In this document: positions 1 through 64,000 of the stretch, piece after piece
Numbering within the stretch: the stretch's first letter is position 1
Layout of the letters: each line of letters begins with the position of its first letter
NCBI RefSeq assembly: GCF_020966755.1
Contig: NZ_JAJKFT010000010.1
Location: 620,001 to 684,000 of the forward strand
DNA length: 64,000 bases
DNA from: Blastopirellula sediminis
GTDB taxonomy: Bacteria > Planctomycetota > Planctomycetia > Pirellulales > Pirellulaceae
Direction: 5' to 3'
Translations under genes and position numbers: made by a program
The notes under the pieces: generated by a model
Told to the model about the DNA's origin: nothing
The model's database searches: none
The model's input: the letters and a program-made list of their open reading frames with translations, nothing else

Positions 1-636
1 GTCGCCGCAGTCGACGACAGCGTTGGCGCAATTCTCGACGCACTCGATCGTTTGAGCCTGGCCGATAACACGGTCGTCATCTTCTTCTCCGACAACGGCG
101 GTCTGTGCACTGTCGGCAACATGGGCCCGACCTGCAACTTGCCGCTCCGCAGCGGCAAAGGTTGGTTGTACGAAGGGGGCGTTCGCGAACCGATGATCAT
201 CCGGGCGCCCGGCGTCACCAAGCCGGGAAGCGTCTGCGATACGCCGGTCGTCAGCATGGACTTCTTCCCCACCATCCTGTCGCTGGCCGGACTGCCGGCG
301 ATGCCGCAGTTGCACGTCGACGGCGAAAGCCTCGTGCCGCTGCTGGAAGGAAAAGAGCCGACCGAAGCGCGAACCTTCTATTGGCACTATCCGCACTACC
401 ACGGCTCGAAATGGACGCCGGGGGCGTCGATTCGCGACGGCGACTGGAAGCTGATCGAGTTCTACGAAGACGACCGGGTCGAACTGTTCAACCTGGCCCA
501 AGACCCCGGCGAACAGCACGACCTGAGCAAGTCGAACCCAGAGAAAACGGCCGAGCTGCGGCAGAAGCTGAAAGCCTGGCAGACGAAAATGAAGGCGAAA
601 ATGCCCCAAGAAAATCCCAACTATAAGAAAGGTTAG
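1..636 (+). CDS. Sulfatase, C-terminal part (5' end outside the window)
   Basis: The reading frame is open from base 1, so the gene starts upstream; 211 residues are visible. The fragment holds the second half of an alkaline-phosphatase-fold sulfatase: an SDNGG metal-site segment near residue 31, a [12 protein letters not shown] strand, the [12 protein letters not shown] segment, and a C-terminal subdomain with [10 protein letters not shown] and [12 protein letters not shown], the usual tail of bacterial arylsulfatases. The formylglycine motif lies outside the window. Such enzymes cleave sulfate esters from polysaccharides, usually after export. It ends about 100 bases before the next gene on the same strand. 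The family call is firm; the substrate is unknown. Confidence 0.9.
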
Positions 637-736
637 CTGGCTTACACGCCATGTACCTGGGGTGAACTATCTTTTTTTGACGGGGAATCGGGGCGAATTT
701 ACGCCCCGATCGATGCATTGGGGAAAAGGGCAAACT

Positions 737-1972
737 ATGAAAATCTCGCGACTGGTCGGTCTCGGTATCGTCTTCTTCGCTGCGGCGGGCGCCTTACAGG
801 CCGGCGATTGGCTCCATTGGCGCGGCCCGCAAGATCTAGGGATCGCCGAACCGGGACAAAACCCGCCGGCCGAGTTCAGCGATAGCGAGAACGTCGTTTG
901 GAAAACCGCGGTTCCTGGCCGCGGGCACTCTTCTCCCACCATCATCGGCGACAAGGTGATCCTGACCACCGCCGACAAAGAAAAACAGACGCAGTCGGTC
1001 CTCTGCTTCGATCGCAAAACAGGCAAGGAGCTCTGGGCGACCGTGGTCAACAGCGGCGGACTGCCGCGCGAGATCCACTCGAAGAACACGCACGCTTCGC
1101 CGACGGTCGCGTGCGACGGCAAGGAGCTGTTCGCCGTCTTCAACAACAACGACTCGGTGCAACTCGCGGCGCTCGACTTGAACGGCAAACTCCTTTGGAA
1201 GAAGCAGGGGCCGTTTCTGCCGGAGCAATACAAGTTCGGCTACGCTCCTTCGCCGCTTTTGTACGACAACCTGGTGATTCTGGCCGCGGAGTACGAAAAA
1301 GGGTACATTGTCGCGCTTAACAAGAAGAATGGTTCGATCGCGTGGAAGATTGATCGCCCGCAGATCAGCTTCTCTTCGCCGATCGTCGCCAAGATCGGCG
1401 GCCGCGATCAGATGCTGATCAGCGGTCTCGGCAAGGTGAGCAGCTTTGATCCGAAGACCGGCAAGCTGCTCTGGGCGGTTGACGGTCCGGCGGTCGCAAC
1501 TTGCGGCACCCTGGTCTGGCTGGGCGATACCGTCTTCGCCAGCGGCGGCTATCCCGAGAAAGAAACGATCGCCGTCAAAGCGGACGGCTCGGGCAAGGTG
1601 TTGTGGCGGCAAGGGGTGAAGTGCTACGAGCAGTCGATGCTCGCGTCCGACGGTTACGTCTATGCGGTCACCGACGAAGGCATCGCCTATTGCTGGAACG
1701 CCGAGACCGGCGAAGAGATGTGGAAGCGCCGTTTGGGCGGTTCGGTCAGCTCGTCCCCGACGCTGGTCGGCGACAAGATCTACTTGTTCAACGAACGGGG
1801 AAAATGCTTCGTCTTCAAGGCGAACCCGGAGAAGTTCGAGCTACTCGCCGAAAACCAGCTCGGCGACGAAGCGTTCGCGTCCCCTTCGTTCTGCGAAGGG
1901 CAAATGTTCATGCGAACCGCCGATTCGAGCAGCGGAACGCGACTGGAAACGCTCTACTGCATCGGGCAGTAA
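737..1972 (+). CDS. Exported PQQ-like beta-propeller repeat protein
   Basis: 411 residues. The ATG at 737 is chosen because it begins a clear signal peptide (MKISRLVGLG, then an Ala-rich h-region ending QAGDW); an in-frame upstream start at 662 would place 25 non-hydrophobic residues in front of it. The mature part starts DWLHWRGPQ and carries repeated blades such as FDRKTGKELW, LDLNGKLLWKK, FDPKTGKLLW and WNAETGEEMWKR, the tryptophan-docking pattern of PQQ/BamB-like propellers. No dehydrogenase catalytic domain is seen, so a scaffolding or binding role in the periplasm is more likely than enzyme activity. It is followed immediately by a nested palindromic repeat that separates it from a convergent gene. 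Confidence 0.85.
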   Translation: MKISRLVGLGIVFFAAAGALQAGDWLHWRGPQDLGIAEPGQNPPAEFSDSENVVWKTAVPGRGHSSPTIIGDKVILTTADKEKQTQSVLCFDRKTGKELWATVVNSGGLPREIHSKNTHASPTVACDGKELFAVFNNNDSVQLAALDLNGKLLWKKQGPFLPEQYKFGYAPSPLLYDNLVILAAEYEKGYIVALNKKNGSIAWKIDRPQISFSSPIVAKIGGRDQMLISGLGKVSSFDPKTGKLLWAVDGPAVATCGTLVWLGDTVFASGGYPEKETIAVKADGSGKVLWRQGVKCYEQSMLASDGYVYAVTDEGIAYCWNAETGEEMWKRRLGGSVSSSPTLVGDKIYLFNERGKCFVFKANPEKFELLAENQLGDEAFASPSFCEGQMFMRTADSSSGTRLETLYCIGQ

Positions 1973-1976
1973 CTTA

Positions 1977-2136
1977 CACTAGCCCGCCGCGCAAGCAAGG
2001 GAATGCGGTCGCGAGTAAATGACCAATGACTAATCACTAATGTCTAATGAAAGATCGTGTCTTCCGAATTAGACATTAGTGATTAGTCATTAGGCATTTT
2101 CCGAATCCATTCCCTTGCTCGCGCTGCGGGCTAGTG
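1977..2136. repeat. Nested palindromic intergenic repeat (family A, copy 1)
   Basis: The outer arms are about 30 bases (1977-2008 and 2107-2136), CACTAGCCCGC and its complement at the ends, with a few mismatches. Inside sits a second, perfect 24-base inverted repeat (2025-2048 with 2068-2091) built from ACTAAT-like units. The element exactly fills the gap between two convergent genes and could act as a bidirectional terminator. Related copies occur near 27971, 48775 and 48897. Confidence 0.9.
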
Positions 2137-2141
2137 AAGAA

Positions 2142-2909
2142 CTACGATTCCGGTTTGACCGGGATCTCGATCGGCTTCAGGTTGACGCCGCCAGAGGAGC
2201 GGAGGTCGAGCTCGTACGTCTTCCCTTCGATCATTTTGATGTTCGGCGTTTCGCCGTGGATCGCGCGGATCCCCTTCGCCTTGGCCGCTTCGGGATCGTT
2301 GGCGAGCTTCCAGAAGTCTTTCCAGAGTTGGTTTTCAAACTCGGTCGCTTCGGGGCTTCGGCCATAGACCATCGGGCGATCGCCGATCACATCGATGTCA
2401 GGGACTTCGCTCGGCTTTTGATCTTCGCCGAAGATCTTGCGGAAGAGGAAGATCGACGTGTTGCGGAAGGGGTCGGCCTCTTCGACGTACTTGTCCTCAA
2501 ACTTGACGACCCAATACTCGACGTAGACGACGTCCCCTTTCACCACGTACTCGCGCGGCTGGCCAACCGGCTGACCGTCACGATCGATTTCCTGGAAGCG
2601 GATCTTGGAGTTCTTATCGCCGGTGTCGGGATCAACCGTCTGGTCAACCACATGAAACCGACCGATCCGATGATCGACCTTCAGCAGTTTGAGCCGGACT
2701 TCCAGCTTTTCGATTTCAGCCTGCTTCTGCGTGACCTCTTCCTCGAGCGCCGAGACTTTCGTCTGGGCCGCTTTCAGCGCGAGCTCTTTTTCATGATAGA
2801 CGTTGTAGCCAAAGTAAGAGGCGATCCCGAGAACCGTCGCCACCAACAGCGCCAGCACCGTGCGGAGGGTGCTGTTAATCGTCGAGATCGTTTCCATCGT
2901 CTTGGCCAT
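2142..2909 (-). CDS. Single-pass membrane protein with coiled coil, unknown function
   Basis: 255 residues from the ATG at 2909, which has AGGAAG nine bases upstream; a start 57 bases further up is less well supported. There is one transmembrane helix at about residues 15-35, then a charged coiled coil (EKELALKAAQ through EKLEVRLKLL, about 38-75), and then a beta-rich domain of about 180 residues with repeated Val/Tyr strands (EYVVKGDVVYVEYWVVKFED). The soluble part probably faces the periplasm. I do not recognise a named family. It stands alone between a repeat and the DUF1328 gene, both genes being on the minus strand. Confidence 0.8.
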   Translation of the reverse strand: MAKTMETISTINSTLRTVLALLVATVLGIASYFGYNVYHEKELALKAAQTKVSALEEEVTQKQAEIEKLEVRLKLLKVDHRIGRFHVVDQTVDPDTGDKNSKIRFQEIDRDGQPVGQPREYVVKGDVVYVEYWVVKFEDKYVEEADPFRNTSIFLFRKIFGEDQKPSEVPDIDVIGDRPMVYGRSPEATEFENQLWKDFWKLANDPEAAKAKGIRAIHGETPNIKMIEGKTYELDLRSSGGVNLKPIEIPVKPES

Positions 2910-3228
2910 GTACGCCGCTTCCTGGTCGCTTGATTTATCGGTTCGCCTATCGAAATTGTACACCACGCCGCGACGCCGCGGAGCGCAAAAGCAGAGGGTC
3001 CCCGAAGGGCCCCTCCAACTTCATCCTGGGTAGTGCAATCTCTTTACATCTTGCGAAACGACCTGGAAGCGATGCTGCGCGTATGGGCGGCATCGTTATG
3101 ACCTTCGCGCGACTGCGGATTGCGGTCATCGATGGCGCTATCGGCGCTGAAACGGATCCGCAGACGGACTCCTTGACCGTGATGGCGTTTCGCCTAGTCC
3201 GGCGAGCACCTGGTACGTCGGCCGTTCG
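2910..3228. other. Gap of about 320 bases without a gene
   Basis: This is the leader region of the minus-strand coiled-coil gene and the region downstream of DUF1328. It holds one hairpin (2994-3015, listed separately). No credible reading frame is seen on either strand. Confidence 0.6.
2994..3015 (-). terminator. Hairpin with UUCG tetraloop, possible terminator of the DUF1328 unit
   Basis: On the minus strand GAGGG and CCC arms close a TTCG loop, with one internal mismatch. A C(UUCG)G loop is unusually stable. A short T tract (TGCTTTTG) follows in the minus direction. It could end DUF1328 transcription or act in the leader of the next gene. Confidence 0.4.
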
Positions 3229-3399
3229 TTATACGACCGGACGACGGAACCCGCCCACCAGCAAGCTGACGATGAACATGATCACAAAGATGACCGCGAG
3301 AAACTTCGCGATACCAGCCGCCATACCGGCGACGCCCCCAAAACCCAACAAAGCGGCGATCAGCGCGATCACCAAAAACGTAATAGCCCAGCTCAACAT
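3229..3399 (-). CDS. DUF1328 (YtjA-like) small membrane protein
   Basis: 56 residues from the ATG at 3399, set by AAGGAG seven bases upstream; the longer frame to 3501 lacks this site and adds a charged tail unlike the family. The protein is almost entirely two hydrophobic helices ([20 protein letters not shown], then [20 protein letters not shown]) joined by a Gly-rich turn and ending FRRPVV. This is the normal size and layout of DUF1328/YtjA proteins, which are inner-membrane proteins of unknown function often linked to stress. A strong sigma-54-type promoter lies at 3462-3476, so induced expression is likely. Confidence 0.9.
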
Positions 3400-3426
3400 G
3401 GCTTTCTCCTTTGGAATGGATGGAAA

Positions 3427-3449
3427 CGTTCGTGAGATCTTCACGAACG
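3427..3449 (-). promoter_or_regulatory. Perfect inverted repeat at the start of the DUF1328 leader
   Basis: Nine-base arms CGTTCGTGA and TCACGAACG flank a five-base spacer. Given the sigma-54-type site just upstream, transcription would start close to the outer arm, so the mRNA would begin with this hairpin. It may be an operator or an RNA-stabilising 5' stem. Confidence 0.5.
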
Positions 3450-3461
3450 ATTTCAGCAATC

Positions 3462-3476
3462 GCACGCGGCGTGCCA
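3462..3476 (-). promoter_or_regulatory. Sigma-54 type -24/-12 promoter for DUF1328
   Basis: On the minus strand the sequence reads TGGCACGCCGCGTGC. The -24 element matches the TGGCAC consensus fully, GG and GC have the required ten-base spacing, and the -12 element is GTGC against consensus TTGC. The predicted start lies about 50 bases ahead of the ATG. Confidence 0.65.
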
Positions 3477-3641
3477 ATTGACGCAAGTCGAGAACTAGCA
3501 ATGTTTTTCCTGACGTAGGTCGCGGCGATCTGATCGAACGTCAGCCTGATAGGCAGCAAGTCGGCCGCGCTAAGAGAGTCGCGCCGCAAAGTAAGGTAGA
3601 ATGAATAGTTTGCCCCATGTTTAACGCAGCCCCGGCGATCT

Positions 3642-4376
3642 ATGGCATCCGACACGGCCTCTAATCCGCAGCGCTCGTCGATCATCCGACTGGACCATGT
3701 CGGACGCGTCTTCACCATGGGGGAAGTGAAGGTCGAAGTGCTGCGCGACTTCAGTCTCGATATCTATGAGGGAGAATTCATCGCAGTCGTCGGTCCTAGC
3801 GGCAGCGGCAAGTCGACCATCCTGAATCTGATCGGCGGACTCGACCAACCGACCTCCGGGCACATTCTGTTTCGGGGAGAAGATCTGACCACGGCGACCA
3901 ATCGCCGGCTGACCTCGTACCGCCGCGATCATGTCGGCTTCGTCTTTCAGTTCTATAACCTTGCGCCGAACCTGACCGCCCGCGAGAACGTCTTGACCGC
4001 GACCGAGATCGTCCGCGATCCGGCCGACGTCGACGAAGTGCTGGAGATGGTCGGGCTGACCGATCGCGCCGATCACTTTCCGGCGCAGCTTTCCGGCGGC
4101 GAACAACAGCGGGTCGCAATCGCGCGGGCGGTAGCCAAGAATCCAAGTCTGCTTCTCTGCGACGAACCGACCGGCGCGCTTGACTATGCAACCGGGATCA
4201 AGGCGCTGCGACTCCTCGTCGACGTCAATCGCCGCTTGGGAACGACGATCGTCCTGATCACCCACAACAGCGCCATCGCCGAAACGGCCGATCGCGTCGT
4301 TCACCTCCGCAGCGGCCAGATCAGCGAAATGGTGATCCATGAGCATCCGATCGCACCGGAAGAGGTGATCTGGTGA
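3642..4376 (+). CDS. ABC transporter ATP-binding protein (LolD/MacB type)
   Basis: 244 residues. The complete ATPase core is visible: Walker [10 protein letters not shown] at residues 51-59, Q-loop GFVFQFYNL, signature [14 protein letters not shown], Walker [13 protein letters not shown], and the H-loop in [11 protein letters not shown]. The GALD form after Walker B and the short length are typical of the LolD/MacB/DevA group, which power FtsX-type permeases without moving substrate through the permease channel. Its stop overlaps the permease start by four bases, indicating translational coupling. The substrate is unknown; lipoproteins, lipids or toxic compounds are all possible. Confidence 0.95.
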
Positions 4377-6745
4377 GCATGCTCGATCGCAAACTGGGAC
4401 GAGATCTCCTGCAATCGCGCGGGCTGCTGCTGGCGATCGTCAGCATCATGACGCTGGGAATTGGGCTCTTCGTCGGGATGCAATCGACTTACCACAGTTT
4501 GAGCGAAGCGAAACAGCGCTATTACGCCAACTGCCGCGTCGCCGATTTCTGGGTCGATCTGAAAAAACTGCCGCTGGCCGAAGTCGACGCAGTTCGTCGG
4601 ATGGAAGGAATCCGGCAATTGCAGCCACGGATTCAATTTGCGGCGACGGTTGATCTCGATAACCGGGTCAAACCGCTTAACGGTTTGGTGATCGCGATGC
4701 CGGAGCACCGCCAACCGGTGCTGAACGACATCATGATGGTCCGCGGCAGCTATTTCACTGGACGCCGCGAAAACGAAGTGGTGATCAACGACAAGTTCGC
4801 CGCCGCTAATCGCATCTCGCCGGGCGACTGGATTCATCTGTTGATGAACGATCGCCGGCAAGAGTTTTTCGTGGTCGGCACGGCGATCAGCGCCGAGTTC
4901 ACCTATCTGCTGGGACCGGGCGCTTTGACGCCGGACCCGGAAAACTTCGGGGTGTTTTACGTTCCGCAGCGTTTCGCAGAAGACGCGTATGACTTCTCCG
5001 GCGCTGCGAATCAACTGGTTGGCGCCGTCGCCCCTGGGACCAACTTGGATCGTTTGCTCGACGATATTGAACTACAGCTCAGCCCGTTCGGCGTTTTTTC
5101 TGCAACGCCGCTGAAGGACTACACGTCGAATTACTACATTTCCAACGAGATCGAACAATTGGCGACCTTCGCCACGTTTCTGCCGTCGGTCTTTCTCGCG
5201 GTCGCCGCCCTGGTGCTGAACGTGCTGATGACGCGGCTTGCGCGACAACAGCGCGTGGTAGTCGGCACGTTCAAAGCGATCGGCTACAGCGACTGGACGT
5301 TGTTCATCCACTTTCTCAAGTATGGCGCGGCAGTCGGCGTCGCCGGCTCGATTGGCGGATCGGCGCTGGGGATGCTATTGACCCAGGGAATGACCGCCCA
5401 ATATCAGACGTTATTTCAATTCCCCGATCTGCACGCCGACTTCTTTCCGGCGACCCATTTGACCGGCCTGGCGGTCAGCTTATTCTGCTCGATCCTTGGT
5501 TCGCTCTATGGCGCTCGCTCGATGCTGGTTTTGAAGCCGGTCGAAGCGATGCGGAGCGATCCGCCGAAAAACTCGGGCCGCATCTGGTTGGAACACTTCC
5601 CTTGGCTATGGGGCCAGCTCTCGTCGCCGTGGCGAGCTGCGCTGCGCGGGATGTTTCGCAATCGCGTGCGGACCGCGGTGGCGATCTTTGCGTCGATGAC
5701 CGGCGCGTCGATTCTGGTCGCAGGCCTGATGATGTACGAAGCGACCGACTATTTCATTCGTGTGCAATTTGAAGAGATTATCCGGAGCGATATCGACCTC
5801 TCGTTTAAAGACGTCGTCGACCAGGCGGCGATCAACGAACTGCGACGACTCCCCGGCGCCGACCTGGCCGAACCGATGTTCAGTGTCGCTTGTACGCTCG
5901 AAAACGGCGTACACACGCGCCGTAGCGCCGTGATGGGAATCGCACCTGGCGCGAGCCTGACTTCTCCACGCAACGAGGCAGGCGAACCGATCGCAGTGCC
6001 GGAAGTTGGTCTGACTCTCGATCGGCAGTTGGCGAATATCCTGAATGTCGGCCGGGGCGATTTGGTCGTTCTTCGTCCGGTGCAGGGGGATCAAACGCCG
6101 AAGACCGTTCCGGTCGCCCAGATTTGCGACGGGATGTTCGGGCTGAGTTGCTACGCCGACATTCATTATCTGAACAAGCTGCGCGGAGAAGAATTCGCCG
6201 CCAGCGGCGCACAGCTGAAGGTCAATCCGGCGCCAGGGGTCATTGATGATCTTTATCGCGAGCTGAAGCGAATGCCGGCGATCGAATCGGTCAACGCGCG
6301 GATCGACATGATTAACAACATGCGGAAGACGTTCGTTCAGGCGCAATTGGTGATGATCTTCTCGATTATCCTGTTCGCCGGGATCATCTTCTTCGGCAGC
6401 GTTTTGAACGCCACGCTAATCAATCTTTCCGAACGGGAACGAGAAGCGGCGACGCTCGGAGCAATTGGCTACACGCGCTGGGAAATCGGCGCGATGTTCT
6501 TGCGCGAAAGCATGTTGGCTAATGTGATCGGCACGCTGCTCGGCTTTCCGCTCGGCTATCAACTGGTCGTCTTGATGACGTTTACGATTGATAAGGACCT
6601 GATCCGCTTTCCGGTCGTCACGGCGCCCTGGATTTACATTGCGGGAATCGTCGCCTCGATTTCGTTCGCCCTCTTGGCCCATGCGGTCGTGCAGCGGCGA
6701 ATCAACACCATGAATTTGCTTGAAGCGCTTCAAGTGAAGGAATAA
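4373..6745 (+). CDS. FtsX-like ABC transporter permease
   Basis: 790 residues, GTG start overlapping the ATPase stop (GTGA). It has an N-terminal helix (LLAIVSIMTLGIGLFVGMQS) followed by a large periplasmic domain, a block of three helices at about 270-385 (FLPSVFLAVAALVLNVLMTR onward), a second N-helix and periplasmic domain from about 425 (RVRTAVAIFASMTGASILVA), and a final block of three helices (QLVMIFSIILFAGIIFFGS to the C-terminus). This is two FtsX/MacB-type halves fused in one chain, so one polypeptide could form the whole transmembrane unit, as in the LolC/E-like 'double' permeases. The adaptor gene follows after two bases. Confidence 0.92.
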   Translation: MSMLDRKLGRDLLQSRGLLLAIVSIMTLGIGLFVGMQSTYHSLSEAKQRYYANCRVADFWVDLKKLPLAEVDAVRRMEGIRQLQPRIQFAATVDLDNRVKPLNGLVIAMPEHRQPVLNDIMMVRGSYFTGRRENEVVINDKFAAANRISPGDWIHLLMNDRRQEFFVVGTAISAEFTYLLGPGALTPDPENFGVFYVPQRFAEDAYDFSGAANQLVGAVAPGTNLDRLLDDIELQLSPFGVFSATPLKDYTSNYYISNEIEQLATFATFLPSVFLAVAALVLNVLMTRLARQQRVVVGTFKAIGYSDWTLFIHFLKYGAAVGVAGSIGGSALGMLLTQGMTAQYQTLFQFPDLHADFFPATHLTGLAVSLFCSILGSLYGARSMLVLKPVEAMRSDPPKNSGRIWLEHFPWLWGQLSSPWRAALRGMFRNRVRTAVAIFASMTGASILVAGLMMYEATDYFIRVQFEEIIRSDIDLSFKDVVDQAAINELRRLPGADLAEPMFSVACTLENGVHTRRSAVMGIAPGASLTSPRNEAGEPIAVPEVGLTLDRQLANILNVGRGDLVVLRPVQGDQTPKTVPVAQICDGMFGLSCYADIHYLNKLRGEEFAASGAQLKVNPAPGVIDDLYRELKRMPAIESVNARIDMINNMRKTFVQAQLVMIFSIILFAGIIFFGSVLNATLINLSEREREAATLGAIGYTRWEIGAMFLRESMLANVIGTLLGFPLGYQLVVLMTFTIDKDLIRFPVVTAPWIYIAGIVASISFALLAHAVVQRRINTMNLLEALQVKE

Positions 6746-6747
6746 CC

Positions 6748-8139
6748 ATGACGAAAACGCGTTCCGGCGAAAGCTGGATTAACAAGTGGTCGATACTGAC
6801 GGCGGTGATCCTGGCGCTGGTCGGAGTCTGGTTGGCGTTTGGCCGAACCGCCGGCAAACCGGTCGAAACGGTTCGCCCGTCGCATGGACCGATCGCACAG
6901 TACGTCGACGAGCAGGGGAAAACCCGGTTGCCTCGGACCTACGACATCACCATGCCGCTGGAAGGACGGATCGAAGCGATCACGCTGGAGCCTGGCGACG
7001 CCGTGAAAAAGGGGGAAACGGTCGCGCGCCTCGTGCAAAGCGATTTGCAGAACGATCTGGATGAGGCGCAAGCGGCCGTTCAACGACTGACCGCGTCGAT
7101 TGCGGAAAACGCCGATACCACGGTCGAAGATACCAGCAAAACCCAGGCGTCCCACTTCGTCGAGTCGATGAAAGCGACCGTCGAAGCGGCCAAGTCGCGA
7201 ATGGTCGCCGGCCAATCGCGCGTCGACTATGCGAACACGTTCCTGGGACGGGTCGAGAGCCTGATTCCGTCTCGCGCAAAAACGGAAGACGAACTTGATC
7301 AAGCGCAGCTGCGCAAGGTGGAGGCCGAAACCGACTATCAGCAGGACGTGCTGATCTTCCAAGCGATGAAGTCGATCGACGCCGCGACGATGCTGCTGCC
7401 AACCTTGGTGCAACAGTACATCGATCGCAAAGACTTGACGATCGCCGTCCTGAAACAGGAAAAAGCGGAAGCCGAAGCGCGACTCCGCCAAGCGAAAACG
7501 AACCTGGAGCGCGGCACCATGACGAGCCCAATCGACGGCGTCGTCCTGGAACGCGAGATCGTCGACGAACAGCAACTCTCGGCCGGTGCGGCGCTGCTCT
7601 CGATCGGCGATCTGCGTGAACTGGAAGTCGAAGCCGATCTGCTAAGTCAGGATGCGGTCAACCTGCGCGCCGGTTCGCGAGCGCTCATCTATGGCGCCGC
7701 GGTGGGACGAACGCCGGAAGATGGCCTGGAGGGAGTCATCGAACGAATTCGTCCCGCCGGATTCACGAAACGCAGCTCGCTCGGCGTCGATCAACAGCGG
7801 GTGAAAGTCATCGTCCGGCTGCGAAGCGGCGAACTCGAAAAGGTCGCCTCCGATCGGACGCTGGGTGTCGACTATCGCGTCCAGGTTCGCGCGATTGAAC
7901 AAGAGAAAAGCGACGCACTGACGATCCCCCGCGCTTGTCTGTTTCGCGCCGCCGACGGCAGTTGGCAAGTGATGGCGGTACGCGACGGAGTCGCGCGGTT
8001 AGTCCGCGTTGACGTTGGCCTGATCAATGATCGCCTGGCCGAAATCACGGCCAATTTGGGAGCGGATGAAATGGTTATTTTGGCGCCAGAATCAAGCCTG
8101 CATGATGGGGATCGCGTGCGAGCGATCAATAACGACTAG
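6748..8139 (+). CDS. HlyD-family periplasmic adaptor subunit
   Basis: 463 residues, starting two bases after the permease stop. It has an N-terminal membrane anchor (WSILTAVILALVGVWLAFG), a lipoyl/biotinyl-type half (EGRIEAITLEPGDAVKKGET), a long alpha-helical hairpin of about 200 residues rich in Ala/Glu/Gln (LDEAQAAVQRL to EAEARLRQAK), the second lipoyl half (SPIDGVVLEREIVDEQQLSAG), then beta-barrel and membrane-proximal domains. This is the usual order of membrane fusion proteins. With the two preceding genes it forms a MacAB-like export system; an outer-membrane TolC partner is not in the window. Confidence 0.95.
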   Translation: MTKTRSGESWINKWSILTAVILALVGVWLAFGRTAGKPVETVRPSHGPIAQYVDEQGKTRLPRTYDITMPLEGRIEAITLEPGDAVKKGETVARLVQSDLQNDLDEAQAAVQRLTASIAENADTTVEDTSKTQASHFVESMKATVEAAKSRMVAGQSRVDYANTFLGRVESLIPSRAKTEDELDQAQLRKVEAETDYQQDVLIFQAMKSIDAATMLLPTLVQQYIDRKDLTIAVLKQEKAEAEARLRQAKTNLERGTMTSPIDGVVLEREIVDEQQLSAGAALLSIGDLRELEVEADLLSQDAVNLRAGSRALIYGAAVGRTPEDGLEGVIERIRPAGFTKRSSLGVDQQRVKVIVRLRSGELEKVASDRTLGVDYRVQVRAIEQEKSDALTIPRACLFRAADGSWQVMAVRDGVARLVRVDVGLINDRLAEITANLGADEMVILAPESSLHDGDRVRAINND

Positions 8140-8480
8140 CGTTGCCGGCGCCTGTTGACAAGAAAAAGAAAAACCCCCACAAACGGGGCAGAGTCTGTGA
8201 GGGCCTCCCGGTCGCAAGCGACCAAGGATATTGAGTGCTGACTACAAGAATCAGCGCTTATTTCGAATCAATCGTTGCTTTATAAAGTTCGTTGCATATC
8301 ACTTGCAAGCAAAAAATCGGGGACTTGATTGGAATCCCACAACGCGCGTCGACAGATAATTTTCGGTAAGGGCAGTCGACGGGCGATACACATTCTTAGA
8401 AGATACGCCGCGTCGACTTTATCCACTTCGACGCACTTTGTCATCTCCAACGTCGATCGAAACGCATCGGAAAAATTTGC
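8140..8480. other. Gene-free stretch with three consecutive hairpins
   Basis: Three stem-loops follow each other: 8174-8203 (CCCCCACA with TGTGAGGG, one mismatch), 8210-8223 (GGTCGC, AA loop, GCGACC) and 8234-8258 (AGTGCTGA with TCAGCGCT, one wobble). An A-rich tract precedes the first. No gene is seen. The region may be a structured 3' end of the efflux operon or a small RNA. Confidence 0.45.
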
Positions 8481-9629
8481 ATGTCCATAACCATCGAACC
8501 GGTCGTAACGCGACGCCAACAAAAGCAATTCATGCAGCTCGCCTGGGACCTCTACAAGGGGGACCCCAATTGGGTACCGCCGCTGCGGCAGACCCAAAAG
8601 GAGATGCTGAACTTCGACCCGGATCCGTTTTACGAGCACAACGAGATCCAATGCTTCCTCGCGCTGAAGGATGGGAAACCGGTCGGTCGCGTCGCCGCGA
8701 TCATCAACAACGGACACATTGAGCGCTACAAAGAACGGCGCGGCTTCTTCGGCTTCTTTGAGTCGATCAATGACCAGGAAGTCGCTAACGCGCTATTCGA
8801 TGCGGCTCGCGCTTGGCTGAAGGAGCATGACATCCTGCTCGTCCGCGGACCGACCAACCCTTCGCTCAATCATGAGTGCGGGCTCTTGATCGAAGGCTTC
8901 GATTCGATGCCGACGTTCATGATGACCTACAATCATCCCTATTACCCGGAACTGATCGAAGGCTACGGCTTCCGCAAAGTCGAGGATCTGTACGCCTACT
9001 GGGGCGATCTCAGCATGCTCGAGTCGCTCGATCCGAAGCTGAAGTTCGTCGTTGATGAAGCGAAGCGTCGCTTTAACCCGGTCCTGCGTCCGATCAATCG
9101 GAAGAAGTTCTCGCAAGAAGTCCGGATGTTCCTCGAGATCTACAACAAGTCGCTGGTCGCGACCTGGGGCTTCGTGCCGATGTCGGACGCCGAAATCGAC
9201 CACATGGCCAAGGGTCTCAAACATCTGCTTGTGCCGGAACTGACCACCGTCTGCGAAGTCGACGGCAAACCGGTCGGCGCCGTGTTCGGTCTGCTCGACT
9301 ACAACCCGATCATCAAGAAGATCGACGGCCGGCTCTTTCCGTTCGGCTTCTTGCGTCTGTTGTGGGGCAAGAAGAGCCTGAAGCGCGTCCGCTTGATCAG
9401 CACCAACGTGCTGCCGGAATTCCAGCGCTGGGGCATTGGTCTCGTTCTATTGGAACGTCTGATTCCGGACGGCTTGAAATGGGGCATGCAAGAAGCGGAA
9501 TTCTCTTGGGTGTTGGAAAGCAATCACCTGTCGCGAGCGACGCTCGAGCGCGGACATGCGAAGAAGGTGAAGTCGTATCGCATTTACGATTACGCGCCGA
9601 CCGAACCGGTCAAAGAAGAAAAGAAATAG
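8481..9629 (+). CDS. GNAT-fold acyltransferase-like protein
   Basis: 382 residues, cytoplasmic, no signal peptide. The N-terminal part begins with a GNAT-like beta-alpha unit (MSITIEPVVTRRQQKQFMQL) and a strand pair around ALKDGKPVGRVAAIINN. The C-terminal half has a second GNAT-like unit: TTVCEVDGKPVGAVFGLLDY, then NVLPEFQRWGIGLVLLERL, which resembles the acyl-CoA pyrophosphate loop, and WVLESNHLSRATLERGHAKK, the usual Asn-containing helix. Proteins of this type are often annotated only as GNAT or hypothetical. The acyl acceptor is unknown. The gene is monocistronic and ends at a clear hairpin. Confidence 0.75.
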   Translation: MSITIEPVVTRRQQKQFMQLAWDLYKGDPNWVPPLRQTQKEMLNFDPDPFYEHNEIQCFLALKDGKPVGRVAAIINNGHIERYKERRGFFGFFESINDQEVANALFDAARAWLKEHDILLVRGPTNPSLNHECGLLIEGFDSMPTFMMTYNHPYYPELIEGYGFRKVEDLYAYWGDLSMLESLDPKLKFVVDEAKRRFNPVLRPINRKKFSQEVRMFLEIYNKSLVATWGFVPMSDAEIDHMAKGLKHLLVPELTTVCEVDGKPVGAVFGLLDYNPIIKKIDGRLFPFGFLRLLWGKKSLKRVRLISTNVLPEFQRWGIGLVLLERLIPDGLKWGMQEAEFSWVLESNHLSRATLERGHAKKVKSYRIYDYAPTEPVKEEKK

Positions 9630-9667
9630 CTCGTAACGCGCCGCTTACGCTGCTCGTAAAGATAGAC

Positions 9668-9691
9668 AAGAGGACGCATTTGCGTCCTCTT
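9668..9691 (+). terminator. Hairpin after the GNAT gene
   Basis: Perfect 11-base arms (AAGAGGACGCA and its complement) around a TT centre, 38 bases after the stop. The right arm ends in TT but no long T tract follows, so it is a moderate terminator. Confidence 0.65.
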
Positions 9692-9843
9692 CGTCGTTTA
9701 CGGCCGGCTGACTCTCTTCCGGCCAGCGCGATCCGCAGGCGATCAAAACGACCAATGCATCCCTGTTGATCGAAAAATAGGTCGTCGGCTTAAGCCCTGG
9801 CAAACATAAGAGTTTCGCATCGTTTTCGCAATTATCGGCCGCG

Positions 9844-9858
9844 TGGCACGACCATTGC
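9844..9858 (+). promoter_or_regulatory. Sigma-54 type -24/-12 promoter for the PRC-barrel gene
   Basis: TGGCACGACCATTGC matches the consensus TGGCAC-R-N4-TTGC at every defined position, with ten bases between GG and GC. Transcription would start near 9870, about 75 bases before the ATG at 9946. An activator of the enhancer-binding class would be needed; no binding site was identified. Confidence 0.75.
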
Positions 9859-9945
9859 GATTGTAGTTGGCTCACGTCGCGGCGCTTCTGCGCCGTCGAG
9901 ACATGGATCAAGCTACGAAAGGTTCTCTCGAAAGGAGAAACAACG

Positions 9946-10860
9946 ATGAAACGTTTATGGATGACCAGCGGCCTGGCCGCCGCTTTGCTGATCAGCGCCC
10001 CGGTTTTGGCTGACGATGCAGTGCCGGCAGCGGACCCTGGGGTGAGCGTCAAAGTCAACGCCGAGCGTGACGTGGACGTCGATCGACAATCGACCGAGAC
10101 CAAGGTCCAGACCGGCGCTGATTTAATCGGCATGACGGTGAAGAACTCGGAAGGGAAAAGCCTCGGTACGATCAACGACGCCGTCGTCGACTTGCAGTCG
10201 GGCAAGATTCGCTACGTCGCGGTCAGCTTTGGCGGCTTCGCCGGCATCGGCGACAAGCTGTTCGCCGTCCCATTCCAAGCGGTAGCGGTCCACCAGGGCG
10301 ATAAGCCGTTCGTCGAATTCGACGTCACCGAAAAAACGCTCGAAAACGCCCAAGGCTTCGACCAGGACAAGTGGCCTGACTTCGGCGATGCGAAGTGGGT
10401 GATGATGAATGATCGCGCCTACGATTTCGAGCGGAAGAACGAAGTCAATGACGGTAGCCTGGCGACCGCCGACTCCAACTCGCCGGTCGATGTGACCGCG
10501 ATGCGTCTAAGCACGCTGGACGGCATCACCGTGAAGAATACGGAGGGGGACACGATCGGTTCGATCTCGGACGTCGCGCTCAACATGAAGAAGGGTCAGG
10601 TCGAATATGTCGCGCTGTCGTTCGGCGGTTTCGCCGGGATCGGCGACAAGCTGTTCGCCGTGCCGCTGGAAGCGCTGAAGTTCCAGAAGGGCGAGAACGA
10701 AAACTTCCTGGTGATGAACGTCACCGAGAAGCAGTTGGAAGATCGCCAGGGCTTCGACCAGTCGAACTGGCCGCACCGCGCCGACCAGACCTGGTCGGGC
10801 AAGACGCTGATCAACAAGGATCGCAAGATTGACATCAACGTGAACGTCGACACGAAATAA
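9946..10860 (+). CDS. Exported protein with two PRC-barrel domains
   Basis: 304 residues; the start is fixed by AAAGGAG nine bases upstream. A signal peptide (LAAALLISAPVLADD) is followed by an acidic linker and two PRC-barrel domains at about residues 60-120 and 188-250. The two domains share an identical 16-residue segment, SFGGFAGIGDKLFAVP, so they come from an internal duplication. PRC barrels bind partners or surfaces; in exported form they are often found with stress-induced envelope proteins. The sigma-54-type promoter at 9844 suggests conditional expression. A strong hairpin terminator follows at 10905-10934. The exact role is unknown. Confidence 0.88.
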   Translation: MKRLWMTSGLAAALLISAPVLADDAVPAADPGVSVKVNAERDVDVDRQSTETKVQTGADLIGMTVKNSEGKSLGTINDAVVDLQSGKIRYVAVSFGGFAGIGDKLFAVPFQAVAVHQGDKPFVEFDVTEKTLENAQGFDQDKWPDFGDAKWVMMNDRAYDFERKNEVNDGSLATADSNSPVDVTAMRLSTLDGITVKNTEGDTIGSISDVALNMKKGQVEYVALSFGGFAGIGDKLFAVPLEALKFQKGENENFLVMNVTEKQLEDRQGFDQSNWPHRADQTWSGKTLINKDRKIDINVNVDTK

Positions 10861-10904
10861 CGTCGACCGTCGCGCTTCGTAAGAGAGAGGGACACCCTCA
10901 GTGG

Positions 10905-10934
10905 AGCCGGCGCATGTTGCGACATGTGCCGGCT
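10905..10934 (+). terminator. Terminator of the PRC-barrel gene
   Basis: Thirteen-base arms (AGCCGGCGCATGT with one wobble in the partner) around a TGCG loop, followed by TTGCGTTTTT. Confidence 0.8.
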
Positions 10935-11038
10935 TTGCGTTTTTGCGGCGGGCAAAGCGATAGCAGTGACGGCGCCGGTCCGATTATTCCGGCGTTTCCG
11001 CGGTAAAACCGCCGGACGGCCGACCGGCTTGGCCCCTG

Positions 11039-11067
11039 TTGACAGGTCCCAAAGGGAGCGGCATAAT
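11039..11067 (+). promoter_or_regulatory. Sigma-70 type promoter, distal promoter of the tRNA/trigger factor region
   Basis: TTGACA at 11039-11044, a 17-base spacer, and CATAAT at 11062-11067. The predicted start is near 11075, giving a leader of about 140 bases before the tRNA. Confidence 0.65.
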
Positions 11068-11154
11068 TCGTGATTCCTACAGGAGACGTGACCCCTTTAA
11101 GGGAAACGGATCGCGTAGGAGGGAGAAATCCCAGCGGATGGACTCCAGGGGCGG

Positions 11155-11182
11155 TTGATTCATCGTCCACTTGGCGTATAAT
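11155..11182 (+). promoter_or_regulatory. Sigma-70 type promoter, proximal promoter of tRNA-Gly
   Basis: TTGATT at 11155-11160, a 16-base spacer, and a perfect TATAAT at 11177-11182. The predicted start is near 11189, about 29 bases before the mature tRNA 5' end. Confidence 0.7.
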
Positions 11183-11217
11183 CCGTTGTTTCCACTGCTT
11201 ACGGTGGGCCGTTTTGT

Positions 11218-11297
<80 letters not shown>

Positions 11298-11492
11298 CGA
11301 TTTCGCTCGGAAATGCCCGAGCTCAGGACTCTAAGCAGCCGCAGCGGAAGCGTTTCGATCGTCGCTTCTCTTGGATAGAAACTTGTCCGGCGCTCGGCGA
11401 TCCGCAATTCTCAGCGTCGCACGCCGCTGTCGCTTCGAGCGGGTCTTCTTCGTAAATACATTACCCAACCTCAGTATTTGGCAAGCATTCAG

Positions 11493-12965
11493 ATGACGTC
11501 ACCGGATGAAACCACGGCGGTCGAAGCCGAGCAAACCGAAGAGCCGAAAAAGCTGTCGCTGGAAGTGAAGGTCGAAAGCCCCAGCTCCTGCCAGCGCCAC
11601 GTGACGGTGACCGTCGCGAACGAAGACGTCGAACGTTACTTCGACAAGGCGTTTGACGACATGGCCCCGACGGCGGCCGTTCCCGGTTTCCGCCCCGGTC
11701 ATGCTCCCCGCAAGCTGGTCGAAAAGCGCTTCCGCAAGGAAGTCGCCAACCAGGTGAAGGGCTCGCTGCTGATGGACAGCATGGCTCAGGCCAGCGACGA
11801 GCAGAACTTCTCGGCGATCAGCGAACCCGACTTCAAGTTCGACGCCGTCGAACTGCCGGAAGACGGCGGTCCGCTGACCTTCGAATTCGATATCGAAGTT
11901 CGCCCGGAATTCGACCTGCCGAAATGGAAGGGGCTGGAAGTCAAGAAGCTGGTCAAGACCTTCGAGAAGGCTGACATCGACAAGCATCTGGCCAAGGTGC
12001 TGGATCGCTTCAGCGAAATCGCCCCGGTCGACGGCCCGGCCGAGATGGACGACTACCTGACGGTCAACATCGTCAGCAAGCTGGACGGCAAAGAAATCGC
12101 TCGCGCTGAAGACCTCAGCGTTCGTCTGCGTGACACGCTGAGCTTCCAGGACGCCAACTGGGAAGAATTCGGTAAGACCGTCGTCGGCGCCAAGGCGGGC
12201 GACAAGAAAACCGGCAAGGCGACCGTCAGCGAAGAAGCCGAAAACGAAGAACTGAAGGGGAAAGAGCTCGAACTCGAGATCGAAGTCCTGGAAGTGAAGC
12301 GTCTGGAACTGCCCGAAATGGACGGCGAGTTCCTGAAGAAGATCGGCGGCTTCGAAAGCGAAGGGGATCTCCGCGACTTCGTCAAAGGCGACATGGAACG
12401 CCAGTTCGAGTATCACCAGCAGCAGCAACTGCGTGCCGCGATCACCGAACAGTTGACCAAGGACGCCAACTGGGACCTGCCGCCGGCTCTGCTGCGTCGT
12501 CAGGCTCGCCGCGAACTGGAACGTGCCGTTCTCGACCTCCGCTCGTACGGTTTCGACGAAGACACGATCCGCGGCTATGAAAACACGCTGCGTCAAAACA
12601 GCCTCCGTTCGACCGAGAAGGCTCTGAAAGAGCACTTCATCCTGGAACGGATCGCCGAAGAAGAGTCGATCGAAGACGCCCCGGCCGATTACGAACGCGA
12701 GATCATGCAGATCGCCGCGCAGAGCAATCAGTCGCCGCGTAGCGTTCGCGCTCGCCTCGAAAAGCAAGGCCTGATGGATACGCTTCGCAACCAGATCATC
12801 GAACGCAAAGTGATCGAACTGATCACCAGCGAAGCGAAGCTCAACGAAACTCCGGCGGACGCCGAAGCCGCCGCGAGCGTCGCTCCGGTCGAATTCGCCA
12901 TCACCGGCGTTCCGGCTGAAAATGCAATTCCGGAAGCTCAGGAAGAAGGCAAAGAAGAAGCGTAA
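11493..12965 (+). CDS. tig: Trigger factor, ribosome-associated chaperone
   Basis: 490 residues from the ATG at 11493; a TTG five codons earlier is the alternative, and neither has a strong ribosome site. The protein binds the ribosome exit tunnel and shields nascent chains. The N-terminal ribosome-binding domain carries GFRPGHAPRKLVEKRF, the tail-docking signature. A central FKBP-like domain (about 180-270) follows, and then the long helical C-terminal arm region (ERQFEYHQQQQLRAAI to IERKVIELI). The C-terminus is an acidic low-complexity extension (EAQEEGKEEA). The common clpP/clpX neighbours are absent; instead a shared terminator separates it from the T6SS arm on the other strand. Confidence 0.93.
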   Translation: MTSPDETTAVEAEQTEEPKKLSLEVKVESPSSCQRHVTVTVANEDVERYFDKAFDDMAPTAAVPGFRPGHAPRKLVEKRFRKEVANQVKGSLLMDSMAQASDEQNFSAISEPDFKFDAVELPEDGGPLTFEFDIEVRPEFDLPKWKGLEVKKLVKTFEKADIDKHLAKVLDRFSEIAPVDGPAEMDDYLTVNIVSKLDGKEIARAEDLSVRLRDTLSFQDANWEEFGKTVVGAKAGDKKTGKATVSEEAENEELKGKELELEIEVLEVKRLELPEMDGEFLKKIGGFESEGDLRDFVKGDMERQFEYHQQQQLRAAITEQLTKDANWDLPPALLRRQARRELERAVLDLRSYGFDEDTIRGYENTLRQNSLRSTEKALKEHFILERIAEEESIEDAPADYEREIMQIAAQSNQSPRSVRARLEKQGLMDTLRNQIIERKVIELITSEAKLNETPADAEAAASVAPVEFAITGVPAENAIPEAQEEGKEEA

Positions 12966-12987
12966 GCTCTTCGACGCAATCGATACA

Positions 12988-13023
12988 AAAAAAGCCGCCG
13001 GCAGATTTGCCGGCGGCTTTTTT
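12988..13023. terminator. Bidirectional terminator between tig and tssM
   Basis: Perfect 16-base arms (A6 then GCCGCCGGCA and its complement ending T6) around a GATT loop. The flanking A and T tracts let it work for both convergent genes. Confidence 0.92.
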
Positions 13024-13049
13024 GCTTTCTTGTCGGCTCTCGGGTGCGC

Positions 13050-14708
13050 TTACATCCGCGTGACGGCGACGATCAGCATCGTCAGGACCGCGGCGCCAAG
13101 TCCAGCGTAGCCGAAGATCGTCAGCCAGTTTCGCATTCGATCGCGACGTCGCGCGTCTTCGGTCCAGCTGACGTAGTTCTGGGAGTTGAATACCAACGTC
13201 ATCACCCCGGGCAGAAACCCTTGTTCGGTCAGCGGATCGCTTCCAGTCGCGGCCAGGTACCAGCCTGACGGAATCCAATCGCCGTGATGTTCCGGATAGA
13301 GCCCCCGCGTCAGGATCCGCAGGATCGCATCGCTGCGACGATCCAGCGAGCTGACGAACTGGTAAAGCATCCGATTGCTTTCGATCTCGCGGCGCTGGTC
13401 GCCGTGGAACGTTTCGCGTTGGGCGAAGATGCGGTAGGCCAGGGCGGAGGCGAGCGAACGATTCACCCACTCGACGCCGCGGCGGAGAATCTCTTTGATA
13501 TTGCCGAAGTCGGCCGCTGGGATGTTCGGCAGCTCGGCGCCGAAGCGACGACGGCGATGTTCTTCCGGAAAGCGACGGAGAATTTCGTCGCAGCCGCTGA
13601 TTTGTTCGGCGTCGCAGAAGATCGCGGTAACGGCGCCGGCGACTTCGCTCGCCTGGCGAACCTGTTGCAGATCATGCTGCATCAAAACGGCCGTCTGTTG
13701 GGCGACGGCCAGGTTTTCGGTCGCGTCCCCAGGGACCAGCACGATCACCCCGTTGTGCGTGCAGTACGGAGCGCGGGCATGTCGAATCAGATCAATCACG
13801 TAGTCGAGCCGATCGAGCGCTTCGTCGATCTCTTCTTTCGAGATTTCGACGGTCGACTTCACCTCGGCACGCGGCGCCGAGCGAATTCGAGCGGCGGCCG
13901 ACGGTTCGGCGAAGGCGAGCGCCAAGTTTGATTCCGCTTCGTCCAGCTTCGTTTCGGCTGAAGCGGCGATTGAGTCCAGGTTGCGCTGCTTCGACGGCAT
14001 CACGGCGACGGTAGGACCATCGACGTTGAGGAAGTCGGCGTAAACCGGATCGCTGCCGGGATCATTGCCGGAAACGACTACTTCCAGCGGGTTCGCTTCT
14101 TCGGCGGCGCGGGCCAGTTCCTGCAAACGGGAAGCTTGCAGTCCTAGCAGCGAAGCGCCGCGGAGCGAAACGAAGACGCCGCGTTCATCAGCCCAAACGC
14201 GCAACGGAGCGTCGGCGCCGCGCGGAGTCGGCGGCTGCGTCAGCGACAAACCGGCGGCGCTGCAAAAGTTGGCGTCCCCGGCAGCCGTTTGCCCCAAGAC
14301 CAAAAAGAGCGGTTCGTTCACCAGCGAGACGCTGTTGCGCATCAGTTGTTCGGTCGCTTCGCTCCAGGCTTGATCGAGGTCAGGGTAGGGGGAGACGCTG
14401 ACGCGCTGGCCAACCAAACGCATCATCCACCAAACCTGCCAGCCCAAGGCGTAGCCCAACAAAAACAGAATCGGCAGCCAGCTCGAGCGAACGAAAGCCG
14501 ACGGAAAGCGAACCGACTTCTCAAGCTCTAAATAGTCGTTCAGCCACCACAGGCCGACCAGGATGCCGATGATCGCCAACCCGTGGACCAGCCACAGCAG
14601 CAAGCGAGCCGTTCCTTGAGCGCGAGCCGTCGCAGCGACCGGAGCGGTGATCAGGTTGCCGAGACTCGCCAGGCCCTGCCACATCGAACCTAAAATCTTC
14701 ATCAACAT
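13050..14708 (-). CDS. tssM: TssM-like T6SS inner-membrane protein lacking the periplasmic domain
   Basis: 552 residues, about half the usual TssM (roughly 1,100). Two membrane helices at about 35-60 and 73-95 are followed by a cytoplasmic NTPase-like domain: LFLVLGQTAAGD sits where Walker A belongs but lacks the GKT/S lysine, and APYCTHNGVIVLVPG and AVTAIFCDAEQISGCDE match the later strands of the TssM G-domain. The stretch GWYLAATGSDPLTEQGFLPGV resembles the segment just before the third helix (IFGYAGLGAAVLTMLIVAVT), and the chain ends four residues after it. The large periplasmic region that contacts TssJ is missing. Only 84 bases separate this stop from the tig stop, so no lost 3' half is hidden downstream. 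It lies 24 bases after tssL. Confidence 0.75.
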   Translation of the reverse strand: MLMKILGSMWQGLASLGNLITAPVAATARAQGTARLLLWLVHGLAIIGILVGLWWLNDYLELEKSVRFPSAFVRSSWLPILFLLGYALGWQVWWMMRLVGQRVSVSPYPDLDQAWSEATEQLMRNSVSLVNEPLFLVLGQTAAGDANFCSAAGLSLTQPPTPRGADAPLRVWADERGVFVSLRGASLLGLQASRLQELARAAEEANPLEVVVSGNDPGSDPVYADFLNVDGPTVAVMPSKQRNLDSIAASAETKLDEAESNLALAFAEPSAAARIRSAPRAEVKSTVEISKEEIDEALDRLDYVIDLIRHARAPYCTHNGVIVLVPGDATENLAVAQQTAVLMQHDLQQVRQASEVAGAVTAIFCDAEQISGCDEILRRFPEEHRRRRFGAELPNIPAADFGNIKEILRRGVEWVNRSLASALAYRIFAQRETFHGDQRREIESNRMLYQFVSSLDRRSDAILRILTRGLYPEHHGDWIPSGWYLAATGSDPLTEQGFLPGVMTLVFNSQNYVSWTEDARRRDRMRNWLTIFGYAGLGAAVLTMLIVAVTRM

Positions 14709-14732
14709 CGCGTACGTTCCGATATTACAGGG

Positions 14733-15500
14733 TTAGCGACCGAACCAGTCGACGACGACGAAGGTGAGAAACGGAGCGGCGACCAGGCCGACGACGCACG
14801 CGGCGGCGATCATCGTTTGCATGCGGCGTTCCCCCCGCAGCGGACGAGCTTCGCAGGACGGCGGCAGTTCGGCTTCGAGCGAAACTTGCAGGTCGTCGAT
14901 ATCTCCGACCGCAACGCGAGCCCGCGAGATCCACGAACTGAGCTTCTCCGGTTGCGACCGCATTTCGCCGCGGAATCCGAGGGCGACGCAAAGGTAATAG
15001 ACTTCGAGCGGATCATGATCGCCGCGACGCAGGGCAAGCTCCGCTTCGTGCCAGAACCGCCAGGCCCGATCGTTGGCGCCAAACAGGTGCATTTCCACCT
15101 TTTGTTCGTTCCACGCGGCGGTCGACTGCGGGCAATCGGTAAAGATCTCGTCGAGCCAGCAGGCGAGCGCGTATTGCAGATTGACGGCTTGTTCGTCGCG
15201 GCGCGAGTTGGAAACGGCGACGATCGCATCCCGTTGCAACAAATCGAGCAAGACCGCCTGCTCGTATTCGAGATCGACTTTCTGCTGCGTCTCGAGTCGG
15301 CGGAGCAGGTCGAGACCGTAGTCGACTACGGCACGTACGTCTTCTGCCAAGGGGGATTGCATGGCGCGCGTCTCGTCTGGGTGGGTAAGGGATTCGTAGG
15401 CGGCCGACCCGGCGATGGGAAGACCGTTCTTTAAATCCGTTACAAGCGGCGGAGCCGGTTTCGGCGACGGCATCCGCCGTTTGTAACGAGCTGTCAGCAT
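14733..15500 (-). CDS. tssL: T6SS inner-membrane protein TssL (IcmH/DotU family)
   Basis: 255 residues from the ATG at 15500; a TTG at 15554 and an ATG at 15473 are alternatives, and none has a clear ribosome site. The cytoplasmic hook domain shows DotU-family landmarks in order: NLQYALACWLDEIFTD, then AWNEQKVEMHLFGAND, RAWRFWHEAE, and LEVYYLCVALGFRGEM. One C-terminal membrane helix (MIAAACVVGLVAAPFLTFVV) anchors it, as in all TssL. No OmpA-like peptidoglycan-binding extension is present. It forms the membrane complex with TssM, whose gene follows after 24 bases, and is divergent from tssA. Confidence 0.9.
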   Translation of the reverse strand: MLTARYKRRMPSPKPAPPLVTDLKNGLPIAGSAAYESLTHPDETRAMQSPLAEDVRAVVDYGLDLLRRLETQQKVDLEYEQAVLLDLLQRDAIVAVSNSRRDEQAVNLQYALACWLDEIFTDCPQSTAAWNEQKVEMHLFGANDRAWRFWHEAELALRRGDHDPLEVYYLCVALGFRGEMRSQPEKLSSWISRARVAVGDIDDLQVSLEAELPPSCEARPLRGERRMQTMIAAACVVGLVAAPFLTFVVVDWFGR

Positions 15501-15834
15501 TTCGGCGATTGCCCCGCCTCCTTCGAAATGAAGTGCGGCGCGACGGATCGTCAAAAACGCTACGGCTGCGGTGGGTCTGTATCGTCGGCAAGGCGCGGCG
15601 ACAAATCGGCGAGATCGCTACTGCGCTGCTTGGGGGTGAGTTCGTTGCAATATAGGTCGCAGTAACGCGCCAGACTGGGGAGAGAAAAAATTTCGCGGTT
15701 TTTGCTCCGCGCGTATTTCTGACCTAGCTTTTCCGGAATTCGATCCACAGCCCTTTTAGGGGTCAGCGATCCGCACTCCCTCACGACGTCGCCCGCCTAA
15801 TAGCGACTCCTTCCCCTAACACTCCCCAGCGAAT
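15501..15834. other. Divergent promoter region between the two T6SS arms
   Basis: The 334 bases between tssL and tssA should hold the promoters of both arms. An imperfect sigma-54-like match lies around 15636-15650 on the plus strand (good TTGC, poor -24), which I do not accept. No gene or repeat is seen. Confidence 0.5.
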
Positions 15835-16887
15835 ATGGCCGAAGTAGACGTAGCCGAACTGATTTCGCCCGTCTCCGACGATCGCCCTGCCGGCGATCCG
15901 GACGCCTATTCGCATCGTTTGCACGATCAATTTCGGGAACTGCGCCGCGAAGAAGACGCCGACGATTTTGACGACGTCACGCGTCCCGCCGTTCTCAAGC
16001 AGGCCGATTGGGCCGGTATTGTCGATCTTGCTCGTAATTCGCTTTTGCACGACAGCAAAGATCTCCGCGTCGTCTGCCATCTGATCGAGGGACTGGCCCG
16101 CACCGAAGGGATCGACGGCATCGCCGCTGGTCTGGATCTGCTAAAGAATCTGATTGAGCAGCGTTGGGATTCGCTCAATCCGCCGCTCGAAAACGGCCCG
16201 GAAGCCCGTCTCGCTCCGCTGGCCAATCTGCTGGACGATGAAGATCGCGGCGTCCTCTTTCCGCGAACCGTCCGCCGCGTCCCGCTTCTCTCGAACAGCC
16301 AAGGTCAGCTGACCGCCGTCGACTGGACGCAGTGGCAACAATCCAAAAACCAGGAAGACCAGGCTCGCTTGTCGCGGATTCTGACCGCTGCGACGCGCGA
16401 AGACGTCGAACATGCTGCGCAGGAAGCGAAGCGTTCGCACGAAGCGGCTCGCGAGATCGCTCGCTTGCTCGACGAACGTCTCGGCTGCGACGCGACCGCC
16501 TTGCTCAATCTGCAAAAGGCGCTCGAAGAATGCCAGCGGCTGCTCGCCGCCGAGTTGGCGAAGCGACCTGCCGCTGTCGAAACCGCACAACCGCAGAGCG
16601 CGGCGCCGAGTACGGCCGCTGCGCCTAGCGTGAACTACGGCGCTGGCGCGGACGTGGGCGACATCGTCGTTCGCCGCCAGGAACTCTACCGGCAGCTTTC
16701 GGCCGCAGCCGACCTGCTGGAGCAAATCGAACCGAACAGCCCCGCGCCTTTCCTTGTGCGTCGCGCCGTTCAACTGGGTCAGCTGCCGTTCCCGCAATTG
16801 ATGCAAGCCATCGTTCGCGAGCAGGCGGTGTTGGACGAATTGCAAAGACAAATTGGCGGCTCGCAGACGTCTGCGACCGCAAGTTGA
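15835..16887 (+). CDS. tssA: T6SS cap/assembly protein TssA (ImpA N-terminal domain)
   Basis: 350 residues. The ImpA-type N-terminal domain spans about 5-150: ISPVSDDRPAGDP at the start, KDLRVVCHLIEGLARTEGI, and LIEQRWDSLNPPLENGP, all typical of TssA. A helical middle with an Ala/Pro-rich linker follows (ETAQPQSAAPSTAAA), and then a C-terminal segment with RRQELYRQLSAAADLLEQIEPNSPAPFLVRRAVQLG, the helical pattern at the end of many TssA proteins. TssA docks on the baseplate and guides sheath/tube growth. It is the first gene of the plus-strand arm; tssB follows after 96 bases. Confidence 0.92.
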   Translation: MAEVDVAELISPVSDDRPAGDPDAYSHRLHDQFRELRREEDADDFDDVTRPAVLKQADWAGIVDLARNSLLHDSKDLRVVCHLIEGLARTEGIDGIAAGLDLLKNLIEQRWDSLNPPLENGPEARLAPLANLLDDEDRGVLFPRTVRRVPLLSNSQGQLTAVDWTQWQQSKNQEDQARLSRILTAATREDVEHAAQEAKRSHEAAREIARLLDERLGCDATALLNLQKALEECQRLLAAELAKRPAAVETAQPQSAAPSTAAAPSVNYGAGADVGDIVVRRQELYRQLSAAADLLEQIEPNSPAPFLVRRAVQLGQLPFPQLMQAIVREQAVLDELQRQIGGSQTSATAS

Positions 16888-16983
16888 TTCTCCGTTATCG
16901 TTTCGACGGCGACTGGACGCACCGCAGCAAGAGAGGCGGCTGCGATCGCCAGGTCGCCACCAAACCTTTAAGGAACCTGACTG

Positions 16984-17493
16984 ATGAGCGAAAGCCTGCA
17001 ACACAAGCTTGATCGCGTGCGTCCTCCGCGCGTGCAGATTACGTACGACGTCGAAACCGGCGGCGCCATGGAAGTGAAAGAGCTTCCGCTGGTCGTCGGC
17101 GTGATGGCCGATCTCTCGGGTCAGCCGAAAGAAGCTTTGCCGGGCATCAAGCAGCGCAAGTTCGTCCCGATTGATCGCGACAACTTCAACAGCGTCCTGG
17201 AAAAGAGCGGCGCCCGCGTCGCGATGCAGGTTCCGAACGTGTTGGAAGACGACAACACCAACCTCAGCGTCGAGCTGAACTTCAAAGACATGACCGACTT
17301 CGAGCCGACCGCCGTCGCTCGCCAAGTTCCGGTTCTGGCCAACCTGCTCGAAATGCGCGATCGCCTGAAGCAGCTCCTCAGCAAGATGGAAGGCAACGAC
17401 GCTTTGTGCGGCTTGCTGGACAACACCCTGAGCGACGATTCGGCTCGCGACGAAGTCAGCAAAGACCTGGGCGTCGAAGCTCCGACCGCTTAG
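16984..17493 (+). CDS. tssB: T6SS contractile sheath small subunit TssB (VipA)
   Basis: 169 residues with AAGGA upstream of the start. It shows the VipA pattern: ESLQHKLDRVRPPRVQITYDVET, then ELPLVVGVMADLSG, LPGIKQRKFVPIDRDNF, and ELNFKDMTDFEPTAVARQVP, with LLEMRDRLKQLL and a short acidic tail. Together with TssC it assembles into the contractile sheath around the Hcp tube. The length is normal for the family. tssC follows after 57 bases, as in nearly all T6SS clusters. Confidence 0.97.
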   Translation: MSESLQHKLDRVRPPRVQITYDVETGGAMEVKELPLVVGVMADLSGQPKEALPGIKQRKFVPIDRDNFNSVLEKSGARVAMQVPNVLEDDNTNLSVELNFKDMTDFEPTAVARQVPVLANLLEMRDRLKQLLSKMEGNDALCGLLDNTLSDDSARDEVSKDLGVEAPTA

Positions 17494-17550
17494 TTCCCGT
17501 TCCGCAACAAACGCAACACAAGCAACGCAAGTAACTGGAGATAATCGATA

Positions 17551-19023
17551 ATGGCTGCTGAAAACCAAACCAACGCCGGCGGAGCGGCGACCATGGAGCT
17601 GACGCTCCTGGATCAGATCCTGGAAAACACCCGTCCGCTCGACGACGCGGAAATGGAATTGAACAAGTCGTACATCGAAGAATTCGTTCGCCAGGCCGCC
17701 GGTGACCAGACCAAGGTCTCGAAGGACGCCGCGACGAAGATCAACTTCTGGATCGCTGAGCTCGACAAGAAGATCTCGGCCCAGCTGAACGAAGTCATGC
17801 ACGCCGAAAAGTTCCAGCAACTGGAAAGCACCTGGCGCGGCCTGCACTACCTGGTCCACGAATCGGAAACCGGCACCTCGCTGAAGATTCGCGTCATGAA
17901 CGCGACCAAGCGCGACCTGCTGAAGGACCTGGAAACCGCGGTCGAATTCGACCAGAGCGCGATCTTCAAGAAGATCTACGAAGAAGAATACGGCCAACTC
18001 GGCGGTCAGCCTTACGGTCTGCTCATCGGCGATTACGAGTTCTCGCGTCGTCCGGAAGACATCAACCTGTTGAAGCTGATGTCGAACGTCGCCGCTGCGG
18101 CTCACGCTCCGCTGATCTCGGCCGCTTCGCCGTCGCTGTTCAACCTCGACAGCTTCTCGGACCTGCCGAACCCGCGCGACCTGGCCAAGATCTTCGAAGG
18201 CGCGACCCACACCTCGTGGCGTTCGTTCCGCGACAGCGAAGATTCGCGTTACGTCGCTCTGACCCTGCCGCACGTCCTCGGACGTCTGCCGTACGGCGAA
18301 GAGTTCAAGAAGGTTGAAGAATTCAACTTTGAAGAAGCGGTCGACGGCAAGGACTACACCAAGTACTTGTGGATGAACGCCGCGTGGGCCTATGGCGCTC
18401 GCATCACCAATGCGTTCTCGAAGTACGGCTGGTTCGCCAAGGTTCGCGGCGTCGAAGGCGGCGGTAAGGTCGAAAACCTGCCGGTTCACACCTTCCCGAC
18501 CGACGACGGCGACGTCGCCATGAAGTGCCCGACCGAAATCGCGATCAGCGATCGTCGTGAATTCGAGCTGTCCAACCTCGGCTTCCTGCCGCTGTTGCAC
18601 GCCAAGAACACCGACTACGCCGTCTTCATGGGCGCCCAAAGCTGCCAGAAGCCGAAGGTTTACTTCGACGAAGACGCCAACGCCAACGCCGAACTGTCGG
18701 CCCGCATCAACTTCCTGTTGTGCGTGTCGCGTTTCGCCCATTACCTGAAGGTCATGGCTCGCGACAAGATCGGCTCGAACCTGGAAGTCGCCGAAGCCGA
18801 ACGTTGGCTCAACAGCTGGATCAGCAACTACGTTTGCGATCCCGCCACGGCCGGCGACGAAACCAAGGCCAAGTGCCCGCTGGCCGACGCTCGCGTCGAA
18901 GTCCGCGAAGTCAAAGGCAAGCCGGGTTGGTACGAAGCCGTCGCTTGGCTCCGTCCGCACTTCCAGCTCGAAACGCTCGAAGCCTCGATGCGTTTGGTCG
19001 CCGAAGTGCCGAAGCAAGGCTAG
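17551..19023 (+). CDS. tssC: T6SS contractile sheath large subunit TssC (VipB)
   Basis: 490 residues, start preceded by GGAGA. Family landmarks are all present: QLESTWRGLHYLVHESETGTSLKIRVMNATK, GQPYGLLIGDYEFSRRPED, LKLMSNVAAAAHAPLISAASP, the WRSFRDSEDSRYVALTLPHVLGRLPYG block, and CVSRFAHYLKVMARDKIGS near the C-terminus. The length is typical. Codon use is strongly biased, fitting a highly expressed structural protein. A long GC-rich hairpin (19037-19065) lies just after the stop and before hcp. Confidence 0.97.
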   Translation: MAAENQTNAGGAATMELTLLDQILENTRPLDDAEMELNKSYIEEFVRQAAGDQTKVSKDAATKINFWIAELDKKISAQLNEVMHAEKFQQLESTWRGLHYLVHESETGTSLKIRVMNATKRDLLKDLETAVEFDQSAIFKKIYEEEYGQLGGQPYGLLIGDYEFSRRPEDINLLKLMSNVAAAAHAPLISAASPSLFNLDSFSDLPNPRDLAKIFEGATHTSWRSFRDSEDSRYVALTLPHVLGRLPYGEEFKKVEEFNFEEAVDGKDYTKYLWMNAAWAYGARITNAFSKYGWFAKVRGVEGGGKVENLPVHTFPTDDGDVAMKCPTEIAISDRREFELSNLGFLPLLHAKNTDYAVFMGAQSCQKPKVYFDEDANANAELSARINFLLCVSRFAHYLKVMARDKIGSNLEVAEAERWLNSWISNYVCDPATAGDETKAKCPLADARVEVREVKGKPGWYEAVAWLRPHFQLETLEASMRLVAEVPKQG

Positions 19024-19036
19024 TTGAAAATCGCGC

Positions 19037-19065
19037 GGATCGCGCCGCCTGACGCGGCGCGGTCC
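19037..19065 (+). other. GC-rich hairpin between tssC and hcp
   Basis: Twelve-base arms (eight perfect core pairs CGCGCCGC/GCGGCGCG, extended by a wobble) around a CTGAC loop, with no T tract after it. It could protect the 3' end of the upstream message or set differential expression of tssC and hcp. Confidence 0.6.
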
Positions 19066-19113
19066 CCTTTATCCTTCTAAAGAAACTTCACGCATAACTA
19101 CGGAGCCACAATC

Positions 19114-19629
19114 ATGGCAGTCGATTACTTTTTGAAGATCTCGGATATCGATGGCGAATCGTCCGACTCGGTGCACGCCAAAGAAATCGAAATTTCGGAA
19201 TTCAACTGGAGCGCCACCCAGACCGGCACCTTCGCTCAAGGTTCGGGCGGCGGCGCCGGCAAGGTCAAAATGAACGATTTCGAGTTCATGACCCGCACCG
19301 GTAAGGCCTCGCCGAAACTGATGCTCGCCTGCGCCAAGGGGGATCACATTCCGGAAGTGACCCTCACCTGCCGTAAGGCTGGCGGCGGTCAGCAAGAGTT
19401 CTACAAGATCACGATGAAGGACGTCCTGGTCGCTCACTATCAAACCGGCAGCCATCGCAACACTGGTTCGACCGAAGAAAACGCTGGCTACGATGACGGC
19501 CTGCCGCGCGACTTCGTGAAACTGAACTTCGCGAAGATCGAATGCGAATATCGTCCGCAGAAGGACGACGGCAGCATGGACAACCCGGTCAAAGCCGGTT
19601 ACGACCTGAAGGCCAACAAGCCTGTCTAA
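19114..19629 (+). CDS. hcp: T6SS tube protein Hcp (TssD)
   Basis: 171 residues; GGAG lies upstream of the ATG. The Hcp fold is recognised by MAVDYFLKISDIDGESSDSVHAKEIEISEFNW, the FEFMTRTGKASPKLMLACAKGDHIPEVTLTCRKAGG core, QEFYKITMKDVLVAHYQTG, and LNFAKIECEYRPQ at the end. Hcp hexamers stack to form the tube propelled by the TssBC sheath. A classical intrinsic terminator follows at 19661-19695, before tssE, so hcp can be made in excess over the baseplate genes. There is no signal peptide, as expected. Confidence 0.96.
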   Translation: MAVDYFLKISDIDGESSDSVHAKEIEISEFNWSATQTGTFAQGSGGGAGKVKMNDFEFMTRTGKASPKLMLACAKGDHIPEVTLTCRKAGGGQQEFYKITMKDVLVAHYQTGSHRNTGSTEENAGYDDGLPRDFVKLNFAKIECEYRPQKDDGSMDNPVKAGYDLKANKPV

Positions 19630-19660
19630 GCGAACCTGGTTCGTTTGACGCAAACCACGG

Positions 19661-19695
19661 AAATCAGGCGGATCGCCGCCGCGGCCGCCTGATTT
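19661..19695 (+). terminator. Intrinsic terminator between hcp and tssE
   Basis: Perfect 11-base arms AAATCAGGCGG and CCGCCTGATTT around a 13-base GC-rich loop, followed by a TCCTTTTTT tract. It sits inside the T6SS operon, so it is probably a partial terminator. Confidence 0.85.
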
Positions 19696-19787
19696 TCCTT
19701 TTTTCCCGCTCGCCTCGACCGACGTCCGCTTCTTGACCCGCCGCTGGACGTTCCCCAATCCCTCCGCTCCCCTTCGGAGGCGTGGAC

Positions 19788-20270
19788 ATGCCGAGACCGA
19801 CCCTCACTCCTGATTTGACGCCATCGATTTACGATCGATTGGTCGACGCCTGTTTCGAAATGGAGCCTGACAGCCGCTCGATGAGCGTGCGCGGCTTCGT
19901 GCTGGGCATCTGTCGCGACCTCGAAGATCTGCTGAACACCTCCGCGTCTCGCCCGGCCGACGAAGTCGAAGCTCCGGCCGTTCGCGATTCGGTCTATTGC
20001 TACGGCGTTCCCGAATTGACGCTGCACGACGGCGCTACGCGAGCTGACATGCTCGCCCTGGCCGCCGATATCGAAAACACGATTCGTCGCTTTGAACCGC
20101 GTCTTGATACGGTTCGCGTCAATCTCGACGTCGAGAAGCGCAGCATGTGGAACCGCATTTCGTTTGCCATCGAAGGAACGTCCAAGGCGTTGCCCAACGC
20201 GCGCATTCGCGTCGAAGCGGCGCTCAACCCCACCAACCGTCGCATTGAAGTGACGCCGAACGAATCATGA
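19788..20270 (+). CDS. tssE: T6SS baseplate protein TssE (gp25-like)
   Basis: 160 residues from the ATG at 19788: GGAGG at 19776-19780 is seven bases away from it, whereas the GTG at 19782 is only one base from the site. The gp25/TssE pattern is clear: SIYDRLVDACFEMEPDS near the N-terminus, VLGICRDLEDLLNTS, then VRDSVYCYGVPELT, and IENTIRRFEPRLDTVRVNLD. It joins TssF and TssG as the wedge of the baseplate that triggers sheath contraction. The stop overlaps the tssF start by four bases (ATGA). Confidence 0.93.
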   Translation: MPRPTLTPDLTPSIYDRLVDACFEMEPDSRSMSVRGFVLGICRDLEDLLNTSASRPADEVEAPAVRDSVYCYGVPELTLHDGATRADMLALAADIENTIRRFEPRLDTVRVNLDVEKRSMWNRISFAIEGTSKALPNARIRVEAALNPTNRRIEVTPNES

Positions 20271-22117
20271 ACGACACCCTCTTCCCCTACTACGAACGTG
20301 AACTGCTGCTCGCTCGCGAACAGTCGCAGCAATTCGCCCGCAAGCATCCAGCCGCCGCGGGACGTTTGCTGCTGGAAGCGAACCGCAGCCGCGACCCGCA
20401 CGTCGAACGGCTGATCGAGTCGTTCGCACTGATCGCCGGCCGGATCCAGAAGAAGCTGGACGACGATTTTCCGGAAGTGACCGACGCGCTGCTGGAGGTT
20501 TTGTATCCCCACTACCTTGCGCCGATTCCGTCGCTCGCCACGGTTCAGTTTCAACCCGATCCGACCAACCCACAAGTCACCGGCACCAAAATCGCCCGCG
20601 GTAGCCAACTCCGTACGCAGCGCGTCGGCGACGGCCCCTGCTTCTTCCGCACTTGCTACGACACCACCGTCTGGCCGGTCGAAGTCGCCCAGGTCGACAC
20701 GCATACGCCTCCCTGGAACACGACGATCGACGTTCGCCGCGATGCGATGGCGGCGATCCGGATTCGTCTCCGCTGCCAGGCCGACGCCACCTTCAGCAAA
20801 CTGCCGCTCGATTCGCTCCGCTTTCATTTGCACGGCGGCGACCAGGTTACCGCGGTCCTGTACGAATACCTGCTGAACCATTGCAACCGGGTTTCGATCG
20901 TCGCCGCCGGCGACAAGCCGAATCAGAAGTGCGTCAACTTCGATCCGAATGCCGTGATCAAGCCGGTTGGTTTCCAGCCGGAAGAAGCGTTGATGCCGTC
21001 GGCCGCCCAAGGCCAGGCCGGCTATCATCTGCTGACTGACTTGTTCGCCTATCCCGAGAAATTCCTCTACTTCGATCTGCATGGCTTCCAACGCGCCGCT
21101 TCGGCCGGTTGGCAACAAGAAGTCGACATCTGGTTCTTTTTCGACCGAGTTGAACCGCTGATCCATGGCGCCGTTCATGCCGACACGTTCCGGCTCGGCT
21201 GCACTCCGGTTATCAACCTATTCGACAAGATCTGCGAACCGGTCTCGATCGACCATCGCCGTAGCGAATATCGGATCACCCCTGACGTGCAGCGACCGAA
21301 CGAAGTTGAAGTTCACTCGATTCGCAAAGTGACGGCGCAAGGAATGGACGGCGACATCGAGTTTCGTCCGTTCTACGCGATTGGTCACGCGAGCAGCTGG
21401 AATCCGGCCGCGCCGGACGAAGCGTATTGGCATTTGTCGCGGCGTCCTTCGACGCAGCCGGGGGATGAAGGGGACGACGCCTTCCTGCAATTGGTCGACC
21501 TCAACTTCGATCCTTGCCGTCCTTCCGACGCCGTCGCAACCGTACACGCGATTTGCTCGAACCGCGACTTGCCGACCAATCTGTATAACCAATGGGGGAC
21601 GGCCGAGTTTCAATTGCAGATTCCCGCGCCGATCAAAGGAACGCGCTGCTTGCGTCAACCGACGCCGCCGCTGCGTCCTCCGGTCGACAACGGCAATCGT
21701 TGGCGTTTGATTACCCATCTGTCGCTCAACCATTTGTCGCTAACCGACAAGCACGGGATCGACAGTCTCCGCGAAATCCTCCGTCTCTACGACTTTTCGA
21801 CCGACGGCAACGGCCACGAACGGGCGATTCGCAACCGCCAGATGATCGAAGGCTTGCAGACCCTCCGCTGCGATCGGACCGTCGCTCGCATTGGCAGTTC
21901 GCTAAAAGGGGGCTTCTGCCGCGGCCTTGAAATTCGTATCGAACTGGACGACCAGAAGTATCACGGAGTCGGCGCCTATTTGTTCGCCTCGGTATTGGAA
22001 CGTTTCCTGGGACTCTATGTAAACATCAACTCGTTCACGCAATTGGTCGCCGTTACGCAACAGCGCGGCTTGCTGAAGCGCTTTGAACCTCGCGCCGGGG
22101 AGGCGATGCTGTTATGA
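20267..22117 (+). CDS. tssF: T6SS baseplate protein TssF
   Basis: 616 residues. The N-terminus FPYYERELLLAREQSQQFARKHPAAAGRLLLE is a hallmark of TssF, followed by RDPHVERLIESFALIAGRIQKKLDDDFPEVTDALLEVLYPHYLAP. Further on are ILTHLSLNHLSL-type (THLSLNHLSLT) and GRGLEIRIELDD-like (CRGLEIRIELDDQKY) segments near the C-terminus, as in the family. The start overlaps the tssE stop and its stop overlaps the tssG start (ATGA both times), which gives tight stoichiometric coupling of TssE/F/G. Confidence 0.96.
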   Translation: MNDTLFPYYERELLLAREQSQQFARKHPAAAGRLLLEANRSRDPHVERLIESFALIAGRIQKKLDDDFPEVTDALLEVLYPHYLAPIPSLATVQFQPDPTNPQVTGTKIARGSQLRTQRVGDGPCFFRTCYDTTVWPVEVAQVDTHTPPWNTTIDVRRDAMAAIRIRLRCQADATFSKLPLDSLRFHLHGGDQVTAVLYEYLLNHCNRVSIVAAGDKPNQKCVNFDPNAVIKPVGFQPEEALMPSAAQGQAGYHLLTDLFAYPEKFLYFDLHGFQRAASAGWQQEVDIWFFFDRVEPLIHGAVHADTFRLGCTPVINLFDKICEPVSIDHRRSEYRITPDVQRPNEVEVHSIRKVTAQGMDGDIEFRPFYAIGHASSWNPAAPDEAYWHLSRRPSTQPGDEGDDAFLQLVDLNFDPCRPSDAVATVHAICSNRDLPTNLYNQWGTAEFQLQIPAPIKGTRCLRQPTPPLRPPVDNGNRWRLITHLSLNHLSLTDKHGIDSLREILRLYDFSTDGNGHERAIRNRQMIEGLQTLRCDRTVARIGSSLKGGFCRGLEIRIELDDQKYHGVGAYLFASVLERFLGLYVNINSFTQLVAVTQQRGLLKRFEPRAGEAMLL

Positions 22118-23238
22118 TCGCATCGACCCAACCGTCGCAATTGCGGGCTCCGGCCGGCTCGGTCCTGGAGCGGCTTTACAAAGATCCGCAGACGTTCGAC
22201 TTCTTCCAGGCGGTTCGCCTGTTGGAACGAAGTAACCGTGCGCAGAAGCACGAAGAACGCCGCCCCTGCGTCCGGTTCCGCGCTTACAATTCCTCGTCGT
22301 TCCCGGCGAGCGAAATCTACGACCTCGTCCAATCGCCCGACGATCCGCAAGCGACCGAGATGACGGTGACGTTCCTCGGTTTGACCGGCCCGAGCGGGGT
22401 CCTGCCGCATCACTACACCGAGATGCTGCAGCGGCTGCATCGCGAACTGCGCGGCGAGCACAAGTTCGCCCTGCGAGACTGGTTCGACCTGTTCAACGAT
22501 CGCCTGACGCGGCTGTTTTATCGCGTCTGGGAAAAGAACCGCTATTGGGTTCCCTACTCGCGGCGTGAGTTCGAACAAAAGTCGCCGGACGCGTTCACGC
22601 AAGGCTTGCTCAGCCTCAGCGGCTTTGGTCTGCCGACGCTTCGCGATCGCCTGCAACGCGAGGACGACAATGCCGGCGTCAGCGACCTCGCCCTGCTGCG
22701 CTACAGCGGCCTCTTCGCCCAGCAGCGCCGATCGGCCGAAAACCTTCGCCGCATATTGGTCGACTACTTCCACATTCCGATCGAAGTGAAGCCGCTGCAA
22801 GGGCAATGGCTCTCGCTCGATCAGAGCCAACAAACCAAGATCGGCCGCTATCGCCACAACCAGCAGCTAGGCAAAACGGCGGTCGTGGGACGTCGCGTCT
22901 GGGAACTTCAACACAAGTTCCGCCTGCGACTTGGTCCGCTGACGCTCGAGCAATTCCAAGAATTCCTGCCGGCGCCGCCGGCGCTCGACGCCGCGTCGCA
23001 TCGCCACACGAATGCGATTTGCGGGCAAGGGCAGTGGTCGCTGGGTCAGTTGACGCGAGTCTTCGTCGGGCCATCGCTCGACTTCGACATTCAGCTGGTG
23101 CTGAAAAAGGAAGAAGTGCCGCAAACGCAGCTCTCGGGCGATCCGCGCAAGGCCTCGCGCCTGGGCTGGAACTCGTGGATCGGCGCCAAGCCGGCGACTG
23201 CCGATCGAGACGACGCCTGTTTCGCGATTGAGAATTAG
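22114..23238 (+). CDS. tssG: T6SS baseplate protein TssG
   Basis: 374 residues. Family features are FDFFQAVRLLERSN near residue 30, RFRAYNSSSFPASEIYDL, the VTFLGLTGPSGVLPHHYTEML signature, LRDWFDLFNDRLTRLFYRVWEK, and a C-terminal RLRLGPLTLEQFQEFLP block. TssG bridges TssF copies in the baseplate wedge. It is translationally coupled to tssF. It is the last gene of the arm; a hairpin terminator lies 17 bases after the stop. The tssK, clpV and vgrG genes that often follow are absent. Confidence 0.95.
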   Translation: MIASTQPSQLRAPAGSVLERLYKDPQTFDFFQAVRLLERSNRAQKHEERRPCVRFRAYNSSSFPASEIYDLVQSPDDPQATEMTVTFLGLTGPSGVLPHHYTEMLQRLHRELRGEHKFALRDWFDLFNDRLTRLFYRVWEKNRYWVPYSRREFEQKSPDAFTQGLLSLSGFGLPTLRDRLQREDDNAGVSDLALLRYSGLFAQQRRSAENLRRILVDYFHIPIEVKPLQGQWLSLDQSQQTKIGRYRHNQQLGKTAVVGRRVWELQHKFRLRLGPLTLEQFQEFLPAPPALDAASHRHTNAICGQGQWSLGQLTRVFVGPSLDFDIQLVLKKEEVPQTQLSGDPRKASRLGWNSWIGAKPATADRDDACFAIEN

Positions 23239-23255
23239 CCAGCAAGAAAACGAAA

Positions 23256-23286
23256 ACGGGCGACAGTCGTGGCAACCGTCGCCCGT
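23256..23286 (+). terminator. Terminator at the end of the T6SS plus-strand arm
   Basis: Perfect nine-base arms ACGGGCGAC/GTCGCCCGT with a 13-base loop; an A-rich stretch precedes it and no strong T tract follows. Confidence 0.6.
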
Positions 23287-23316
23287 CCTCTCACCCCGTT
23301 ATAACGGAAGGCTTGC

Positions 23317-25143
23317 TTATTTCTTCAGCGTTTTCGTCGCTTGGACCAGCTTCAGGAACTCGCCCCGATAGCTGTCGTCGCCAACGTTGTTGCTGACCAG
23401 CTCGGTGATCTCGTCCAGATTCACTTTGGCGTCCTGTTCGTCCCCTCGCAACAGCATGCCGAACATCGCTACGCCGGTGGCGAATTGGAAGTCGCCGGTC
23501 GCTTCGCCAAAGCGATGTCCCGAATCTTTCACGGCGACCGACATCAGCGTGCTTTCGTCTTCGTCCGGCTGCTTGTAGCGAATCTTCAGCGTCAGCAGTT
23601 CGTCGCTATCGGCCGCTTCGGTCTTTTCGCGAGTCGACTGATACTTCAAATCGTCGACCTTGGCGGTCGAGACCGGCGACTCGACTGAGGCGGGAACGAT
23701 TTCGTAGAAGGCGGTGACGCAGTGACCGGCGCCAATTTCGCCGGCGTCCTTCTTGTCGTCATTGAAGTCCTCGTTGGCGAGCACGCGGTTTTCGTACCCG
23801 ACCAGGCGATAGGCCGAGACCTTGTTCGGGTTGAATTCGATTTGGATCTTCACATCCTTGGCGATCGTCGTCAGCGTGCCGCTCATCTGTTCGACCAGCA
23901 CCTTTTTCGCTTCCTGCATCGTGTCGATAAACGCGTAGTTGCCGTTCGCTTTGCCCGACAGCTCTTCCATCATCGAGTCATTGTGGTTGCCGATGCCGAA
24001 GCCCATCACGCTGAGGAAGACGCCCGACTTCGCTTTTTCGGCCGCCATGGTGACCAGGTCGCTGGTGCTGGTGACGCCGACGTTGAAGTCGCCGTCCGTG
24101 CAAAGGATGACGCGATTGACGCCTCCTTTGATGAAGTTCTCCATCGCCGTTTGATAGGCGAGCGCGATCCCCTGACCGCCGTTGGTCGAACCGCCGGCTT
24201 GCAGACGATCGAGCGCTTCCATGATGGTCGACTTGTCGTCGCCGTTGGTGCTGTTGAGCACCATCCCAGCGGCGCCGGCGTAGACGACGATCGCAACTTT
24301 GTCATTTTCGCCCAGCTGATCGACCAGCAGCTTCATCCCTTGCTTTAGCAGCGGCAGTTTACGGGGATCATCCATCGAGCCCGAAACGTCGAGCAGAAAG
24401 ACCAGGTTGCTCGCGGGGCGATTGGCGTTGTCGATCTCTTTTCCCTTGATGCCGATCCGCACCAATCGATGATCGGGGTTCCAAGGGCATGCGGCCACTT
24501 CCGTATTCGCCGCGAAAGGATGCTGGTCCGTGGGAGCCTGATAGTTGTACGTGAAGTAGTTGATCAACTCTTCCACGCGAACCGCCCCTTGCGGCGGCAG
24601 TTGGTTGTAGTCGACCAGGTAAGAGCGAATCTTCGAGTAGCTCGCGGTATCGACGTCGATCGAGAAGGTCGAAAGCGGCTCGTCCGCGACGGCGCGGAAC
24701 GGATTGACTTCGACATGGGCGAACTTGTCGCCGCTCATCCCTGGACCTTCCCCTTGGCCTGGAACCGGAACAGGATTGTTCACGATCGCCGCTAAGGGCG
24801 CTTCTTCCGCGGCTGGTTGCATACCCGGTGCGCCCGCCGACATCTCGCGAGGCATTCGCCAATGCACGACGCCTCCCTCCGGCCCCGAAGCGACAGACGA
24901 GGCCGGGGTCGCCGCATAGGCGTTCTTCTTCGCTTCCGATTTCATATCGGAAACGGACATCGGCTCGAATTCCGCCATCTCTAGCTCGGTGATCGCTTCG
25001 TCCGTCTTCCCCGCGACCGCGCCGCTCGTGACGGCTACCGCGTCATCCTGCGGTTGCGGCCCGGAATTGTTGTCCGCGGTCGGTTGGCGGCATCCGCAGA
25101 GGGCCGCGAGAGCCAGCAGCAATACAAACTTCGAAACTCGCAT
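23317..25143 (-). CDS. Lipoprotein with von Willebrand factor A domain (YfbK type)
   Basis: 608 residues; AGGGAGA precedes the start. The N-terminus is a lipoprotein signal (ALAALCGC, lipid cysteine at residue 18). After a disordered Ala/Glu-rich stretch comes the YfbK-type N-terminal domain (VNPFRAVADEPLSTFSIDVDTASYSKIR, VRVEELINYFTYNY). A VWA domain follows with an intact MIDAS motif, FLLDVSGSM, and VNRVILCTDGDFNVG. The C-terminal DUF3520-like region contains LKIRYKQPDEDESTLMSVAV. VWA domains bind proteins through a metal; these lipoproteins are exported and of unknown partner. It is convergent with the T6SS arm but not obviously part of it. Confidence 0.92.
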   Translation of the reverse strand: MRVSKFVLLLALAALCGCRQPTADNNSGPQPQDDAVAVTSGAVAGKTDEAITELEMAEFEPMSVSDMKSEAKKNAYAATPASSVASGPEGGVVHWRMPREMSAGAPGMQPAAEEAPLAAIVNNPVPVPGQGEGPGMSGDKFAHVEVNPFRAVADEPLSTFSIDVDTASYSKIRSYLVDYNQLPPQGAVRVEELINYFTYNYQAPTDQHPFAANTEVAACPWNPDHRLVRIGIKGKEIDNANRPASNLVFLLDVSGSMDDPRKLPLLKQGMKLLVDQLGENDKVAIVVYAGAAGMVLNSTNGDDKSTIMEALDRLQAGGSTNGGQGIALAYQTAMENFIKGGVNRVILCTDGDFNVGVTSTSDLVTMAAEKAKSGVFLSVMGFGIGNHNDSMMEELSGKANGNYAFIDTMQEAKKVLVEQMSGTLTTIAKDVKIQIEFNPNKVSAYRLVGYENRVLANEDFNDDKKDAGEIGAGHCVTAFYEIVPASVESPVSTAKVDDLKYQSTREKTEAADSDELLTLKIRYKQPDEDESTLMSVAVKDSGHRFGEATGDFQFATGVAMFGMLLRGDEQDAKVNLDEITELVSNNVGDDSYRGEFLKLVQATKTLKK

Positions 25144-25239
25144 CGGATTCTCCCTGGAATAGCTGGAGCTGCACCGACGCCAGAATCAGACGCGGGCAGA
25201 GGTTGTCTTGGTTCAACCAGCTAGACGAGAGATCCCCCG

Positions 25240-26709
25240 CTACGGTTTTTCAGATTTTTCCCGAGCCGCTTTTTTCGCCAGCAGCGCCGCGACCAAGTCA
25301 GGCTCGCTGGCAGCCAGGTTCTCGGTTGGGTCGGCCGACTTTTGCACGTCGTACAATTCGGTAATCGGCTCCTTTCCTTTCCCTTGCTTCATGATCAAAC
25401 GATGCGTCGGCGAACGGATCGAAGTCGCTCCGCCCCAATAGCTTAGCGAAACGTCATGCACCTGATCGGCCTGGCCGCTCAGGATCGGCCGCAAGCTGAC
25501 GCCGTCGAGCGAATGCGCCGTCTGCGTGAAGCTCGGATGGCAAAGGTCAACCAGCGTCGGATAGAGATCGATCGAATCGACCAAGGCGTCGCTAACAACG
25601 CCCGGCTTGGTGACGCCGGGAACGCGCAAGATGAGCGTACTGTTGAGCGTTCGCTCATACGGCGCATGCTTCCCCCAAATCGCCGACTCGCCTAAATGCC
25701 AACCATGATCGCCCCAGACGATCACAATCGTATCTTCCGCCAGATCCAATCGATCAAGTTCGTCCAGCACTTTGCCGATCTGACGATCGACGTAGCGGAC
25801 GCACGCGAGATAGGCTCGCTTGGCGGTCAGCGCATCTGCGGTCGCTAGCGGATTCGATTTTTCGTAAGGAGCGTCATACTTGTAGAACTCTCCGCTATTG
25901 TGCCAAAACGCCGACTTCGGCTTCTCTGGCGCCGTCGGCGGAGCGACGTCCAACTTGCTGATCGCTTCCCAGTCTTGCTTCGTCGCAACGAACGGCAGAT
26001 GCGGCTTGATGAATCCAACGCCGAGGAAGAACGGCTCTTTCCGCGCTTTCAACTCGCCCAGCGATTTGATCGCCGCATTGGCCAGCATTCCGTCCGGCAG
26101 ATCTTCGTCGCGCGTCGCGGTGAACTCCATCAAGTCTTTGCGGCCCGTTCCATCTTCGCGATGGCTTCCCCCTTCATAACCAAAGAAGACGCCCCAGCCG
26201 CGCTTCCAAGGTCCATACGGCGTGGCGAGTTCATCCCAAGCCCCAGGCAACTCGTCGCGACCATCTCCCTTGCCGTTGTACTCAAACACTTTTCCATCGG
26301 CGGTGTGCGAGATCTTCCCGATGCAAACGGTGTGATAACCGCTGCGGCGGAACAGCTCAGGCATCGTTTGCGCGCCAGGCAATTGTTCTGGCGACAGTTT
26401 GTTCTTACCGGCGTAGAAGGCGGTGTTCGCCAAAGCGCTAGTCTTCGCTGGACTTCGTCCCGTCAGCAAAGAGAACCGCGACGCGCCGCAGGTCGGCACT
26501 TGCACATAGTGATTGCGGAACAACATCCCTTCCGCCGCCAACTTGTCCAAGTGGGGACTCTCGACGTACGGCAGCCCATAACAGCCAAGCTCGGTCCGCA
26601 GATCGTCGACCGCGATCAGCAGGACATTGGGTTGTTTTTCCGCCCCCCAAAGCGACGAGGCGAACAGGAGCGTAACGACGAGCGGCAGGACAGACAGGCG
26701 TGAAAACAT
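25240..26709 (-). CDS. Exported sulfatase, iduronate-2-sulfatase-like
   Basis: 489 residues. A signal peptide (LVVTLLFASSLWGAEK) is followed by the metal-site strand PNVLLIAVDDLR and the formylglycine motif CGASR at residues 74-78, with RFSLLTGRSP after it, so Cys74 is the residue to be oxidised. Later features include GKISHTADGKVFEY, GVGFIKPHLPFVATKQDWE, the IVWGDHGWHLGE metal site, and LYDVQKSADPTENL at the end. The order matches iduronate-2-sulfatase-type (S1_7-like) enzymes of planctomycetes, which cleave sulfate from polysaccharide uronates. The assignment to a substrate is by resemblance only. The maturation enzyme is not in the window. Confidence 0.93.
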   Translation of the reverse strand: MFSRLSVLPLVVTLLFASSLWGAEKQPNVLLIAVDDLRTELGCYGLPYVESPHLDKLAAEGMLFRNHYVQVPTCGASRFSLLTGRSPAKTSALANTAFYAGKNKLSPEQLPGAQTMPELFRRSGYHTVCIGKISHTADGKVFEYNGKGDGRDELPGAWDELATPYGPWKRGWGVFFGYEGGSHREDGTGRKDLMEFTATRDEDLPDGMLANAAIKSLGELKARKEPFFLGVGFIKPHLPFVATKQDWEAISKLDVAPPTAPEKPKSAFWHNSGEFYKYDAPYEKSNPLATADALTAKRAYLACVRYVDRQIGKVLDELDRLDLAEDTIVIVWGDHGWHLGESAIWGKHAPYERTLNSTLILRVPGVTKPGVVSDALVDSIDLYPTLVDLCHPSFTQTAHSLDGVSLRPILSGQADQVHDVSLSYWGGATSIRSPTHRLIMKQGKGKEPITELYDVQKSADPTENLAASEPDLVAALLAKKAAREKSEKP

Positions 26710-26876
26710 GCGAGACTCCGCAGCATGGTGGGACCGAAGGGTTCCGCTATCTTAGTCAAATTGTCAACGAAAGTCGCGGAGCAGGGGGGGATGCACCCGG
26801 AAACGCTTGTAGGAAGGGGAAAGAGCGCGTAGAGTTGAGCGGCGCCGTTGTTTTTTTCGCCGCAAGAGCTGACGCC

Positions 26877-27944
26877 ATGACGACCAAATTTATCGACTCA
26901 TTGATCGCCAACCCGATCGGCGCCTATCCGGCGGCGACCGTCGCTTGTTTCGATCCAACCCGCGGCGATTTGCCCCGCCGCCAACTCGATCCGGAGCGTC
27001 TAGTCGCCTATCTCGAAAACTTGTCGCATGCCGGCGCCGGCGCGGTGCTGCTCGCCGCTTCAACCGGACAAGGACATCTGCGAACCGTCGACGAATTGGC
27101 CGAGTGGTTTGCCGCCGCCGGCAACGCGAAGGTCGGCCCGATGGTGAAGATGGCGCTGCTGCGTCCCGAGGATGGCGAAGAGGCGAACGCGCGGCTGCTC
27201 GACATTCTGGTCGAACAAGAGATCCCAGTCGTCTTCATTCGCCCCGGGACGAACTTGCCGTCCGGCGCCTCGGACCACGACGTCGTTGAGAACATGGCGC
27301 CGCTGCTGAAACAAGCGGCCGACGCCGGTCGCGCGATCGGCGTTTACTCCATCTCTGACGTCAGCGGCGTTCCGCTCACTGCTGCCGCGACCGAACAACT
27401 TCTCTACAAGCCCGGCGGAGATCGGATCGTCGCCGCCAAGGTGACCGAAGCGGACTACGCCGCCAGCACGCAGCAGTATCTCGACAGCCCACAGCTGACG
27501 CGGCTGAAGATCGTGCAAGGCTGGGACCCGCATCTCGCGCAAGCGCTGCAAGACGGGCCGAAGTACGACATCGAAGGACGACAACGGGTCGGCGTCACCT
27601 CGGGCCCGATGTCGCTCGCCGTCTACCAATACAACTATTTGCTGAAAGCGGCCGCCGCGCAGCGCTGGAACGAAGTCGCCCAGTCGCAAGCCGCCGTCTC
27701 GACGATCTTCGCCGCGATGCAGGACGATCCCAACAAGTTCGCCGACCTACAACGCGCCAAAGTGATCATGGGACTCGGACAACCGCTGACCAGCGAAGTG
27801 ACCGACGAGCAAATCAACCGCGTCTTCGAGGCGCTCGAAAGCCTCCCCCGCGGAGAAGACCGGCGCCGTCTGGCGTGGAGCCTCGACCTGATGGAAGATG
27901 GACCGTATCACGAACGGCTGATGGCGCTCGCCGCCGCGACGTAA
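26877..27944 (+). CDS. Dihydrodipicolinate synthase/N-acetylneuraminate lyase family protein
   Basis: 355 residues from the ATG at 26877; the frame is open back to 26700 but the extra part is not coding-like. The TIM-barrel aldolase pattern is visible: LDPERLVAYLENLSHAGAGAVLLAASTGQGHL, a catalytic tyrosine at 157 in GVYSISDVSG and the Schiff-base lysine at 188 in RIVAAKVTEAD, with normal spacing between them. The usual GTTGE-type pocket motif is altered to STGQG, and there is an extended C-terminus, so it is unlikely to be the lysine-pathway DapA. A sugar-acid aldolase is a reasonable guess. It is cytoplasmic and has no operon partner. Confidence 0.8.
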   Translation: MTTKFIDSLIANPIGAYPAATVACFDPTRGDLPRRQLDPERLVAYLENLSHAGAGAVLLAASTGQGHLRTVDELAEWFAAAGNAKVGPMVKMALLRPEDGEEANARLLDILVEQEIPVVFIRPGTNLPSGASDHDVVENMAPLLKQAADAGRAIGVYSISDVSGVPLTAAATEQLLYKPGGDRIVAAKVTEADYAASTQQYLDSPQLTRLKIVQGWDPHLAQALQDGPKYDIEGRQRVGVTSGPMSLAVYQYNYLLKAAAAQRWNEVAQSQAAVSTIFAAMQDDPNKFADLQRAKVIMGLGQPLTSEVTDEQINRVFEALESLPRGEDRRRLAWSLDLMEDGPYHERLMALAAAT

Positions 27945-27970
27945 TCAGAATGTGTGATCGCGATGCAATA

Positions 27971-28104
27971 CTAGCCCGAGGCGCAAGCCGAGGGAAAGTG
28001 GCCCCAAACTTCAAGAGAAGTCGCTTGGCTTCTGCATCCGGAATCGAAATAGAAGAACTTACGACGCACTACGATGCTTTCCCTCGGCTTGCGCATCGGG
28101 CTAG
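27971..28104. repeat. Palindromic intergenic repeat (family A, copy 2)
   Basis: 28-base arms (27971-27998 and 28077-28104, starting CTAGCCCGAGGCGCAAGCC) are complementary with one mismatch and flank 78 bases of unrelated sequence. The end sequence matches the other family A copies. Confidence 0.88.
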
Positions 28105-28178
28105 CATGTTAGTTGCTTGCAACCGCATTCCATCCGCTTCGCATCAGGCCAATTCCCACCCCGCCCAGGATCGATTCG

Positions 28179-30302
28179 ATGAAGATAAAACTCGCGATCA
28201 TCTGCGCCGCCATGTTGTGCGTTTCCGCCGTCAGCGCCGCCGAACCGCTGAATACGGTTACCGTTCAATTTGAGAACGAACTTCAGCCGACAGCCGCGGC
28301 AGGCATTGGCCCCGGGATGGATGTGTATCGCGATGGCGAGCATCTCTTCGTGCTTCAGCAAAAAAACCTGGCGATCCTTTCGATCAAGGATCCGGCTCGC
28401 CCCGTCGTGGTCGGAGAACTGAAGAACATCGGGAACCTTCGGCAAATTGTCGTCCAGGACGATGTCGCCTATATCACGGCGCGAGAAGACGGTCTGTTTG
28501 TCGTTGACGTTTCCAATCATGCCGCCCCGAAAATATTGTCTCACTACGACACGATTGAATTCGCGACCGGCATCGCTATCGAGGGGCATTTCGCGTTTGT
28601 CGCCCAACGCTGGTTCGGCGTAGAAATCATCGATATCTCGAATCCGCAGCAACTGCGTCACGTTTCCTCAGTGCGAGTAGGCGAAGCGCAGTCGTGCGTC
28701 GTTTCCGATGGCTACCTGTACGCTGGCGCCTGGGCGGAATGTCGCGTGGCGATTTGCGACGTTCGTAACCCGGCCGACCCGAAGCAGGTCGCCGAAGTCA
28801 AGCTGAACGGTCGCGGCGACGGTCTGTGCGTCGAAAACGGAGTTCTCTACGCAGCCTACGGACATCATCAGCCGGGAGCGAAACTTTCGCTGGAGGATCC
28901 ACGCTACGGCGCCGGTAACGGAATGGACTTGTTCGACGTCTCCAATCCTGCCGAGCCGAAACCGTTGTCGCGCGTGCAGTTCGCATGGCGATACTATTAC
29001 AGTTATCCGGATACCTGGCGGGTTAAACTCTCCTTTCCCTACGCCTATCTGTACCACACGCACAATGGCGTTTTCATCTTCGACGTTTCCAATCCCCGGC
29101 AGCCGAAAGAACTGGCCCAGATTCGCATTCCCCTTGCTCCGGGCGAGAAGGGTTTTCAAAAACTGAAGATGGAGGATCCCTCCGGCACGCGTCCCAAGGC
29201 TTTACCGTTCGACCCGGAAAAAGTTTGCTACAGTCCGGTTTGCGGATTGGAAGCGGTCGACGGTTACTTGTATTTCACCGGGCTCTTTTCCGATTTGCAT
29301 CTGCTGAAGAGCGATTTCGCCAAGGCGCCGGTCGACGCGAACGACGACGCAAGTCTAACCGCCAGCGGCGACTTCTACGCCCCCGAACAACTGGCCTCCT
29401 TTGACCTCAAGAATCTCGCCGTCTATCGCCCAGGCGGGCAGGTTTACGCGGCCGTCGAGAGCGACGGATACATCTACGCTGCCTGCGGATCCGATGGCAT
29501 CGCGGTGCTTAACGAACAATTGGAGCTCCAGAAAAAATACCCAACTACCGGCTTCGCCATGGACGTCCAGTTGCTCGGCGACAAATTATTCGCCGCCCAA
29601 GGCTCGGAAGGCCTGGTCTGCTACAACGTCAACGGCGCCGTCCTCGAGAAGGCAGGCGCGTATCAAACCAATCAATCGATCCGACAGGTTCGCGTCGCCC
29701 CCAATGGCAAGTTCGCCGTCGTCCATGCCGGCGGAGGAGGTTACGAGATTCTTGACGTCTCGAACCCGAGCGACATCCGTCTGGCGAAGAAGGAACTTGG
29801 TTGGGGCGGGCTCGTCTATTACCGCCAACTCTGCAACGGCTTCATCGCCGACAACGTCCTCTGCGGGACCTGGTGCGGCGGTCGTACGTTCATGTCCGAC
29901 TTGAGCGGTGACAAACCGACGAATCTGCCCGATCCAATCGGCCTGTTACCAGACATGCAACGGGGCGGCTACGCTTCCTCCGGAAATTACGCCCTGTTAA
30001 CCCGCGGCGGTGGATATTCGCTCTACCAGCCGCTCAAAGAAGGTGAGTACGACTTCGACCTTCCCATCTATCGAATTCAAGGGGGCCCCAATTTTTACGG
30101 CAAGCCGACCGTTCGCGGCGACGTCCTGGTTGCCTGCAATCGGATCGACGGAGACGTCACACTTGTCGACATTAGAGATCCGCAGAAGCCAAAGCTGATT
30201 CGCCAGTTCAAGCTGCGCGGCAATCCGGACCTCGCCTATATCGGCAAGGACTATGTCTTGATTCCGGCCGGTCGCCAAGGATTGATCAAATTCGAGCTTT
30301 GA
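28179..30302 (+). CDS. Exported LVIVD-repeat beta-propeller protein
   Basis: 707 residues from the ATG at 28179, which begins a signal peptide ([20 protein letters not shown]); the frame opens 22 codons earlier but that part is not signal-like. The mature chain is made of LVIVD-type blades: [108 protein letters not shown] and [18 protein letters not shown]. Such propellers are thought to be exported binding or scaffold proteins; no catalytic residues are evident. It ends just before an inverted repeat and is convergent with the large cytochrome gene. Confidence 0.92.
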
Positions 30303-30326
30303 CGCGAGCGCGCTTCGCAAATACTT

Positions 30327-30392
30327 GTAGGCTGGGTCGAGACCCAGCACTTGCGAACGTTGCGTACTGCGCTGGGTCTCGACCCAGCCTAC
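30327..30392. repeat. Perfect inverted repeat of GGCTGGGTC type (family B)
   Basis: Perfect 22-base arms (30327-30348 and 30371-30392). Each arm is itself nearly palindromic (GCTGGGTC-GA-GACCCAGC). It lies between convergent genes and can form either one long stem or two short ones. Confidence 0.9.
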
Positions 30393-30418
30393 GGAAGATT
30401 GAATTGCCGACCGCATTC

Positions 30419-30442
30419 ATGGCCACGTAAGATCGTGGCCAT
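30419..30442. terminator. Inverted repeat between convergent genes
   Basis: Perfect nine-base arms ATGGCCACG/CGTGGCCAT with a six-base loop and no T tract. It is possibly a bidirectional terminator or a stem protecting the 3' ends of the messages. Confidence 0.45.
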
Positions 30443-30457
30443 GGCGCCCAAGCAAAT

Positions 30458-33400
30458 CTACTTCTTCGGAATCACGCCTAACGTGTAGTGCGCTTCGGCC
30501 GGGAACAGCTTCTTTCCTTCGCCGGCGACCGACGGATCAATGTGCAGTTCATAGACGAACCCAGCTCGTAGTTCCGGCAACCTTAGGCGAACTTCCTTCT
30601 TGTCGGCGCTGACTTCAATCGCGTCAATGATCTCCGGTCGCGAGTCGATATCGTCGCCGCCGTAGGCCGGGGTCGATTCTCGGCGATAAGAGTTAAGCGT
30701 ATAGTTCGACTTGTCGGCGCCTTTTGGGGCGTCGATCGGCTGCGTGAAGCGAACGAGAAAGCCGTCGCTCGTGGCGCAAACTTCATCGACGCCGCTCGGC
30801 ATTTCCTGCTGCAGCGGCAGCATCGTGACGAGCGAGCCGACGTTGGCGCCGCCCCCCCAACCGCCGTCGCGCATGTTGCCGATCACCAGTTCGCCGCTCG
30901 GCGACACCGCGCAGACGACCGGTCCCAGCAGCGCGTTCTTCACCTCGTCGCCGGGGTCGTAGGTGAACGGATAGATCGCGCCTTGGATCACGCCGTCGAC
31001 ATGATCCAGACTCATCCGGACCAACCGCCGCGTGTCATACTCGCAGCCAATCAGATCCCCTTCAAACGGCCCGAAGGCGTTCGGCACGTTCGGCGGCGAT
31101 TCGAGGAAGCAAATGCCGTTGACGCTGCGCGTCCAGGGATGCGGAATCGCGATCGCCGGCGGGGTCTCTTCCGGCGCAAAGCCCGGCTTTCGATCAATCT
31201 TGTTGATGAACCCGTAACGCTTGCCGGGGATGATGTGGTTCAATTCGTTGAACGGGTTGTAGTTCCCCTGGTTGTCCGTAACGAACAGTTCCCCTTCCTT
31301 GTTCCGAGCGATGCCGATCGGGAAGCGATGCCCGGCCGTCAATTGCTCGATCGTGAAATAACTCGGGTCATCGGCAGTCGGCTCGCGCGGGATCAATTTC
31401 ATCACCACGCCACGCCACTTGGCGGCGACTTCCGAGCGACCATCTTGCTGACAAGCGGTGGCGATGTAGTAGTTGCCGTCGGCGTCGCGCGGCAGCCCCA
31501 TCGTCCAGTCGTGATAGTCGGTGGTATGTCCCCAACCGTCGACCAACGTTTCGACGCGGCTGACTCCGCCAGCGTTGTCATAAAAGATGCGAAGCAGCGC
31601 ATACTTGTTGGTGACGTCGAGATAGCCGTCATATGCGGCCAGGCCAAACGGCGCCGCCAGTTCGACATCAAGCGGAATCAGCGTCTCCCGTTTTCCATCA
31701 CCATCCGCATCACGGACCAGCCAGATCCTTCCCTTCAGCGAAGCGACCACCATGTCGCCATTGGGGCTCCACGCAATCGCCGTCGGCATCAGCTCGACCG
31801 TCAGCGGCAAACGCTCAGCCGACCAACCCGGCGTGATCGAAAGCTCGGCCGCTTCCGCGATCGCCGGCTCATTTTGCGGGCGAGGCAAATAACGATCGGC
31901 CGGTAGGCCCGAGAGATAACGAGCGGAGAAATTCGCTTCGCTCTTCTGCGGAGTGATCTGCACGATACCGGACGAGAGGAGCTTCGCGTCGCCGCCGACC
32001 GAAATGATCAGTTGCTTCTTCGCCAGCGTTAGCGAGTCGCCGCTGATCTCGGCGGTTGGCGCCTGTTTCGAATCGACCAGCCGCATCGCCAACTGGTACC
32101 CTTCCGGCATGCCCTTTACCTGGAAGCTGCGGACGAAGCCATGTTTCCCTTGCTCATCCCAGATCGGCGTGACCGTCTGCTGCACCACGATCGTCTGCGC
32201 ATCGTCCTTGCCGAACTTCAGCCGATAGTCGGCCGTGATTCCGCCGTCGCTGTTGCGCCGCCAACGGTCGAAACTGGTGATGAACTGCCCGGTCCGCTGT
32301 GGCACCAGCGTTTTGCCATCCGGTCCAACCAGCGCCAGTTCGGGCGAATCGTCGAGTTCCGTCAATAGCTCAGCGCCCCCCAGTTCCCAGAACCAGGTTT
32401 TTCCTTCGCTTCGTTCGTACGCCGCATCTCCCAGCGTCCAATTCGCCAGCCGTCCCGTCTCGAGATCGAACAGCACGTTGTGACGATTCGGCAAGCCGAC
32501 CAGCAGCGGCTTGATGAATTGCTTCTTGTGATCGACGTCGCGGAGGACGTCGGTCAGGATCAGCGCGGTTTGATTGTCGGCCGCGATGCCGCTCCGCCGC
32601 GCGATGCGAACCGGGTTCGGCTTGGGCGGCTGGAAGCCCGGCGTATTGAGCACTTGCCAGACGGCGGCCAGCTGATCGTCGATCTCGTCATGCAGCACGC
32701 CGCTGACCGGAACAGTGACGCTCGGCATTTCCATCTGCGGCACAATCCGGGCCGGCTTCCGCACCCAGCGATCGAACCAATCGCGGCGGATTCGGTTGCC
32801 CAGCATCGACAATGTCGGCCCCTTGGCGTTCAGCGGCGCATCGGACGGAATCCAATCGCCGACTTGATGGCAACTGGTGCAGTTGAAACCTTCGCCCCCG
32901 ACCAACCGCTGGCCGGCGACAGCCAGCGCCGCCGGATCAACTTCCGACGGCCGACCGACCAGCGGATGCTCCGGAATTCGATCTTGTTCAACCAGATAGT
33001 CCTTCACCGCCGTCAGCTCGTCATCGCTCAAGCGGAACCGCGGCATCTGCACTTTCAGCCAAGGACGATGGACCGGGTCTTTGCGGAGAATAATGTCGAT
33101 CAGGGCCGCGTCATGCAGTTTGTCGCCGACGCTGTTGAGCGACGGCGGCAACAACGTCGGCAGCACGGCGTTCAATGCCGAATCGCCAGTCGCGGCTTGC
33201 GTTGCGATCGGCGCCAGCCCCTTGCCGATGCCGCGGGCATGACACGACAAACAGTTCCGTTCACGCACGATCTGGGCGCCGGTAACGTCTTTCGCGGCGA
33301 CCTGCCGAACCGGCGCCTTCTCACGCAAATAGGCTTTGATCGCCTCTTGCTCTTCGCCTCCGAAGGCGTAGCCTGGATGTTTTTCCGCTTCAGGCGCCGC

Positions 33401-34636
33401 CAGACAAGCTTCGCGCCACAGACTGCCGCCGGTCAGGGCCGGAAGCGCTTTGCGTTTGCCATCCTTTAAATCGCCCGGCAAGCGGTGACATGCGTCGCAG
33501 CGATTCGCGAGGATCAGCTCGCGCCCTTGCTTGATTTTCAGTTCGCTTTGCTTCTGCTGCGGCGTCGAGGCGAGTTTTCCCGAGGACGTTAGGGTCGCCA
33601 GGTAAGCGGCCAGATGATTACGTGATTCGCCGTCGATCTGATAGACCGGCATCCGGTGATCGGCGTTCAGTGCGGCCGGGTTTTCGAGCCACTTGGCGAA
33701 GAAATGGGGGGGACGCTTTGCCGCGATGTCGCTCAAGTCGCCGCCGCTGAAAGGACCTGCCGCCCCTAGTTCGCCGACGCGATGACAGGCCAAACAACCG
33801 AGCGACTCAAACATTCGTTTCCCGGTACCAACGTTTCCCTTCTTGTCGGGCTTGCTCTTTTCGCCCACCCCTTCCGATTCGGCGATCAGATAGGCGGCGA
33901 TCGCTTCAGCGTCGTCCATACGCAGGTTGTAGTGGGGCATCTTGCGCGTCGACGAATCTCCTTCGCTCGTCGCCGTCGTCAGACGTTCCACGATCCACGG
34001 CTGCGACAAATTGCCGGCGACGCGATTGAGCGCCGGCGCTGGAAGTTCGGTCGTGCGATCTCCCCCATGGCAAGCGGCGCAGCGATGCGCGCGGACCAGA
34101 TCGCGGCCAACGTTAAACGGTTGCTCGAACGTGTCGTCGATTTCGTGGAAGTACCACTCCGGCGTGATCGGCTCGAGACCAAAGTCCGGACCAGTCCAGT
34201 AGATCGCGATCTGCGCGTTGGGCGAGGTCTTAGTGAAGTCGACTTGAAACGGATGCCAATCGAACTTCAGGTCGATCGGCTTGGCAGTTAGCCACGAAGG
34301 GGTCTTCGCTTCGGCGTCGAGGACCACCTCGTCTTCGATCTGAATACGGACCTTTCCTTGGGCGTAGACGTACAGCGTGTACGGCCCTGGCGTCTTCGAC
34401 AGCAGCAGCCCATCCCAATGGACGGAGAACTTGTCTCCCGTCAGACGGGGATCGGGGGACGCGGCGCCGTAATGAAACGCAATCTGCGAATCGATCCGAC
34501 GACACTTCGATCCGTCGGCCGAAACGTAGTCGGCGATCAAACCGGAGGCGAATTCGTCTTCAAACTGCGCCGCGGCGCTCGAAACCAGGCACAAAACGAG
34601 CAGACCGGCGGCGGCGAGAATGCGATGGAGTGGCAT
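30458..34636 (-). CDS. Large exported five-heme cytochrome c / dehydrogenase-like protein with PA14 domain
   Basis: 1,392 residues from the ATG at 34636; a TTG four codons earlier is the alternative. After a signal peptide (ILAAAGLLVLCLVSSAAA) comes a PA14-like domain (FSVHWDGLLLSKTPGPYTLYVYAQGKVRI region, about 55-150). It is followed by five c-heme sites: CAACH 186-190, CLACH 281-285, CDACH 380-384, CLSCH 462-466 and CTSCH 586-590. The C-terminal half has a sugar-dehydrogenase-like propeller (LPLTVELMPTAIAWSPNGDMVVAS, LFVTDNQGNYNPFNELNHI) and a final domain of beta strands. It probably passes electrons from an oxidised sugar or alcohol to periplasmic carriers. Several domains are recognised; the substrate is unknown. 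Confidence 0.9.
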   Translation of the reverse strand: MPLHRILAAAGLLVLCLVSSAAAQFEDEFASGLIADYVSADGSKCRRIDSQIAFHYGAASPDPRLTGDKFSVHWDGLLLSKTPGPYTLYVYAQGKVRIQIEDEVVLDAEAKTPSWLTAKPIDLKFDWHPFQVDFTKTSPNAQIAIYWTGPDFGLEPITPEWYFHEIDDTFEQPFNVGRDLVRAHRCAACHGGDRTTELPAPALNRVAGNLSQPWIVERLTTATSEGDSSTRKMPHYNLRMDDAEAIAAYLIAESEGVGEKSKPDKKGNVGTGKRMFESLGCLACHRVGELGAAGPFSGGDLSDIAAKRPPHFFAKWLENPAALNADHRMPVYQIDGESRNHLAAYLATLTSSGKLASTPQQKQSELKIKQGRELILANRCDACHRLPGDLKDGKRKALPALTGGSLWREACLAAPEAEKHPGYAFGGEEQEAIKAYLREKAPVRQVAAKDVTGAQIVRERNCLSCHARGIGKGLAPIATQAATGDSALNAVLPTLLPPSLNSVGDKLHDAALIDIILRKDPVHRPWLKVQMPRFRLSDDELTAVKDYLVEQDRIPEHPLVGRPSEVDPAALAVAGQRLVGGEGFNCTSCHQVGDWIPSDAPLNAKGPTLSMLGNRIRRDWFDRWVRKPARIVPQMEMPSVTVPVSGVLHDEIDDQLAAVWQVLNTPGFQPPKPNPVRIARRSGIAADNQTALILTDVLRDVDHKKQFIKPLLVGLPNRHNVLFDLETGRLANWTLGDAAYERSEGKTWFWELGGAELLTELDDSPELALVGPDGKTLVPQRTGQFITSFDRWRRNSDGGITADYRLKFGKDDAQTIVVQQTVTPIWDEQGKHGFVRSFQVKGMPEGYQLAMRLVDSKQAPTAEISGDSLTLAKKQLIISVGGDAKLLSSGIVQITPQKSEANFSARYLSGLPADRYLPRPQNEPAIAEAAELSITPGWSAERLPLTVELMPTAIAWSPNGDMVVASLKGRIWLVRDADGDGKRETLIPLDVELAAPFGLAAYDGYLDVTNKYALLRIFYDNAGGVSRVETLVDGWGHTTDYHDWTMGLPRDADGNYYIATACQQDGRSEVAAKWRGVVMKLIPREPTADDPSYFTIEQLTAGHRFPIGIARNKEGELFVTDNQGNYNPFNELNHIIPGKRYGFINKIDRKPGFAPEETPPAIAIPHPWTRSVNGICFLESPPNVPNAFGPFEGDLIGCEYDTRRLVRMSLDHVDGVIQGAIYPFTYDPGDEVKNALLGPVVCAVSPSGELVIGNMRDGGWGGGANVGSLVTMLPLQQEMPSGVDEVCATSDGFLVRFTQPIDAPKGADKSNYTLNSYRRESTPAYGGDDIDSRPEIIDAIEVSADKKEVRLRLPELRAGFVYELHIDPSVAGEGKKLFPAEAHYTLGVIPKK

Positions 34637-34788
34637 GAAAGACCGCAATCCAGGATGGAAGGGAAGAAGGATTCAGGGCGATTCCAGTCTACTGCGCCGC
34701 CCGGCAATTTCCAGTTGATATCTCGTGATATGTAGAACAAATATCCCGCCCGAAAACGGGTAAATTCGCAAAGAGGTTCGGCTTGAGC

Positions 34789-34794
34789 TAGACT
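34789..34794 (+). promoter_or_regulatory. Possible -10 element of the sulfatase gene
   Basis: TAGACT within TTCGGCTTGAGCTAGACT, about 55 bases before the ATG at 34849. The same block with two changes occurs at 43604-43621 before the DUF1080/ThuA gene. No good -35 is seen. Confidence 0.4.
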
Positions 34795-34848
34795 ATCGAG
34801 CGATGGTTCGCCCCAACTTCTTGAATCCTCGCCGATAATGAGCATCCC

Positions 34849-36366
34849 ATGAAGCGCATTCCCCCCGCATTTGCCCTGCTAGCCGCACTGCTGTTCTCCG
34901 GCGTCGCCGCGGCCGCCGACAAGCCGAACATTCTGTTCATCATGTCGGACGATCACGCCTACAACGCCCTAAGCTGTTACGGCAGCAAGATCAACAAAAC
35001 GCCCAATCTCGATCGCATCGCCAACGAAGGGATGCGTTTCGACAACTGCATGGTCACCAATTCGATCTGCGGTCCCTGCCGCGCGGTGATCCTGACCGGC
35101 AAGTACAGCCATTTGAATGGTTTCATCGACAACCGCAGCCGCTTCAACGGCAAGCAACTGACCTATCCGAAATTGCTGCAGAAGGCGGGCTATCAAACGG
35201 CCGTCGTCGGAAAGTGGCACCTGGTCAGCGATCCAACCGGCTTCGACTATTGGGAAGTGCTGCAAGGACAGGGTCCCTACTACAACCCGAAGATGCTGTC
35301 GAGCAACGGCGTTCATGATTACACCGGCTACACGACCGACATCATCACCGACCTGGCCCTCACCTGGCTGAAAGAGACCCGCGATCCGAACAAGCCGTTC
35401 CTACTGGTCTATCAGCATAAGGCGCCGCATCGCAATTGGCAGCCTGGTCCCAAGTACCTGAACATGTACGACGGCGAGACGATTCCGGAACCAGAAACGT
35501 TGTTCGACGACTACGAAAACCGCGCTTCGCCGGCCGGAGAGCAAGAGATGACGATCGCGCGTCACTTGTCGCCTGACGATCTGAAGCTGACCCCGCCGCG
35601 CAACCTGACGAAGGAACAACTGGCGACCTGGAACGCCGCTTACGAACCGAAGAACAAAGAGTTTGAAGCGGCCAAGCTGACCGGCGACGACCTGGTTCGC
35701 TGGAAGTACCAGCGTTATATCAAGGACTATCTCCGCTGCGTCGCTTCGGTCGACGACAACGTCGGTCGCGTCCTCGATTACCTCGACGAGTCAGGCTTGG
35801 CCGAAAACACGATCGTCGTCTACACCTCGGACCAGAGCTTCTACCTCGGCGAACATGGCTGGTACGACAAACGCTGGATGTACGAAGAGTCGTTCCGCAC
35901 GCCGCTGATGGTTCGCTGGCCGAAGAAGATCAAAGCCGGCACGACCAATGACGCGCTGGTGATGAATCTCGACTTCGCCGAAACCTTCCTCGACGCCGCC
36001 GGCTTGCCGATTCCGGCTGAAATGCAGGGACGCAGCTTCCTGCCGATGTTGGAAGGGAAGGAGATTCCCGATTGGCGAAAATCGGTCTACTACCACTACT
36101 ACGAGTATCCGCAGCCGCATCGCGTCGCGCCGCATTACGGCGTCCGCAACGCGCGCTACAAGCTGATCCATTTCTACAACACGGACGAATGGGAACTGTT
36201 CGACCTGGAAAACGATCCGCACGAACTGATGAGCGTCTACGACGATTCGGAGTACGCGGAAATCAAGAACGAGCTGAAAGCCGAACTGAACGAACTTCGG
36301 AAGAAGTATGAAGATGACGGCACCGTCGTCCAGTTCGACAAAGAAGGAAACGTGAAGAAGTCGTAG
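34849..36366 (+). CDS. Exported sulfatase with C-X-P-C-R active site
   Basis: 505 residues. Signal peptide [18 protein letters not shown], then the metal strand [21 protein letters not shown]. The formylglycine motif is CGPCR (Cys74 to Arg78) followed by [14 protein letters not shown]; the serine usual at the fourth position is cysteine, a variant seen in mucin/N-acetylglucosamine-6-sulfatase-like enzymes. Further landmarks are [14 protein letters not shown], the [13 protein letters not shown] segment, [20 protein letters not shown] for the metal site, and [24 protein letters not shown] at the end. The likely role is removal of sulfate from exogenous glycans. It is monocistronic with a hairpin terminator. 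Confidence 0.94.
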
Positions 36367-36394
36367 CTTCCGTTTCGATCGCTGAAAACGAGAC

Positions 36395-36418
36395 CAGGGC
36401 GCCCTTTGCGGCGCCCTG
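36395..36418 (+). terminator. Hairpin after the sulfatase gene
   Basis: Perfect nine-base arms CAGGGCGCC/GGCGCCCTG around CTTTGC, 29 bases after the stop; only a weak T tract follows. Confidence 0.65.
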
Positions 36419-36442
36419 CGTCGTTTCTTGCCAGGCTTTCCG

Positions 36443-36471
36443 TTAGAACTCGGCGGCGAATCGACTATCAT
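36443..36471 (+). promoter_or_regulatory. Possible sigma-70 type promoter of the M19 peptidase gene
   Basis: TTAGAA at 36443-36448, a 17-base spacer and TATCAT at 36466-36471; the -10 is good and the -35 weak. The start of transcription would be about 70 bases before the ATG. Confidence 0.4.
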
Positions 36472-36546
36472 ACGGAAAGTCGGGTTCCCCATCCGGCCGC
36501 CGATTCTTCGGCTCAAAATCCCACCTCCTCCAGTTTGGCAGACGCG

Positions 36547-37905
36547 ATGACGACCGACCGTCGAACCCCTTCCTGCTCTCGTCGTAAGTTTCTCTCGCTG
36601 GCCGTCGCCTCAGCGGCGGTCGCAGGAGTCCGACCTCTTTTCGCAGCGCAAAACTCGGCCGCGCGCGATCCGCTCCTTCTTTCGCAAAACCCGGTGATCG
36701 TACGTGCGCGGGAAAGCGGCCTGGAGGTCCTTAAACCGACGCCGGCCGAGTTGGAAGCTGGCTTGACGCTCCACCGGCAATCGCTCGTGTTCGATGCTTA
36801 TGGTTTCGCTCCGCGCGCGGCGCTCGATGCGCCCCGCATGACCGCCGCCATCGAAGCCGGCGCCTCCGACGTCGAAATGCAAGACTTACGCGAAGATCTG
36901 AGCATGACCCAGGCGACGGTCGATCCCGCCGAACATGCTGAGTTCGTCGAAGCGATGCAATGCAGCGGCGTAACCGCGATCTTTCAAAACGCCGGCGAGG
37001 AAGGGCAGGACCCACTGCGGCTGATGAAGCGACTCGCCCGCTTTACCTATCTGACCGATCGCATGCGCGGCGTGCTGATGCGAGCGACCGTTCCGGCCGA
37101 CATCGAAACGGCCCAGCGCGCCGGCCAGCATTGTCTTTATCTGACCGGCAACGGCGTCCCGCTGCCGGCGACCTGGATCAGCGTTGAAGAGGAGCTAGGC
37201 TACGTTCGCCTCTTCTACCAGTTGGGCGTACGGATGATGCACGTTACCTACAACCGGCGAAATCTGTTGGGGGACGGTTGTGCGGAAACGGCCAACGGCG
37301 GGCTCAGCGATTTCGGTCGCGCCGCGATCGCCGAGATGAATCGGGTCGGCGTGATCGTCGACGTCGCCCACAGCGGCTGGAAAACGAGTCTCGAAGCGGC
37401 TCAAACGTCGCAAAAGCCAATGGTCGCCAGCCACACGGTATGCGCCGGCCTGCGAGACCACATCCGCGCCAAACCGGACGAAGTGATCAAGGCGATCTGC
37501 GATACCGGCGGCCTGATCGGGATCTGTTGGATTCCGACGTTTCTGGGCGGCAGCGGCGACATTGCGGCGCTGCTCGATCATATCGACTACGCGGTGAAGC
37601 GTTTCGGCGTCGACCATGTCGCTATCGGTACCGACGTCGCCCACTCGTCGCAGCACGCCGGCAAAGCGAATCAAGCGATTCCGAAACAGCCGCACTACCG
37701 ACGACGCTACGAGGCGCTCTGGCCGGATGGCGCCCTGGGAGGACACTGGCCCCGATCGGCAAGTTTGGGCTGGACCAATTGGCCGCTGGTAACGGTCGGC
37801 CTGGTTCAACGAGGCTACAAAGAGGAAGAGATCCGCAAGATTCTTGGCCAAAACATGCTGCGCGTCTGTCGCGCCCAAACCAACGCCGAGCTGACGAACG
37901 AATAG
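36547..37905 (+). CDS. Membrane dipeptidase-like protein (peptidase M19), Tat-exported
   Basis: 452 residues from the ATG at 36547, which starts a twin-arginine-type signal (SRRKFLSLAVASAAVAG). The M19 TIM-barrel is recognised by EEELGYVRLFYQLGVRMMHVTYNRRN, IVDVAHSGW, ASHTVCAGLRDH and HVAIGTDVAHSS, which hold the bridging glutamate, two zinc histidines and the substrate arginine. The first zinc-ligand pair, His-x-Asp near the N-terminus of normal M19 enzymes, is not found; the corresponding strand reads SLVFDAYGFAP. The protein may bind one metal or have another activity. It ends at a shared bidirectional terminator. Confidence 0.85.
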   Translation: MTTDRRTPSCSRRKFLSLAVASAAVAGVRPLFAAQNSAARDPLLLSQNPVIVRARESGLEVLKPTPAELEAGLTLHRQSLVFDAYGFAPRAALDAPRMTAAIEAGASDVEMQDLREDLSMTQATVDPAEHAEFVEAMQCSGVTAIFQNAGEEGQDPLRLMKRLARFTYLTDRMRGVLMRATVPADIETAQRAGQHCLYLTGNGVPLPATWISVEEELGYVRLFYQLGVRMMHVTYNRRNLLGDGCAETANGGLSDFGRAAIAEMNRVGVIVDVAHSGWKTSLEAAQTSQKPMVASHTVCAGLRDHIRAKPDEVIKAICDTGGLIGICWIPTFLGGSGDIAALLDHIDYAVKRFGVDHVAIGTDVAHSSQHAGKANQAIPKQPHYRRRYEALWPDGALGGHWPRSASLGWTNWPLVTVGLVQRGYKEEEIRKILGQNMLRVCRAQTNAELTNE

Positions 37906-37917
37906 CGGCGCGCAAAA

Positions 37918-37955
37918 AAATCCCTCGTTCGGCATGGCGTGCGAACGAGGGATTT
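37918..37955. terminator. Bidirectional terminator between the M19 and MORN genes
   Basis: Perfect 14-base arms AAATCCCTCGTTCG and its complement around a 10-base loop; an A tract on one side supplies the T tract for the minus-strand gene. Confidence 0.88.
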
Positions 37956-38005
37956 ATGAATTCAAAGGCATTGCGGAATCGCCGCGTGGCCGATCCAGCC
38001 GTCGA

Positions 38006-39226
38006 CTAGCGTCGGGGCAGCGGATTCAGGATCGGCAACGACGCTTCTTGCGGATGAAGCAACGACGGTTCGTCCAATTCCTTCGCTTCGAGTTCAACTT
38101 GCTTCGGCTCGCTGGTAGCGACGCCGTCTTGTTCTTCCATCTCTTCGACCATCGGCTCCCCATCTTCGTCGGTGATGACGATCATCGGGGGTTCGTCGAT
38201 GCTCGTGATTCCTTCGTCAGCGGCGGCGCCCGGATAATCTTGCGAGCTCGCGACGCGGCCGTCCGGATTCCAGCTCATCCAATGTCCGACCTGAACGCCG
38301 TCTTTGAAGGCGCCGTCGGTCTTCTTCAGACCGTTTTCGTGCCACCAGAGCCAGCGACCATCTTCTTTGCCGGAAACGTACGAGCCTTGGATCGCTTTCT
38401 GACCGTTCGGGTACCACCAGATGAACCGGCCGACCGGCACGTCGAATTCATATTCCCCTTCGACCTGAATCTGACCGTTGGAGTAATAGGTGATCCACTT
38501 GCCGTGACGTTCGTCTTTGCCTTGCGGTTCATAGACGGCCAGTTGGGCGTCCCACCAGCTGTCTTGGGACTTGGCGATCTGCGGAGCGTGAAGGTAAACC
38601 CCTTCGCTCTTCTTGCGGCCGCCCTTCTCCTGATCGACTTTCGCGGCCAGTTTTCGGCCTTTGATGTACATCGAACGGCTCGGCTGCTTAGCGCCCCGAG
38701 CGTATTCCAGCACTTCGCCGTCGAGCAAACCGTTTACATAGTTCGCTTCCTGCAGCTTCGTGCCGTCGACGTTGTAGAAGTTTGCCGGTCCGTGACGTTC
38801 GCCGTCGACGAAGCTCACTTCCATGATGATTCGCTGATTGGCGTCATGGATGCCCCACACGCCGTGCAGTTCCCCTTCCTTGAAGCTCGCAGTCGAGACG
38901 AATGGAGGCTTGAACTGGTTGAACGGCGCCGTCCGAAAAATGTTCGACTCGCCGCCGCGATACCATCGCGACCAGACGCCGTCCCGCTTGTTCTGCACAT
39001 ATTGGCCCTCGGCGAGCATCGTTCCGCTTTCGTCCAGATGCTTCCAATAGCCGTGATTTACGAAATTCCCTTCGTCATCCTGCGTCACTTCCCGTTCGAT
39101 CTTGATCGAGGCGTTGGGGTAACGCTCTTGGATGAGTTCGACGTCGCCCATTCCGGCTTGAGCCGGCGAGCATAGCGCGACGCAACCCAGCAGGGCCCAC
39201 GCAGTCGCGTTCATCGTTCGTCGCAT
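38006..39226 (-). CDS. Exported MORN/YwqK-type repeat protein
   Basis: 406 residues from the ATG at 39226, fixed by AAAGGAG seven bases upstream; a start 15 codons earlier lacks it. A signal peptide (TAWALLGCVALCSPAQAG) is followed by many tandem repeats of about 23 residues with the core G-x-W-x-x-W-x-x-x-G: NHGYWKHLDESGTMLAEGQY, RDGVWSRWYRGGE, RHGKWITYYSNGQIQVEGEY, PVGRFIWWYPNGQKAIQGSY, EDGRWLWWHENGLKKTDGAF and VGHWMSWNPDGRVASSQDY. MORN-like repeats bind lipids or proteins; in exported bacterial proteins the role is unknown. The C-terminus is acidic. Confidence 0.9.
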   Translation of the reverse strand: MRRTMNATAWALLGCVALCSPAQAGMGDVELIQERYPNASIKIEREVTQDDEGNFVNHGYWKHLDESGTMLAEGQYVQNKRDGVWSRWYRGGESNIFRTAPFNQFKPPFVSTASFKEGELHGVWGIHDANQRIIMEVSFVDGERHGPANFYNVDGTKLQEANYVNGLLDGEVLEYARGAKQPSRSMYIKGRKLAAKVDQEKGGRKKSEGVYLHAPQIAKSQDSWWDAQLAVYEPQGKDERHGKWITYYSNGQIQVEGEYEFDVPVGRFIWWYPNGQKAIQGSYVSGKEDGRWLWWHENGLKKTDGAFKDGVQVGHWMSWNPDGRVASSQDYPGAAADEGITSIDEPPMIVITDEDGEPMVEEMEEQDGVATSEPKQVELEAKELDEPSLLHPQEASLPILNPLPRR

Positions 39227-39601
39227 TTTGCACTCCTTTGCATTTGATCGTTCGTGAGGGGCGTCTATCATCGCTCTCGGTCTGTCGACCTCTCCCTGGT
39301 CGACGATGCGGACGAGACGTTTCCCTCGGCGCCCGTCTCTTGACTCCAGTCATCCTGGGATGACCGCCCCATCAAGATTCGTCCTGATTTCTGTTTCGAC
39401 GCGATCGGTAGGAATTTTCATTTCGTTCCGCTCCAGACGAATTAGCCGCAAAAGCGCAACGCTTCGACTGACCGTTACGAATTACCGCATCCGATCCAAA
39501 CTGCCAGCCAGAAGGGGGGCGAAAATCAGCGCATGCGTCTGGCGCGTCAAACTGTTACGATAAGGCTGTGGTTCCCGCCTGATTCCTCCGCGAATTCCCC
39601 T
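39227..39601. other. Divergent intergenic region, 375 bases
   Basis: The promoters of the minus-strand MORN gene and the plus-strand YVTN/cytochrome gene must lie here. I see no convincing -35/-10 pair, repeat or small gene. Confidence 0.5.
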
Positions 39602-41377
39602 ATGGTTCGACAATCCCTGATCTGCATGTTGCTACTCCTGCTGACAGGCAGTGTTGCTAGCGGTCAAACCCTTTCCGACTACCGTTCGCCGGTCGACATC
39701 GCCCTTTCGCCGCAAGGTGATTGGATGCTGGTCGCCAATCAGACCTCCGGCACGCTGTCGCTGGTCGATCTGGCGAGCGCGCGTGTCCTCGATGAGATCC
39801 CGGTCGGTCCGCGCCCCAGCTACGTGCTGATTTGTCCTGACGGCAAAACGGCGCTCGTCAGCGCCACCGACGCCGGTCAACTGGTCAAAGTTGCAGTCGC
39901 CGACGGAAAGCTGAATAAGATCGCCGCGATCGACGTCGGTTTCGACCCGCACGGGGTCGCCGTCATGAAAGATGGAACCCGGGCCTTCGTCGCCCTGCCC
40001 AGCGGACATGCGGTCGCGGTCGTCGACCTGGTGCAAAACCGTTTAATTGAGCATTCGTTTCCCGGCAAGCTTCCCCGCTATCTCGCTCTGACGCCGGATG
40101 ATTCGCGTCTGGCCGTGGGACTCTCCGGCGACGGCAGCGTCGCCGTGATGGAGACCGTCGGCAACTCCACCCTTTATGCGACGCGGATCAAAGGGATGAA
40201 TGTCGGCCATATGAAAACGTCCGCCGATGGAACGCAGGTCTACTTCCCGTGGCTCCACTATGGCGAGAACATCCCGTCTCCCGGCAACATCCGTCGCGGC
40301 TGGGTCCTCGGCAATCGCTTGGGACGCGTTGATCTGACCGCAGACAAGCTGGACGAAGTTCTCTCGCTCGACACCGAAGGAAACGCGGTCTCCGATGCGT
40401 TTGGTCTCGATCTGACTCCAGACGAGTCGCACGTCGTCATTTCGGCGAGCGGCACGCACGAACTGCTCGTGCTCCGTTTGAATGACCTGAAGATGTACAC
40501 CGTCGGCTCGACCGAACATATCGATCAAGAGTTGCTCGACGATCCTGCTCGCTTTGCCCGGATTCCAGTCGGCGGACGACCGATGGGACTGGAGATCACC
40601 CCCGACGGGCAAAGCGTCTACGTGGCGAACTACCTGCTCGATGCGGTACAGGAAATTGATCTCGCCAGCCGCACCGTGAAACGGATGATTCCGCTTGGCC
40701 CGCCGGTCGAGATTTCGCTCGCACGTCAGGGCGAAGCCCTCTTCTACGACGGCGACAAAAGCTTCGACCGCTGGTACAGCTGCCATAGCTGTCATTACGA
40801 CGGCGGCAGCAACGCTGAGATCTTCGACACCCGCAACGATCGGACGGTCGGCACCTACAAGACGGCGCCGGTCCTTTGGAACGTCAGCAAGACGTTTCCC
40901 TGGACGTGGCATGGTTGGCAGGAAGATCTCCGCAGCGCCATGCAGACGTCATTTACCGAAACGATGCAGGGGAAGAAACTGCCTGAGGACGAATTCGACG
41001 CGCTGATCGCCTATTTCGATCAGTTGAAACCGCCTGCCAATCCGTTTGCTCGCGACCAGGCGAACTCCGCCGCTGTCGCCCGCGGCAAAGCGATCTTCTT
41101 CAGCGACAAAGCGGCCTGCGGCAGTTGTCACTCGGGCGAGCATCTGACCGACGGGCAATCCCATGATGTCGGCACCAACCAAAAGCGCGACTACTATGAC
41201 GGCTACAACACGCCGTCGCTGTTGGGGGTCTATTCCAAGGTTCGCCTGCTGCATCACGGCCGAGCCAGGACGCTGGAAGAACTGCTGACCGAGCATCACG
41301 CTCCCCAGGATATCGCCGGCGAAAAGCTGACCGAGCAGGAAACGCGTGATCTGGTGGAATACCTGAAGACGCTCTAA
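39602..41377 (+). CDS. Exported YVTN beta-propeller diheme cytochrome
   Basis: 591 residues from the ATG at 39602, which starts a signal peptide (LICMLLLLLTGSVASGQ); the frame is open to 39533 but the added part is not signal-like. The first 370 residues form a YVTN-type seven-blade propeller (SPQGDWMLVANQTSGTLSLVDLASARVLDEIPVGPRPSYV, MKDGTRAFVALPSGHAVAVVDL, TPDGQSVYVANYLLDAVQEIDL). Two c-type haem sites follow: CHSCH at 394-398 and CGSCH at 506-510, in domains like those of the MauG/cytochrome c peroxidase group (TYKTAPVLWNVSKTFPWTWHG, NTPSLLGVYSKVRLLHHGR). A periplasmic electron-transfer role is likely. Confidence 0.92.
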   Translation: MVRQSLICMLLLLLTGSVASGQTLSDYRSPVDIALSPQGDWMLVANQTSGTLSLVDLASARVLDEIPVGPRPSYVLICPDGKTALVSATDAGQLVKVAVADGKLNKIAAIDVGFDPHGVAVMKDGTRAFVALPSGHAVAVVDLVQNRLIEHSFPGKLPRYLALTPDDSRLAVGLSGDGSVAVMETVGNSTLYATRIKGMNVGHMKTSADGTQVYFPWLHYGENIPSPGNIRRGWVLGNRLGRVDLTADKLDEVLSLDTEGNAVSDAFGLDLTPDESHVVISASGTHELLVLRLNDLKMYTVGSTEHIDQELLDDPARFARIPVGGRPMGLEITPDGQSVYVANYLLDAVQEIDLASRTVKRMIPLGPPVEISLARQGEALFYDGDKSFDRWYSCHSCHYDGGSNAEIFDTRNDRTVGTYKTAPVLWNVSKTFPWTWHGWQEDLRSAMQTSFTETMQGKKLPEDEFDALIAYFDQLKPPANPFARDQANSAAVARGKAIFFSDKAACGSCHSGEHLTDGQSHDVGTNQKRDYYDGYNTPSLLGVYSKVRLLHHGRARTLEELLTEHHAPQDIAGEKLTEQETRDLVEYLKTL

Positions 41378-41796
41378 GCCTCTACCGGCAAGCGTCAATC
41401 CGCCGCCCATCCTCTTCTACCGCTCGATTTCTAGCGCTGCGGGAACGCACGCGCAGATTTTTCAAAAGAATTTGCGTCCGCTTGTCGCTCTCTTTTCCGT
41501 TTTCACCATTAGGTACCAAGGGGCCCCTTTCCGGTTCAAGCGCCTTCGAATCGCAGCAATCGCCAGCACGGCCTGTGAAGCTAGGAAAGAGAGCACAGTT
41601 CCGTTTGCAGCCGAAGGACGAAACCAGCCGGATCACACCCCCTTACAGACGTCTCTTACTTTGCGTGCAAGGGAATTTGAACTTCTCCGCCGCTGATTGA
41701 CTCCCCAAATTTGGAGTCATAGATTGACGTTAGCAGATATTTGCACCCACGAATCTCTTCGGCATGAATCTGCCTTCCAGGGCAAGGAGGATGATG
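41378..41796. other. Intergenic region, 419 bases
   Basis: There is one palindrome at 41699-41718 (GACTCC and GGAGTC arms around CCAAATTT), about 80 bases before the next gene, which could be an operator. The upstream part contains nothing I can name, and the short frames there show no coding signs. Confidence 0.5.
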
Positions 41797-43458
41797 ATGC
41801 GATCTCATCGATTTATCGCAACCAGTCTCGCGTTGTCGTTGGCGTTCCTCGGAACGTCGTCTTTATTCGCACAATTCCCGTTCGGCGGGTCGTCGCAAAG
41901 CGGCGGGTTATTTGGCGGCTCTTCGTCCAATCGCTATCGAGGCGAAGGGAATTATCCACCGAGCAACAACAACTCAAATCTCGAAACCGAGATCGTGAAG
42001 GGCATCTTCGGCGCGCTCAACGAAGGAATCAAAGCCGGCAATCAGGGCAACAATAACAACAACTGGCGCCCGGAATACAACCGTCCGCGCCCCCAGTATT
42101 ACCCACAGCCGCAATACTATCCGACCCCAACTCCGACTCCGGCGCCCGCGACGCCGAAAAACGTAGCGCCGAAGAAGAACCCGGCGCCGGTAAAAAAAGT
42201 CGCCGCTAAGAAAAATAACGTAATGAATACGTCGAAGTTCCTGTCGCTGACCAGCCAGGACATCGATCGCGCCAACGAGAAGTTGAAAGACCAACAAGAC
42301 GAGAAGTTGGACGACATCGAAGATCAGTTGGCCGGACAACTTCCCCCCAGCGACACCGATCTCGTTACGCAATTGGGGAACGCCGGCATTGCCGATCCAA
42401 CGGTCCAGCAGCAGATCTTGGACGCGAAAAATCGCGGCGATGCGGCGACGGTCCAGATCCTTTATAACGCTAACGCGATGCCGCCGAATCCTGGGGCGGC
42501 GGCCGACCTGGCGAACAAGATCAATCTGCAAAACGATCTGAACGATCTGCGTCAGCAAAACCAGGATGGCAAGTTGCGTCCCCGCGATATCGACCGCTTC
42601 GTTGATAAGACGAAGAACATTTTCCCGCCGGGAGCGCAGCGCGACGACTACCTCGCCAACCTGGATGACATGAAAAAGACGGCCGAAGTGCAAGATTTGC
42701 TCGCCGGCGCGACTCCCAACCCCGGCATGGGCGGACTCGGCGGCGGCACCGTCACCGTGATCCACAACCCGAATCTTCCCCAGGGGACGGTCATTAACCT
42801 CGGCAACGGTTCGGTCATGGTCGGTACCGGCGGCCAAGGAGATCTGAACGTCGGCACCTCGTCACTGGCCGAAGCGATGGGTTTGCCGGTCGCTTACTCG
42901 GAGCCGGTTCCTGAATCGGACGCGACGATTCCGACCAGCGGCGTCGTCCTGCGAAATGGCGCCGACAACGAAGCCGAAATCTCGTACGTGATCAACGACA
43001 AGTACGAGTACACCATGAAAGCAGGCCACATCCAATCGCTGGGCGAAGGGAAGTGGGTCGTCCGCTTCGATCGTGGCGACACGTACGGCGAAGCGAAGTA
43101 CACGCTGACCGATGGAACCTACGAGTTCACCCCCAGCGACAGCGGTTGGGCTCTCTTCACCAAGAAGTACGACGTCACGATCGACAACTCGGAGAACCCG
43201 AACGAGTTCAACTACGTCGTCAACAACGTCCCGGCCGTCATCGAGCCTTACGGCACGAAGACCCACAACAGCAAGTACCCGCTCGAAGTCCGCTTTGATC
43301 GCGGGGATGGGAAAGGGGAAGAACGCAAAGTTCTGGACGGCGGCACGTTCATGGTCGCGGTCAGCCCCCAAGACAACCTGTGGGATTTGTACTCGACCGA
43401 CGGTTCCTCGGTGCTGCCAGGTGGCGGCGGCGGCGGAATCAACCTGTTCGGCAATTAA
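41797..43458 (+). CDS. Exported protein of unknown function with C-terminal RFDRGD repeats
   Basis: 553 residues; the third of three adjacent ATGs (41791, 41794, 41797) lies six bases after AAGGAGG and is preferred. The signal peptide (ATSLALSLAFLGTSSLFA) is followed by a Gly/Asn/Ser-rich stretch, a Pro-Thr repeat (PTPTPTPAPATP) and a Lys-rich linker. A helical acidic middle region (about 140-300) precedes two related beta domains: GEGKWVVRFDRGDTYGEAKYTLTDGTYEF and SKYPLEVRFDRGDGKGEERKVLDGGTFMV. I do not recognise a named family. The layout suggests a surface or periplasmic protein with a flexible spacer. A hairpin terminator follows at 43491-43515. Confidence 0.82.
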   Translation: MRSHRFIATSLALSLAFLGTSSLFAQFPFGGSSQSGGLFGGSSSNRYRGEGNYPPSNNNSNLETEIVKGIFGALNEGIKAGNQGNNNNNWRPEYNRPRPQYYPQPQYYPTPTPTPAPATPKNVAPKKNPAPVKKVAAKKNNVMNTSKFLSLTSQDIDRANEKLKDQQDEKLDDIEDQLAGQLPPSDTDLVTQLGNAGIADPTVQQQILDAKNRGDAATVQILYNANAMPPNPGAAADLANKINLQNDLNDLRQQNQDGKLRPRDIDRFVDKTKNIFPPGAQRDDYLANLDDMKKTAEVQDLLAGATPNPGMGGLGGGTVTVIHNPNLPQGTVINLGNGSVMVGTGGQGDLNVGTSSLAEAMGLPVAYSEPVPESDATIPTSGVVLRNGADNEAEISYVINDKYEYTMKAGHIQSLGEGKWVVRFDRGDTYGEAKYTLTDGTYEFTPSDSGWALFTKKYDVTIDNSENPNEFNYVVNNVPAVIEPYGTKTHNSKYPLEVRFDRGDGKGEERKVLDGGTFMVAVSPQDNLWDLYSTDGSSVLPGGGGGGINLFGN

Positions 43459-43490
43459 AGCCGAAGCGAGATCTGTTACGAAATCTGACC

Positions 43491-43515
43491 ATGGGCGTCG
43501 CCATGCGACGCCCAT
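43491..43515 (+). terminator. Terminator after the RFDRGD-repeat gene
   Basis: Perfect 11-base arms ATGGGCGTCGC/GCGACGCCCAT with a CAT loop and a short TTCTTTG tail. Confidence 0.7.
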
Positions 43516-43615
43516 TTCTTTGCGCGCAAGGGAAAATTTCTGTAACGTTCGCCCCATTAAATGGCAATATAGTGCGTCTCCCATGCCGTTTCTGGTTATC
43601 CGTTTCGGTTTAGGC

Positions 43616-43621
43616 TAGACT
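43616..43621 (+). promoter_or_regulatory. Possible -10 element of the DUF1080/ThuA gene
   Basis: TAGACT within TTCGGTTTAGGCTAGACT, about 116 bases before the ATG; the block matches the one before the sulfatase gene at 34849 in 16 of 18 positions. Confidence 0.35.
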
Positions 43622-43736
43622 TAGGGTTAAACCTACAGCGGCGATCCCTCCCGACTTGCCGCACCTGATGGCGCTATGCACCCCCGCGCCCTTCGCTTCC
43701 CCCATCTAATCCAGTTAACTTCACGAGAAAGACCCC

Positions 43737-45260
43737 ATGAAGAAATCGCCTGGTCTTCTTCTGTTCGTTGCGATTTTCGCGACGACCTCGATGATTTCGG
43801 TCGCTGCGGCCGAAGAAGGTTTCAAGCCGATCTTTGACGGCAAGACGCTCAATGGCTGGCGCGGCAAAGAGCAATTCTGGAGCGTCAAAGATGGCACGAT
43901 CACCGGCCAGACCACCTCGGAAAATCCGACCAAAGGAAACACCTTCCTGATCTGGGATCAGGGAACGGTCGACGACTTCGAGTTGAAGCTGAAATACAAA
44001 ATTGTCGGCGGCAACTCCGGCATTCAATATCGCTCGACCGACCTCGGCGATTTCGTCGTCAAAGGCTATCAAGCTGACATCGACAGCGGCGACACCTACA
44101 GCGGCATCAACTACGAAGAACGTGGCCGCGGCATCATCGCCAATCGCGGCATCAAATCGACCATCTTCGACAAGAACGAAGGGAACAAGAACGAACGCTT
44201 CGCCGAATCGGCCGACATCCAAGCGAAGATCAAAAAGGAAGATTGGAACGAATACCACATCGTCGCCAAGGGGAATCACCTCACGCACTACATCAACGGC
44301 GTGAAGACCTCGGAAGTGATCGACGAAGGCAAGAAGGACAATCGCACGAGCGGCATCCTGGCGCTGCAGCTGCACGCCGGACCGCCGATGGTCGTCCAGT
44401 TCAAAGACATCGAACTGAAACGGACCAAGCTCGAAGACGGCAAGAAGAAGGTCGTCTTCGTTCCCGGCAAGCCGAGCCACGGTTGGGGCCAGCACGAACA
44501 CTCTCCTGGCTGCCGATTGCTGATGATCGCGCTGATGGAAAACGTCCCGAACATCGAAGCCTCGATCTATCCCGGCGGCTGGCCGGAAGATCCGACCGCC
44601 TTTGATAACGCTGATGCGGTCGTCGTTTATTGCGACGGCGGCGGCGGACACCTGCTGAACGCTCACCTGGCCCAGTTCGACGAACTGATGAAAAAGGGAG
44701 TCGGCCTGGCCGCCATTCACTACGGCGTCGAAGTGCCGAAAGGAGAGCCGGGGGACAAGTTCGTCGACTGGATCGGCGGCTACTTTGAAACCGACTGGAG
44801 CGTCAACCCGCACTGGACCGCCGACTTCAAGGCGATCCCCAGTCATCCGGTCGCCAACGGCGTAAAGCCCTTCTCGATCAATGACGAGTGGTACTACAAC
44901 ATGCGGTTTCGCAACGACATGGAAGGGGTCACCCCGATCCTGACCGCGGTTCCGCCGAAGTCGACCCTCGATCGTCCCGATGGCCCACACAGCGGCAATC
45001 CTCACGTCCGCGCCATGCTCGGCCAACCGCAGCACGTCGCGTGGGCTGCCGAACGTCCCGATGGCGGACGCGGCTTTGGTTTCACCGGCGGTCACTTCCA
45101 CACCAACTGGGGTGACGACAACTTCCGCAAGGTCGTCCTGAACGCGATCGTTTGGGTCGCCGGCGACGAAGTTCCGGCTGGCGGCATCGAATCGAAGTCG
45201 CTCACCAAGGATGACTTGGAAGGACTCCTCGGTCCCAATCCGAACGAAAAAAAAAAGTAA
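43737..45260 (+). CDS. Exported DUF1080 + ThuA-like protein (possibly the first half of a fused protein)
   Basis: 507 residues. Signal peptide LLLFVAIFATTSMISVAAAE. Residues about 27-230 are a DUF1080 domain (3-keto-disaccharide hydrolase-like, concanavalin fold): FKPIFDGKTLNGWRGK, GNSGIQYRSTDLGDFVVKGYQADI, and MVVQFKDIELKR. Residues about 240-480 form a ThuA-like (class I amidotransferase-fold) domain: KKVVFVPGKPSHGWGQHEHS, AVVVYCDGGGGHLL, VGLAAIHYGVEVP, and GRGFGFTGGHFHTNWGDDNFRKV. Both domains occur in planctomycete carbohydrate metabolism. The last codons run through ten A residues into TAA; in the -1 frame the sequence stays open into the next ORF, so this may not be the natural C-terminus. 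Confidence 0.9.
   Translation: MKKSPGLLLFVAIFATTSMISVAAAEEGFKPIFDGKTLNGWRGKEQFWSVKDGTITGQTTSENPTKGNTFLIWDQGTVDDFELKLKYKIVGGNSGIQYRSTDLGDFVVKGYQADIDSGDTYSGINYEERGRGIIANRGIKSTIFDKNEGNKNERFAESADIQAKIKKEDWNEYHIVAKGNHLTHYINGVKTSEVIDEGKKDNRTSGILALQLHAGPPMVVQFKDIELKRTKLEDGKKKVVFVPGKPSHGWGQHEHSPGCRLLMIALMENVPNIEASIYPGGWPEDPTAFDNADAVVVYCDGGGGHLLNAHLAQFDELMKKGVGLAAIHYGVEVPKGEPGDKFVDWIGGYFETDWSVNPHWTADFKAIPSHPVANGVKPFSINDEWYYNMRFRNDMEGVTPILTAVPPKSTLDRPDGPHSGNPHVRAMLGQPQHVAWAAERPDGGRGFGFTGGHFHTNWGDDNFRKVVLNAIVWVAGDEVPAGGIESKSLTKDDLEGLLGPNPNEKKK
45247..45256 (+). other. A10 homopolymer, possible slippage/frameshift site
   Basis: Ten consecutive A residues span the last codons of the DUF1080/ThuA ORF. One extra A in the message (or a -1 shift) joins that frame to the frame of the NPCBM/heme ORF, which has no stop between 45248 and 48749. 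Runs of nine or more A are known slippage sites for bacterial RNA polymerase and also frequent sequencing-error sites. Confidence 0.7.
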
Positions 45261-45340
45261 CTGAGGTTCAGACCGCAGCGGCTAAAGAGCCCGCCAAGAA
45301 AAACGACAAGGCGGGCCAGCCGAAGTTCAAAAGCCAAGTC

Positions 45341-48300
45341 GTGACCACGCGTACGCCTGGTCACGCGGTCGACATCGACGTCGACATTACCGGCGCGAAA
45401 CAGCTCTACCTGGTCGTGACCGACGGCGGCGACGGATTCTCGTGCGACTGGGCCGACTGGATCGATCCGAAGTTGACCGGCCCGGCCGGTGAAAAGAAGC
45501 TGACGGACCTGAACTGGAAGTCGGCCGTCACCCAGTGGAAATCGGTCAAGAAGGACCGCAACGTCGAAGGGCAACCGATGCACGTCGACGGCAAGTTGGT
45601 CGTCAACGGCATCGGCACTCACGCCAACTCGATCATCGCCTACGATCTGCCGGAAGGTTATACCCGCTTAACGGCGAAGGGTGGCCTCGACAACGGCGGC
45701 AGCGGACAACAAGGGGGCCAGGTCACCAGCGTCGCTTTCTCGGTCTATACCGAAAACCCGCCGGCTTTCTCGAACATCTCGTCCGGCGACACGGCGCCCA
45801 GTCATGAGGCCGAAAACGCCCTCTCCGGTCTCGACGTCTACGAAGGACTCGAAGCGACTCTCGCCGCTTCGGAGCCGACGCTGAAAAGCCTGACCAACCT
45901 GGACGTCGACCATCGCGGCCGCGTCTGGGTTTGCGACGTGATGAACTATCGCGGCAACAGCGGCTCGCGTCCCGAAGGGGATCGCATCCTGATCCTGGAA
46001 GACGAAGACGGCGACGGCGTTTGCGAAAAGACGAAGGTCTACTATCAAGGTCGCGACGTCGATACCGCGATGGGGATCTGCGTCCTCGGCAACAAGGTGA
46101 TCGTCTCGGCCACGCCGAACATCATCGTCTTCACCGACACCGACGGCGACGACAAGCCCGATCAAAAGGAGATGCTCTTCACCAAGACCGGGCAGCCGCA
46201 GCATGACCACTCGGACCACTCCTTCCTGTTCGGTCCCGATGGCAAGCTCTACTGGAACTTCGGCAACACCGGCCGCCAGGTCTTTGATAAAGATGGCAAG
46301 CCGGTCGTCGACATCCATGGCCGCGAAGTGGTCGACAACGGCAAACCGTTCTTTGGCGGCATGCCGTTCCGCTGCAATCTGGACGGCAGCGAGTTCGAAG
46401 TGTTGGCCCACAACTTCCGTAACAACTACGAAGTGACGGTCGACTCGTTCGGTACGCTGTGGCAAAGCGACAACGACGACGACGGTAACCGCGGCGTCCG
46501 CATCAACTACGTGATGGAACAAGGCAACTTCGGTTACCTGGATCAGATGACCGGCGCCGGCTGGCGCGAACCCCGCACCGGCATGAACGAAGAGATCCCG
46601 CTCCGTCACTGGCACCTCAACGACCCCGGCGTCGTTCCCAACTTCGTGCAAACCGGCGCCGGTTCGCCGACCGGGATCTGCGTTTACGAAGGTCGTTTGC
46701 TGCCGAAGATCTTCTGGGACCAGGTGATCCACTGCGACGCCGGACCGAACGTCGTTCGCGCCTATCCGGCCGAAAAGGATGGCTCCGGCTACAAAGGCGA
46801 AATGGTCAACATCCTGCATGGCGCTCGCGACAACTGGTTCCGCCCGGCTGACGTCTGCGTCGCTCCGGATGGCTCGCTCTTCGTCTCCGACTGGTACGAT
46901 CCCGGCGTCGGCGGTCACGGCCAACGCGATCTCGATCGCGGCCGCTTGTTCCGCGTCGCGCCGAAGGGGGTCGGCTACAACGTGCCGAAGTTGAACTTCG
47001 ACACGATCGACGGCGCCCTGGCCGCGCTCGAAAACCCCAACCTTTCGGCTCGCTACATGGCGTGGACCGCGCTCCACAACCAAGGCGCGAAGGCGGAACC
47101 GGGGCTGAAGAAGATGTTTGAAACCAACGCCAACCCGCGCGTTCGCGCTCGGGCCTTGTGGCTGCTTGGCAAGATCGAAGGCCGCGGCCCGGAATATGTC
47201 GAAGCGGCCCTCAACGACAAGGACGCCGACATCCGGATCACCGGCATCCGTCTGGCCAAAGAGCTGAAGCTGCCGGTCGAACGAGTCGTCGCCAAGGTCG
47301 TGAACGATCCGTCGCCGCAAGTTCGTCGCGAAGCGGCGATCTCGCTCCGCTGGGCCGATAGCCCCGCGGCGGCCAAGCTGTGGGCGCAACTCGCCGCTCA
47401 GCATGACGGCAAAGATCGCTGGTACCTGGAAGCGCTCGGCATTGGCGCCGACCTGAACTGGGACGCTTGTCTCGCCGCCTACCTCAGCGAAGTGGGCGAC
47501 AAGTGGAACACGCCGGCCGGTCGCGACATCGTTTGGCGCAGCCGCGCCGAGCGGACGCCCGGCATGTTGGCCGCGATCATTCAAGATCCGGCGACGCCGT
47601 ACGAAGCTCTGCCGCGTTACTTCCGCGCCTTCGACTTCCAGGCGAAGGGAGACGCGAAGAGCCAAGTGCTGGCCGACCTCGCTTTCTCCGGCGCCGGCGC
47701 CGATCCGCAGGCCCAGTCGTTAATCCTCAGCGAATCGATTAGCCGACTTGGCGGGTTCGACATCGCGAAGAATCCGCAGCACGCTGCGGCGCTGAAGTCG
47801 GCGCTCGAAAAGCTGGCCGGCACGCCGATCTTCGTCGACCTGGTCGACAAGTTCAACGTGACCGATCGCTACGAAGACCTGCTGGCGATCGCCCAAGCTC
47901 TACCGAGCGAAGCGACCGGCGCCGCCGCGATGAAGGTGCTGCTGGAGAAGAACCAACGCGACCTGGTGTTGAAGGCGATCGACGGGAAGGACCTGGCCAA
48001 AGCGATCGCTACCACCGAAGCGGTTGGCAACTCGGCCGCTGGTCCGTCGATCGGCATCATGCAGAAGTTGGTCGACGACGGCTCGAAGGACCTCGCTCTC
48101 CGTCGCATCGCCGTGAAGACGCTCGCCGCCAACCGCGGCAGCGCCAACAAGCTGGTCGCGCTCGCCAAAGCCGGCAAGCTCGATCCGGCGCTGATGCAAG
48201 CGGCAGCCGCTCCGTTGACCGCCTCGACCTGGCAAGAGGTGCGTGACCAGGCCAACGCGATCTTCCCGGCCCCGCCGAGCAAGGACAACAAGCCCCTTCC

Positions 48301-48751
48301 GCCGCTGTCGGAATTGGCGAAGATGCACGGCGACGTCGCCAATGGCAAGAAGGTCTTCGCCGGCGAAGCGACTTGCTCGAAGTGCCACGTTGTGAACAAC
48401 GAAGGAAAAGAGGTTGGTCCGAACCTGAGCGAAATCGGCTCGAAGCTGAGCCGCGAAGCGATGTTCGAATCGATCCTCTATCCGAGCGCCGGCATCAGCC
48501 ACAACTACGAGAACTTCGCGATTCTGCTCGACAACGGCACGGCGATCACCGGGCTGTTGGTGAGCGAAACCGACGAAAAGGTGACCATCAAGAACCAAGA
48601 AGGTCTCGTTCGCAGCTTCTCGCAAGACGAAATCGAAGAGATGAAAAAGCTCCCGACTTCGCTCATGCCGGCTGACCTGCAAAAGCTGATGACCGTCCAG
48701 GAACTGGTCGACGTGGCCGCCTACCTGGAAACGCTGAAAAAGAAGAACTAA
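45341..48751 (+). CDS. NPCBM + dehydrogenase-like propeller + HEAT + cytochrome c (planctomycete heme-binding protein)
   Basis: 1,136 residues if it starts at the GTG at 45341, but this start has no ribosome site and no signal peptide and cuts into the NPCBM domain, whose first strand (PKFKSQVVTTRTPGHA) begins upstream in the same open frame. Domains in order are: NPCBM (to about 140; YLVVTDGGDGFSCDWADW), a sorbosone-dehydrogenase-like propeller (VYEGLEATLAASEPTLKSL, VWVCDVMNYRGN, FVSDWYDPGVGGHG), HEAT-like helices (about 545-950), and a cytochrome c domain with CSKCH at 1012-1016 and VGPNLSEIGSKLSREAM followed by the planctomycete-type tail. A c-haem needs export, which supports fusion with the upstream signal-bearing ORF through the A10 tract. 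Confidence 0.9.
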   Translation: MTTRTPGHAVDIDVDITGAKQLYLVVTDGGDGFSCDWADWIDPKLTGPAGEKKLTDLNWKSAVTQWKSVKKDRNVEGQPMHVDGKLVVNGIGTHANSIIAYDLPEGYTRLTAKGGLDNGGSGQQGGQVTSVAFSVYTENPPAFSNISSGDTAPSHEAENALSGLDVYEGLEATLAASEPTLKSLTNLDVDHRGRVWVCDVMNYRGNSGSRPEGDRILILEDEDGDGVCEKTKVYYQGRDVDTAMGICVLGNKVIVSATPNIIVFTDTDGDDKPDQKEMLFTKTGQPQHDHSDHSFLFGPDGKLYWNFGNTGRQVFDKDGKPVVDIHGREVVDNGKPFFGGMPFRCNLDGSEFEVLAHNFRNNYEVTVDSFGTLWQSDNDDDGNRGVRINYVMEQGNFGYLDQMTGAGWREPRTGMNEEIPLRHWHLNDPGVVPNFVQTGAGSPTGICVYEGRLLPKIFWDQVIHCDAGPNVVRAYPAEKDGSGYKGEMVNILHGARDNWFRPADVCVAPDGSLFVSDWYDPGVGGHGQRDLDRGRLFRVAPKGVGYNVPKLNFDTIDGALAALENPNLSARYMAWTALHNQGAKAEPGLKKMFETNANPRVRARALWLLGKIEGRGPEYVEAALNDKDADIRITGIRLAKELKLPVERVVAKVVNDPSPQVRREAAISLRWADSPAAAKLWAQLAAQHDGKDRWYLEALGIGADLNWDACLAAYLSEVGDKWNTPAGRDIVWRSRAERTPGMLAAIIQDPATPYEALPRYFRAFDFQAKGDAKSQVLADLAFSGAGADPQAQSLILSESISRLGGFDIAKNPQHAAALKSALEKLAGTPIFVDLVDKFNVTDRYEDLLAIAQALPSEATGAAAMKVLLEKNQRDLVLKAIDGKDLAKAIATTEAVGNSAAGPSIGIMQKLVDDGSKDLALRRIAVKTLAANRGSANKLVALAKAGKLDPALMQAAAAPLTASTWQEVRDQANAIFPAPPSKDNKPLPPLSELAKMHGDVANGKKVFAGEATCSKCHVVNNEGKEVGPNLSEIGSKLSREAMFESILYPSAGISHNYENFAILLDNGTAITGLLVSETDEKVTIKNQEGLVRSFSQDEIEEMKKLPTSLMPADLQKLMTVQELVDVAAYLETLKKKN

Positions 48752-48774
48752 CGTCCAGCGACGTTACGCTCAAA

Positions 48775-48931
48775 CACTAGCCCGCAGCGCAAGCGAGGGA
48801 ATGCGGTCGCCACATCCAGGCGACCGCAACCCTCGACTCGCACTGCGGGCTAGTTTGTTTTCTTGTCGATGGTATTCGGAACTCTGTTCTATTCCTCGAC
48901 CGCATTCCCTCGCTAGCGCTGCGGGCTAGTG
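48775..48931. repeat. Palindromic intergenic repeat cluster (family A, copies 3 and 4)
   Basis: A forward arm at 48775-48810 (CACTAGCCCGCAGCGCAAGC) is followed by two reverse arms at 48820-48854 and 48897-48931 ending in GCGGGCTAGT. The last arm overlaps the 3' end of the convergent nucleoside hydrolase gene and provides its final codons and stop. Copy 1 (1977-2136) shares the same ends. Confidence 0.9.
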
Positions 48932-49941
48932 GTTTGTTCCTTCGGCAAATGCCGCATCAGCGTTTCCATCTCCGCCGCGACTTCTTTCGCCGTCGTCTCA
49001 TCCAGCAGCGCCGAGACATACTGATGCCGAGGATCATTCGGCGTCTCTTCCCATTGGTGCGTCCCATTGGCAAAGATTTTGTTCCGCCCCTGGGTGACGA
49101 GCTTCCAAGGCGCTCCGCTCCCCCGGGCAGCCACCATTACCGCGATCTGATCGGCGCTATGTCGATTGCGGGCGGCGCCGCCAAAGTAAAGCTCATAGAC
49201 GCGGCGAACCGGATTGTCCTTCGGCAACTCGGAAAGGGTCTTCCCGGTCGCGACCGAATCGGCGAAGGCGCCTCCGCCGGTAAAGGTAATCGTCGTCGGC
49301 CAATTGGCGATCGCCTTCTCGGTCGACTCCGGATCCATTTTGAAATTGCCCCAAGGGTTGGGATCGAGATCAGCTGGATAGCGGCTCCCCATGCAAACCC
49401 ACTCCTTCACCTTCGCCGCGACCAGCTCGCGACCGCCAAGGGGCGAAACGTCATCAGCCGTCGACTCCAGCAAGTAACGTAAGTTCGTCAGATCGCCGAC
49501 GGTCACTATCACCACGCTCTTGTCCGGCTGGGCCGCCAAAACCTGGCGATAAACGGTCACCGCGTCAGGCGCATCATTCCCTTCCGGAAAGTCATGCGAG
49601 AACTCCTCGGAGATCCGCTTCGCAAACTTCGAGCCTTGCCGGCTGGCGCTCTTCGCTTTCGAAACGCCGATCGGCAAGTCAGGGCGGCCAAAGTAAGTGT
49701 TGATCGCGTCAACGCAGGCGCCCGACCAAGGGTGACTGGAAGAGACAAGCGCTCCCAGAAGCTCCACTTCCCCGGCGTCCGCCAACGCATGCAAGATCGC
49801 CAGCGCCCCGGCGTCGTCGCAATCACTGTCCATGTCGGTATCGAACAAGATGCGTACCGATGGCGCCTCCGCCGCCGTTGCGACCGATTGCCAGACGCAA
49901 ACCAACAGAAGCGCAAACAGAAAAGAAATGGGGCATTTCAT
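48913..49941 (-). CDS. Exported nucleoside hydrolase-like protein
   Basis: 342 residues from the ATG at 49941, which begins a signal peptide (ISFLFALLLVCVWQSVATAAE); a start 32 codons earlier gives no signal at the N-terminus. The calcium-site motif of inosine/uridine nucleoside hydrolases is present as ILFDTDMDSDCDDAGALAIL near residue 30. SVVIVTVGDLTNLRYLL and TTITFTGGGAFADSV match later core segments. Family members hydrolyse the N-glycosidic bond of nucleosides; exported planctomycete versions may act on other ribosides. The last six residues (TTSPQR) and the stop are encoded by the family A repeat, so the original C-terminus was probably changed by repeat insertion. Confidence 0.88.
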   Translation of the reverse strand: MKCPISFLFALLLVCVWQSVATAAEAPSVRILFDTDMDSDCDDAGALAILHALADAGEVELLGALVSSSHPWSGACVDAINTYFGRPDLPIGVSKAKSASRQGSKFAKRISEEFSHDFPEGNDAPDAVTVYRQVLAAQPDKSVVIVTVGDLTNLRYLLESTADDVSPLGGRELVAAKVKEWVCMGSRYPADLDPNPWGNFKMDPESTEKAIANWPTTITFTGGGAFADSVATGKTLSELPKDNPVRRVYELYFGGAARNRHSADQIAVMVAARGSGAPWKLVTQGRNKIFANGTHQWEETPNDPRHQYVSALLDETTAKEVAAEMETLMRHLPKEQTTSPQR

Positions 49942-49984
49942 GGCAGGTTTCCCGGAGAGCCGATTTCCTGGACTCCACCCATCG

Positions 49985-50010
49985 TAGCTTGAGCCGCAAG
50001 CCGTGGGAAA
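49985..50010. repeat. Degenerate half-copy of the family A repeat
   Basis: The segment beginning TAGCTTGAGCCGCAAGCC matches the left arm of copy 2 (from 27972) at 22 of 26 positions. No second arm is seen. Confidence 0.5.
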
Positions 50011-50085
50011 CGCGGCCTCCCCCTCCATCCGCCCCAATCTTCACGAAACTCTTACCAAGATTTCGATCCGAGCGGCAAAGTCGCC

Positions 50086-50970
50086 GTGCGCGTCGGGATA
50101 TACTTGAAAGCGTCCCATTCCGCGCCCGATCCATTTTCCGCCGCCGACCGCCAGGTGAAACCGCTCGTCTCCGTCGTGATGCCGGTATTGAATCCGCATC
50201 CGCGTCACTTTCGTGAAGCGGTCGAGAGCGTTCTCGCGCAGACCCTCGCCGACTTTGAGTTGATCATCGTCGAAGATCCTTCTCCCCGCGACGGCCGCGA
50301 GCTAATTGCCGACCTGCAAGATCCGCGCATCGTTCACGTTCGGAACGAAAGTCGGAGTTGCCTGCGCGATCAACTGAATCAAGGTCTGCGGCTCGCCCAG
50401 GCCGATCTGATCGCCCGGGCGGACGCCGACGATATCTGTTGCCCGCAACGTCTTGAGTCGCAAGTCGCCCGGTTCGCCGCCGAACCAGAGCTGGACGTCC
50501 TCGGCAGTCGATTAGAGATCATCGACGACAAAGGGCGACAGCTAGGCTATCGCAACTACCCGCTGACGCATGAAGAGATCGTCCGCGCGATGCGCCGCTT
50601 CAATCCGGTCGCCCATCCGTCGGTAACCTTCCGCCGCTCTACAGTTCTCTCGGCCGACAGCTACGTCGCCGAGGTCTATGTCGAAGATTACGATCTCTGG
50701 TGCCGACTCGCCGCCTCCGGCGCTCGCTTCGCCAACGATCCGCAGCCGCGCGTCCGTTATCGCATTCACCCCGAAGGAATGAAGAGCGAAAAGCTGAAGC
50801 AGATGATCGCTGCGACGGTCGACCTGAAGCGGCGTTATTTTCACGGCGAGATGACGCTCGCCGAACGAACGCGACTGCTGGCCGAGCGCGGCCTAATTTG
50901 GATGCCGCGACAATTGGTGCTGTGGCTGTTCGCTCGCACGGCGTTTTCGCGAACGTTGGCCGAAAACTAG
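50086..50970 (+). CDS. Family 2 glycosyltransferase
   Basis: 294 residues; the GTG at 50086 is the longest start, and a GTG at 50155 just before KPLVSVVMPV is an equal candidate because the first 23 residues are not family-like. The GT-A fold is seen in PLVSVVMPVLNPHPRHFREAVESVLAQTLADFELIIVED, then LIARADADDICCPQRLESQV, which holds the DAD metal/nucleotide motif, and YVEDYDLWCRLAASG, which matches the ED-x-D-L-W acceptor-side motif. There is no membrane helix. The enzyme transfers a sugar from a nucleotide-sugar, probably to a surface polysaccharide. Its stop overlaps the convergent ribD stop by four bases. Confidence 0.88.
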   Translation: MRVGIYLKASHSAPDPFSAADRQVKPLVSVVMPVLNPHPRHFREAVESVLAQTLADFELIIVEDPSPRDGRELIADLQDPRIVHVRNESRSCLRDQLNQGLRLAQADLIARADADDICCPQRLESQVARFAAEPELDVLGSRLEIIDDKGRQLGYRNYPLTHEEIVRAMRRFNPVAHPSVTFRRSTVLSADSYVAEVYVEDYDLWCRLAASGARFANDPQPRVRYRIHPEGMKSEKLKQMIAATVDLKRRYFHGEMTLAERTRLLAERGLIWMPRQLVLWLFARTAFSRTLAEN

Positions 50971-52079
50971 GTTGCTTTACCCGCGAACCCATGCATCAAA
51001 ACGTTGTCGCCCAACGTTTCAATCGTGACGTCGGTCAGCTGCAGCGCTTCGCTCATGTCGGCCCAGCCGGCGCCGCCGATCGGGCTGGGAGCGCCGCTGC
51101 CGCCGATCAGCTTCGGGGCGACGAACGCAAAGACTTCGTCGATCTGCCCGAGCTTCAAGAATTCGCCCAGCAGCCCGGCGCCACCTTCGACCAGAATATT
51201 GGTCAAACGCCGTTTGCCGAGCTCAAGAAGCAGCGAATCAAGCCGCGCCGCATGATCCGAGCCGGCACACGGGAACACTTCACACCCGGCGTCGCGTAGC
51301 GCTTCGCAGCGCTGGGCGTCGGCGTCCATCTTCACCGCCACGAGCACCGGCGTCTCGTGCGCCGTTTGCACCAGCTTGCTCGTCAGCGACAGCGACGCTT
51401 CGCCGTCGACGACGATCCGTAGCGGCGTCCTGGCGCCCGGCGGCCTGACCGTTAACAGCGGATCATCGAGCAATGCCGTATGACTGCCGACGACGATCGC
51501 ATCCATTCGACCACGAAGACGATGAACGCGCTCGCGGGCCAGTTCATTCGAGATCCAGCGGCTATGCCCGGCGTAGGTCGCCAGTTTGCCGTCGAGCGTC
51601 ATCGCCCATTTGGCGATCACCCACGGCCGCTGCAACGCAAGCAACTTATGATACGGCGCGTTGAGCCGCTTCGCTTCCGCTTCGAGCAAGCCGACTTCGA
51701 CGGCGATGCCGGCCTTTTTCAGCAGGTCGATTCCGCCCCCATCGACCAGACCGAACGGATCTTGCTGGGCGATCACCACCCGGGCGACCTGCGCTGCGAT
51801 CAAAGCGTCGGTGCAGGGGGGAGTCTTGCCGTGATGGCAGCAAGGTTCCAGCGTGACGTACGCGGTCGCGCCGCGTACGTCTTTCCCTTTGCAGTCGGCC
51901 AGCGCCGCACGTTCGGCGTGCGGGCCGCCATACTTGGCGTGGTAGCCGCGGCCGATCACTTGACCCTGCTGAACCAGCACGCAGCCGACCATCGGATTCG
52001 GTTCGGCGGCGCCTTGTCCGAGCGAGGCCAACTGCAGGGCCTCACGCATATATCGCTCGTCATCGGCGGAAAATTGCAT
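50967..52079 (-). CDS. ribD: Bifunctional riboflavin biosynthesis protein RibD (deaminase/reductase)
   Basis: 370 residues. RibD catalyses the second and third steps of riboflavin synthesis. The N-terminal deaminase has the zinc site HAERAAL (His54, Glu56) and PCCHHGKTPPC (Cys80, Cys89), with the substrate-side EPNPMVGCVL motif before it. The C-terminal reductase (about 150-360) shows VIAKWAMTLDGKLATYAGHSRWIS, MDAIVVGSHTALLDDPLLTVR, ILVEGGAGLLGEFL and FVAPKLIGG. Length and order are standard. It lies 21 bases after the TPR-protein gene on the same strand, so the two may be co-transcribed. No FMN riboswitch is visible upstream. Confidence 0.97.
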   Translation of the reverse strand: MQFSADDERYMREALQLASLGQGAAEPNPMVGCVLVQQGQVIGRGYHAKYGGPHAERAALADCKGKDVRGATAYVTLEPCCHHGKTPPCTDALIAAQVARVVIAQQDPFGLVDGGGIDLLKKAGIAVEVGLLEAEAKRLNAPYHKLLALQRPWVIAKWAMTLDGKLATYAGHSRWISNELARERVHRLRGRMDAIVVGSHTALLDDPLLTVRPPGARTPLRIVVDGEASLSLTSKLVQTAHETPVLVAVKMDADAQRCEALRDAGCEVFPCAGSDHAARLDSLLLELGKRRLTNILVEGGAGLLGEFLKLGQIDEVFAFVAPKLIGGSGAPSPIGGAGWADMSEALQLTDVTIETLGDNVLMHGFAGKAT

Positions 52080-52100
52080 CGCTTCTCACCGCGCTGGCGG

Positions 52101-54251
52101 TTAGTCCATGCCGGGCATCCACAGTTTCGACTTCTGCGCTTCGCCGGCCGGAGCCGCCGCGCCCGTCGGATTGTCCGGAGTCCAAAGTCCTCCGCCAGCG
52201 GCAGGCTGAGCCGCAGCCGGAGCGGGAGCTCCGCCCGGAGGCATGTTGGTCGGACGACCATCCGGACCGATGATGCCGAACTGATATAGCAGCTGCATCA
52301 GCGGACGAGCCACTTCCGCTTCCTGCATGTGATTGCGGGTTAGGTCGTTCAGCAACGCTTGCGACTCTTGCGGTTCGCGGCGTTCCAGTCGGAGTCCCAG
52401 TTCGGCCAGCTTCCACATGCCGGGGGATTGGCCGTCAGCGACCGCAGCGGCTTGCGCCTTTTTCAGGTACTCGATCGCTTTGTCCGAGTCGCCGCTGTTG
52501 CGGGCCAGCTGACCATACAGCTCACCCTTGTCGATCTGAGCCGCGAGCGACTCACGGCCCAGCAGCGCTTCGGCGAAAATCCGAATCGCGGCTCGTTCGG
52601 CGGAGATGACCGAGCGGCCGTACGCTTTGACCAATCCGGTATCGTCCAGCGTCGCCGGATCGATGCGATAGAGCCGGACGCTCGGCAGCGAGTCGACATC
52701 GACCTGCGTTGCGTCGAGCTTCTCGAGGGTCGGCAGTTGTAGCTTTTGACGAAGCTCGTTGAAGTCGAACTTCCACTGCTGCGCCTGACCGGCGTTTTCC
52801 AGCACCAATACGGCGGCGGCCAGCTTCACGCGAAGCGCGGCGTCGCCGATCGCATCCAGCGCCGTTTTGCCGTCGAGCGCCGGCTGCGGCTGTGCGGTCC
52901 ACGAATCCAATAGCGCCTGACGACGACGTTCATGGGTGAGGGCCTGCTTCTGCGCGGCGGTCACCGAGTCCGGCAAGCGCCAGCTCCAGGTCAGCGACGA
53001 TTCCGCCTTCGGGATTTCGCCCAACTTCTTCTCTTCGCCGGCGGCGCCGATCGTATCGCCGCAGACTTCGCGCAGCGTCGCGACGGTTTCGTCGAACTTG
53101 TCGTTCTTCATTGTCGACAGTTCCAGTCGCGCGTCGCGGTCGGTCTCTTTGCCGAAGACGAGCATTTCGCCCAGCACGTTCGGCGCGGCGTCGACCGTCA
53201 ATCCTTCGGCGGACGTCGGCACGGCGCGATCGAGCAGCCAATAGGCGACTTTCGGCGGCGGGTTATCGCCGTCGGCCAACTGCGACACGTCGATCGGCAG
53301 CACGCTGGCGCGATCATCGACGCGGAGTTTTTCGAGCACCCCTTCCAGATCTTGCACGGCGAACGGCACGTTGACCATATCGAACTGCGGACCAGGTTCG
53401 TCCGACAGCAACTGGGCGAGCGACTCCGCTTCGACCGCCGATTCAAAATCGCTTCGCTCGGCCGCGGCGGCGTAGGAGTGGAGATAACCGATCGCCGCTT
53501 CGTTGTAACCGAGCGTCGCCGACAGGACCGCCAGGTTTTCGAGCAGCGCCACGTTGCGCGGCGCTGCTGACTTCAGCTGTTCAAACAGGCTGATCGCTTT
53601 CCGCCAGCGACCGCCGCCCGCTTCGACCAGCGCCGCTTCAAACTCATCCTTCTTCGGGAAGTCGCTCGGGCATTCGGCCAGCGTCGGGTCGGTTTTTAGC
53701 AGCGACGGCAGTTCGCGCGACGAGTTGATCCGCATCAACAACTGCATCGCCATATCGTCGTCTTCCGGCGCGATGCTGCTTTGCAACATCAGGTGAGCCC
53801 GCGCAGCTGGGATCTTGCTGTCCATCAGCAAGGCCTGGCCGACGGCGCCGAGCGCCTCGTAGACGGTAAAGTGCAACTGCTGCGGCGACAGCTCCAGCGC
53901 GGTCTGCAACTCTTCGACCGCTTCGTTCGGCTGACCGCCGGCGGCGAGGAACGACGCGTTGAGCGCGTGCGCGGCGGGGTTTTGCGGATGCTTGGCCAGA
54001 AACTCGCCGATCGCGGCCGCAATCTTCTCTTCGGTTCCGACCTGCATTTGCAGCACGGCCCGATAGAACAGGGGAACCGAGTGATCCGGGTAACGGTCCA
54101 GCAACTTCTGCACGACGTCGAGCGCAGCGACGCGCTGGTCACCGGCGACCATTCGCTCGATCTTCTCCAGATCGGGAATCATCTCCGGGCAGTAAAACTT
54201 GATTTTCTTATCCGTTCCGCAAGGGGAGTTCGAATAGGGATCAATCGACAT
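52101..54251 (-). CDS. TPR-containing cytoplasmic protein with N-terminal SEC-C-like motif
   Basis: 716 residues, no signal peptide. The first 25 residues (SNSPCGTDKKIKFYCPE) resemble a degenerate SEC-C zinc motif, whose full form is C-x-C-x8-C-C/H. Helical repeats of TPR type follow (VAALDVVQKLLDRYPDHSVPLFYRAVL, AIGEFLAKHPQNPAAHALNASFLA, AVEELQTALELSPQQL). Between about 300 and 560 there is a domain of unknown type, and a second TPR-like block with a Pro/Ala-rich tail ending KLWMPGMD closes the protein. I do not recognise the family beyond this. It may interact with ribosomes or other proteins; ribD follows after 21 bases. Confidence 0.8.
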   Translation of the reverse strand: MSIDPYSNSPCGTDKKIKFYCPEMIPDLEKIERMVAGDQRVAALDVVQKLLDRYPDHSVPLFYRAVLQMQVGTEEKIAAAIGEFLAKHPQNPAAHALNASFLAAGGQPNEAVEELQTALELSPQQLHFTVYEALGAVGQALLMDSKIPAARAHLMLQSSIAPEDDDMAMQLLMRINSSRELPSLLKTDPTLAECPSDFPKKDEFEAALVEAGGGRWRKAISLFEQLKSAAPRNVALLENLAVLSATLGYNEAAIGYLHSYAAAAERSDFESAVEAESLAQLLSDEPGPQFDMVNVPFAVQDLEGVLEKLRVDDRASVLPIDVSQLADGDNPPPKVAYWLLDRAVPTSAEGLTVDAAPNVLGEMLVFGKETDRDARLELSTMKNDKFDETVATLREVCGDTIGAAGEEKKLGEIPKAESSLTWSWRLPDSVTAAQKQALTHERRRQALLDSWTAQPQPALDGKTALDAIGDAALRVKLAAAVLVLENAGQAQQWKFDFNELRQKLQLPTLEKLDATQVDVDSLPSVRLYRIDPATLDDTGLVKAYGRSVISAERAAIRIFAEALLGRESLAAQIDKGELYGQLARNSGDSDKAIEYLKKAQAAAVADGQSPGMWKLAELGLRLERREPQESQALLNDLTRNHMQEAEVARPLMQLLYQFGIIGPDGRPTNMPPGGAPAPAAAQPAAGGGLWTPDNPTGAAAPAGEAQKSKLWMPGMD

Positions 54252-54364
54252 GACGACTCCGCGTGTGGATCTGACCTCGTTCCGCCGACGCCAAAAGCGA
54301 CGTGCTAAACCCGAAATGCTAACACACCTTACGCTCGCTGACGAGCAGCGAACCGCCTTCCGGG

Positions 54365-54904
54365 TTAGCCGCCCCCCTCTTTCAGCTTCGCGGCGAATTT
54401 CCGCCGAAACTTGTCGACCTTGGGGGCGATGACCGCCGCGCAGTACGACTGATTTGGATGGGCGGAGAAATAGTTTCGGTGGTAGTCTTCGGCTGGAAAA
54501 TAATTGATCAGAGGGGAAATCTCGGTAATGATCGGATCGGCGAACGCCCCCGACGAATCCAATTGCTTCACAAACGACTCGGCCGCCTCTTGTTGCGCGG
54601 CGTCGTGATAGAAAATCACCGAGCGGTATTGCGTGCCGACATCGGCCCCTTGCCGGTTCAGCGTCGTCGGATCATGCGTCTGAAAAAATATTTCTAATAA
54701 CGACGCAAAATCTACTACCTCGGGGTTGTACTCAATGCGGATCACTTCGGCGTGCCCCGTCGTACCGCGGCAAACGGCTTCGTAAGTCGGATTGTCGGTC
54801 GTTCCGCCGGAATAGCCCGGCTCGACATGCGTCACCCCGTTCAACCTAGCGAAGATCGCCTCGGTGCACCAAAAACAGCCGCCGCCAAACGTCGCTTCCG
54901 CCAT
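54365..54904 (-). CDS. msrA: Peptide methionine sulfoxide reductase MsrA
   Basis: 179 residues. MsrA reduces the S-form of methionine sulfoxide in proteins. The catalytic motif GGGCFWCTEAIF places the nucleophile at Cys10; EPGYSGGTTDNPTYEAVCRGTTGHAEVIRIEYNPE, FFQTHDPTTLNRQGADVGTQYRS and NYFSAHPNQSYCAAVIAPK complete the family pattern. The short length and lack of signal peptide point to a cytoplasmic enzyme. The C-terminal region has one further cysteine (in SYCAAV), so resolution may use Cys13 or that residue. It lies 113 bases before the TPR gene on the same strand and is divergent from the prepilin gene. Confidence 0.97.
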   Translation of the reverse strand: MAEATFGGGCFWCTEAIFARLNGVTHVEPGYSGGTTDNPTYEAVCRGTTGHAEVIRIEYNPEVVDFASLLEIFFQTHDPTTLNRQGADVGTQYRSVIFYHDAAQQEAAESFVKQLDSSGAFADPIITEISPLINYFPAEDYHRNYFSAHPNQSYCAAVIAPKVDKFRRKFAAKLKEGGG

Positions 54905-55090
54905 ATAGATCTGCTCGCACGAGATGAGGATAGATGGACCCTAGTCGCTCCCTATTTATATCGCGTCTGGCTCAGAAAGAAGTCGGCCGTCAGGGGATGC
55001 CTGACAGGAGCATTGTCCAAATCGCGCAAATTGCCGCAAAACACACCGCCTTTATGCAATATGAAATCCATTGCATTTTTATTTTATTTA

Positions 55091-55120
55091 TTGACACCAA
55101 TAACTACCAAGGCTTAGAAT
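55091..55120 (+). promoter_or_regulatory. Sigma-70 type promoter of the DUF1559 gene
   Basis: TTGACA at 55091-55096, an 18-base spacer and TAGAAT at 55115-55120, preceded by an AT-rich tract (TTTTTATTTTATTTA) that could act as an UP element. The predicted start is about 75 bases before the ATG at 55202. Confidence 0.75.
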
Positions 55121-55201
55121 CGAGGGACTTTTCTGGCTAACGCGCAATTATCTGTCGTAATACGTTATCTCATAACGCTTTCTCTTCCTTTGACGAGGCC
55201 C

Positions 55202-56158
55202 ATGAAAACATCTAGACATTCTGGTTTTACGCTCGTAGAGCTGCTGGTGGTGATCGCCATCATCGGTGTGCTCATCGCGCTGTTGCTCCCCGCCGTTCAG
55301 CAAGCTCGCGAAGCGGCACGTCGCATGACCTGCTCCAACCACATCAAACAACTTGGGTTGGCGCTCCATAATTACCACGACACCAATCGGGTTTTCCCCC
55401 CCGGCACTTTCGCCGCGCAACTGAACTCCTCGCTGGGGAGCAACCCTGGCTCGATGTCGTGGATGCCGACGATCCTGCCGTTCATCGAACAGGGACCGTT
55501 GTCGGATCAACTCACTCCGTACATGAAGACGCGTAACTCGGCCTCGTTCCCGACCGCGCTCATGAACACGGTGATCGAAACTCTCGAGTGCCCTTCCGAT
55601 CCGAACCGGGGTCAAACCGGCGAAGTGCATAACCCGAGCAACACCGATCCGCCGCCGGACTATGACGACGGCTTCCACGGCAACTACTTGCTGTGTCATG
55701 GCGCTGAAGAAGTCACCGTTGCGAACAGCAAAAACACCAGCGGGATGTTCTATTACCTGTCGAAGACGACCTTCGCCAGCGCGACTGACGGCACTTCGAA
55801 TACGGTCTTCGCCGCCGAGATCCTGTTGGTTCCCTCCAACGTCGCCGGTAAACGTGATTGGCGCGGACGCTATTATCGTTCGGATCACTTGAGCAGCATC
55901 GTCAGCACGCTGCTGCCGCCGAACACGACCGCCTCCGACAAATGCCGCACGTGCGAAGGCTCTCCGGCTAGTCCGCTCTGGGCGCCCTGCACGGCCAGCA
56001 CCGATCCTCAGGTCATTTACGCTCGCAGCCAGCATCCGGGCGGCGCAATGACGATGTTCGGCGACGCCAGCGTGCAATTCATTCCAGAGACGATCGACAC
56101 CGTCACCTGGAATCGACTCGGCACCCGCGCGGGCGGCGAAGTCACCGGCGATTACTAA
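55202..56158 (+). CDS. DUF1559 prepilin-like protein with type IV pilin N-terminus
   Basis: 318 residues from the ATG at 55202. The prepilin signal is textbook: HSGFTLVELLVVIAIIGVLI, where cleavage falls between Gly and Phe and the hydrophobic helix follows. It is followed by the DUF1559 hallmark LPAVQQAREAARRMTCSNHIKQLGLALHNYHDTNRVFPPG. The C-terminal half has SQHPGGAMTMFGDASVQFIPETID, also typical. Planctomycetes carry dozens of such proteins; they are thought to be surface or pseudopilus components. The small lipoprotein gene 60 bases downstream is the usual partner. Confidence 0.96.
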   Translation: MKTSRHSGFTLVELLVVIAIIGVLIALLLPAVQQAREAARRMTCSNHIKQLGLALHNYHDTNRVFPPGTFAAQLNSSLGSNPGSMSWMPTILPFIEQGPLSDQLTPYMKTRNSASFPTALMNTVIETLECPSDPNRGQTGEVHNPSNTDPPPDYDDGFHGNYLLCHGAEEVTVANSKNTSGMFYYLSKTTFASATDGTSNTVFAAEILLVPSNVAGKRDWRGRYYRSDHLSSIVSTLLPPNTTASDKCRTCEGSPASPLWAPCTASTDPQVIYARSQHPGGAMTMFGDASVQFIPETIDTVTWNRLGTRAGGEVTGDY

Positions 56159-56218
56159 TGCTCGTAGAACCGAACTCGAAGAAATTCCAAGCGACTTTTA
56201 TTTAGCGAGCGTTTCGTC

Positions 56219-56605
56219 ATGAAAGCAACCTATTCGCCAGGCTGGGGCGTCGTCGTCGGCCTGTTTGCGATCTGCCTGCTCGGCTGCGGCGAAGCGCCGC
56301 CGAATATGGCCTCCGGCGTCGTCACGATGAATGGGACGCCGATCGAAAAGGGTGAAATCATGTTCCACCCGACCGATAGCAAAGGTACGGTCGCCGCCGG
56401 ACCGATCGTCAATGGGGAGTTCTCGATCGAGTGCGCCCCCGGAGAAAAGAAGGTCACGATCACGGCGACCAAAGAGCAGGGGCTCGCTCCCGACGGCTTG
56501 CCCAACCACGTGTCGTACATCCCGAAGAAGTACAACACCGAAACGACCCTCACCGCCAAGGTGGAAGAGGGGGGCGAAAACAAGTTCACGTTCGACTTGA
56601 AATAA
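56219..56605 (+). CDS. Small lipoprotein with transthyretin-like fold, partner of DUF1559
   Basis: 128 residues. A lipoprotein signal ends LLGCGE (lipid cysteine at residue 23). The rest is a small beta-sandwich: MASGVVTMNGTPIEKGEIMFHP, TVAAGPIVNGEFSIECAPGEKKVTITATKE, and ETTLTAKVEEGGENKFTFDLK, which is the carboxypeptidase-regulatory/transthyretin-like form that follows many DUF1559 genes in planctomycetes. The role is unknown; an envelope accessory protein is likely. A strong terminator follows at 56638-56669, and the two genes form one transcription unit. Confidence 0.9.
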   Translation: MKATYSPGWGVVVGLFAICLLGCGEAPPNMASGVVTMNGTPIEKGEIMFHPTDSKGTVAAGPIVNGEFSIECAPGEKKVTITATKEQGLAPDGLPNHVSYIPKKYNTETTLTAKVEEGGENKFTFDLK

Positions 56606-56637
56606 GCGGGCGCGACCAGCAGATATCTCTCTCCAGG

Positions 56638-56669
56638 GCGGAGCTCGGTTTGCCGAGCTCCGCTTTTTT
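56638..56669 (+). terminator. Intrinsic terminator of the DUF1559 unit
   Basis: Perfect 11-base arms GCGGAGCTCGG/CCGAGCTCCGC around TTTG, followed by six T. Confidence 0.93.
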
Positions 56670-56677
56670 CTGCGCCG

Positions 56678-57331
56678 TTAGTCGCGAACCAGCTCGCAGA
56701 CGCCCCAAGTGCTGGGATCTTCGTCAAACGGGAACTGCGTACCGACGCTGAAGTTCTGCCAGCCCAGCTCGCGATCCATCACCGCGTAGTAGAACCCGAT
56801 CCGATCGTATTCGCTGGGGTCGTATCCGGTCAGCGCCGTCGCCGGAACGCAGCACTCAAGGAAGTAGCCGTCCGCTTTCATTAGGCTGCGGATCCGCAGT
56901 TCGCCGGGACGGATCGGCTTGGCGTTTTCGCGGGCTCGATTGATCAACAACTGATCGGCGGCCGGTTCGCGCAGCGAATGCCCGCCGCCGGTCGGCAAGA
57001 AGACGTACCGATGACAGAACTTGGTCGCCCGGTGGACGTTGTTGGTCGCCCGGGTGTCGATCCAGATCTGCAGACCGTCGCTTTCGACGGCGCGACTTTC
57101 GCGACACCAGGCGGCTTGCCGCTTGCCGGTGACGTCGACCGAAAATGCGATTCCCCGCTCGTTCCACGCCGCTCGAATGTCGGCGTACTGGCGTCGTCCC
57201 TCGAGATGCCCAAACGACTGCAGCCGATATTCTTCGCCGAACGCCAACGACTTATCGCTCCAGATTTTCTCGCGATAGCGAAGCGGCACCGAAAAGCGAA
57301 ACAGGAAAGGGGGAGATAAAACGGTCGACAT
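56678..57331 (-). CDS. CBM9-like (DOMON-fold) domain protein
   Basis: 217 residues from the ATG at 57331, with the frame open upstream but no better start. There is no signal peptide. The sequence resembles carbohydrate-binding family 9/DOMON-like domains: ADIRAAWNERGIAFSVDVTGK, then SDGLQIWIDTRATNNVHRATKFCHRYVFLP, ELRIRSLMKADGYFLECCVPATAL, and DRIGFYYAVMDRELGWQNFSVG at the end. It is a single domain with no catalytic part, so it is probably a binding protein. The neighbours give no hint, and the lack of an export signal is unusual for a carbohydrate-binding domain. Confidence 0.82.
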   Translation of the reverse strand: MSTVLSPPFLFRFSVPLRYREKIWSDKSLAFGEEYRLQSFGHLEGRRQYADIRAAWNERGIAFSVDVTGKRQAAWCRESRAVESDGLQIWIDTRATNNVHRATKFCHRYVFLPTGGGHSLREPAADQLLINRARENAKPIRPGELRIRSLMKADGYFLECCVPATALTGYDPSEYDRIGFYYAVMDRELGWQNFSVGTQFPFDEDPSTWGVCELVRD

Positions 57332-57723
57332 GCGTTTTGGTCGTGGAACAGGAAATTCGGAAACCTTCGTTCTACCGGCCGATGGCCTGCGCGAGAACAC
57401 CCCCAAAGGCGGAGTTATCCGTCTTCTTGCTGAGCATGGGGGCGACGAAACTCGCCTGCACGCTTGTCCGACGACTGTGATCGTTTTGACAGATTCCCTC
57501 GTTTCGCCCTGGGATACTGAAGGTTATGGGGGTTTGGCGCTTCGCGTCCCCCAAGGCCCAGCGAATCTCGCGGGGGGCGGCGGAAAACTTGTAACCGCAT
57601 TTCCCCCGGGTAGAATCAGAAGGATTGCGAGCCGATATGGCTCGTACCTGCCTATCCCAAGTCACCCCTTTTCGCCAGCGTCGACAGTTGCGGCGTGCGG
57701 CCATTCCTTTGGAGGATATTGCG
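57332..57723. other. Divergent intergenic region, 392 bases
   Basis: This lies between the CBM9-like gene and the glutathione peroxidase gene. No gene, hairpin or repeat stands out; the open frames over it are continuations of the genes' antisense frames. Confidence 0.5.
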
Positions 57724-58278
57724 ATGATGCGAGTCTTGTTCAGCGGCGGAGTCTTTGCCGCGGTCTTCGCCCTGGCTTCGATTGCCTCGGCGTCCGACAC
57801 GTTGCTCGAAGGCGAAGTCCAATCGCTCAGCGGCGACAAAGTCGATCTCTCGAAATACAAAGGCAAAGTCGTGTTGGTCGTCAACGTCGCCAGCAAGTGC
57901 GGTAAGACCCCGCAGTACAAACCGCTGCAAGCGCTGTACGAAAAGTATCACGACCAAGGTTTGGAAGTGGTCGGCTTTCCTTGCAATCAGTTCGGCGGAC
58001 AAGAGCCGGGCAGCCCGCTGCAGATTCGTGAGTTCTGCACCGAAAAGTACAACGTCACCTTCGACATGATGGACAAGATCGACGTCAACGGTCCGGAGAC
58101 CGCCGAGATCTACAAAAAGCTGAAGAGCTTCCCCCGCGATCCGGGCGACGTGAAATGGAACTTTGAAAAGTTCCTGATCAACCGCGACGGCGAAGTGGTC
58201 GCTCGCTTCCGCACCAAGGTCGAACCCGATTCGGCCGACGTCGTGAAGTCGATCGAAACGGAACTGAAGAAAGACTAA
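57724..58278 (+). CDS. Periplasmic glutathione peroxidase (thiol type)
   Basis: 184 residues from the ATG at 57724, eight bases after GGAGG; the frame is open to 57625 but the added part is not signal-like. A signal peptide (VFAAVFALASIASASD) indicates export. The GPx core is complete: NVASKCGKTPQY with a cysteine at the catalytic position, FPCNQFGGQEPG with Gln, and VKWNFEKFLINRDGEV with the Trp-Asn pair. With cysteine instead of selenocysteine it probably reduces peroxides with thioredoxin-type donors. A terminator follows at 58311. It may protect the cell envelope from peroxides. Confidence 0.95.
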   Translation: MMRVLFSGGVFAAVFALASIASASDTLLEGEVQSLSGDKVDLSKYKGKVVLVVNVASKCGKTPQYKPLQALYEKYHDQGLEVVGFPCNQFGGQEPGSPLQIREFCTEKYNVTFDMMDKIDVNGPETAEIYKKLKSFPRDPGDVKWNFEKFLINRDGEVVARFRTKVEPDSADVVKSIETELKKD

Positions 58279-58310
58279 CCGTTGCGCGAAATGCGTAAGA
58301 GTCATCTTGT

Positions 58311-58343
58311 TCGCCGTGCGCCCGTCGCACGGCGACTTTTTTT
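58311..58343 (+). terminator. Intrinsic terminator of the glutathione peroxidase gene
   Basis: Perfect 10-base arms TCGCCGTGCG/CGCACGGCGA around CCCGT, followed by a CTTTTTTT tail. Confidence 0.93.
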
Positions 58344-58361
58344 ATGGGCGCCAACAACAAG

Positions 58362-58400
58362 AAAAAAGAAACCGCGTCGTCAGCAGGTTCGACGCGGTTT
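58362..58400 (-). terminator. Intrinsic terminator downstream of the response regulator gene
   Basis: Perfect 11-base arms AAACCGCGTCG/CGACGCGGTTT; on the minus strand the stem is followed by CTTTTTTC. Confidence 0.85.
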
Positions 58401-58493
58401 CGCTCGAATGAGGGGCAGCACATCCGAGTTGTTAGTGATTTAGAGTATGAAACGACGATCCGCAACTGTCGGCGCAGCAATTGCCCCGTTTTG

Positions 58494-58519
58494 ACCCGAA
58501 AAAACCGGGTTATTTTTTT
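58494..58519 (+). terminator. Second plus-strand hairpin with T7 tail
   Basis: ACCCG and CGGGT arms around an A-rich loop, then TATTTTTTT. No upstream ORF needs it, since the glutathione peroxidase gene already has a terminator 150 bases earlier. Confidence 0.55.
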
Positions 58520-58599
58520 CCGTTGTCCACCTGCGAGCGTTTAAACGCTTGTTACGGTTTCCGACGTGCGCGTTTTACGCGACTGCCTACGCAATTACT

Positions 58600-59301
58600 T
58601 TAGGCGCCGTACTGGTGAATCAGTTCAGGATGAGACAATCCTTCGTTGACGGCGAAGATCAACAATTCGTTGAGCGACCGCAGCGCCAACTTCTCCTTCA
58701 AGTCGCCGACCTCCTTGTTCACGGTCCGTTCGCTCAAGTCGAGCGTTAGCGCGATTTCCAATTGCGTCTTACCAGCGGCTAACTCGCGGAGGACCGAGAT
58801 CTCACGATGCGTCAGCGTGGCGATCCGCGACATCGGCTGCCCCGCTTGAAGCTCGATCAAGCGTTGAGCCAGCTCGGGCGAGAAGTAAGTATTGCCGGCG
58901 GCGACATGGCGAATCGCCAGGGCGACGTTGCGAATCGATTCGGAGTGCTTGGAAACGACGCCGGCCGCTCCGCTGGCGATGCAACGATCCAAGTACTGGT
59001 CGCGCGGAAACGCCGTGTAAAAGAGAACCTGGCAAGTCCCATTCAGCGTCTGTTGGATTTCGCGGCAAGCGAGGAACGGATCGGCCCCCGGCATGTGGAT
59101 GTCCATCAAGACGACGTCGGGCCGCTGTTCGCGCACCAAGAGGACGCCGGCCTGGGCATGATTGGTCTGACCGACAATTTCGATATCTTCGTCCAATTCC
59201 AACACGCGCCCTACACAGCGCATAATCGCTTCATCGTCATCTACGATTACGACCCGGGGCCCGCGCAGTTGCGTACGCTGTTTCGCCAGATCCGCATTCA
59301 T
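58600..59301 (-). CDS. NarL/LuxR-type response regulator
   Basis: 233 residues. The receiver domain (about 15-130) has the acidic pair VIVDDDEA, phosphoacceptor Asp67 in VVLMDIHMPG, the Thr/Ala switch (FYTAFP) and the conserved lysine in VVSKHSES. The output domain (about 160-225) is a GerE/LuxR helix-turn-helix: LTHREISVLRELAAGKTQLEIALTLDLSERTVNKEVGDLKEKL. It binds DNA when phosphorylated. No histidine kinase is adjacent, so it is an orphan here. The divergent tandem GGDEF gene shares its upstream region and could be a target. Confidence 0.95.
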   Translation of the reverse strand: MNADLAKQRTQLRGPRVVIVDDDEAIMRCVGRVLELDEDIEIVGQTNHAQAGVLLVREQRPDVVLMDIHMPGADPFLACREIQQTLNGTCQVLFYTAFPRDQYLDRCIASGAAGVVSKHSESIRNVALAIRHVAAGNTYFSPELAQRLIELQAGQPMSRIATLTHREISVLRELAAGKTQLEIALTLDLSERTVNKEVGDLKEKLALRSLNELLIFAVNEGLSHPELIHQYGA

Positions 59302-59641
59302 ATCCCGCCCCTAGACTCTTTCCGAAGACAACTGCCCCAACTCGCTCGTCGCGAAAACGACCAAGCGACGCTTCTAAGCAACAGTAGGACGGATTCGCAA
59401 CGGCGAATTCGCTTTGCGGCGAAACGCATTCGCCCCGTAGCGGCTGTTACGGTTTGATCGTAATGAAGAAAACGATTACGCCGCTCTGATGCGGGAAAGT
59501 CCATGCATTTGGCGGACAATACAGTTTTCCCCGTAGCTGCAAATTGACTGTACGTCGCCGTGAACTAAGTAAATAGAGTCAACTTCGCGTCCACGTGAGA
59601 CGCGCTGGACGCACTCTCCAGAACTGCACTCGGAAGATCGC
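59302..59641. other. Divergent intergenic region, 340 bases
   Basis: The promoters of the response regulator and the GGDEF gene must lie here. I do not see a convincing promoter pair or repeat. Confidence 0.5.
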
Positions 59642-61291
59642 ATGAGCGTCTTTACCATCGACATCCTATTGAGCATCGGCTGCACGGCCATTGGATTGGC
59701 GTGCGGATGGTTCCTATTTGGCAATCATCCGTTGTCGCCGATTCGACAGTTGGCCAGTTCGGTAGATTCGCTCCTCAACCACTTGCGTGAGCAGCGTGAA
59801 GCGAAGTCGGCGCAGCAGCCAGTCGCTCCGATCGCCATCCCCGCGCTCGAAAGCGTATCGGTCGAAGCGAAGCCCGAGACCGGCGACGACGCGATCGCGA
59901 ATATCACGCAGAAGGAACTGCGCAAACTGCTCGAACAAGTTCACGAACTGACCGAATCGGTTCGCAGCGACGTCGGCGAACATACCGATCGCATGGCCCG
60001 CATCAACGAAGGACTCGCTGCTCGTTCGACCGACGCCAACTCGGTGACCGACGCCATCTCGCAGCTGATCGACGCCAACAAGTCGCTGGGCGATCGTTTG
60101 AACCAGGCCGAGATGCGCCTGCTCGAACAATCCCAAATCATTCAATCGCAAACGGTCGAAGCGCGAACCGACGCGCTGACCGGGCTCCCCAACCGCCGCG
60201 TCTTCGATCACGAGATGTCGCGCCGGATGCAGGAATTCCAACGATCGCGCCGTCCTACGTCGCTGATCATGCTCGACATCGATCATTTCAAGAAATTCAA
60301 CGACACCTACGGCCACATAGCTGGGGACGAAGTGCTGAAGCATGCGGCTCGCACCTTGGAACGGGTCGCTTCGACGATCGGCGGCGCCGCGATCCGATTC
60401 GGCGGCGAAGAATTCGCAATGATCCTGCCGGGCTCCAACATTTTTGACTCGCAGATCGCCGCCGCTCGCGTCGTTCGCGCCATCGCTTCCATGGAAATCG
60501 TCTTCGAAGGCAAACTGCTGCAGGTGACGACCAGCGTCGGCGTGGCCGAGTTCGGCCGTAGCGACGACGAAGCGAACTTGCTTAAACGAGCCGACTCGGC
60601 GCTGTACGCCGCCAAGAATGCCGGCCGCAATCGCGCTTATTGGAACGACGGCGAGAAGTCGCGGCCGGTCCTGAGCGAGACGCAACGCGCCGACGAAGCC
60701 CCGGTCGAAACTCCGCCGGCCGAAGAGAAGCGAGCGTTCGTGTCGCAAGCCGAAGAGTTCCGCGGCGACATTCACCGCCGCTTGCACCAATTCAAACGAG
60801 ACTCGCTGCCGATCTCGCTGATCCTGTTGGGCGTCGACCGTTACGACGACTTCGTCGCCAACAACGGCAAAGGCGTCGTTAAAGCGTTCAACGATACGCT
60901 GGAACGAATGCTGATCGCCGCGATGCGAGACATGGACCACGTCGGTCGCATCGCCGAAGGTCGCTACGGCATCCTTCTGCCGTCGGCCAGCATCAACCGC
61001 GCGGCCGCCGTCTCGGATCGGTTACGGAAAGCGGTCGAACGATTCAAGATTCGCAAGGACGACGACGTTCGCCAATTCACCATCTCGTGCGGCGTGACCG
61101 AAGCGCTCTCGGGAGACGGCTTGGATCACCTCTTCCTGCGTGCCGAAGCGGCGCTAGGCAAAGCCATCGAAGCGCAAGGCAATCGCGTCGCGCTTTGCGG
61201 CAGCGAAATGGAGATCGACTCTCCGATCTTGATTCGCACTTCGCCAGCCGCCGAACGCAGCGAACCGAACACGGCGCCGGCGTCCCGCTAG
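59642..61291 (+). CDS. Membrane-anchored tandem GGDEF protein (diguanylate cyclase with degenerate second domain)
   Basis: 549 residues. There is one N-terminal membrane helix (IDILLSIGCTAIGLACGWFLF), then a coiled-coil stretch (about 95-170). The first GGDEF domain has DALTGLPNRRVFDHEM, LIMLDIDHFKKFNDTYGH and the active motif GGEEF at 254-258; no RxxD inhibitory site precedes it. A second domain (about 375-525) keeps the fold (ISLILLGVDRYDDFVANNG) but has AEGRY at 438-442 where GGDEF should be, so it should be inactive and may sense GTP or c-di-GMP or mediate dimers. The protein probably makes c-di-GMP at the membrane. A terminator follows at 61326. Confidence 0.94.
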   Translation: MSVFTIDILLSIGCTAIGLACGWFLFGNHPLSPIRQLASSVDSLLNHLREQREAKSAQQPVAPIAIPALESVSVEAKPETGDDAIANITQKELRKLLEQVHELTESVRSDVGEHTDRMARINEGLAARSTDANSVTDAISQLIDANKSLGDRLNQAEMRLLEQSQIIQSQTVEARTDALTGLPNRRVFDHEMSRRMQEFQRSRRPTSLIMLDIDHFKKFNDTYGHIAGDEVLKHAARTLERVASTIGGAAIRFGGEEFAMILPGSNIFDSQIAAARVVRAIASMEIVFEGKLLQVTTSVGVAEFGRSDDEANLLKRADSALYAAKNAGRNRAYWNDGEKSRPVLSETQRADEAPVETPPAEEKRAFVSQAEEFRGDIHRRLHQFKRDSLPISLILLGVDRYDDFVANNGKGVVKAFNDTLERMLIAAMRDMDHVGRIAEGRYGILLPSASINRAAAVSDRLRKAVERFKIRKDDDVRQFTISCGVTEALSGDGLDHLFLRAEAALGKAIEAQGNRVALCGSEMEIDSPILIRTSPAAERSEPNTAPASR

Positions 61292-61325
61292 TCCCGAGAG
61301 AACGCAAGAGCGAACACGCTAGCGA

Positions 61326-61360
61326 AAGTCGCATGCAGCACGCGTGCGACTTCTTTTTTT
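61326..61360 (+). terminator. Intrinsic terminator of the GGDEF gene
   Basis: AAGTCGCA and TGCGACTT arms, extended by three further pairs around AGCAC, followed by CTTTTTTT. Confidence 0.9.
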
Positions 61361-61378
61361 CTTGAGCGAAAATCGCCC

Positions 61379-61407
61379 TTGACCCGATTTCTGAGATGGA
61401 ATATCTT
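61379..61407 (+). promoter_or_regulatory. Sigma-70 type promoter of a possible small RNA
   Basis: TTGACC at 61379-61384, a 17-base spacer and TATCTT at 61402-61407. It lies just after the GGDEF terminator and points into a gene-free region. Confidence 0.6.
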
Positions 61408-61413
61408 GCCGCC

Positions 61414-61723
61414 TCACGACGCGAGAGGCAGTCGAATAATGTTCCGCGAACAGCCTTCGACGGCAGCTCGCCGCGCTTGAAAAGATAGAGTCCTGCACCG
61501 GAATACTACCTGGTAGTTTTCTGCGGATCGCAAGTCGAACTATCTGCACGGATGCGGATGGCGAGATTTGAAATCGGCTCAACGCGTGTAGCTTGTGAAT
61601 AAAGACCCGCAACTTGGCCGCGTCAAGGATGACGCCGGCCCAGTAGCATCCAATCGCTCCCGGAAGAGCAACGGATCCTAAGCCCCCCTGGGATACCGAG
61701 ACTTTCCGGGGGCCTTTTTTTTT
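61414..61723 (+). ncRNA. Candidate non-coding transcript of about 310 bases
   Basis: The unit is bounded by the promoter at 61379 and a hairpin with a T9 tail ending at 61723. A 5' stem-loop (GCCTC and GAGGC arms at 61412-61430) and a second near 61506-61518 (ACTAC, CTG loop, GTAGT) can form. There is no credible coding frame with a ribosome site. It does not match tmRNA, SRP RNA, RNase P RNA or a riboswitch that I can recognise. The promoter, terminator and lack of ORF are seen; that it is a transcribed RNA is inferred. Confidence 0.4.
61682..61723 (+). terminator. Terminator ending the candidate small RNA
   Basis: GCCCCC (61682-61687) pairs with GGGGGC (61708-61713), with extra pairs inside, followed by nine T. 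Confidence 0.85.
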
Positions 61724-61853
61724 GCGCTCGCCGTAAGTTTCTTTGCGCCACGGTCGGGCAGCAGATTCTCTTGAGCCCCGCTCCCTGCGCGAACATAATG
61801 GGGCGTGCCCTATCGGCGACGTCCCTTCTCCACCATCACGATTCGCCGTCCCT

Positions 61854-64000
61854 ATGTTTGACCTCTCCAGCTATCGACAGCGACGCTGGTTGCTAGCGGT
61901 CCTTCTCCTAATTTTTTTCTCCGCCGCTGCGCTGCCGGCGCGAGAATGGAAATCGGGCGAAGGACAACTTCTGGCCGACGGAAAATTGCTTGCGGCCGAC
62001 TCTCAGCAGATCACGCTCAAGTTGAAGGATCAGAGCGTGACTGCAATTCCGCTCGCGTCGCTTTCGCGAGCCGATCGTGAGTTCGTCGATGCGACGCTCG
62101 CCAAGTCCGATGCGATGCGGGCCGCTTTCTACAACCAGACCCACCCGCTCGTGCAAAACGTCGAGCGTCCCGTGACGCCTCCTAACGGCAAGTGGCGTTC
62201 GGCCGTCGACCCGCCGCAGGTGCAATTCGCCATCCCGGCTGGCGTCAAGATTCCGTTCACGGTTGATCCCAACGACGGTCATCCCGATTCGGACGAAACC
62301 TTCATCTTTCCGACGGGGCCAAGTCCGTTCCTCTTTCACGCGCCGACCCGGACCGTCTGCGACTTGCGCAGCGGCTCGACTCAAATGCTCAGAAAGGCGC
62401 CGGCTCAATTCTCCGCTTCCGCGATTTCGCCCGACGGCAAACTGCTCGCCCTGTTGTTCACCCGCGCCGTCGGCGCGCAAGAGATCTGCGTCGTCTTGTG
62501 GGACATCGCCGCCGATTCGCTGGTCCGCACCATCACGCTGCCGACTCTCGACGATGATGATCCCCGCATCGATCTGTTCGCCTTCGCTGGCGCCGATCGC
62601 ATCGTGGTGAAAGAATTCTCAGCGCAATTCATCCTGAACATCACGGTTAGCGACGGCGCCCTAAAGCGCCTCCCGTGCGATCGCGACTCCGCGACCCGCG
62701 GCGGTTTCGCCCTCAGCCCCGGCGGGCAGTTTCTCTTCTTCTATCCTGACGTCGGCCAGTCCGATCGCGTCTTGGTTTACGATCTGATCACTGGCAAGCC
62801 GCACGGACACCTTCTGATTCCGGCACATCCCCTCGGCCCGGAAGAACGGACGATCTCCCACATCAACATGGAGTCCGGGGTGAATGAATATCGCCGCGTT
62901 CGGCTCTGGATCGAACAGGCCGACGGAATGTCAGTTTCTTCCAGTGGTCGCTACTTATTCTTTTTCTACTCTCGCCATTATCAAGGGGAGATCGTTTGTT
63001 ACGACCTGGATCGAGGCGGGATCGTCGCCCATCACGTACTGAAAGATGAGTTGGAACCCCGTACGACCTCTTGGTGCGGCGACGACTTTGGCTGCCTGGT
63101 CGACGGCGAAACGCTTGTCGCTCGCAAGACGTGTGAGGTCTGCTTTGAACGCCGGCAACTTGACGGCGAAGCGAATCGTACCGCCCGCTTCGTCGATACC
63201 GACAAACTGTTCTACGCCGATCGGCAGGCGATCCACATCGTTCGGATGAGCCAGTGGGATATCGACAAAGGAATCTACAACCACATCGCCGGCGCTACCG
63301 ATCGCGACGAGGGACTACCGCTTTTAACCGCCGTCCCAAACCCGGCGCCCCCGACCGCTTGGCGCGTCCCAGGGAACCAGCCGCTGACGGTTGCGCCGTC
63401 CACAACCTCGGCGCCGCCGCAATCGGCCGCCTTCGCGCCCAACTCCTCCAAGCTTCGTATCAGCGAATCGTATGCGAACGACGCGGGACGAATCGTCGGC
63501 AGCGACGAAGGGTATGGGGCGGCCAGCTTCGACATGGCGACCGGCCGCATGGCCCGCTACGTTCCGCCGGAGTCGACGCGCTCGATTGCTCGGGACGTTT
63601 CGGTCAGCGGCCGCTATGCGCTCCTGACGCTGGACTACGACTCGAAACTGCGTCTCGACGTTTTCGCGGCCGAGACGATGGAACCCTACGCGTCGCTCCG
63701 CATGAGTCGCTCTCGCACCGATCAGGCCAAAGAGGTCATCTGGGGCGGACTGGTCGACGATCAACATCTTGCGGCGGTCACCCAAGATGGCGTCCTCACC
63801 TGCTGGACGCTGCCGACTTGCCATCAGGTTTACAGCGTGCAACTGCCGCTCGTTCCGACCGGCGCCTTTTTCAGTCCGCAGCGAGATCGGATCTTGCTCG
63901 CCGGCGGCGCCAACGATGGGATCGCGATCGTCGACTCGGCCAGCGGCGAAGCGATCGGGCGTCTGCACGACATTTCGTTGTCGAGCATCTTCGGCGAACT
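61854..64000 (+). CDS. Exported SHD1-domain protein with WD40-like repeats (3' end outside the window)
   Basis: 715 codons are visible from the ATG at 61854, and the frame stays open to the window end, so the gene continues. The N-terminus is a signal or anchor helix (WLLAVLLLIFFSAAALPA). Residues about 30-82 form an SHD1 (SLA1 homology 1) domain, REWKSGEGQLLADGKLLAA to TAIPLASLSRADREFV, which is frequent in planctomycete exported proteins. The rest has propeller-like blades (ASAISPDGKLLALLFTRA, VVLWDIAADSLVRTITLP, GGFALSPGGQFLFFYPD, VLVYDLITGKPHGHLL, LTCWTLPTCHQVYSVQL). The likely role is binding, possibly of peptidoglycan or protein partners; no enzyme motif is seen. Confidence 0.85.
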   Translation, partial: MFDLSSYRQRRWLLAVLLLIFFSAAALPAREWKSGEGQLLADGKLLAADSQQITLKLKDQSVTAIPLASLSRADREFVDATLAKSDAMRAAFYNQTHPLVQNVERPVTPPNGKWRSAVDPPQVQFAIPAGVKIPFTVDPNDGHPDSDETFIFPTGPSPFLFHAPTRTVCDLRSGSTQMLRKAPAQFSASAISPDGKLLALLFTRAVGAQEICVVLWDIAADSLVRTITLPTLDDDDPRIDLFAFAGADRIVVKEFSAQFILNITVSDGALKRLPCDRDSATRGGFALSPGGQFLFFYPDVGQSDRVLVYDLITGKPHGHLLIPAHPLGPEERTISHINMESGVNEYRRVRLWIEQADGMSVSSSGRYLFFFYSRHYQGEIVCYDLDRGGIVAHHVLKDELEPRTTSWCGDDFGCLVDGETLVARKTCEVCFERRQLDGEANRTARFVDTDKLFYADRQAIHIVRMSQWDIDKGIYNHIAGATDRDEGLPLLTAVPNPAPPTAWRVPGNQPLTVAPSTTSAPPQSAAFAPNSSKLRISESYANDAGRIVGSDEGYGAASFDMATGRMARYVPPESTRSIARDVSVSGRYALLTLDYDSKLRLDVFAAETMEPYASLRMSRSRTDQAKEVIWGGLVDDQHLAAVTQDGVLTCWTLPTCHQVYSVQLPLVPTGAFFSPQRDRILLAGGANDGIAIVDSASGEAIGRLHDISLSSIFGE

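Follow-up and report, generated by a model that had tools for sequence, protein, structure and literature searches.

A putative transcriptional slippage site at an A10 domain joint of a secreted planctomycete DUF1080-ThuA protein

Introduction

Bacterial genes known to make use of slippage so far comprise scattered cases, dnaX and insertion sequences. The described case closest to the gene treated here is tssM1 of Citrobacter rodentium, which carries an A11 tract with 20-25% slippage and of which both forms are needed (PMC4256274). In Thermus thermophilus, transcriptional slippage on an A9 run in dnaX leads to tau and gamma, and about half of the product is short (PMC1088944). Buchnera and Blochmannia endosymbionts harbor out-of-frame poly(A) genes that are kept alive by polymerase slippage (PMC5009743). 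Ribosomes, too, can shift on A-runs: the frameshift site of Escherichia coli dnaX is A_AAA_AAG with a nearby stop, and this heptamer is known as the strongest one for bacterial ribosomal -1 shifts. In the literature we searched, which left most subscription journals out of scope, there is no report of slippage in planctomycetes, and the main text of the GeneTack survey, which covered two planctomycete genomes, makes no mention of Rhodopirellula, ThuA or cytochrome.

The window analyzed here is a stretch of 64,000 nucleotides from Blastopirellula sediminis (NCBI RefSeq assembly GCF_020966755.1, contig NZ_JAJKFT010000010.1, positions 620,001 to 684,000). The original prediction, made without database searches, proposed programmed slippage that fuses a DUF1080/ThuA protein to an NPCBM/haem protein at an A10 tract within it. 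The gene concerned, termed the window gene in the following, resembles tssM1 in that the A-run lies just before a stop codon and the full-length form needs slippage (PMC4256274). In Yersinia pseudotuberculosis tssM3, a homologue with an in-frame A-run is shortened by slippage, and the phases of tssM1 and tssM3 are those found among the planctomycete relatives (PMC4256274). Runs are sporadic among tssM genes, whereas those of planctomycetes occur in several gene families and genera. Features shared with Thermus dnaX are an A9-A10 tract at a domain joint, non-fused frames that stop nearby and two C-terminal variants (PMC1088944, PMC5009743). However, the long Thermus product is the zero-frame product and slippage shortens it, whereas the long product of the window gene needs the slip; moreover, the window gene and a second gene described below encode different, secreted proteins. 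Slippage on A or T runs sets the product ratio of Shigella mxiE, spa13, spa33 and mxiA in a similar manner (PMC5009743, PMC1088944, PMC4256274), but these genes encode parts of type III secretion systems and a regulator. The endosymbiont genes likewise are out of frame at poly(A) and depend on polymerase slippage, but reside in AT-rich reduced genomes, whereas the GC content in the window region is 56-65%. With E. coli dnaX and its -1 ribosomal frameshift, the window gene shares a zero-frame A_AAA_AAG before a nearby stop; planctomycete runs differ in consisting of 9-10 A's, in having no clear stimulators and in that one orthologue needs a +1 shift.

Tract, reading frames and predicted products

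The A10 tract is read from the sequence at positions 45247-45256 of the window on the plus strand. It lies at the end of ORF1 (43737..45260, plus strand), which encodes the short product of 507 amino acids, consisting of a DUF1080 (3-keto-disaccharide hydrolase-like) part and a ThuA part. The former matches PF06439 3keto-disac_hyd at 43818..44420 (plus strand, residues 28-228, E 1.9e-40) and the latter PF06283 ThuA at 44607..45158 (plus strand, residues 291-474, E 8.9e-19). A Sec-type signal is recognizable, by eye only, at the N-terminus of ORF1 (approximately 43737-43811), in agreement with the signal peptide originally assigned to the upstream ORF. In the zero frame ORF1 ends ...CCG AAC GAA AAA AAA AAG TAA, which includes the heptamer A_AAA_AAG, with the TAA of the short product at 45258..45260 (plus strand) and a predicted C-terminus ...NEKKK. 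The original prediction had the stop two codons after the ten A residues, and this needs correction: the order is A10-G-TAA, and a single base separates the T of the stop from the last A. What held is that the A10 joins two ORFs via the -1 frame and that this frame has no stop from 45248 to 48749. It extends over 45248..48751 on the plus strand, comprises 1167 sense codons and meets its first stop, TAA, at 48749-48751. The third (+1) frame is closed by TGA at 45262-45264, two to three codons past the tract. Given one A more in the mRNA, the fusion would by simple arithmetic have 507 + 1164 = 1671 residues, 1164 of which come after KKK, and its predicted junction sequence is PNEKKKVTEVQTAAAK. 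By sequence there are two defined products of 507 and 1671 amino acids, switched by an indel at the run, and to this extent the anticipated sizes of 507 and roughly 1,670 residues held; that both proteins are produced is inferred.

Behind the tract, all on the plus strand, the -1 frame encodes a K/A/P-rich linker and the start of the NPCBM domain (45257..45340), preceding the first post-tract start-type codon, and then the best stretch of PF08305 NPCBM (45491..45772), the TIGR02604 PVC-type heme-binding CxxCH protein N-terminal domain, with a match to PF23500 DUF7133 as well (45845..46969, E 8.5e-94), HEAT_2 repeats (47201..47434) and the TIGR02603 putative heme-binding domain (48329..48733), where Cytochrom_C matches are also found and the motif CSKCH can be read from the sequence at 48374-48388. 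Both TIGR matches exceed their curated cut-offs (314.9 bits against 122.2 for TIGR02604, 115.2 against 68.15 for TIGR02603). The first start-type codon after the tract, GTG at 45341-45343, corresponds to residue 32 of the -1 frame and lies 80 nt past the stop; neither it nor the other first start-type codons of the downstream frame are accompanied by a Shine-Dalgarno-like motif, in agreement with the claim that the downstream ORF has no ribosome site. The missing first NPCBM strand, predicted between 45257 and 45341, held only in part: in an AlphaFold model of the start of the -1 frame (three sequences, 185 aa, mean pLDDT 75) confidence sets in at around residue 22, ten residues ahead of the GTG codon, but the strands there are only two residues long. 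RNA folds around the window tract are unremarkable, with no stimulatory structure evident, and no SD-like stimulator was seen by eye just upstream of it.

The window gene in relatives

A search of 241 genomes of the family yielded 70 with a strong DUF1080-ThuA match, and 72 loci were read, i.e. the window, those of 68 further family genomes and three from other families. Fifty-two of them, the window included, continue into an NPCBM or TIGR02604 part (fused-type loci) and the other 20 are standalone DUF1080-ThuA genes, so the short and the long protein both exist as ordinary genes. At the joint of ThuA and the next domain, a run of at least nine A's is present in 16 of the 52 fused-type loci. 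In relatives with a run its length is A9-A11. Ten of the 16 loci are in frame, five are broken at -1 (G000, the window's genome, and G030, G195, G196 and G035) and one at +1 (G001). All 36 fused-type loci without a run are in frame, as are 46 of the 52 overall.

Within the window's genus, A9 or A10 is kept at the joint in four of four genomes, two of which are out of frame (G000, G001) and two in frame (G002, G003). G001 possesses A10 like G000 but needs the opposite shift (+1), the difference in frame being made by a flanking indel. In genus g28, three of four genomes are out of frame and the zero-frame stop is at most two codons from the run each time despite differing linkers; the fourth genome has no run and is in frame. 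A single A separates G035 (A10, split) from its close relative G261 (A11, fused). When the non-fused frames behind 21 tracts are considered, 36 of 42 stop within seven codons. Mapped on a tree, the run has been gained or lost at least nine times, and the broken state has changed at least four times. As the frame state differs between sister species, it is the tract (in some clades) that is conserved in the window gene rather than the break.

Breaks at A10 are also found between DUF1080 and ThuA in G022, G004 and G111 and between ThuA and NPCBM in G187, and G098 has a break within DUF1080 without a run. An order-wide search added 20 further stretches, three of them of the fused type, and none has a run of eight or more A's in the gene (two stretches reach the contig end behind ThuA). 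Purifying selection acts on both parts of the split gene: for the pair G000/G001 dN/dS amounts to 0.112 upstream and 0.162 downstream (1139 codons, no stops), and for the pair G030/G195 to 0.094 and 0.102 for the two parts. The stops that appear for G196 and G198 in the dN/dS comparison stem from hit ranges that overrun the gene end.

Several relatives exhibit a frame change between HEAT and CxxCH, which we considered as a further recoding site and rejected as it represents gene fission. The split-off CxxCH gene begins with ATG and signal-like residues in 12 of 14 loci of other genera (L085, L090, L091, L093, L098, L099, L101, L106, L125, L128, L080, L094, L088 and L077; judged by eye, with L093 and L128 unclear).

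Frequency of A-runs

The 7.05-Mb genome G000 contains eight A10 runs, and around none of the other seven is there a sense-strand open frame of more than 156 codons. In G035 (7.8 Mb), the sole A10 of the genome sits at the ThuA/next-domain joint. We counted 15 sense runs of A>=10 in the DUF1080-ThuA gene, distributed over 13 genomes, versus 0.14 expected if A10 were evenly spread (the count covers 69 of the 70 strongly matching family genomes and leaves out the G012 locus). Lysine-rich linkers alone are not a sufficient explanation, because shuffling of synonymous codons (51 genes, G098 dropped) gives about seven linker runs of A>=9 versus 20 observed, and none of 400 shuffles reaches 20. As about seven such runs still arise under this null model, some of the tracts may be due to chance.

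Among the other A10 runs of G000, six out of seven adjoin repeated GGTCCAGTCCAC-type sequence that looks REP-like, and the same holds for several runs in G001 and G002 (L032-L037, L131, L132, L134, L136, L248, L250). The window itself carries an A9 run at 61715-61723 on the minus strand, where the longest open frame has 183 codons and no gene is assigned. Another A9 of G000 is located in frame close to the beginning of an ORF that by eye resembles SmpB (L256, G000:C10:373900-377900).

A second gene: phosphonate-binding protein and PQQ propeller

At one of the 26 A9 runs of G000, the reading frame breaks between a secreted phosphonate-binding protein (PF12974) and a PQQ propeller (PF13360). The run resides on the minus strand at G000:C2:89261-89269 (L246, G000:C2:87300-91300), belongs to an A9-GTAA sequence and is read GTA AAA AAA AAG TAA; the -1 frame is open for 390 codons and has no start of its own. 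We examined 47 loci of this gene, taken from 33 of a set of 51 genomes (G133 and G137 found through the motif described below, 18 genomes left out) together with 14 loci of 13 further genomes. A -1 split is present in 35 loci and a +1 split in none, the run being A9 in 32, A10 in two and A8 in one. Among the 12 in-frame loci, nine lack a run of seven or more, two have A10 and one A8; the A10 of G689 and G206 is in frame where relatives have a split A9. Splits extend to another family of the class (f21, seven of nine loci), and the gene is in frame without a run in one locus from another family of the order and in the four loci that represent three families outside the class. In this way tract and break are shown to recur beyond the window gene. 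In 33 of the 35 split loci there is no start codon between the run and the propeller. Selection acts on each of the two halves, with dN/dS of 0.04-0.15 in the five pairs that could be scored (0.06-0.14 for the propeller); a sixth pair is saturated.

In 28 split second genes the zero frame contains AAA AAA AA(G/C), and the base that precedes it is an A in 27 of them, where 4.2 would be expected from the codon usage of the same genes (log10 P -24.1). The rows of this test include relatives and hence lack full independence, and G133 and G137 were left out as they had been found through the motif. The preceding codon usually specifies valine or alanine, and the sole exception is the A8 locus of G069; five split loci with other zero-frame forms have A9 or A10. 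The extra A points at selection for nine A's in a row, a length on which bacterial polymerases slip, as in Thermus dnaX; it is no proof of a polymerase slip, because the added A also creates a second heptamer, A_AAA_AAA.

The A9-GTAR motif at domain joints

The 13-mer A9-GTAR occurs at two places in G000 and at two in G001, in both cases in the window gene and the second gene, and once each in G030 and G196 within the window gene. Summed over the 241 genomes, the motif is not commoner than its reversed control (55 versus 63 places), and it is its position rather than its frequency that is telling. Scoring in the AAG-TAR register covered 52 of the 55 sites, with G001:C3, G206 (other register) and G110:C605 left out; more than 100 open codons both before (zero frame) and after (-1 frame) were found at 28 of the 52, and at none when the +1 frame was considered. 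These 28 joining sites fall into the second gene (15), ThuA and NPCBM (four), DUF1080 and ThuA (two), DUF1080 and a cytochrome c or weak GH2_N-like part (three), an unassigned part and DUF7133 (one) and a collagen-binding-like part and kelch (in three species).

At L351, L352 and L353 (G234, G237 and G239) A9-GTAG joins a frame of 522-529 codons to a long -1 frame, with collagen-binding-like and kelch matches in L351. At L348, L354 and L357 (G005, G252 and G258) a DUF1080-type protein ends KKK-stop at A9-GTAR and is followed by a long -1 frame; the part behind the motif has a cytochrome c match in L348 and a weak GH2_N-like match in L354.

Proposed mechanism and rival explanations

We propose that RNA polymerase adds and, less often, drops A's on runs of A9-A10, which would result in a mixed pool of mRNAs. 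Unslipped mRNA would run immediately into TAA and specify the secreted DUF1080-ThuA protein of 507 residues, and mRNA with one additional A would lead into the -1 frame and specify a secreted DUF1080-ThuA-NPCBM-TIGR02604-HEAT-CxxCH protein of 1671 residues, in which export of the haem part would rest on the signal peptide of ORF1. Other planctomycete genes may have a similar device at their joints, the foremost being the joint of phosphonate-binding protein and PQQ propeller. The slip in RNA and its rate are inferred, and so are the two proteins. We regard it as highly probable that recoding, by polymerase or ribosome taken together, fuses the two ORFs; this conclusion is drawn from sequence, and no RNA or protein data are at hand. 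The fusion is backed by the 46 of 52 fused-type loci in one frame at the joint combined with purifying selection on both parts, and by the recurrence of an A-run split in three genera combined with conservation, across two families of the class, of a similar arrangement in the second gene. The proposal of programmed slippage is supported by this comparative evidence, with the RNA step remaining an inference; the comparison of orthologous loci, which had been suggested as a check, did reveal fused genes as well as A-runs kept in some clades.

The rival that deserves most weight is programmed -1 ribosomal frameshifting of the E. coli dnaX type, in which a tandem tRNA-Lys slip on A_AAA_AAG before the stop would create the same fusion. 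The window meets the heptamer criterion with A_AAA_AAG TAA, all 35 breaks of the second gene are -1 and their heptamers are A_AAA_AAG in 26 cases, A_AAA_AAA in five and A_AAA_AAC in four. A ribosomal shift would also explain the excess of SD-like motifs 4-18 nt upstream, which precede eight of these 35 sites against a background of 8.3%. However, it needs just 6-7 A's, and 34 of the 35 runs consist of nine or ten, with the extra A kept against codon usage; run length beyond ribosomal need is an observed fact. Neither is there a clear downstream structure at the second-gene sites (mean z -0.63 vs -0.29 in the control, pseudoknots not covered). Runs occur in all three codon phases at the second-gene sites, and in-frame A10 copies exist in both genes. 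Finally, breaks are not always -1: the orthologue in G001 requires +1, which favors slippage because slippage can provide this shift and a -1 ribosomal slip cannot. A ribosomal shift appears unlikely, though it is not excluded, and programmed transcriptional slippage at the A10 domain joint is probably the better account, with slippage in the RNA being inferred.

The remaining rivals fare worse. Phase variation at the DNA level, by which tract length would vary between cells and switch the fusion on and off, could be seen in the contrast of G035 (A10, split) and G261 (A11, fused) and in G689 and G206, whose A10 is in frame against the split A9 of relatives; yet run length is strikingly uniform in the split second genes (A9 in 32 of 35) and the frame difference of G000 and G001 is caused by a flanking indel with A10 in both, which makes this explanation most improbable. 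Even less probable is an error of sequencing or assembly that hides a true A11 or A8 and a plain single ORF. This was originally named as the main rival, homopolymers are indeed error-prone, and in the sister species G002 and G003 the gene runs through in a single frame. It has become a poor one, as breaks recur in relatives and in the second gene: the sister G001 is split in the other direction, also with A10, other genera have similar breaks, and the second gene is split at A8-A10 in 35 of 47 loci, always at -1, in assemblies of 35 species, whereas random errors would not leave one register only. A recent frameshift mutation, after which ORF1 works alone and the downstream part decays, would be compatible with the 20 of 72 standalone loci, which imply that the short form can suffice, and with a frame state that varies between sisters. 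There is very little room for it, however, when the downstream frame is intact over 1139 codons in G000 and G001 with dN/dS of 0.162, when the split is present in three species of genus g28 and when splits of the second gene occur in two families of the class, its propeller having dN/dS of 0.06-0.14 in the five pairs out of six that could be scored. Least likely of all is that the downstream ORF is translated, independently or by coupling, from a start codon of its own, for which the GTG at 45341 is available 80 nt beyond the stop. Start signals are lacking: an SD-like motif is absent, and a haem protein made in this way would have no signal peptide. In the second gene, the stretch from the run to the following domain contains no start codon in 33 of 35 loci, and gene fissions in the family show ATG and a signal-like start (12 of 14, by eye).

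Taking transcriptional slippage as the preferred account, it is a reasonable guess from the domains, and no more than an inference, that the cell gains a free secreted sugar-acting enzyme plus a version tied to a periplasmic haem protein; that both forms are useful is likewise inferred. We lean, with reservations, towards a bolder reading according to which planctomycetes generally use A9-A10 slippage at joints of large modular, mostly secreted proteins, such that one gene would provide both a shorter and a longer version of its product in a fixed proportion, and this use would have been kept across large evolutionary distances. It would cover at least five arrangements (ThuA and NPCBM-haem, DUF1080 and ThuA, phosphonate-binding and PQQ propeller, DUF1080 and cytochrome-type, collagen-binding-like and kelch) in addition to dnaX, and the phase of the tract could flip in evolution because slippage serves both phases. 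Compared with the scattered cases known, breaks occur here at one and the same joint in 35 of 47 loci and in two families of a class, always at A8-A10, and a comparable arrangement recurs in further modular proteins. Should RNA data confirm the slip, gene calling would be cutting such proteins in two, recoding would count among the ordinary features of gene expression in planctomycetes, and one altered tract would suffice to test what use a cell has for a free enzyme along with a haem- or propeller-tethered form.

dnaX and further A-runs at domain joints

An A9 or A10 near the gamma/tau junction of dnaX was found in eight of 14 genomes (L157, L159, L160, L161, L162, L163, L151 (A10), L158 (A9)), in frame and with stops in both other frames. 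This arrangement is of the Thermus type and counts in favor of slippage. The dnaX genes of G000-G003, G022 and G035 have no run of seven or more A's. As its dnaX lacks a run, the window's genus provides no dnaX control; in G035 the split window gene is present without a dnaX run.

Other joints with A10 were encountered in large ORFs of different types. On the minus strand of L149 (G009:C1:83700-87700), a polyketide-synthase-like ORF has a -1 break at A10 between phosphopantetheine and KR domains. Large ORFs of L144 (G196) and L147 (G030) contain an in-frame A10 between a class-III aminotransferase and a thioesterase domain.
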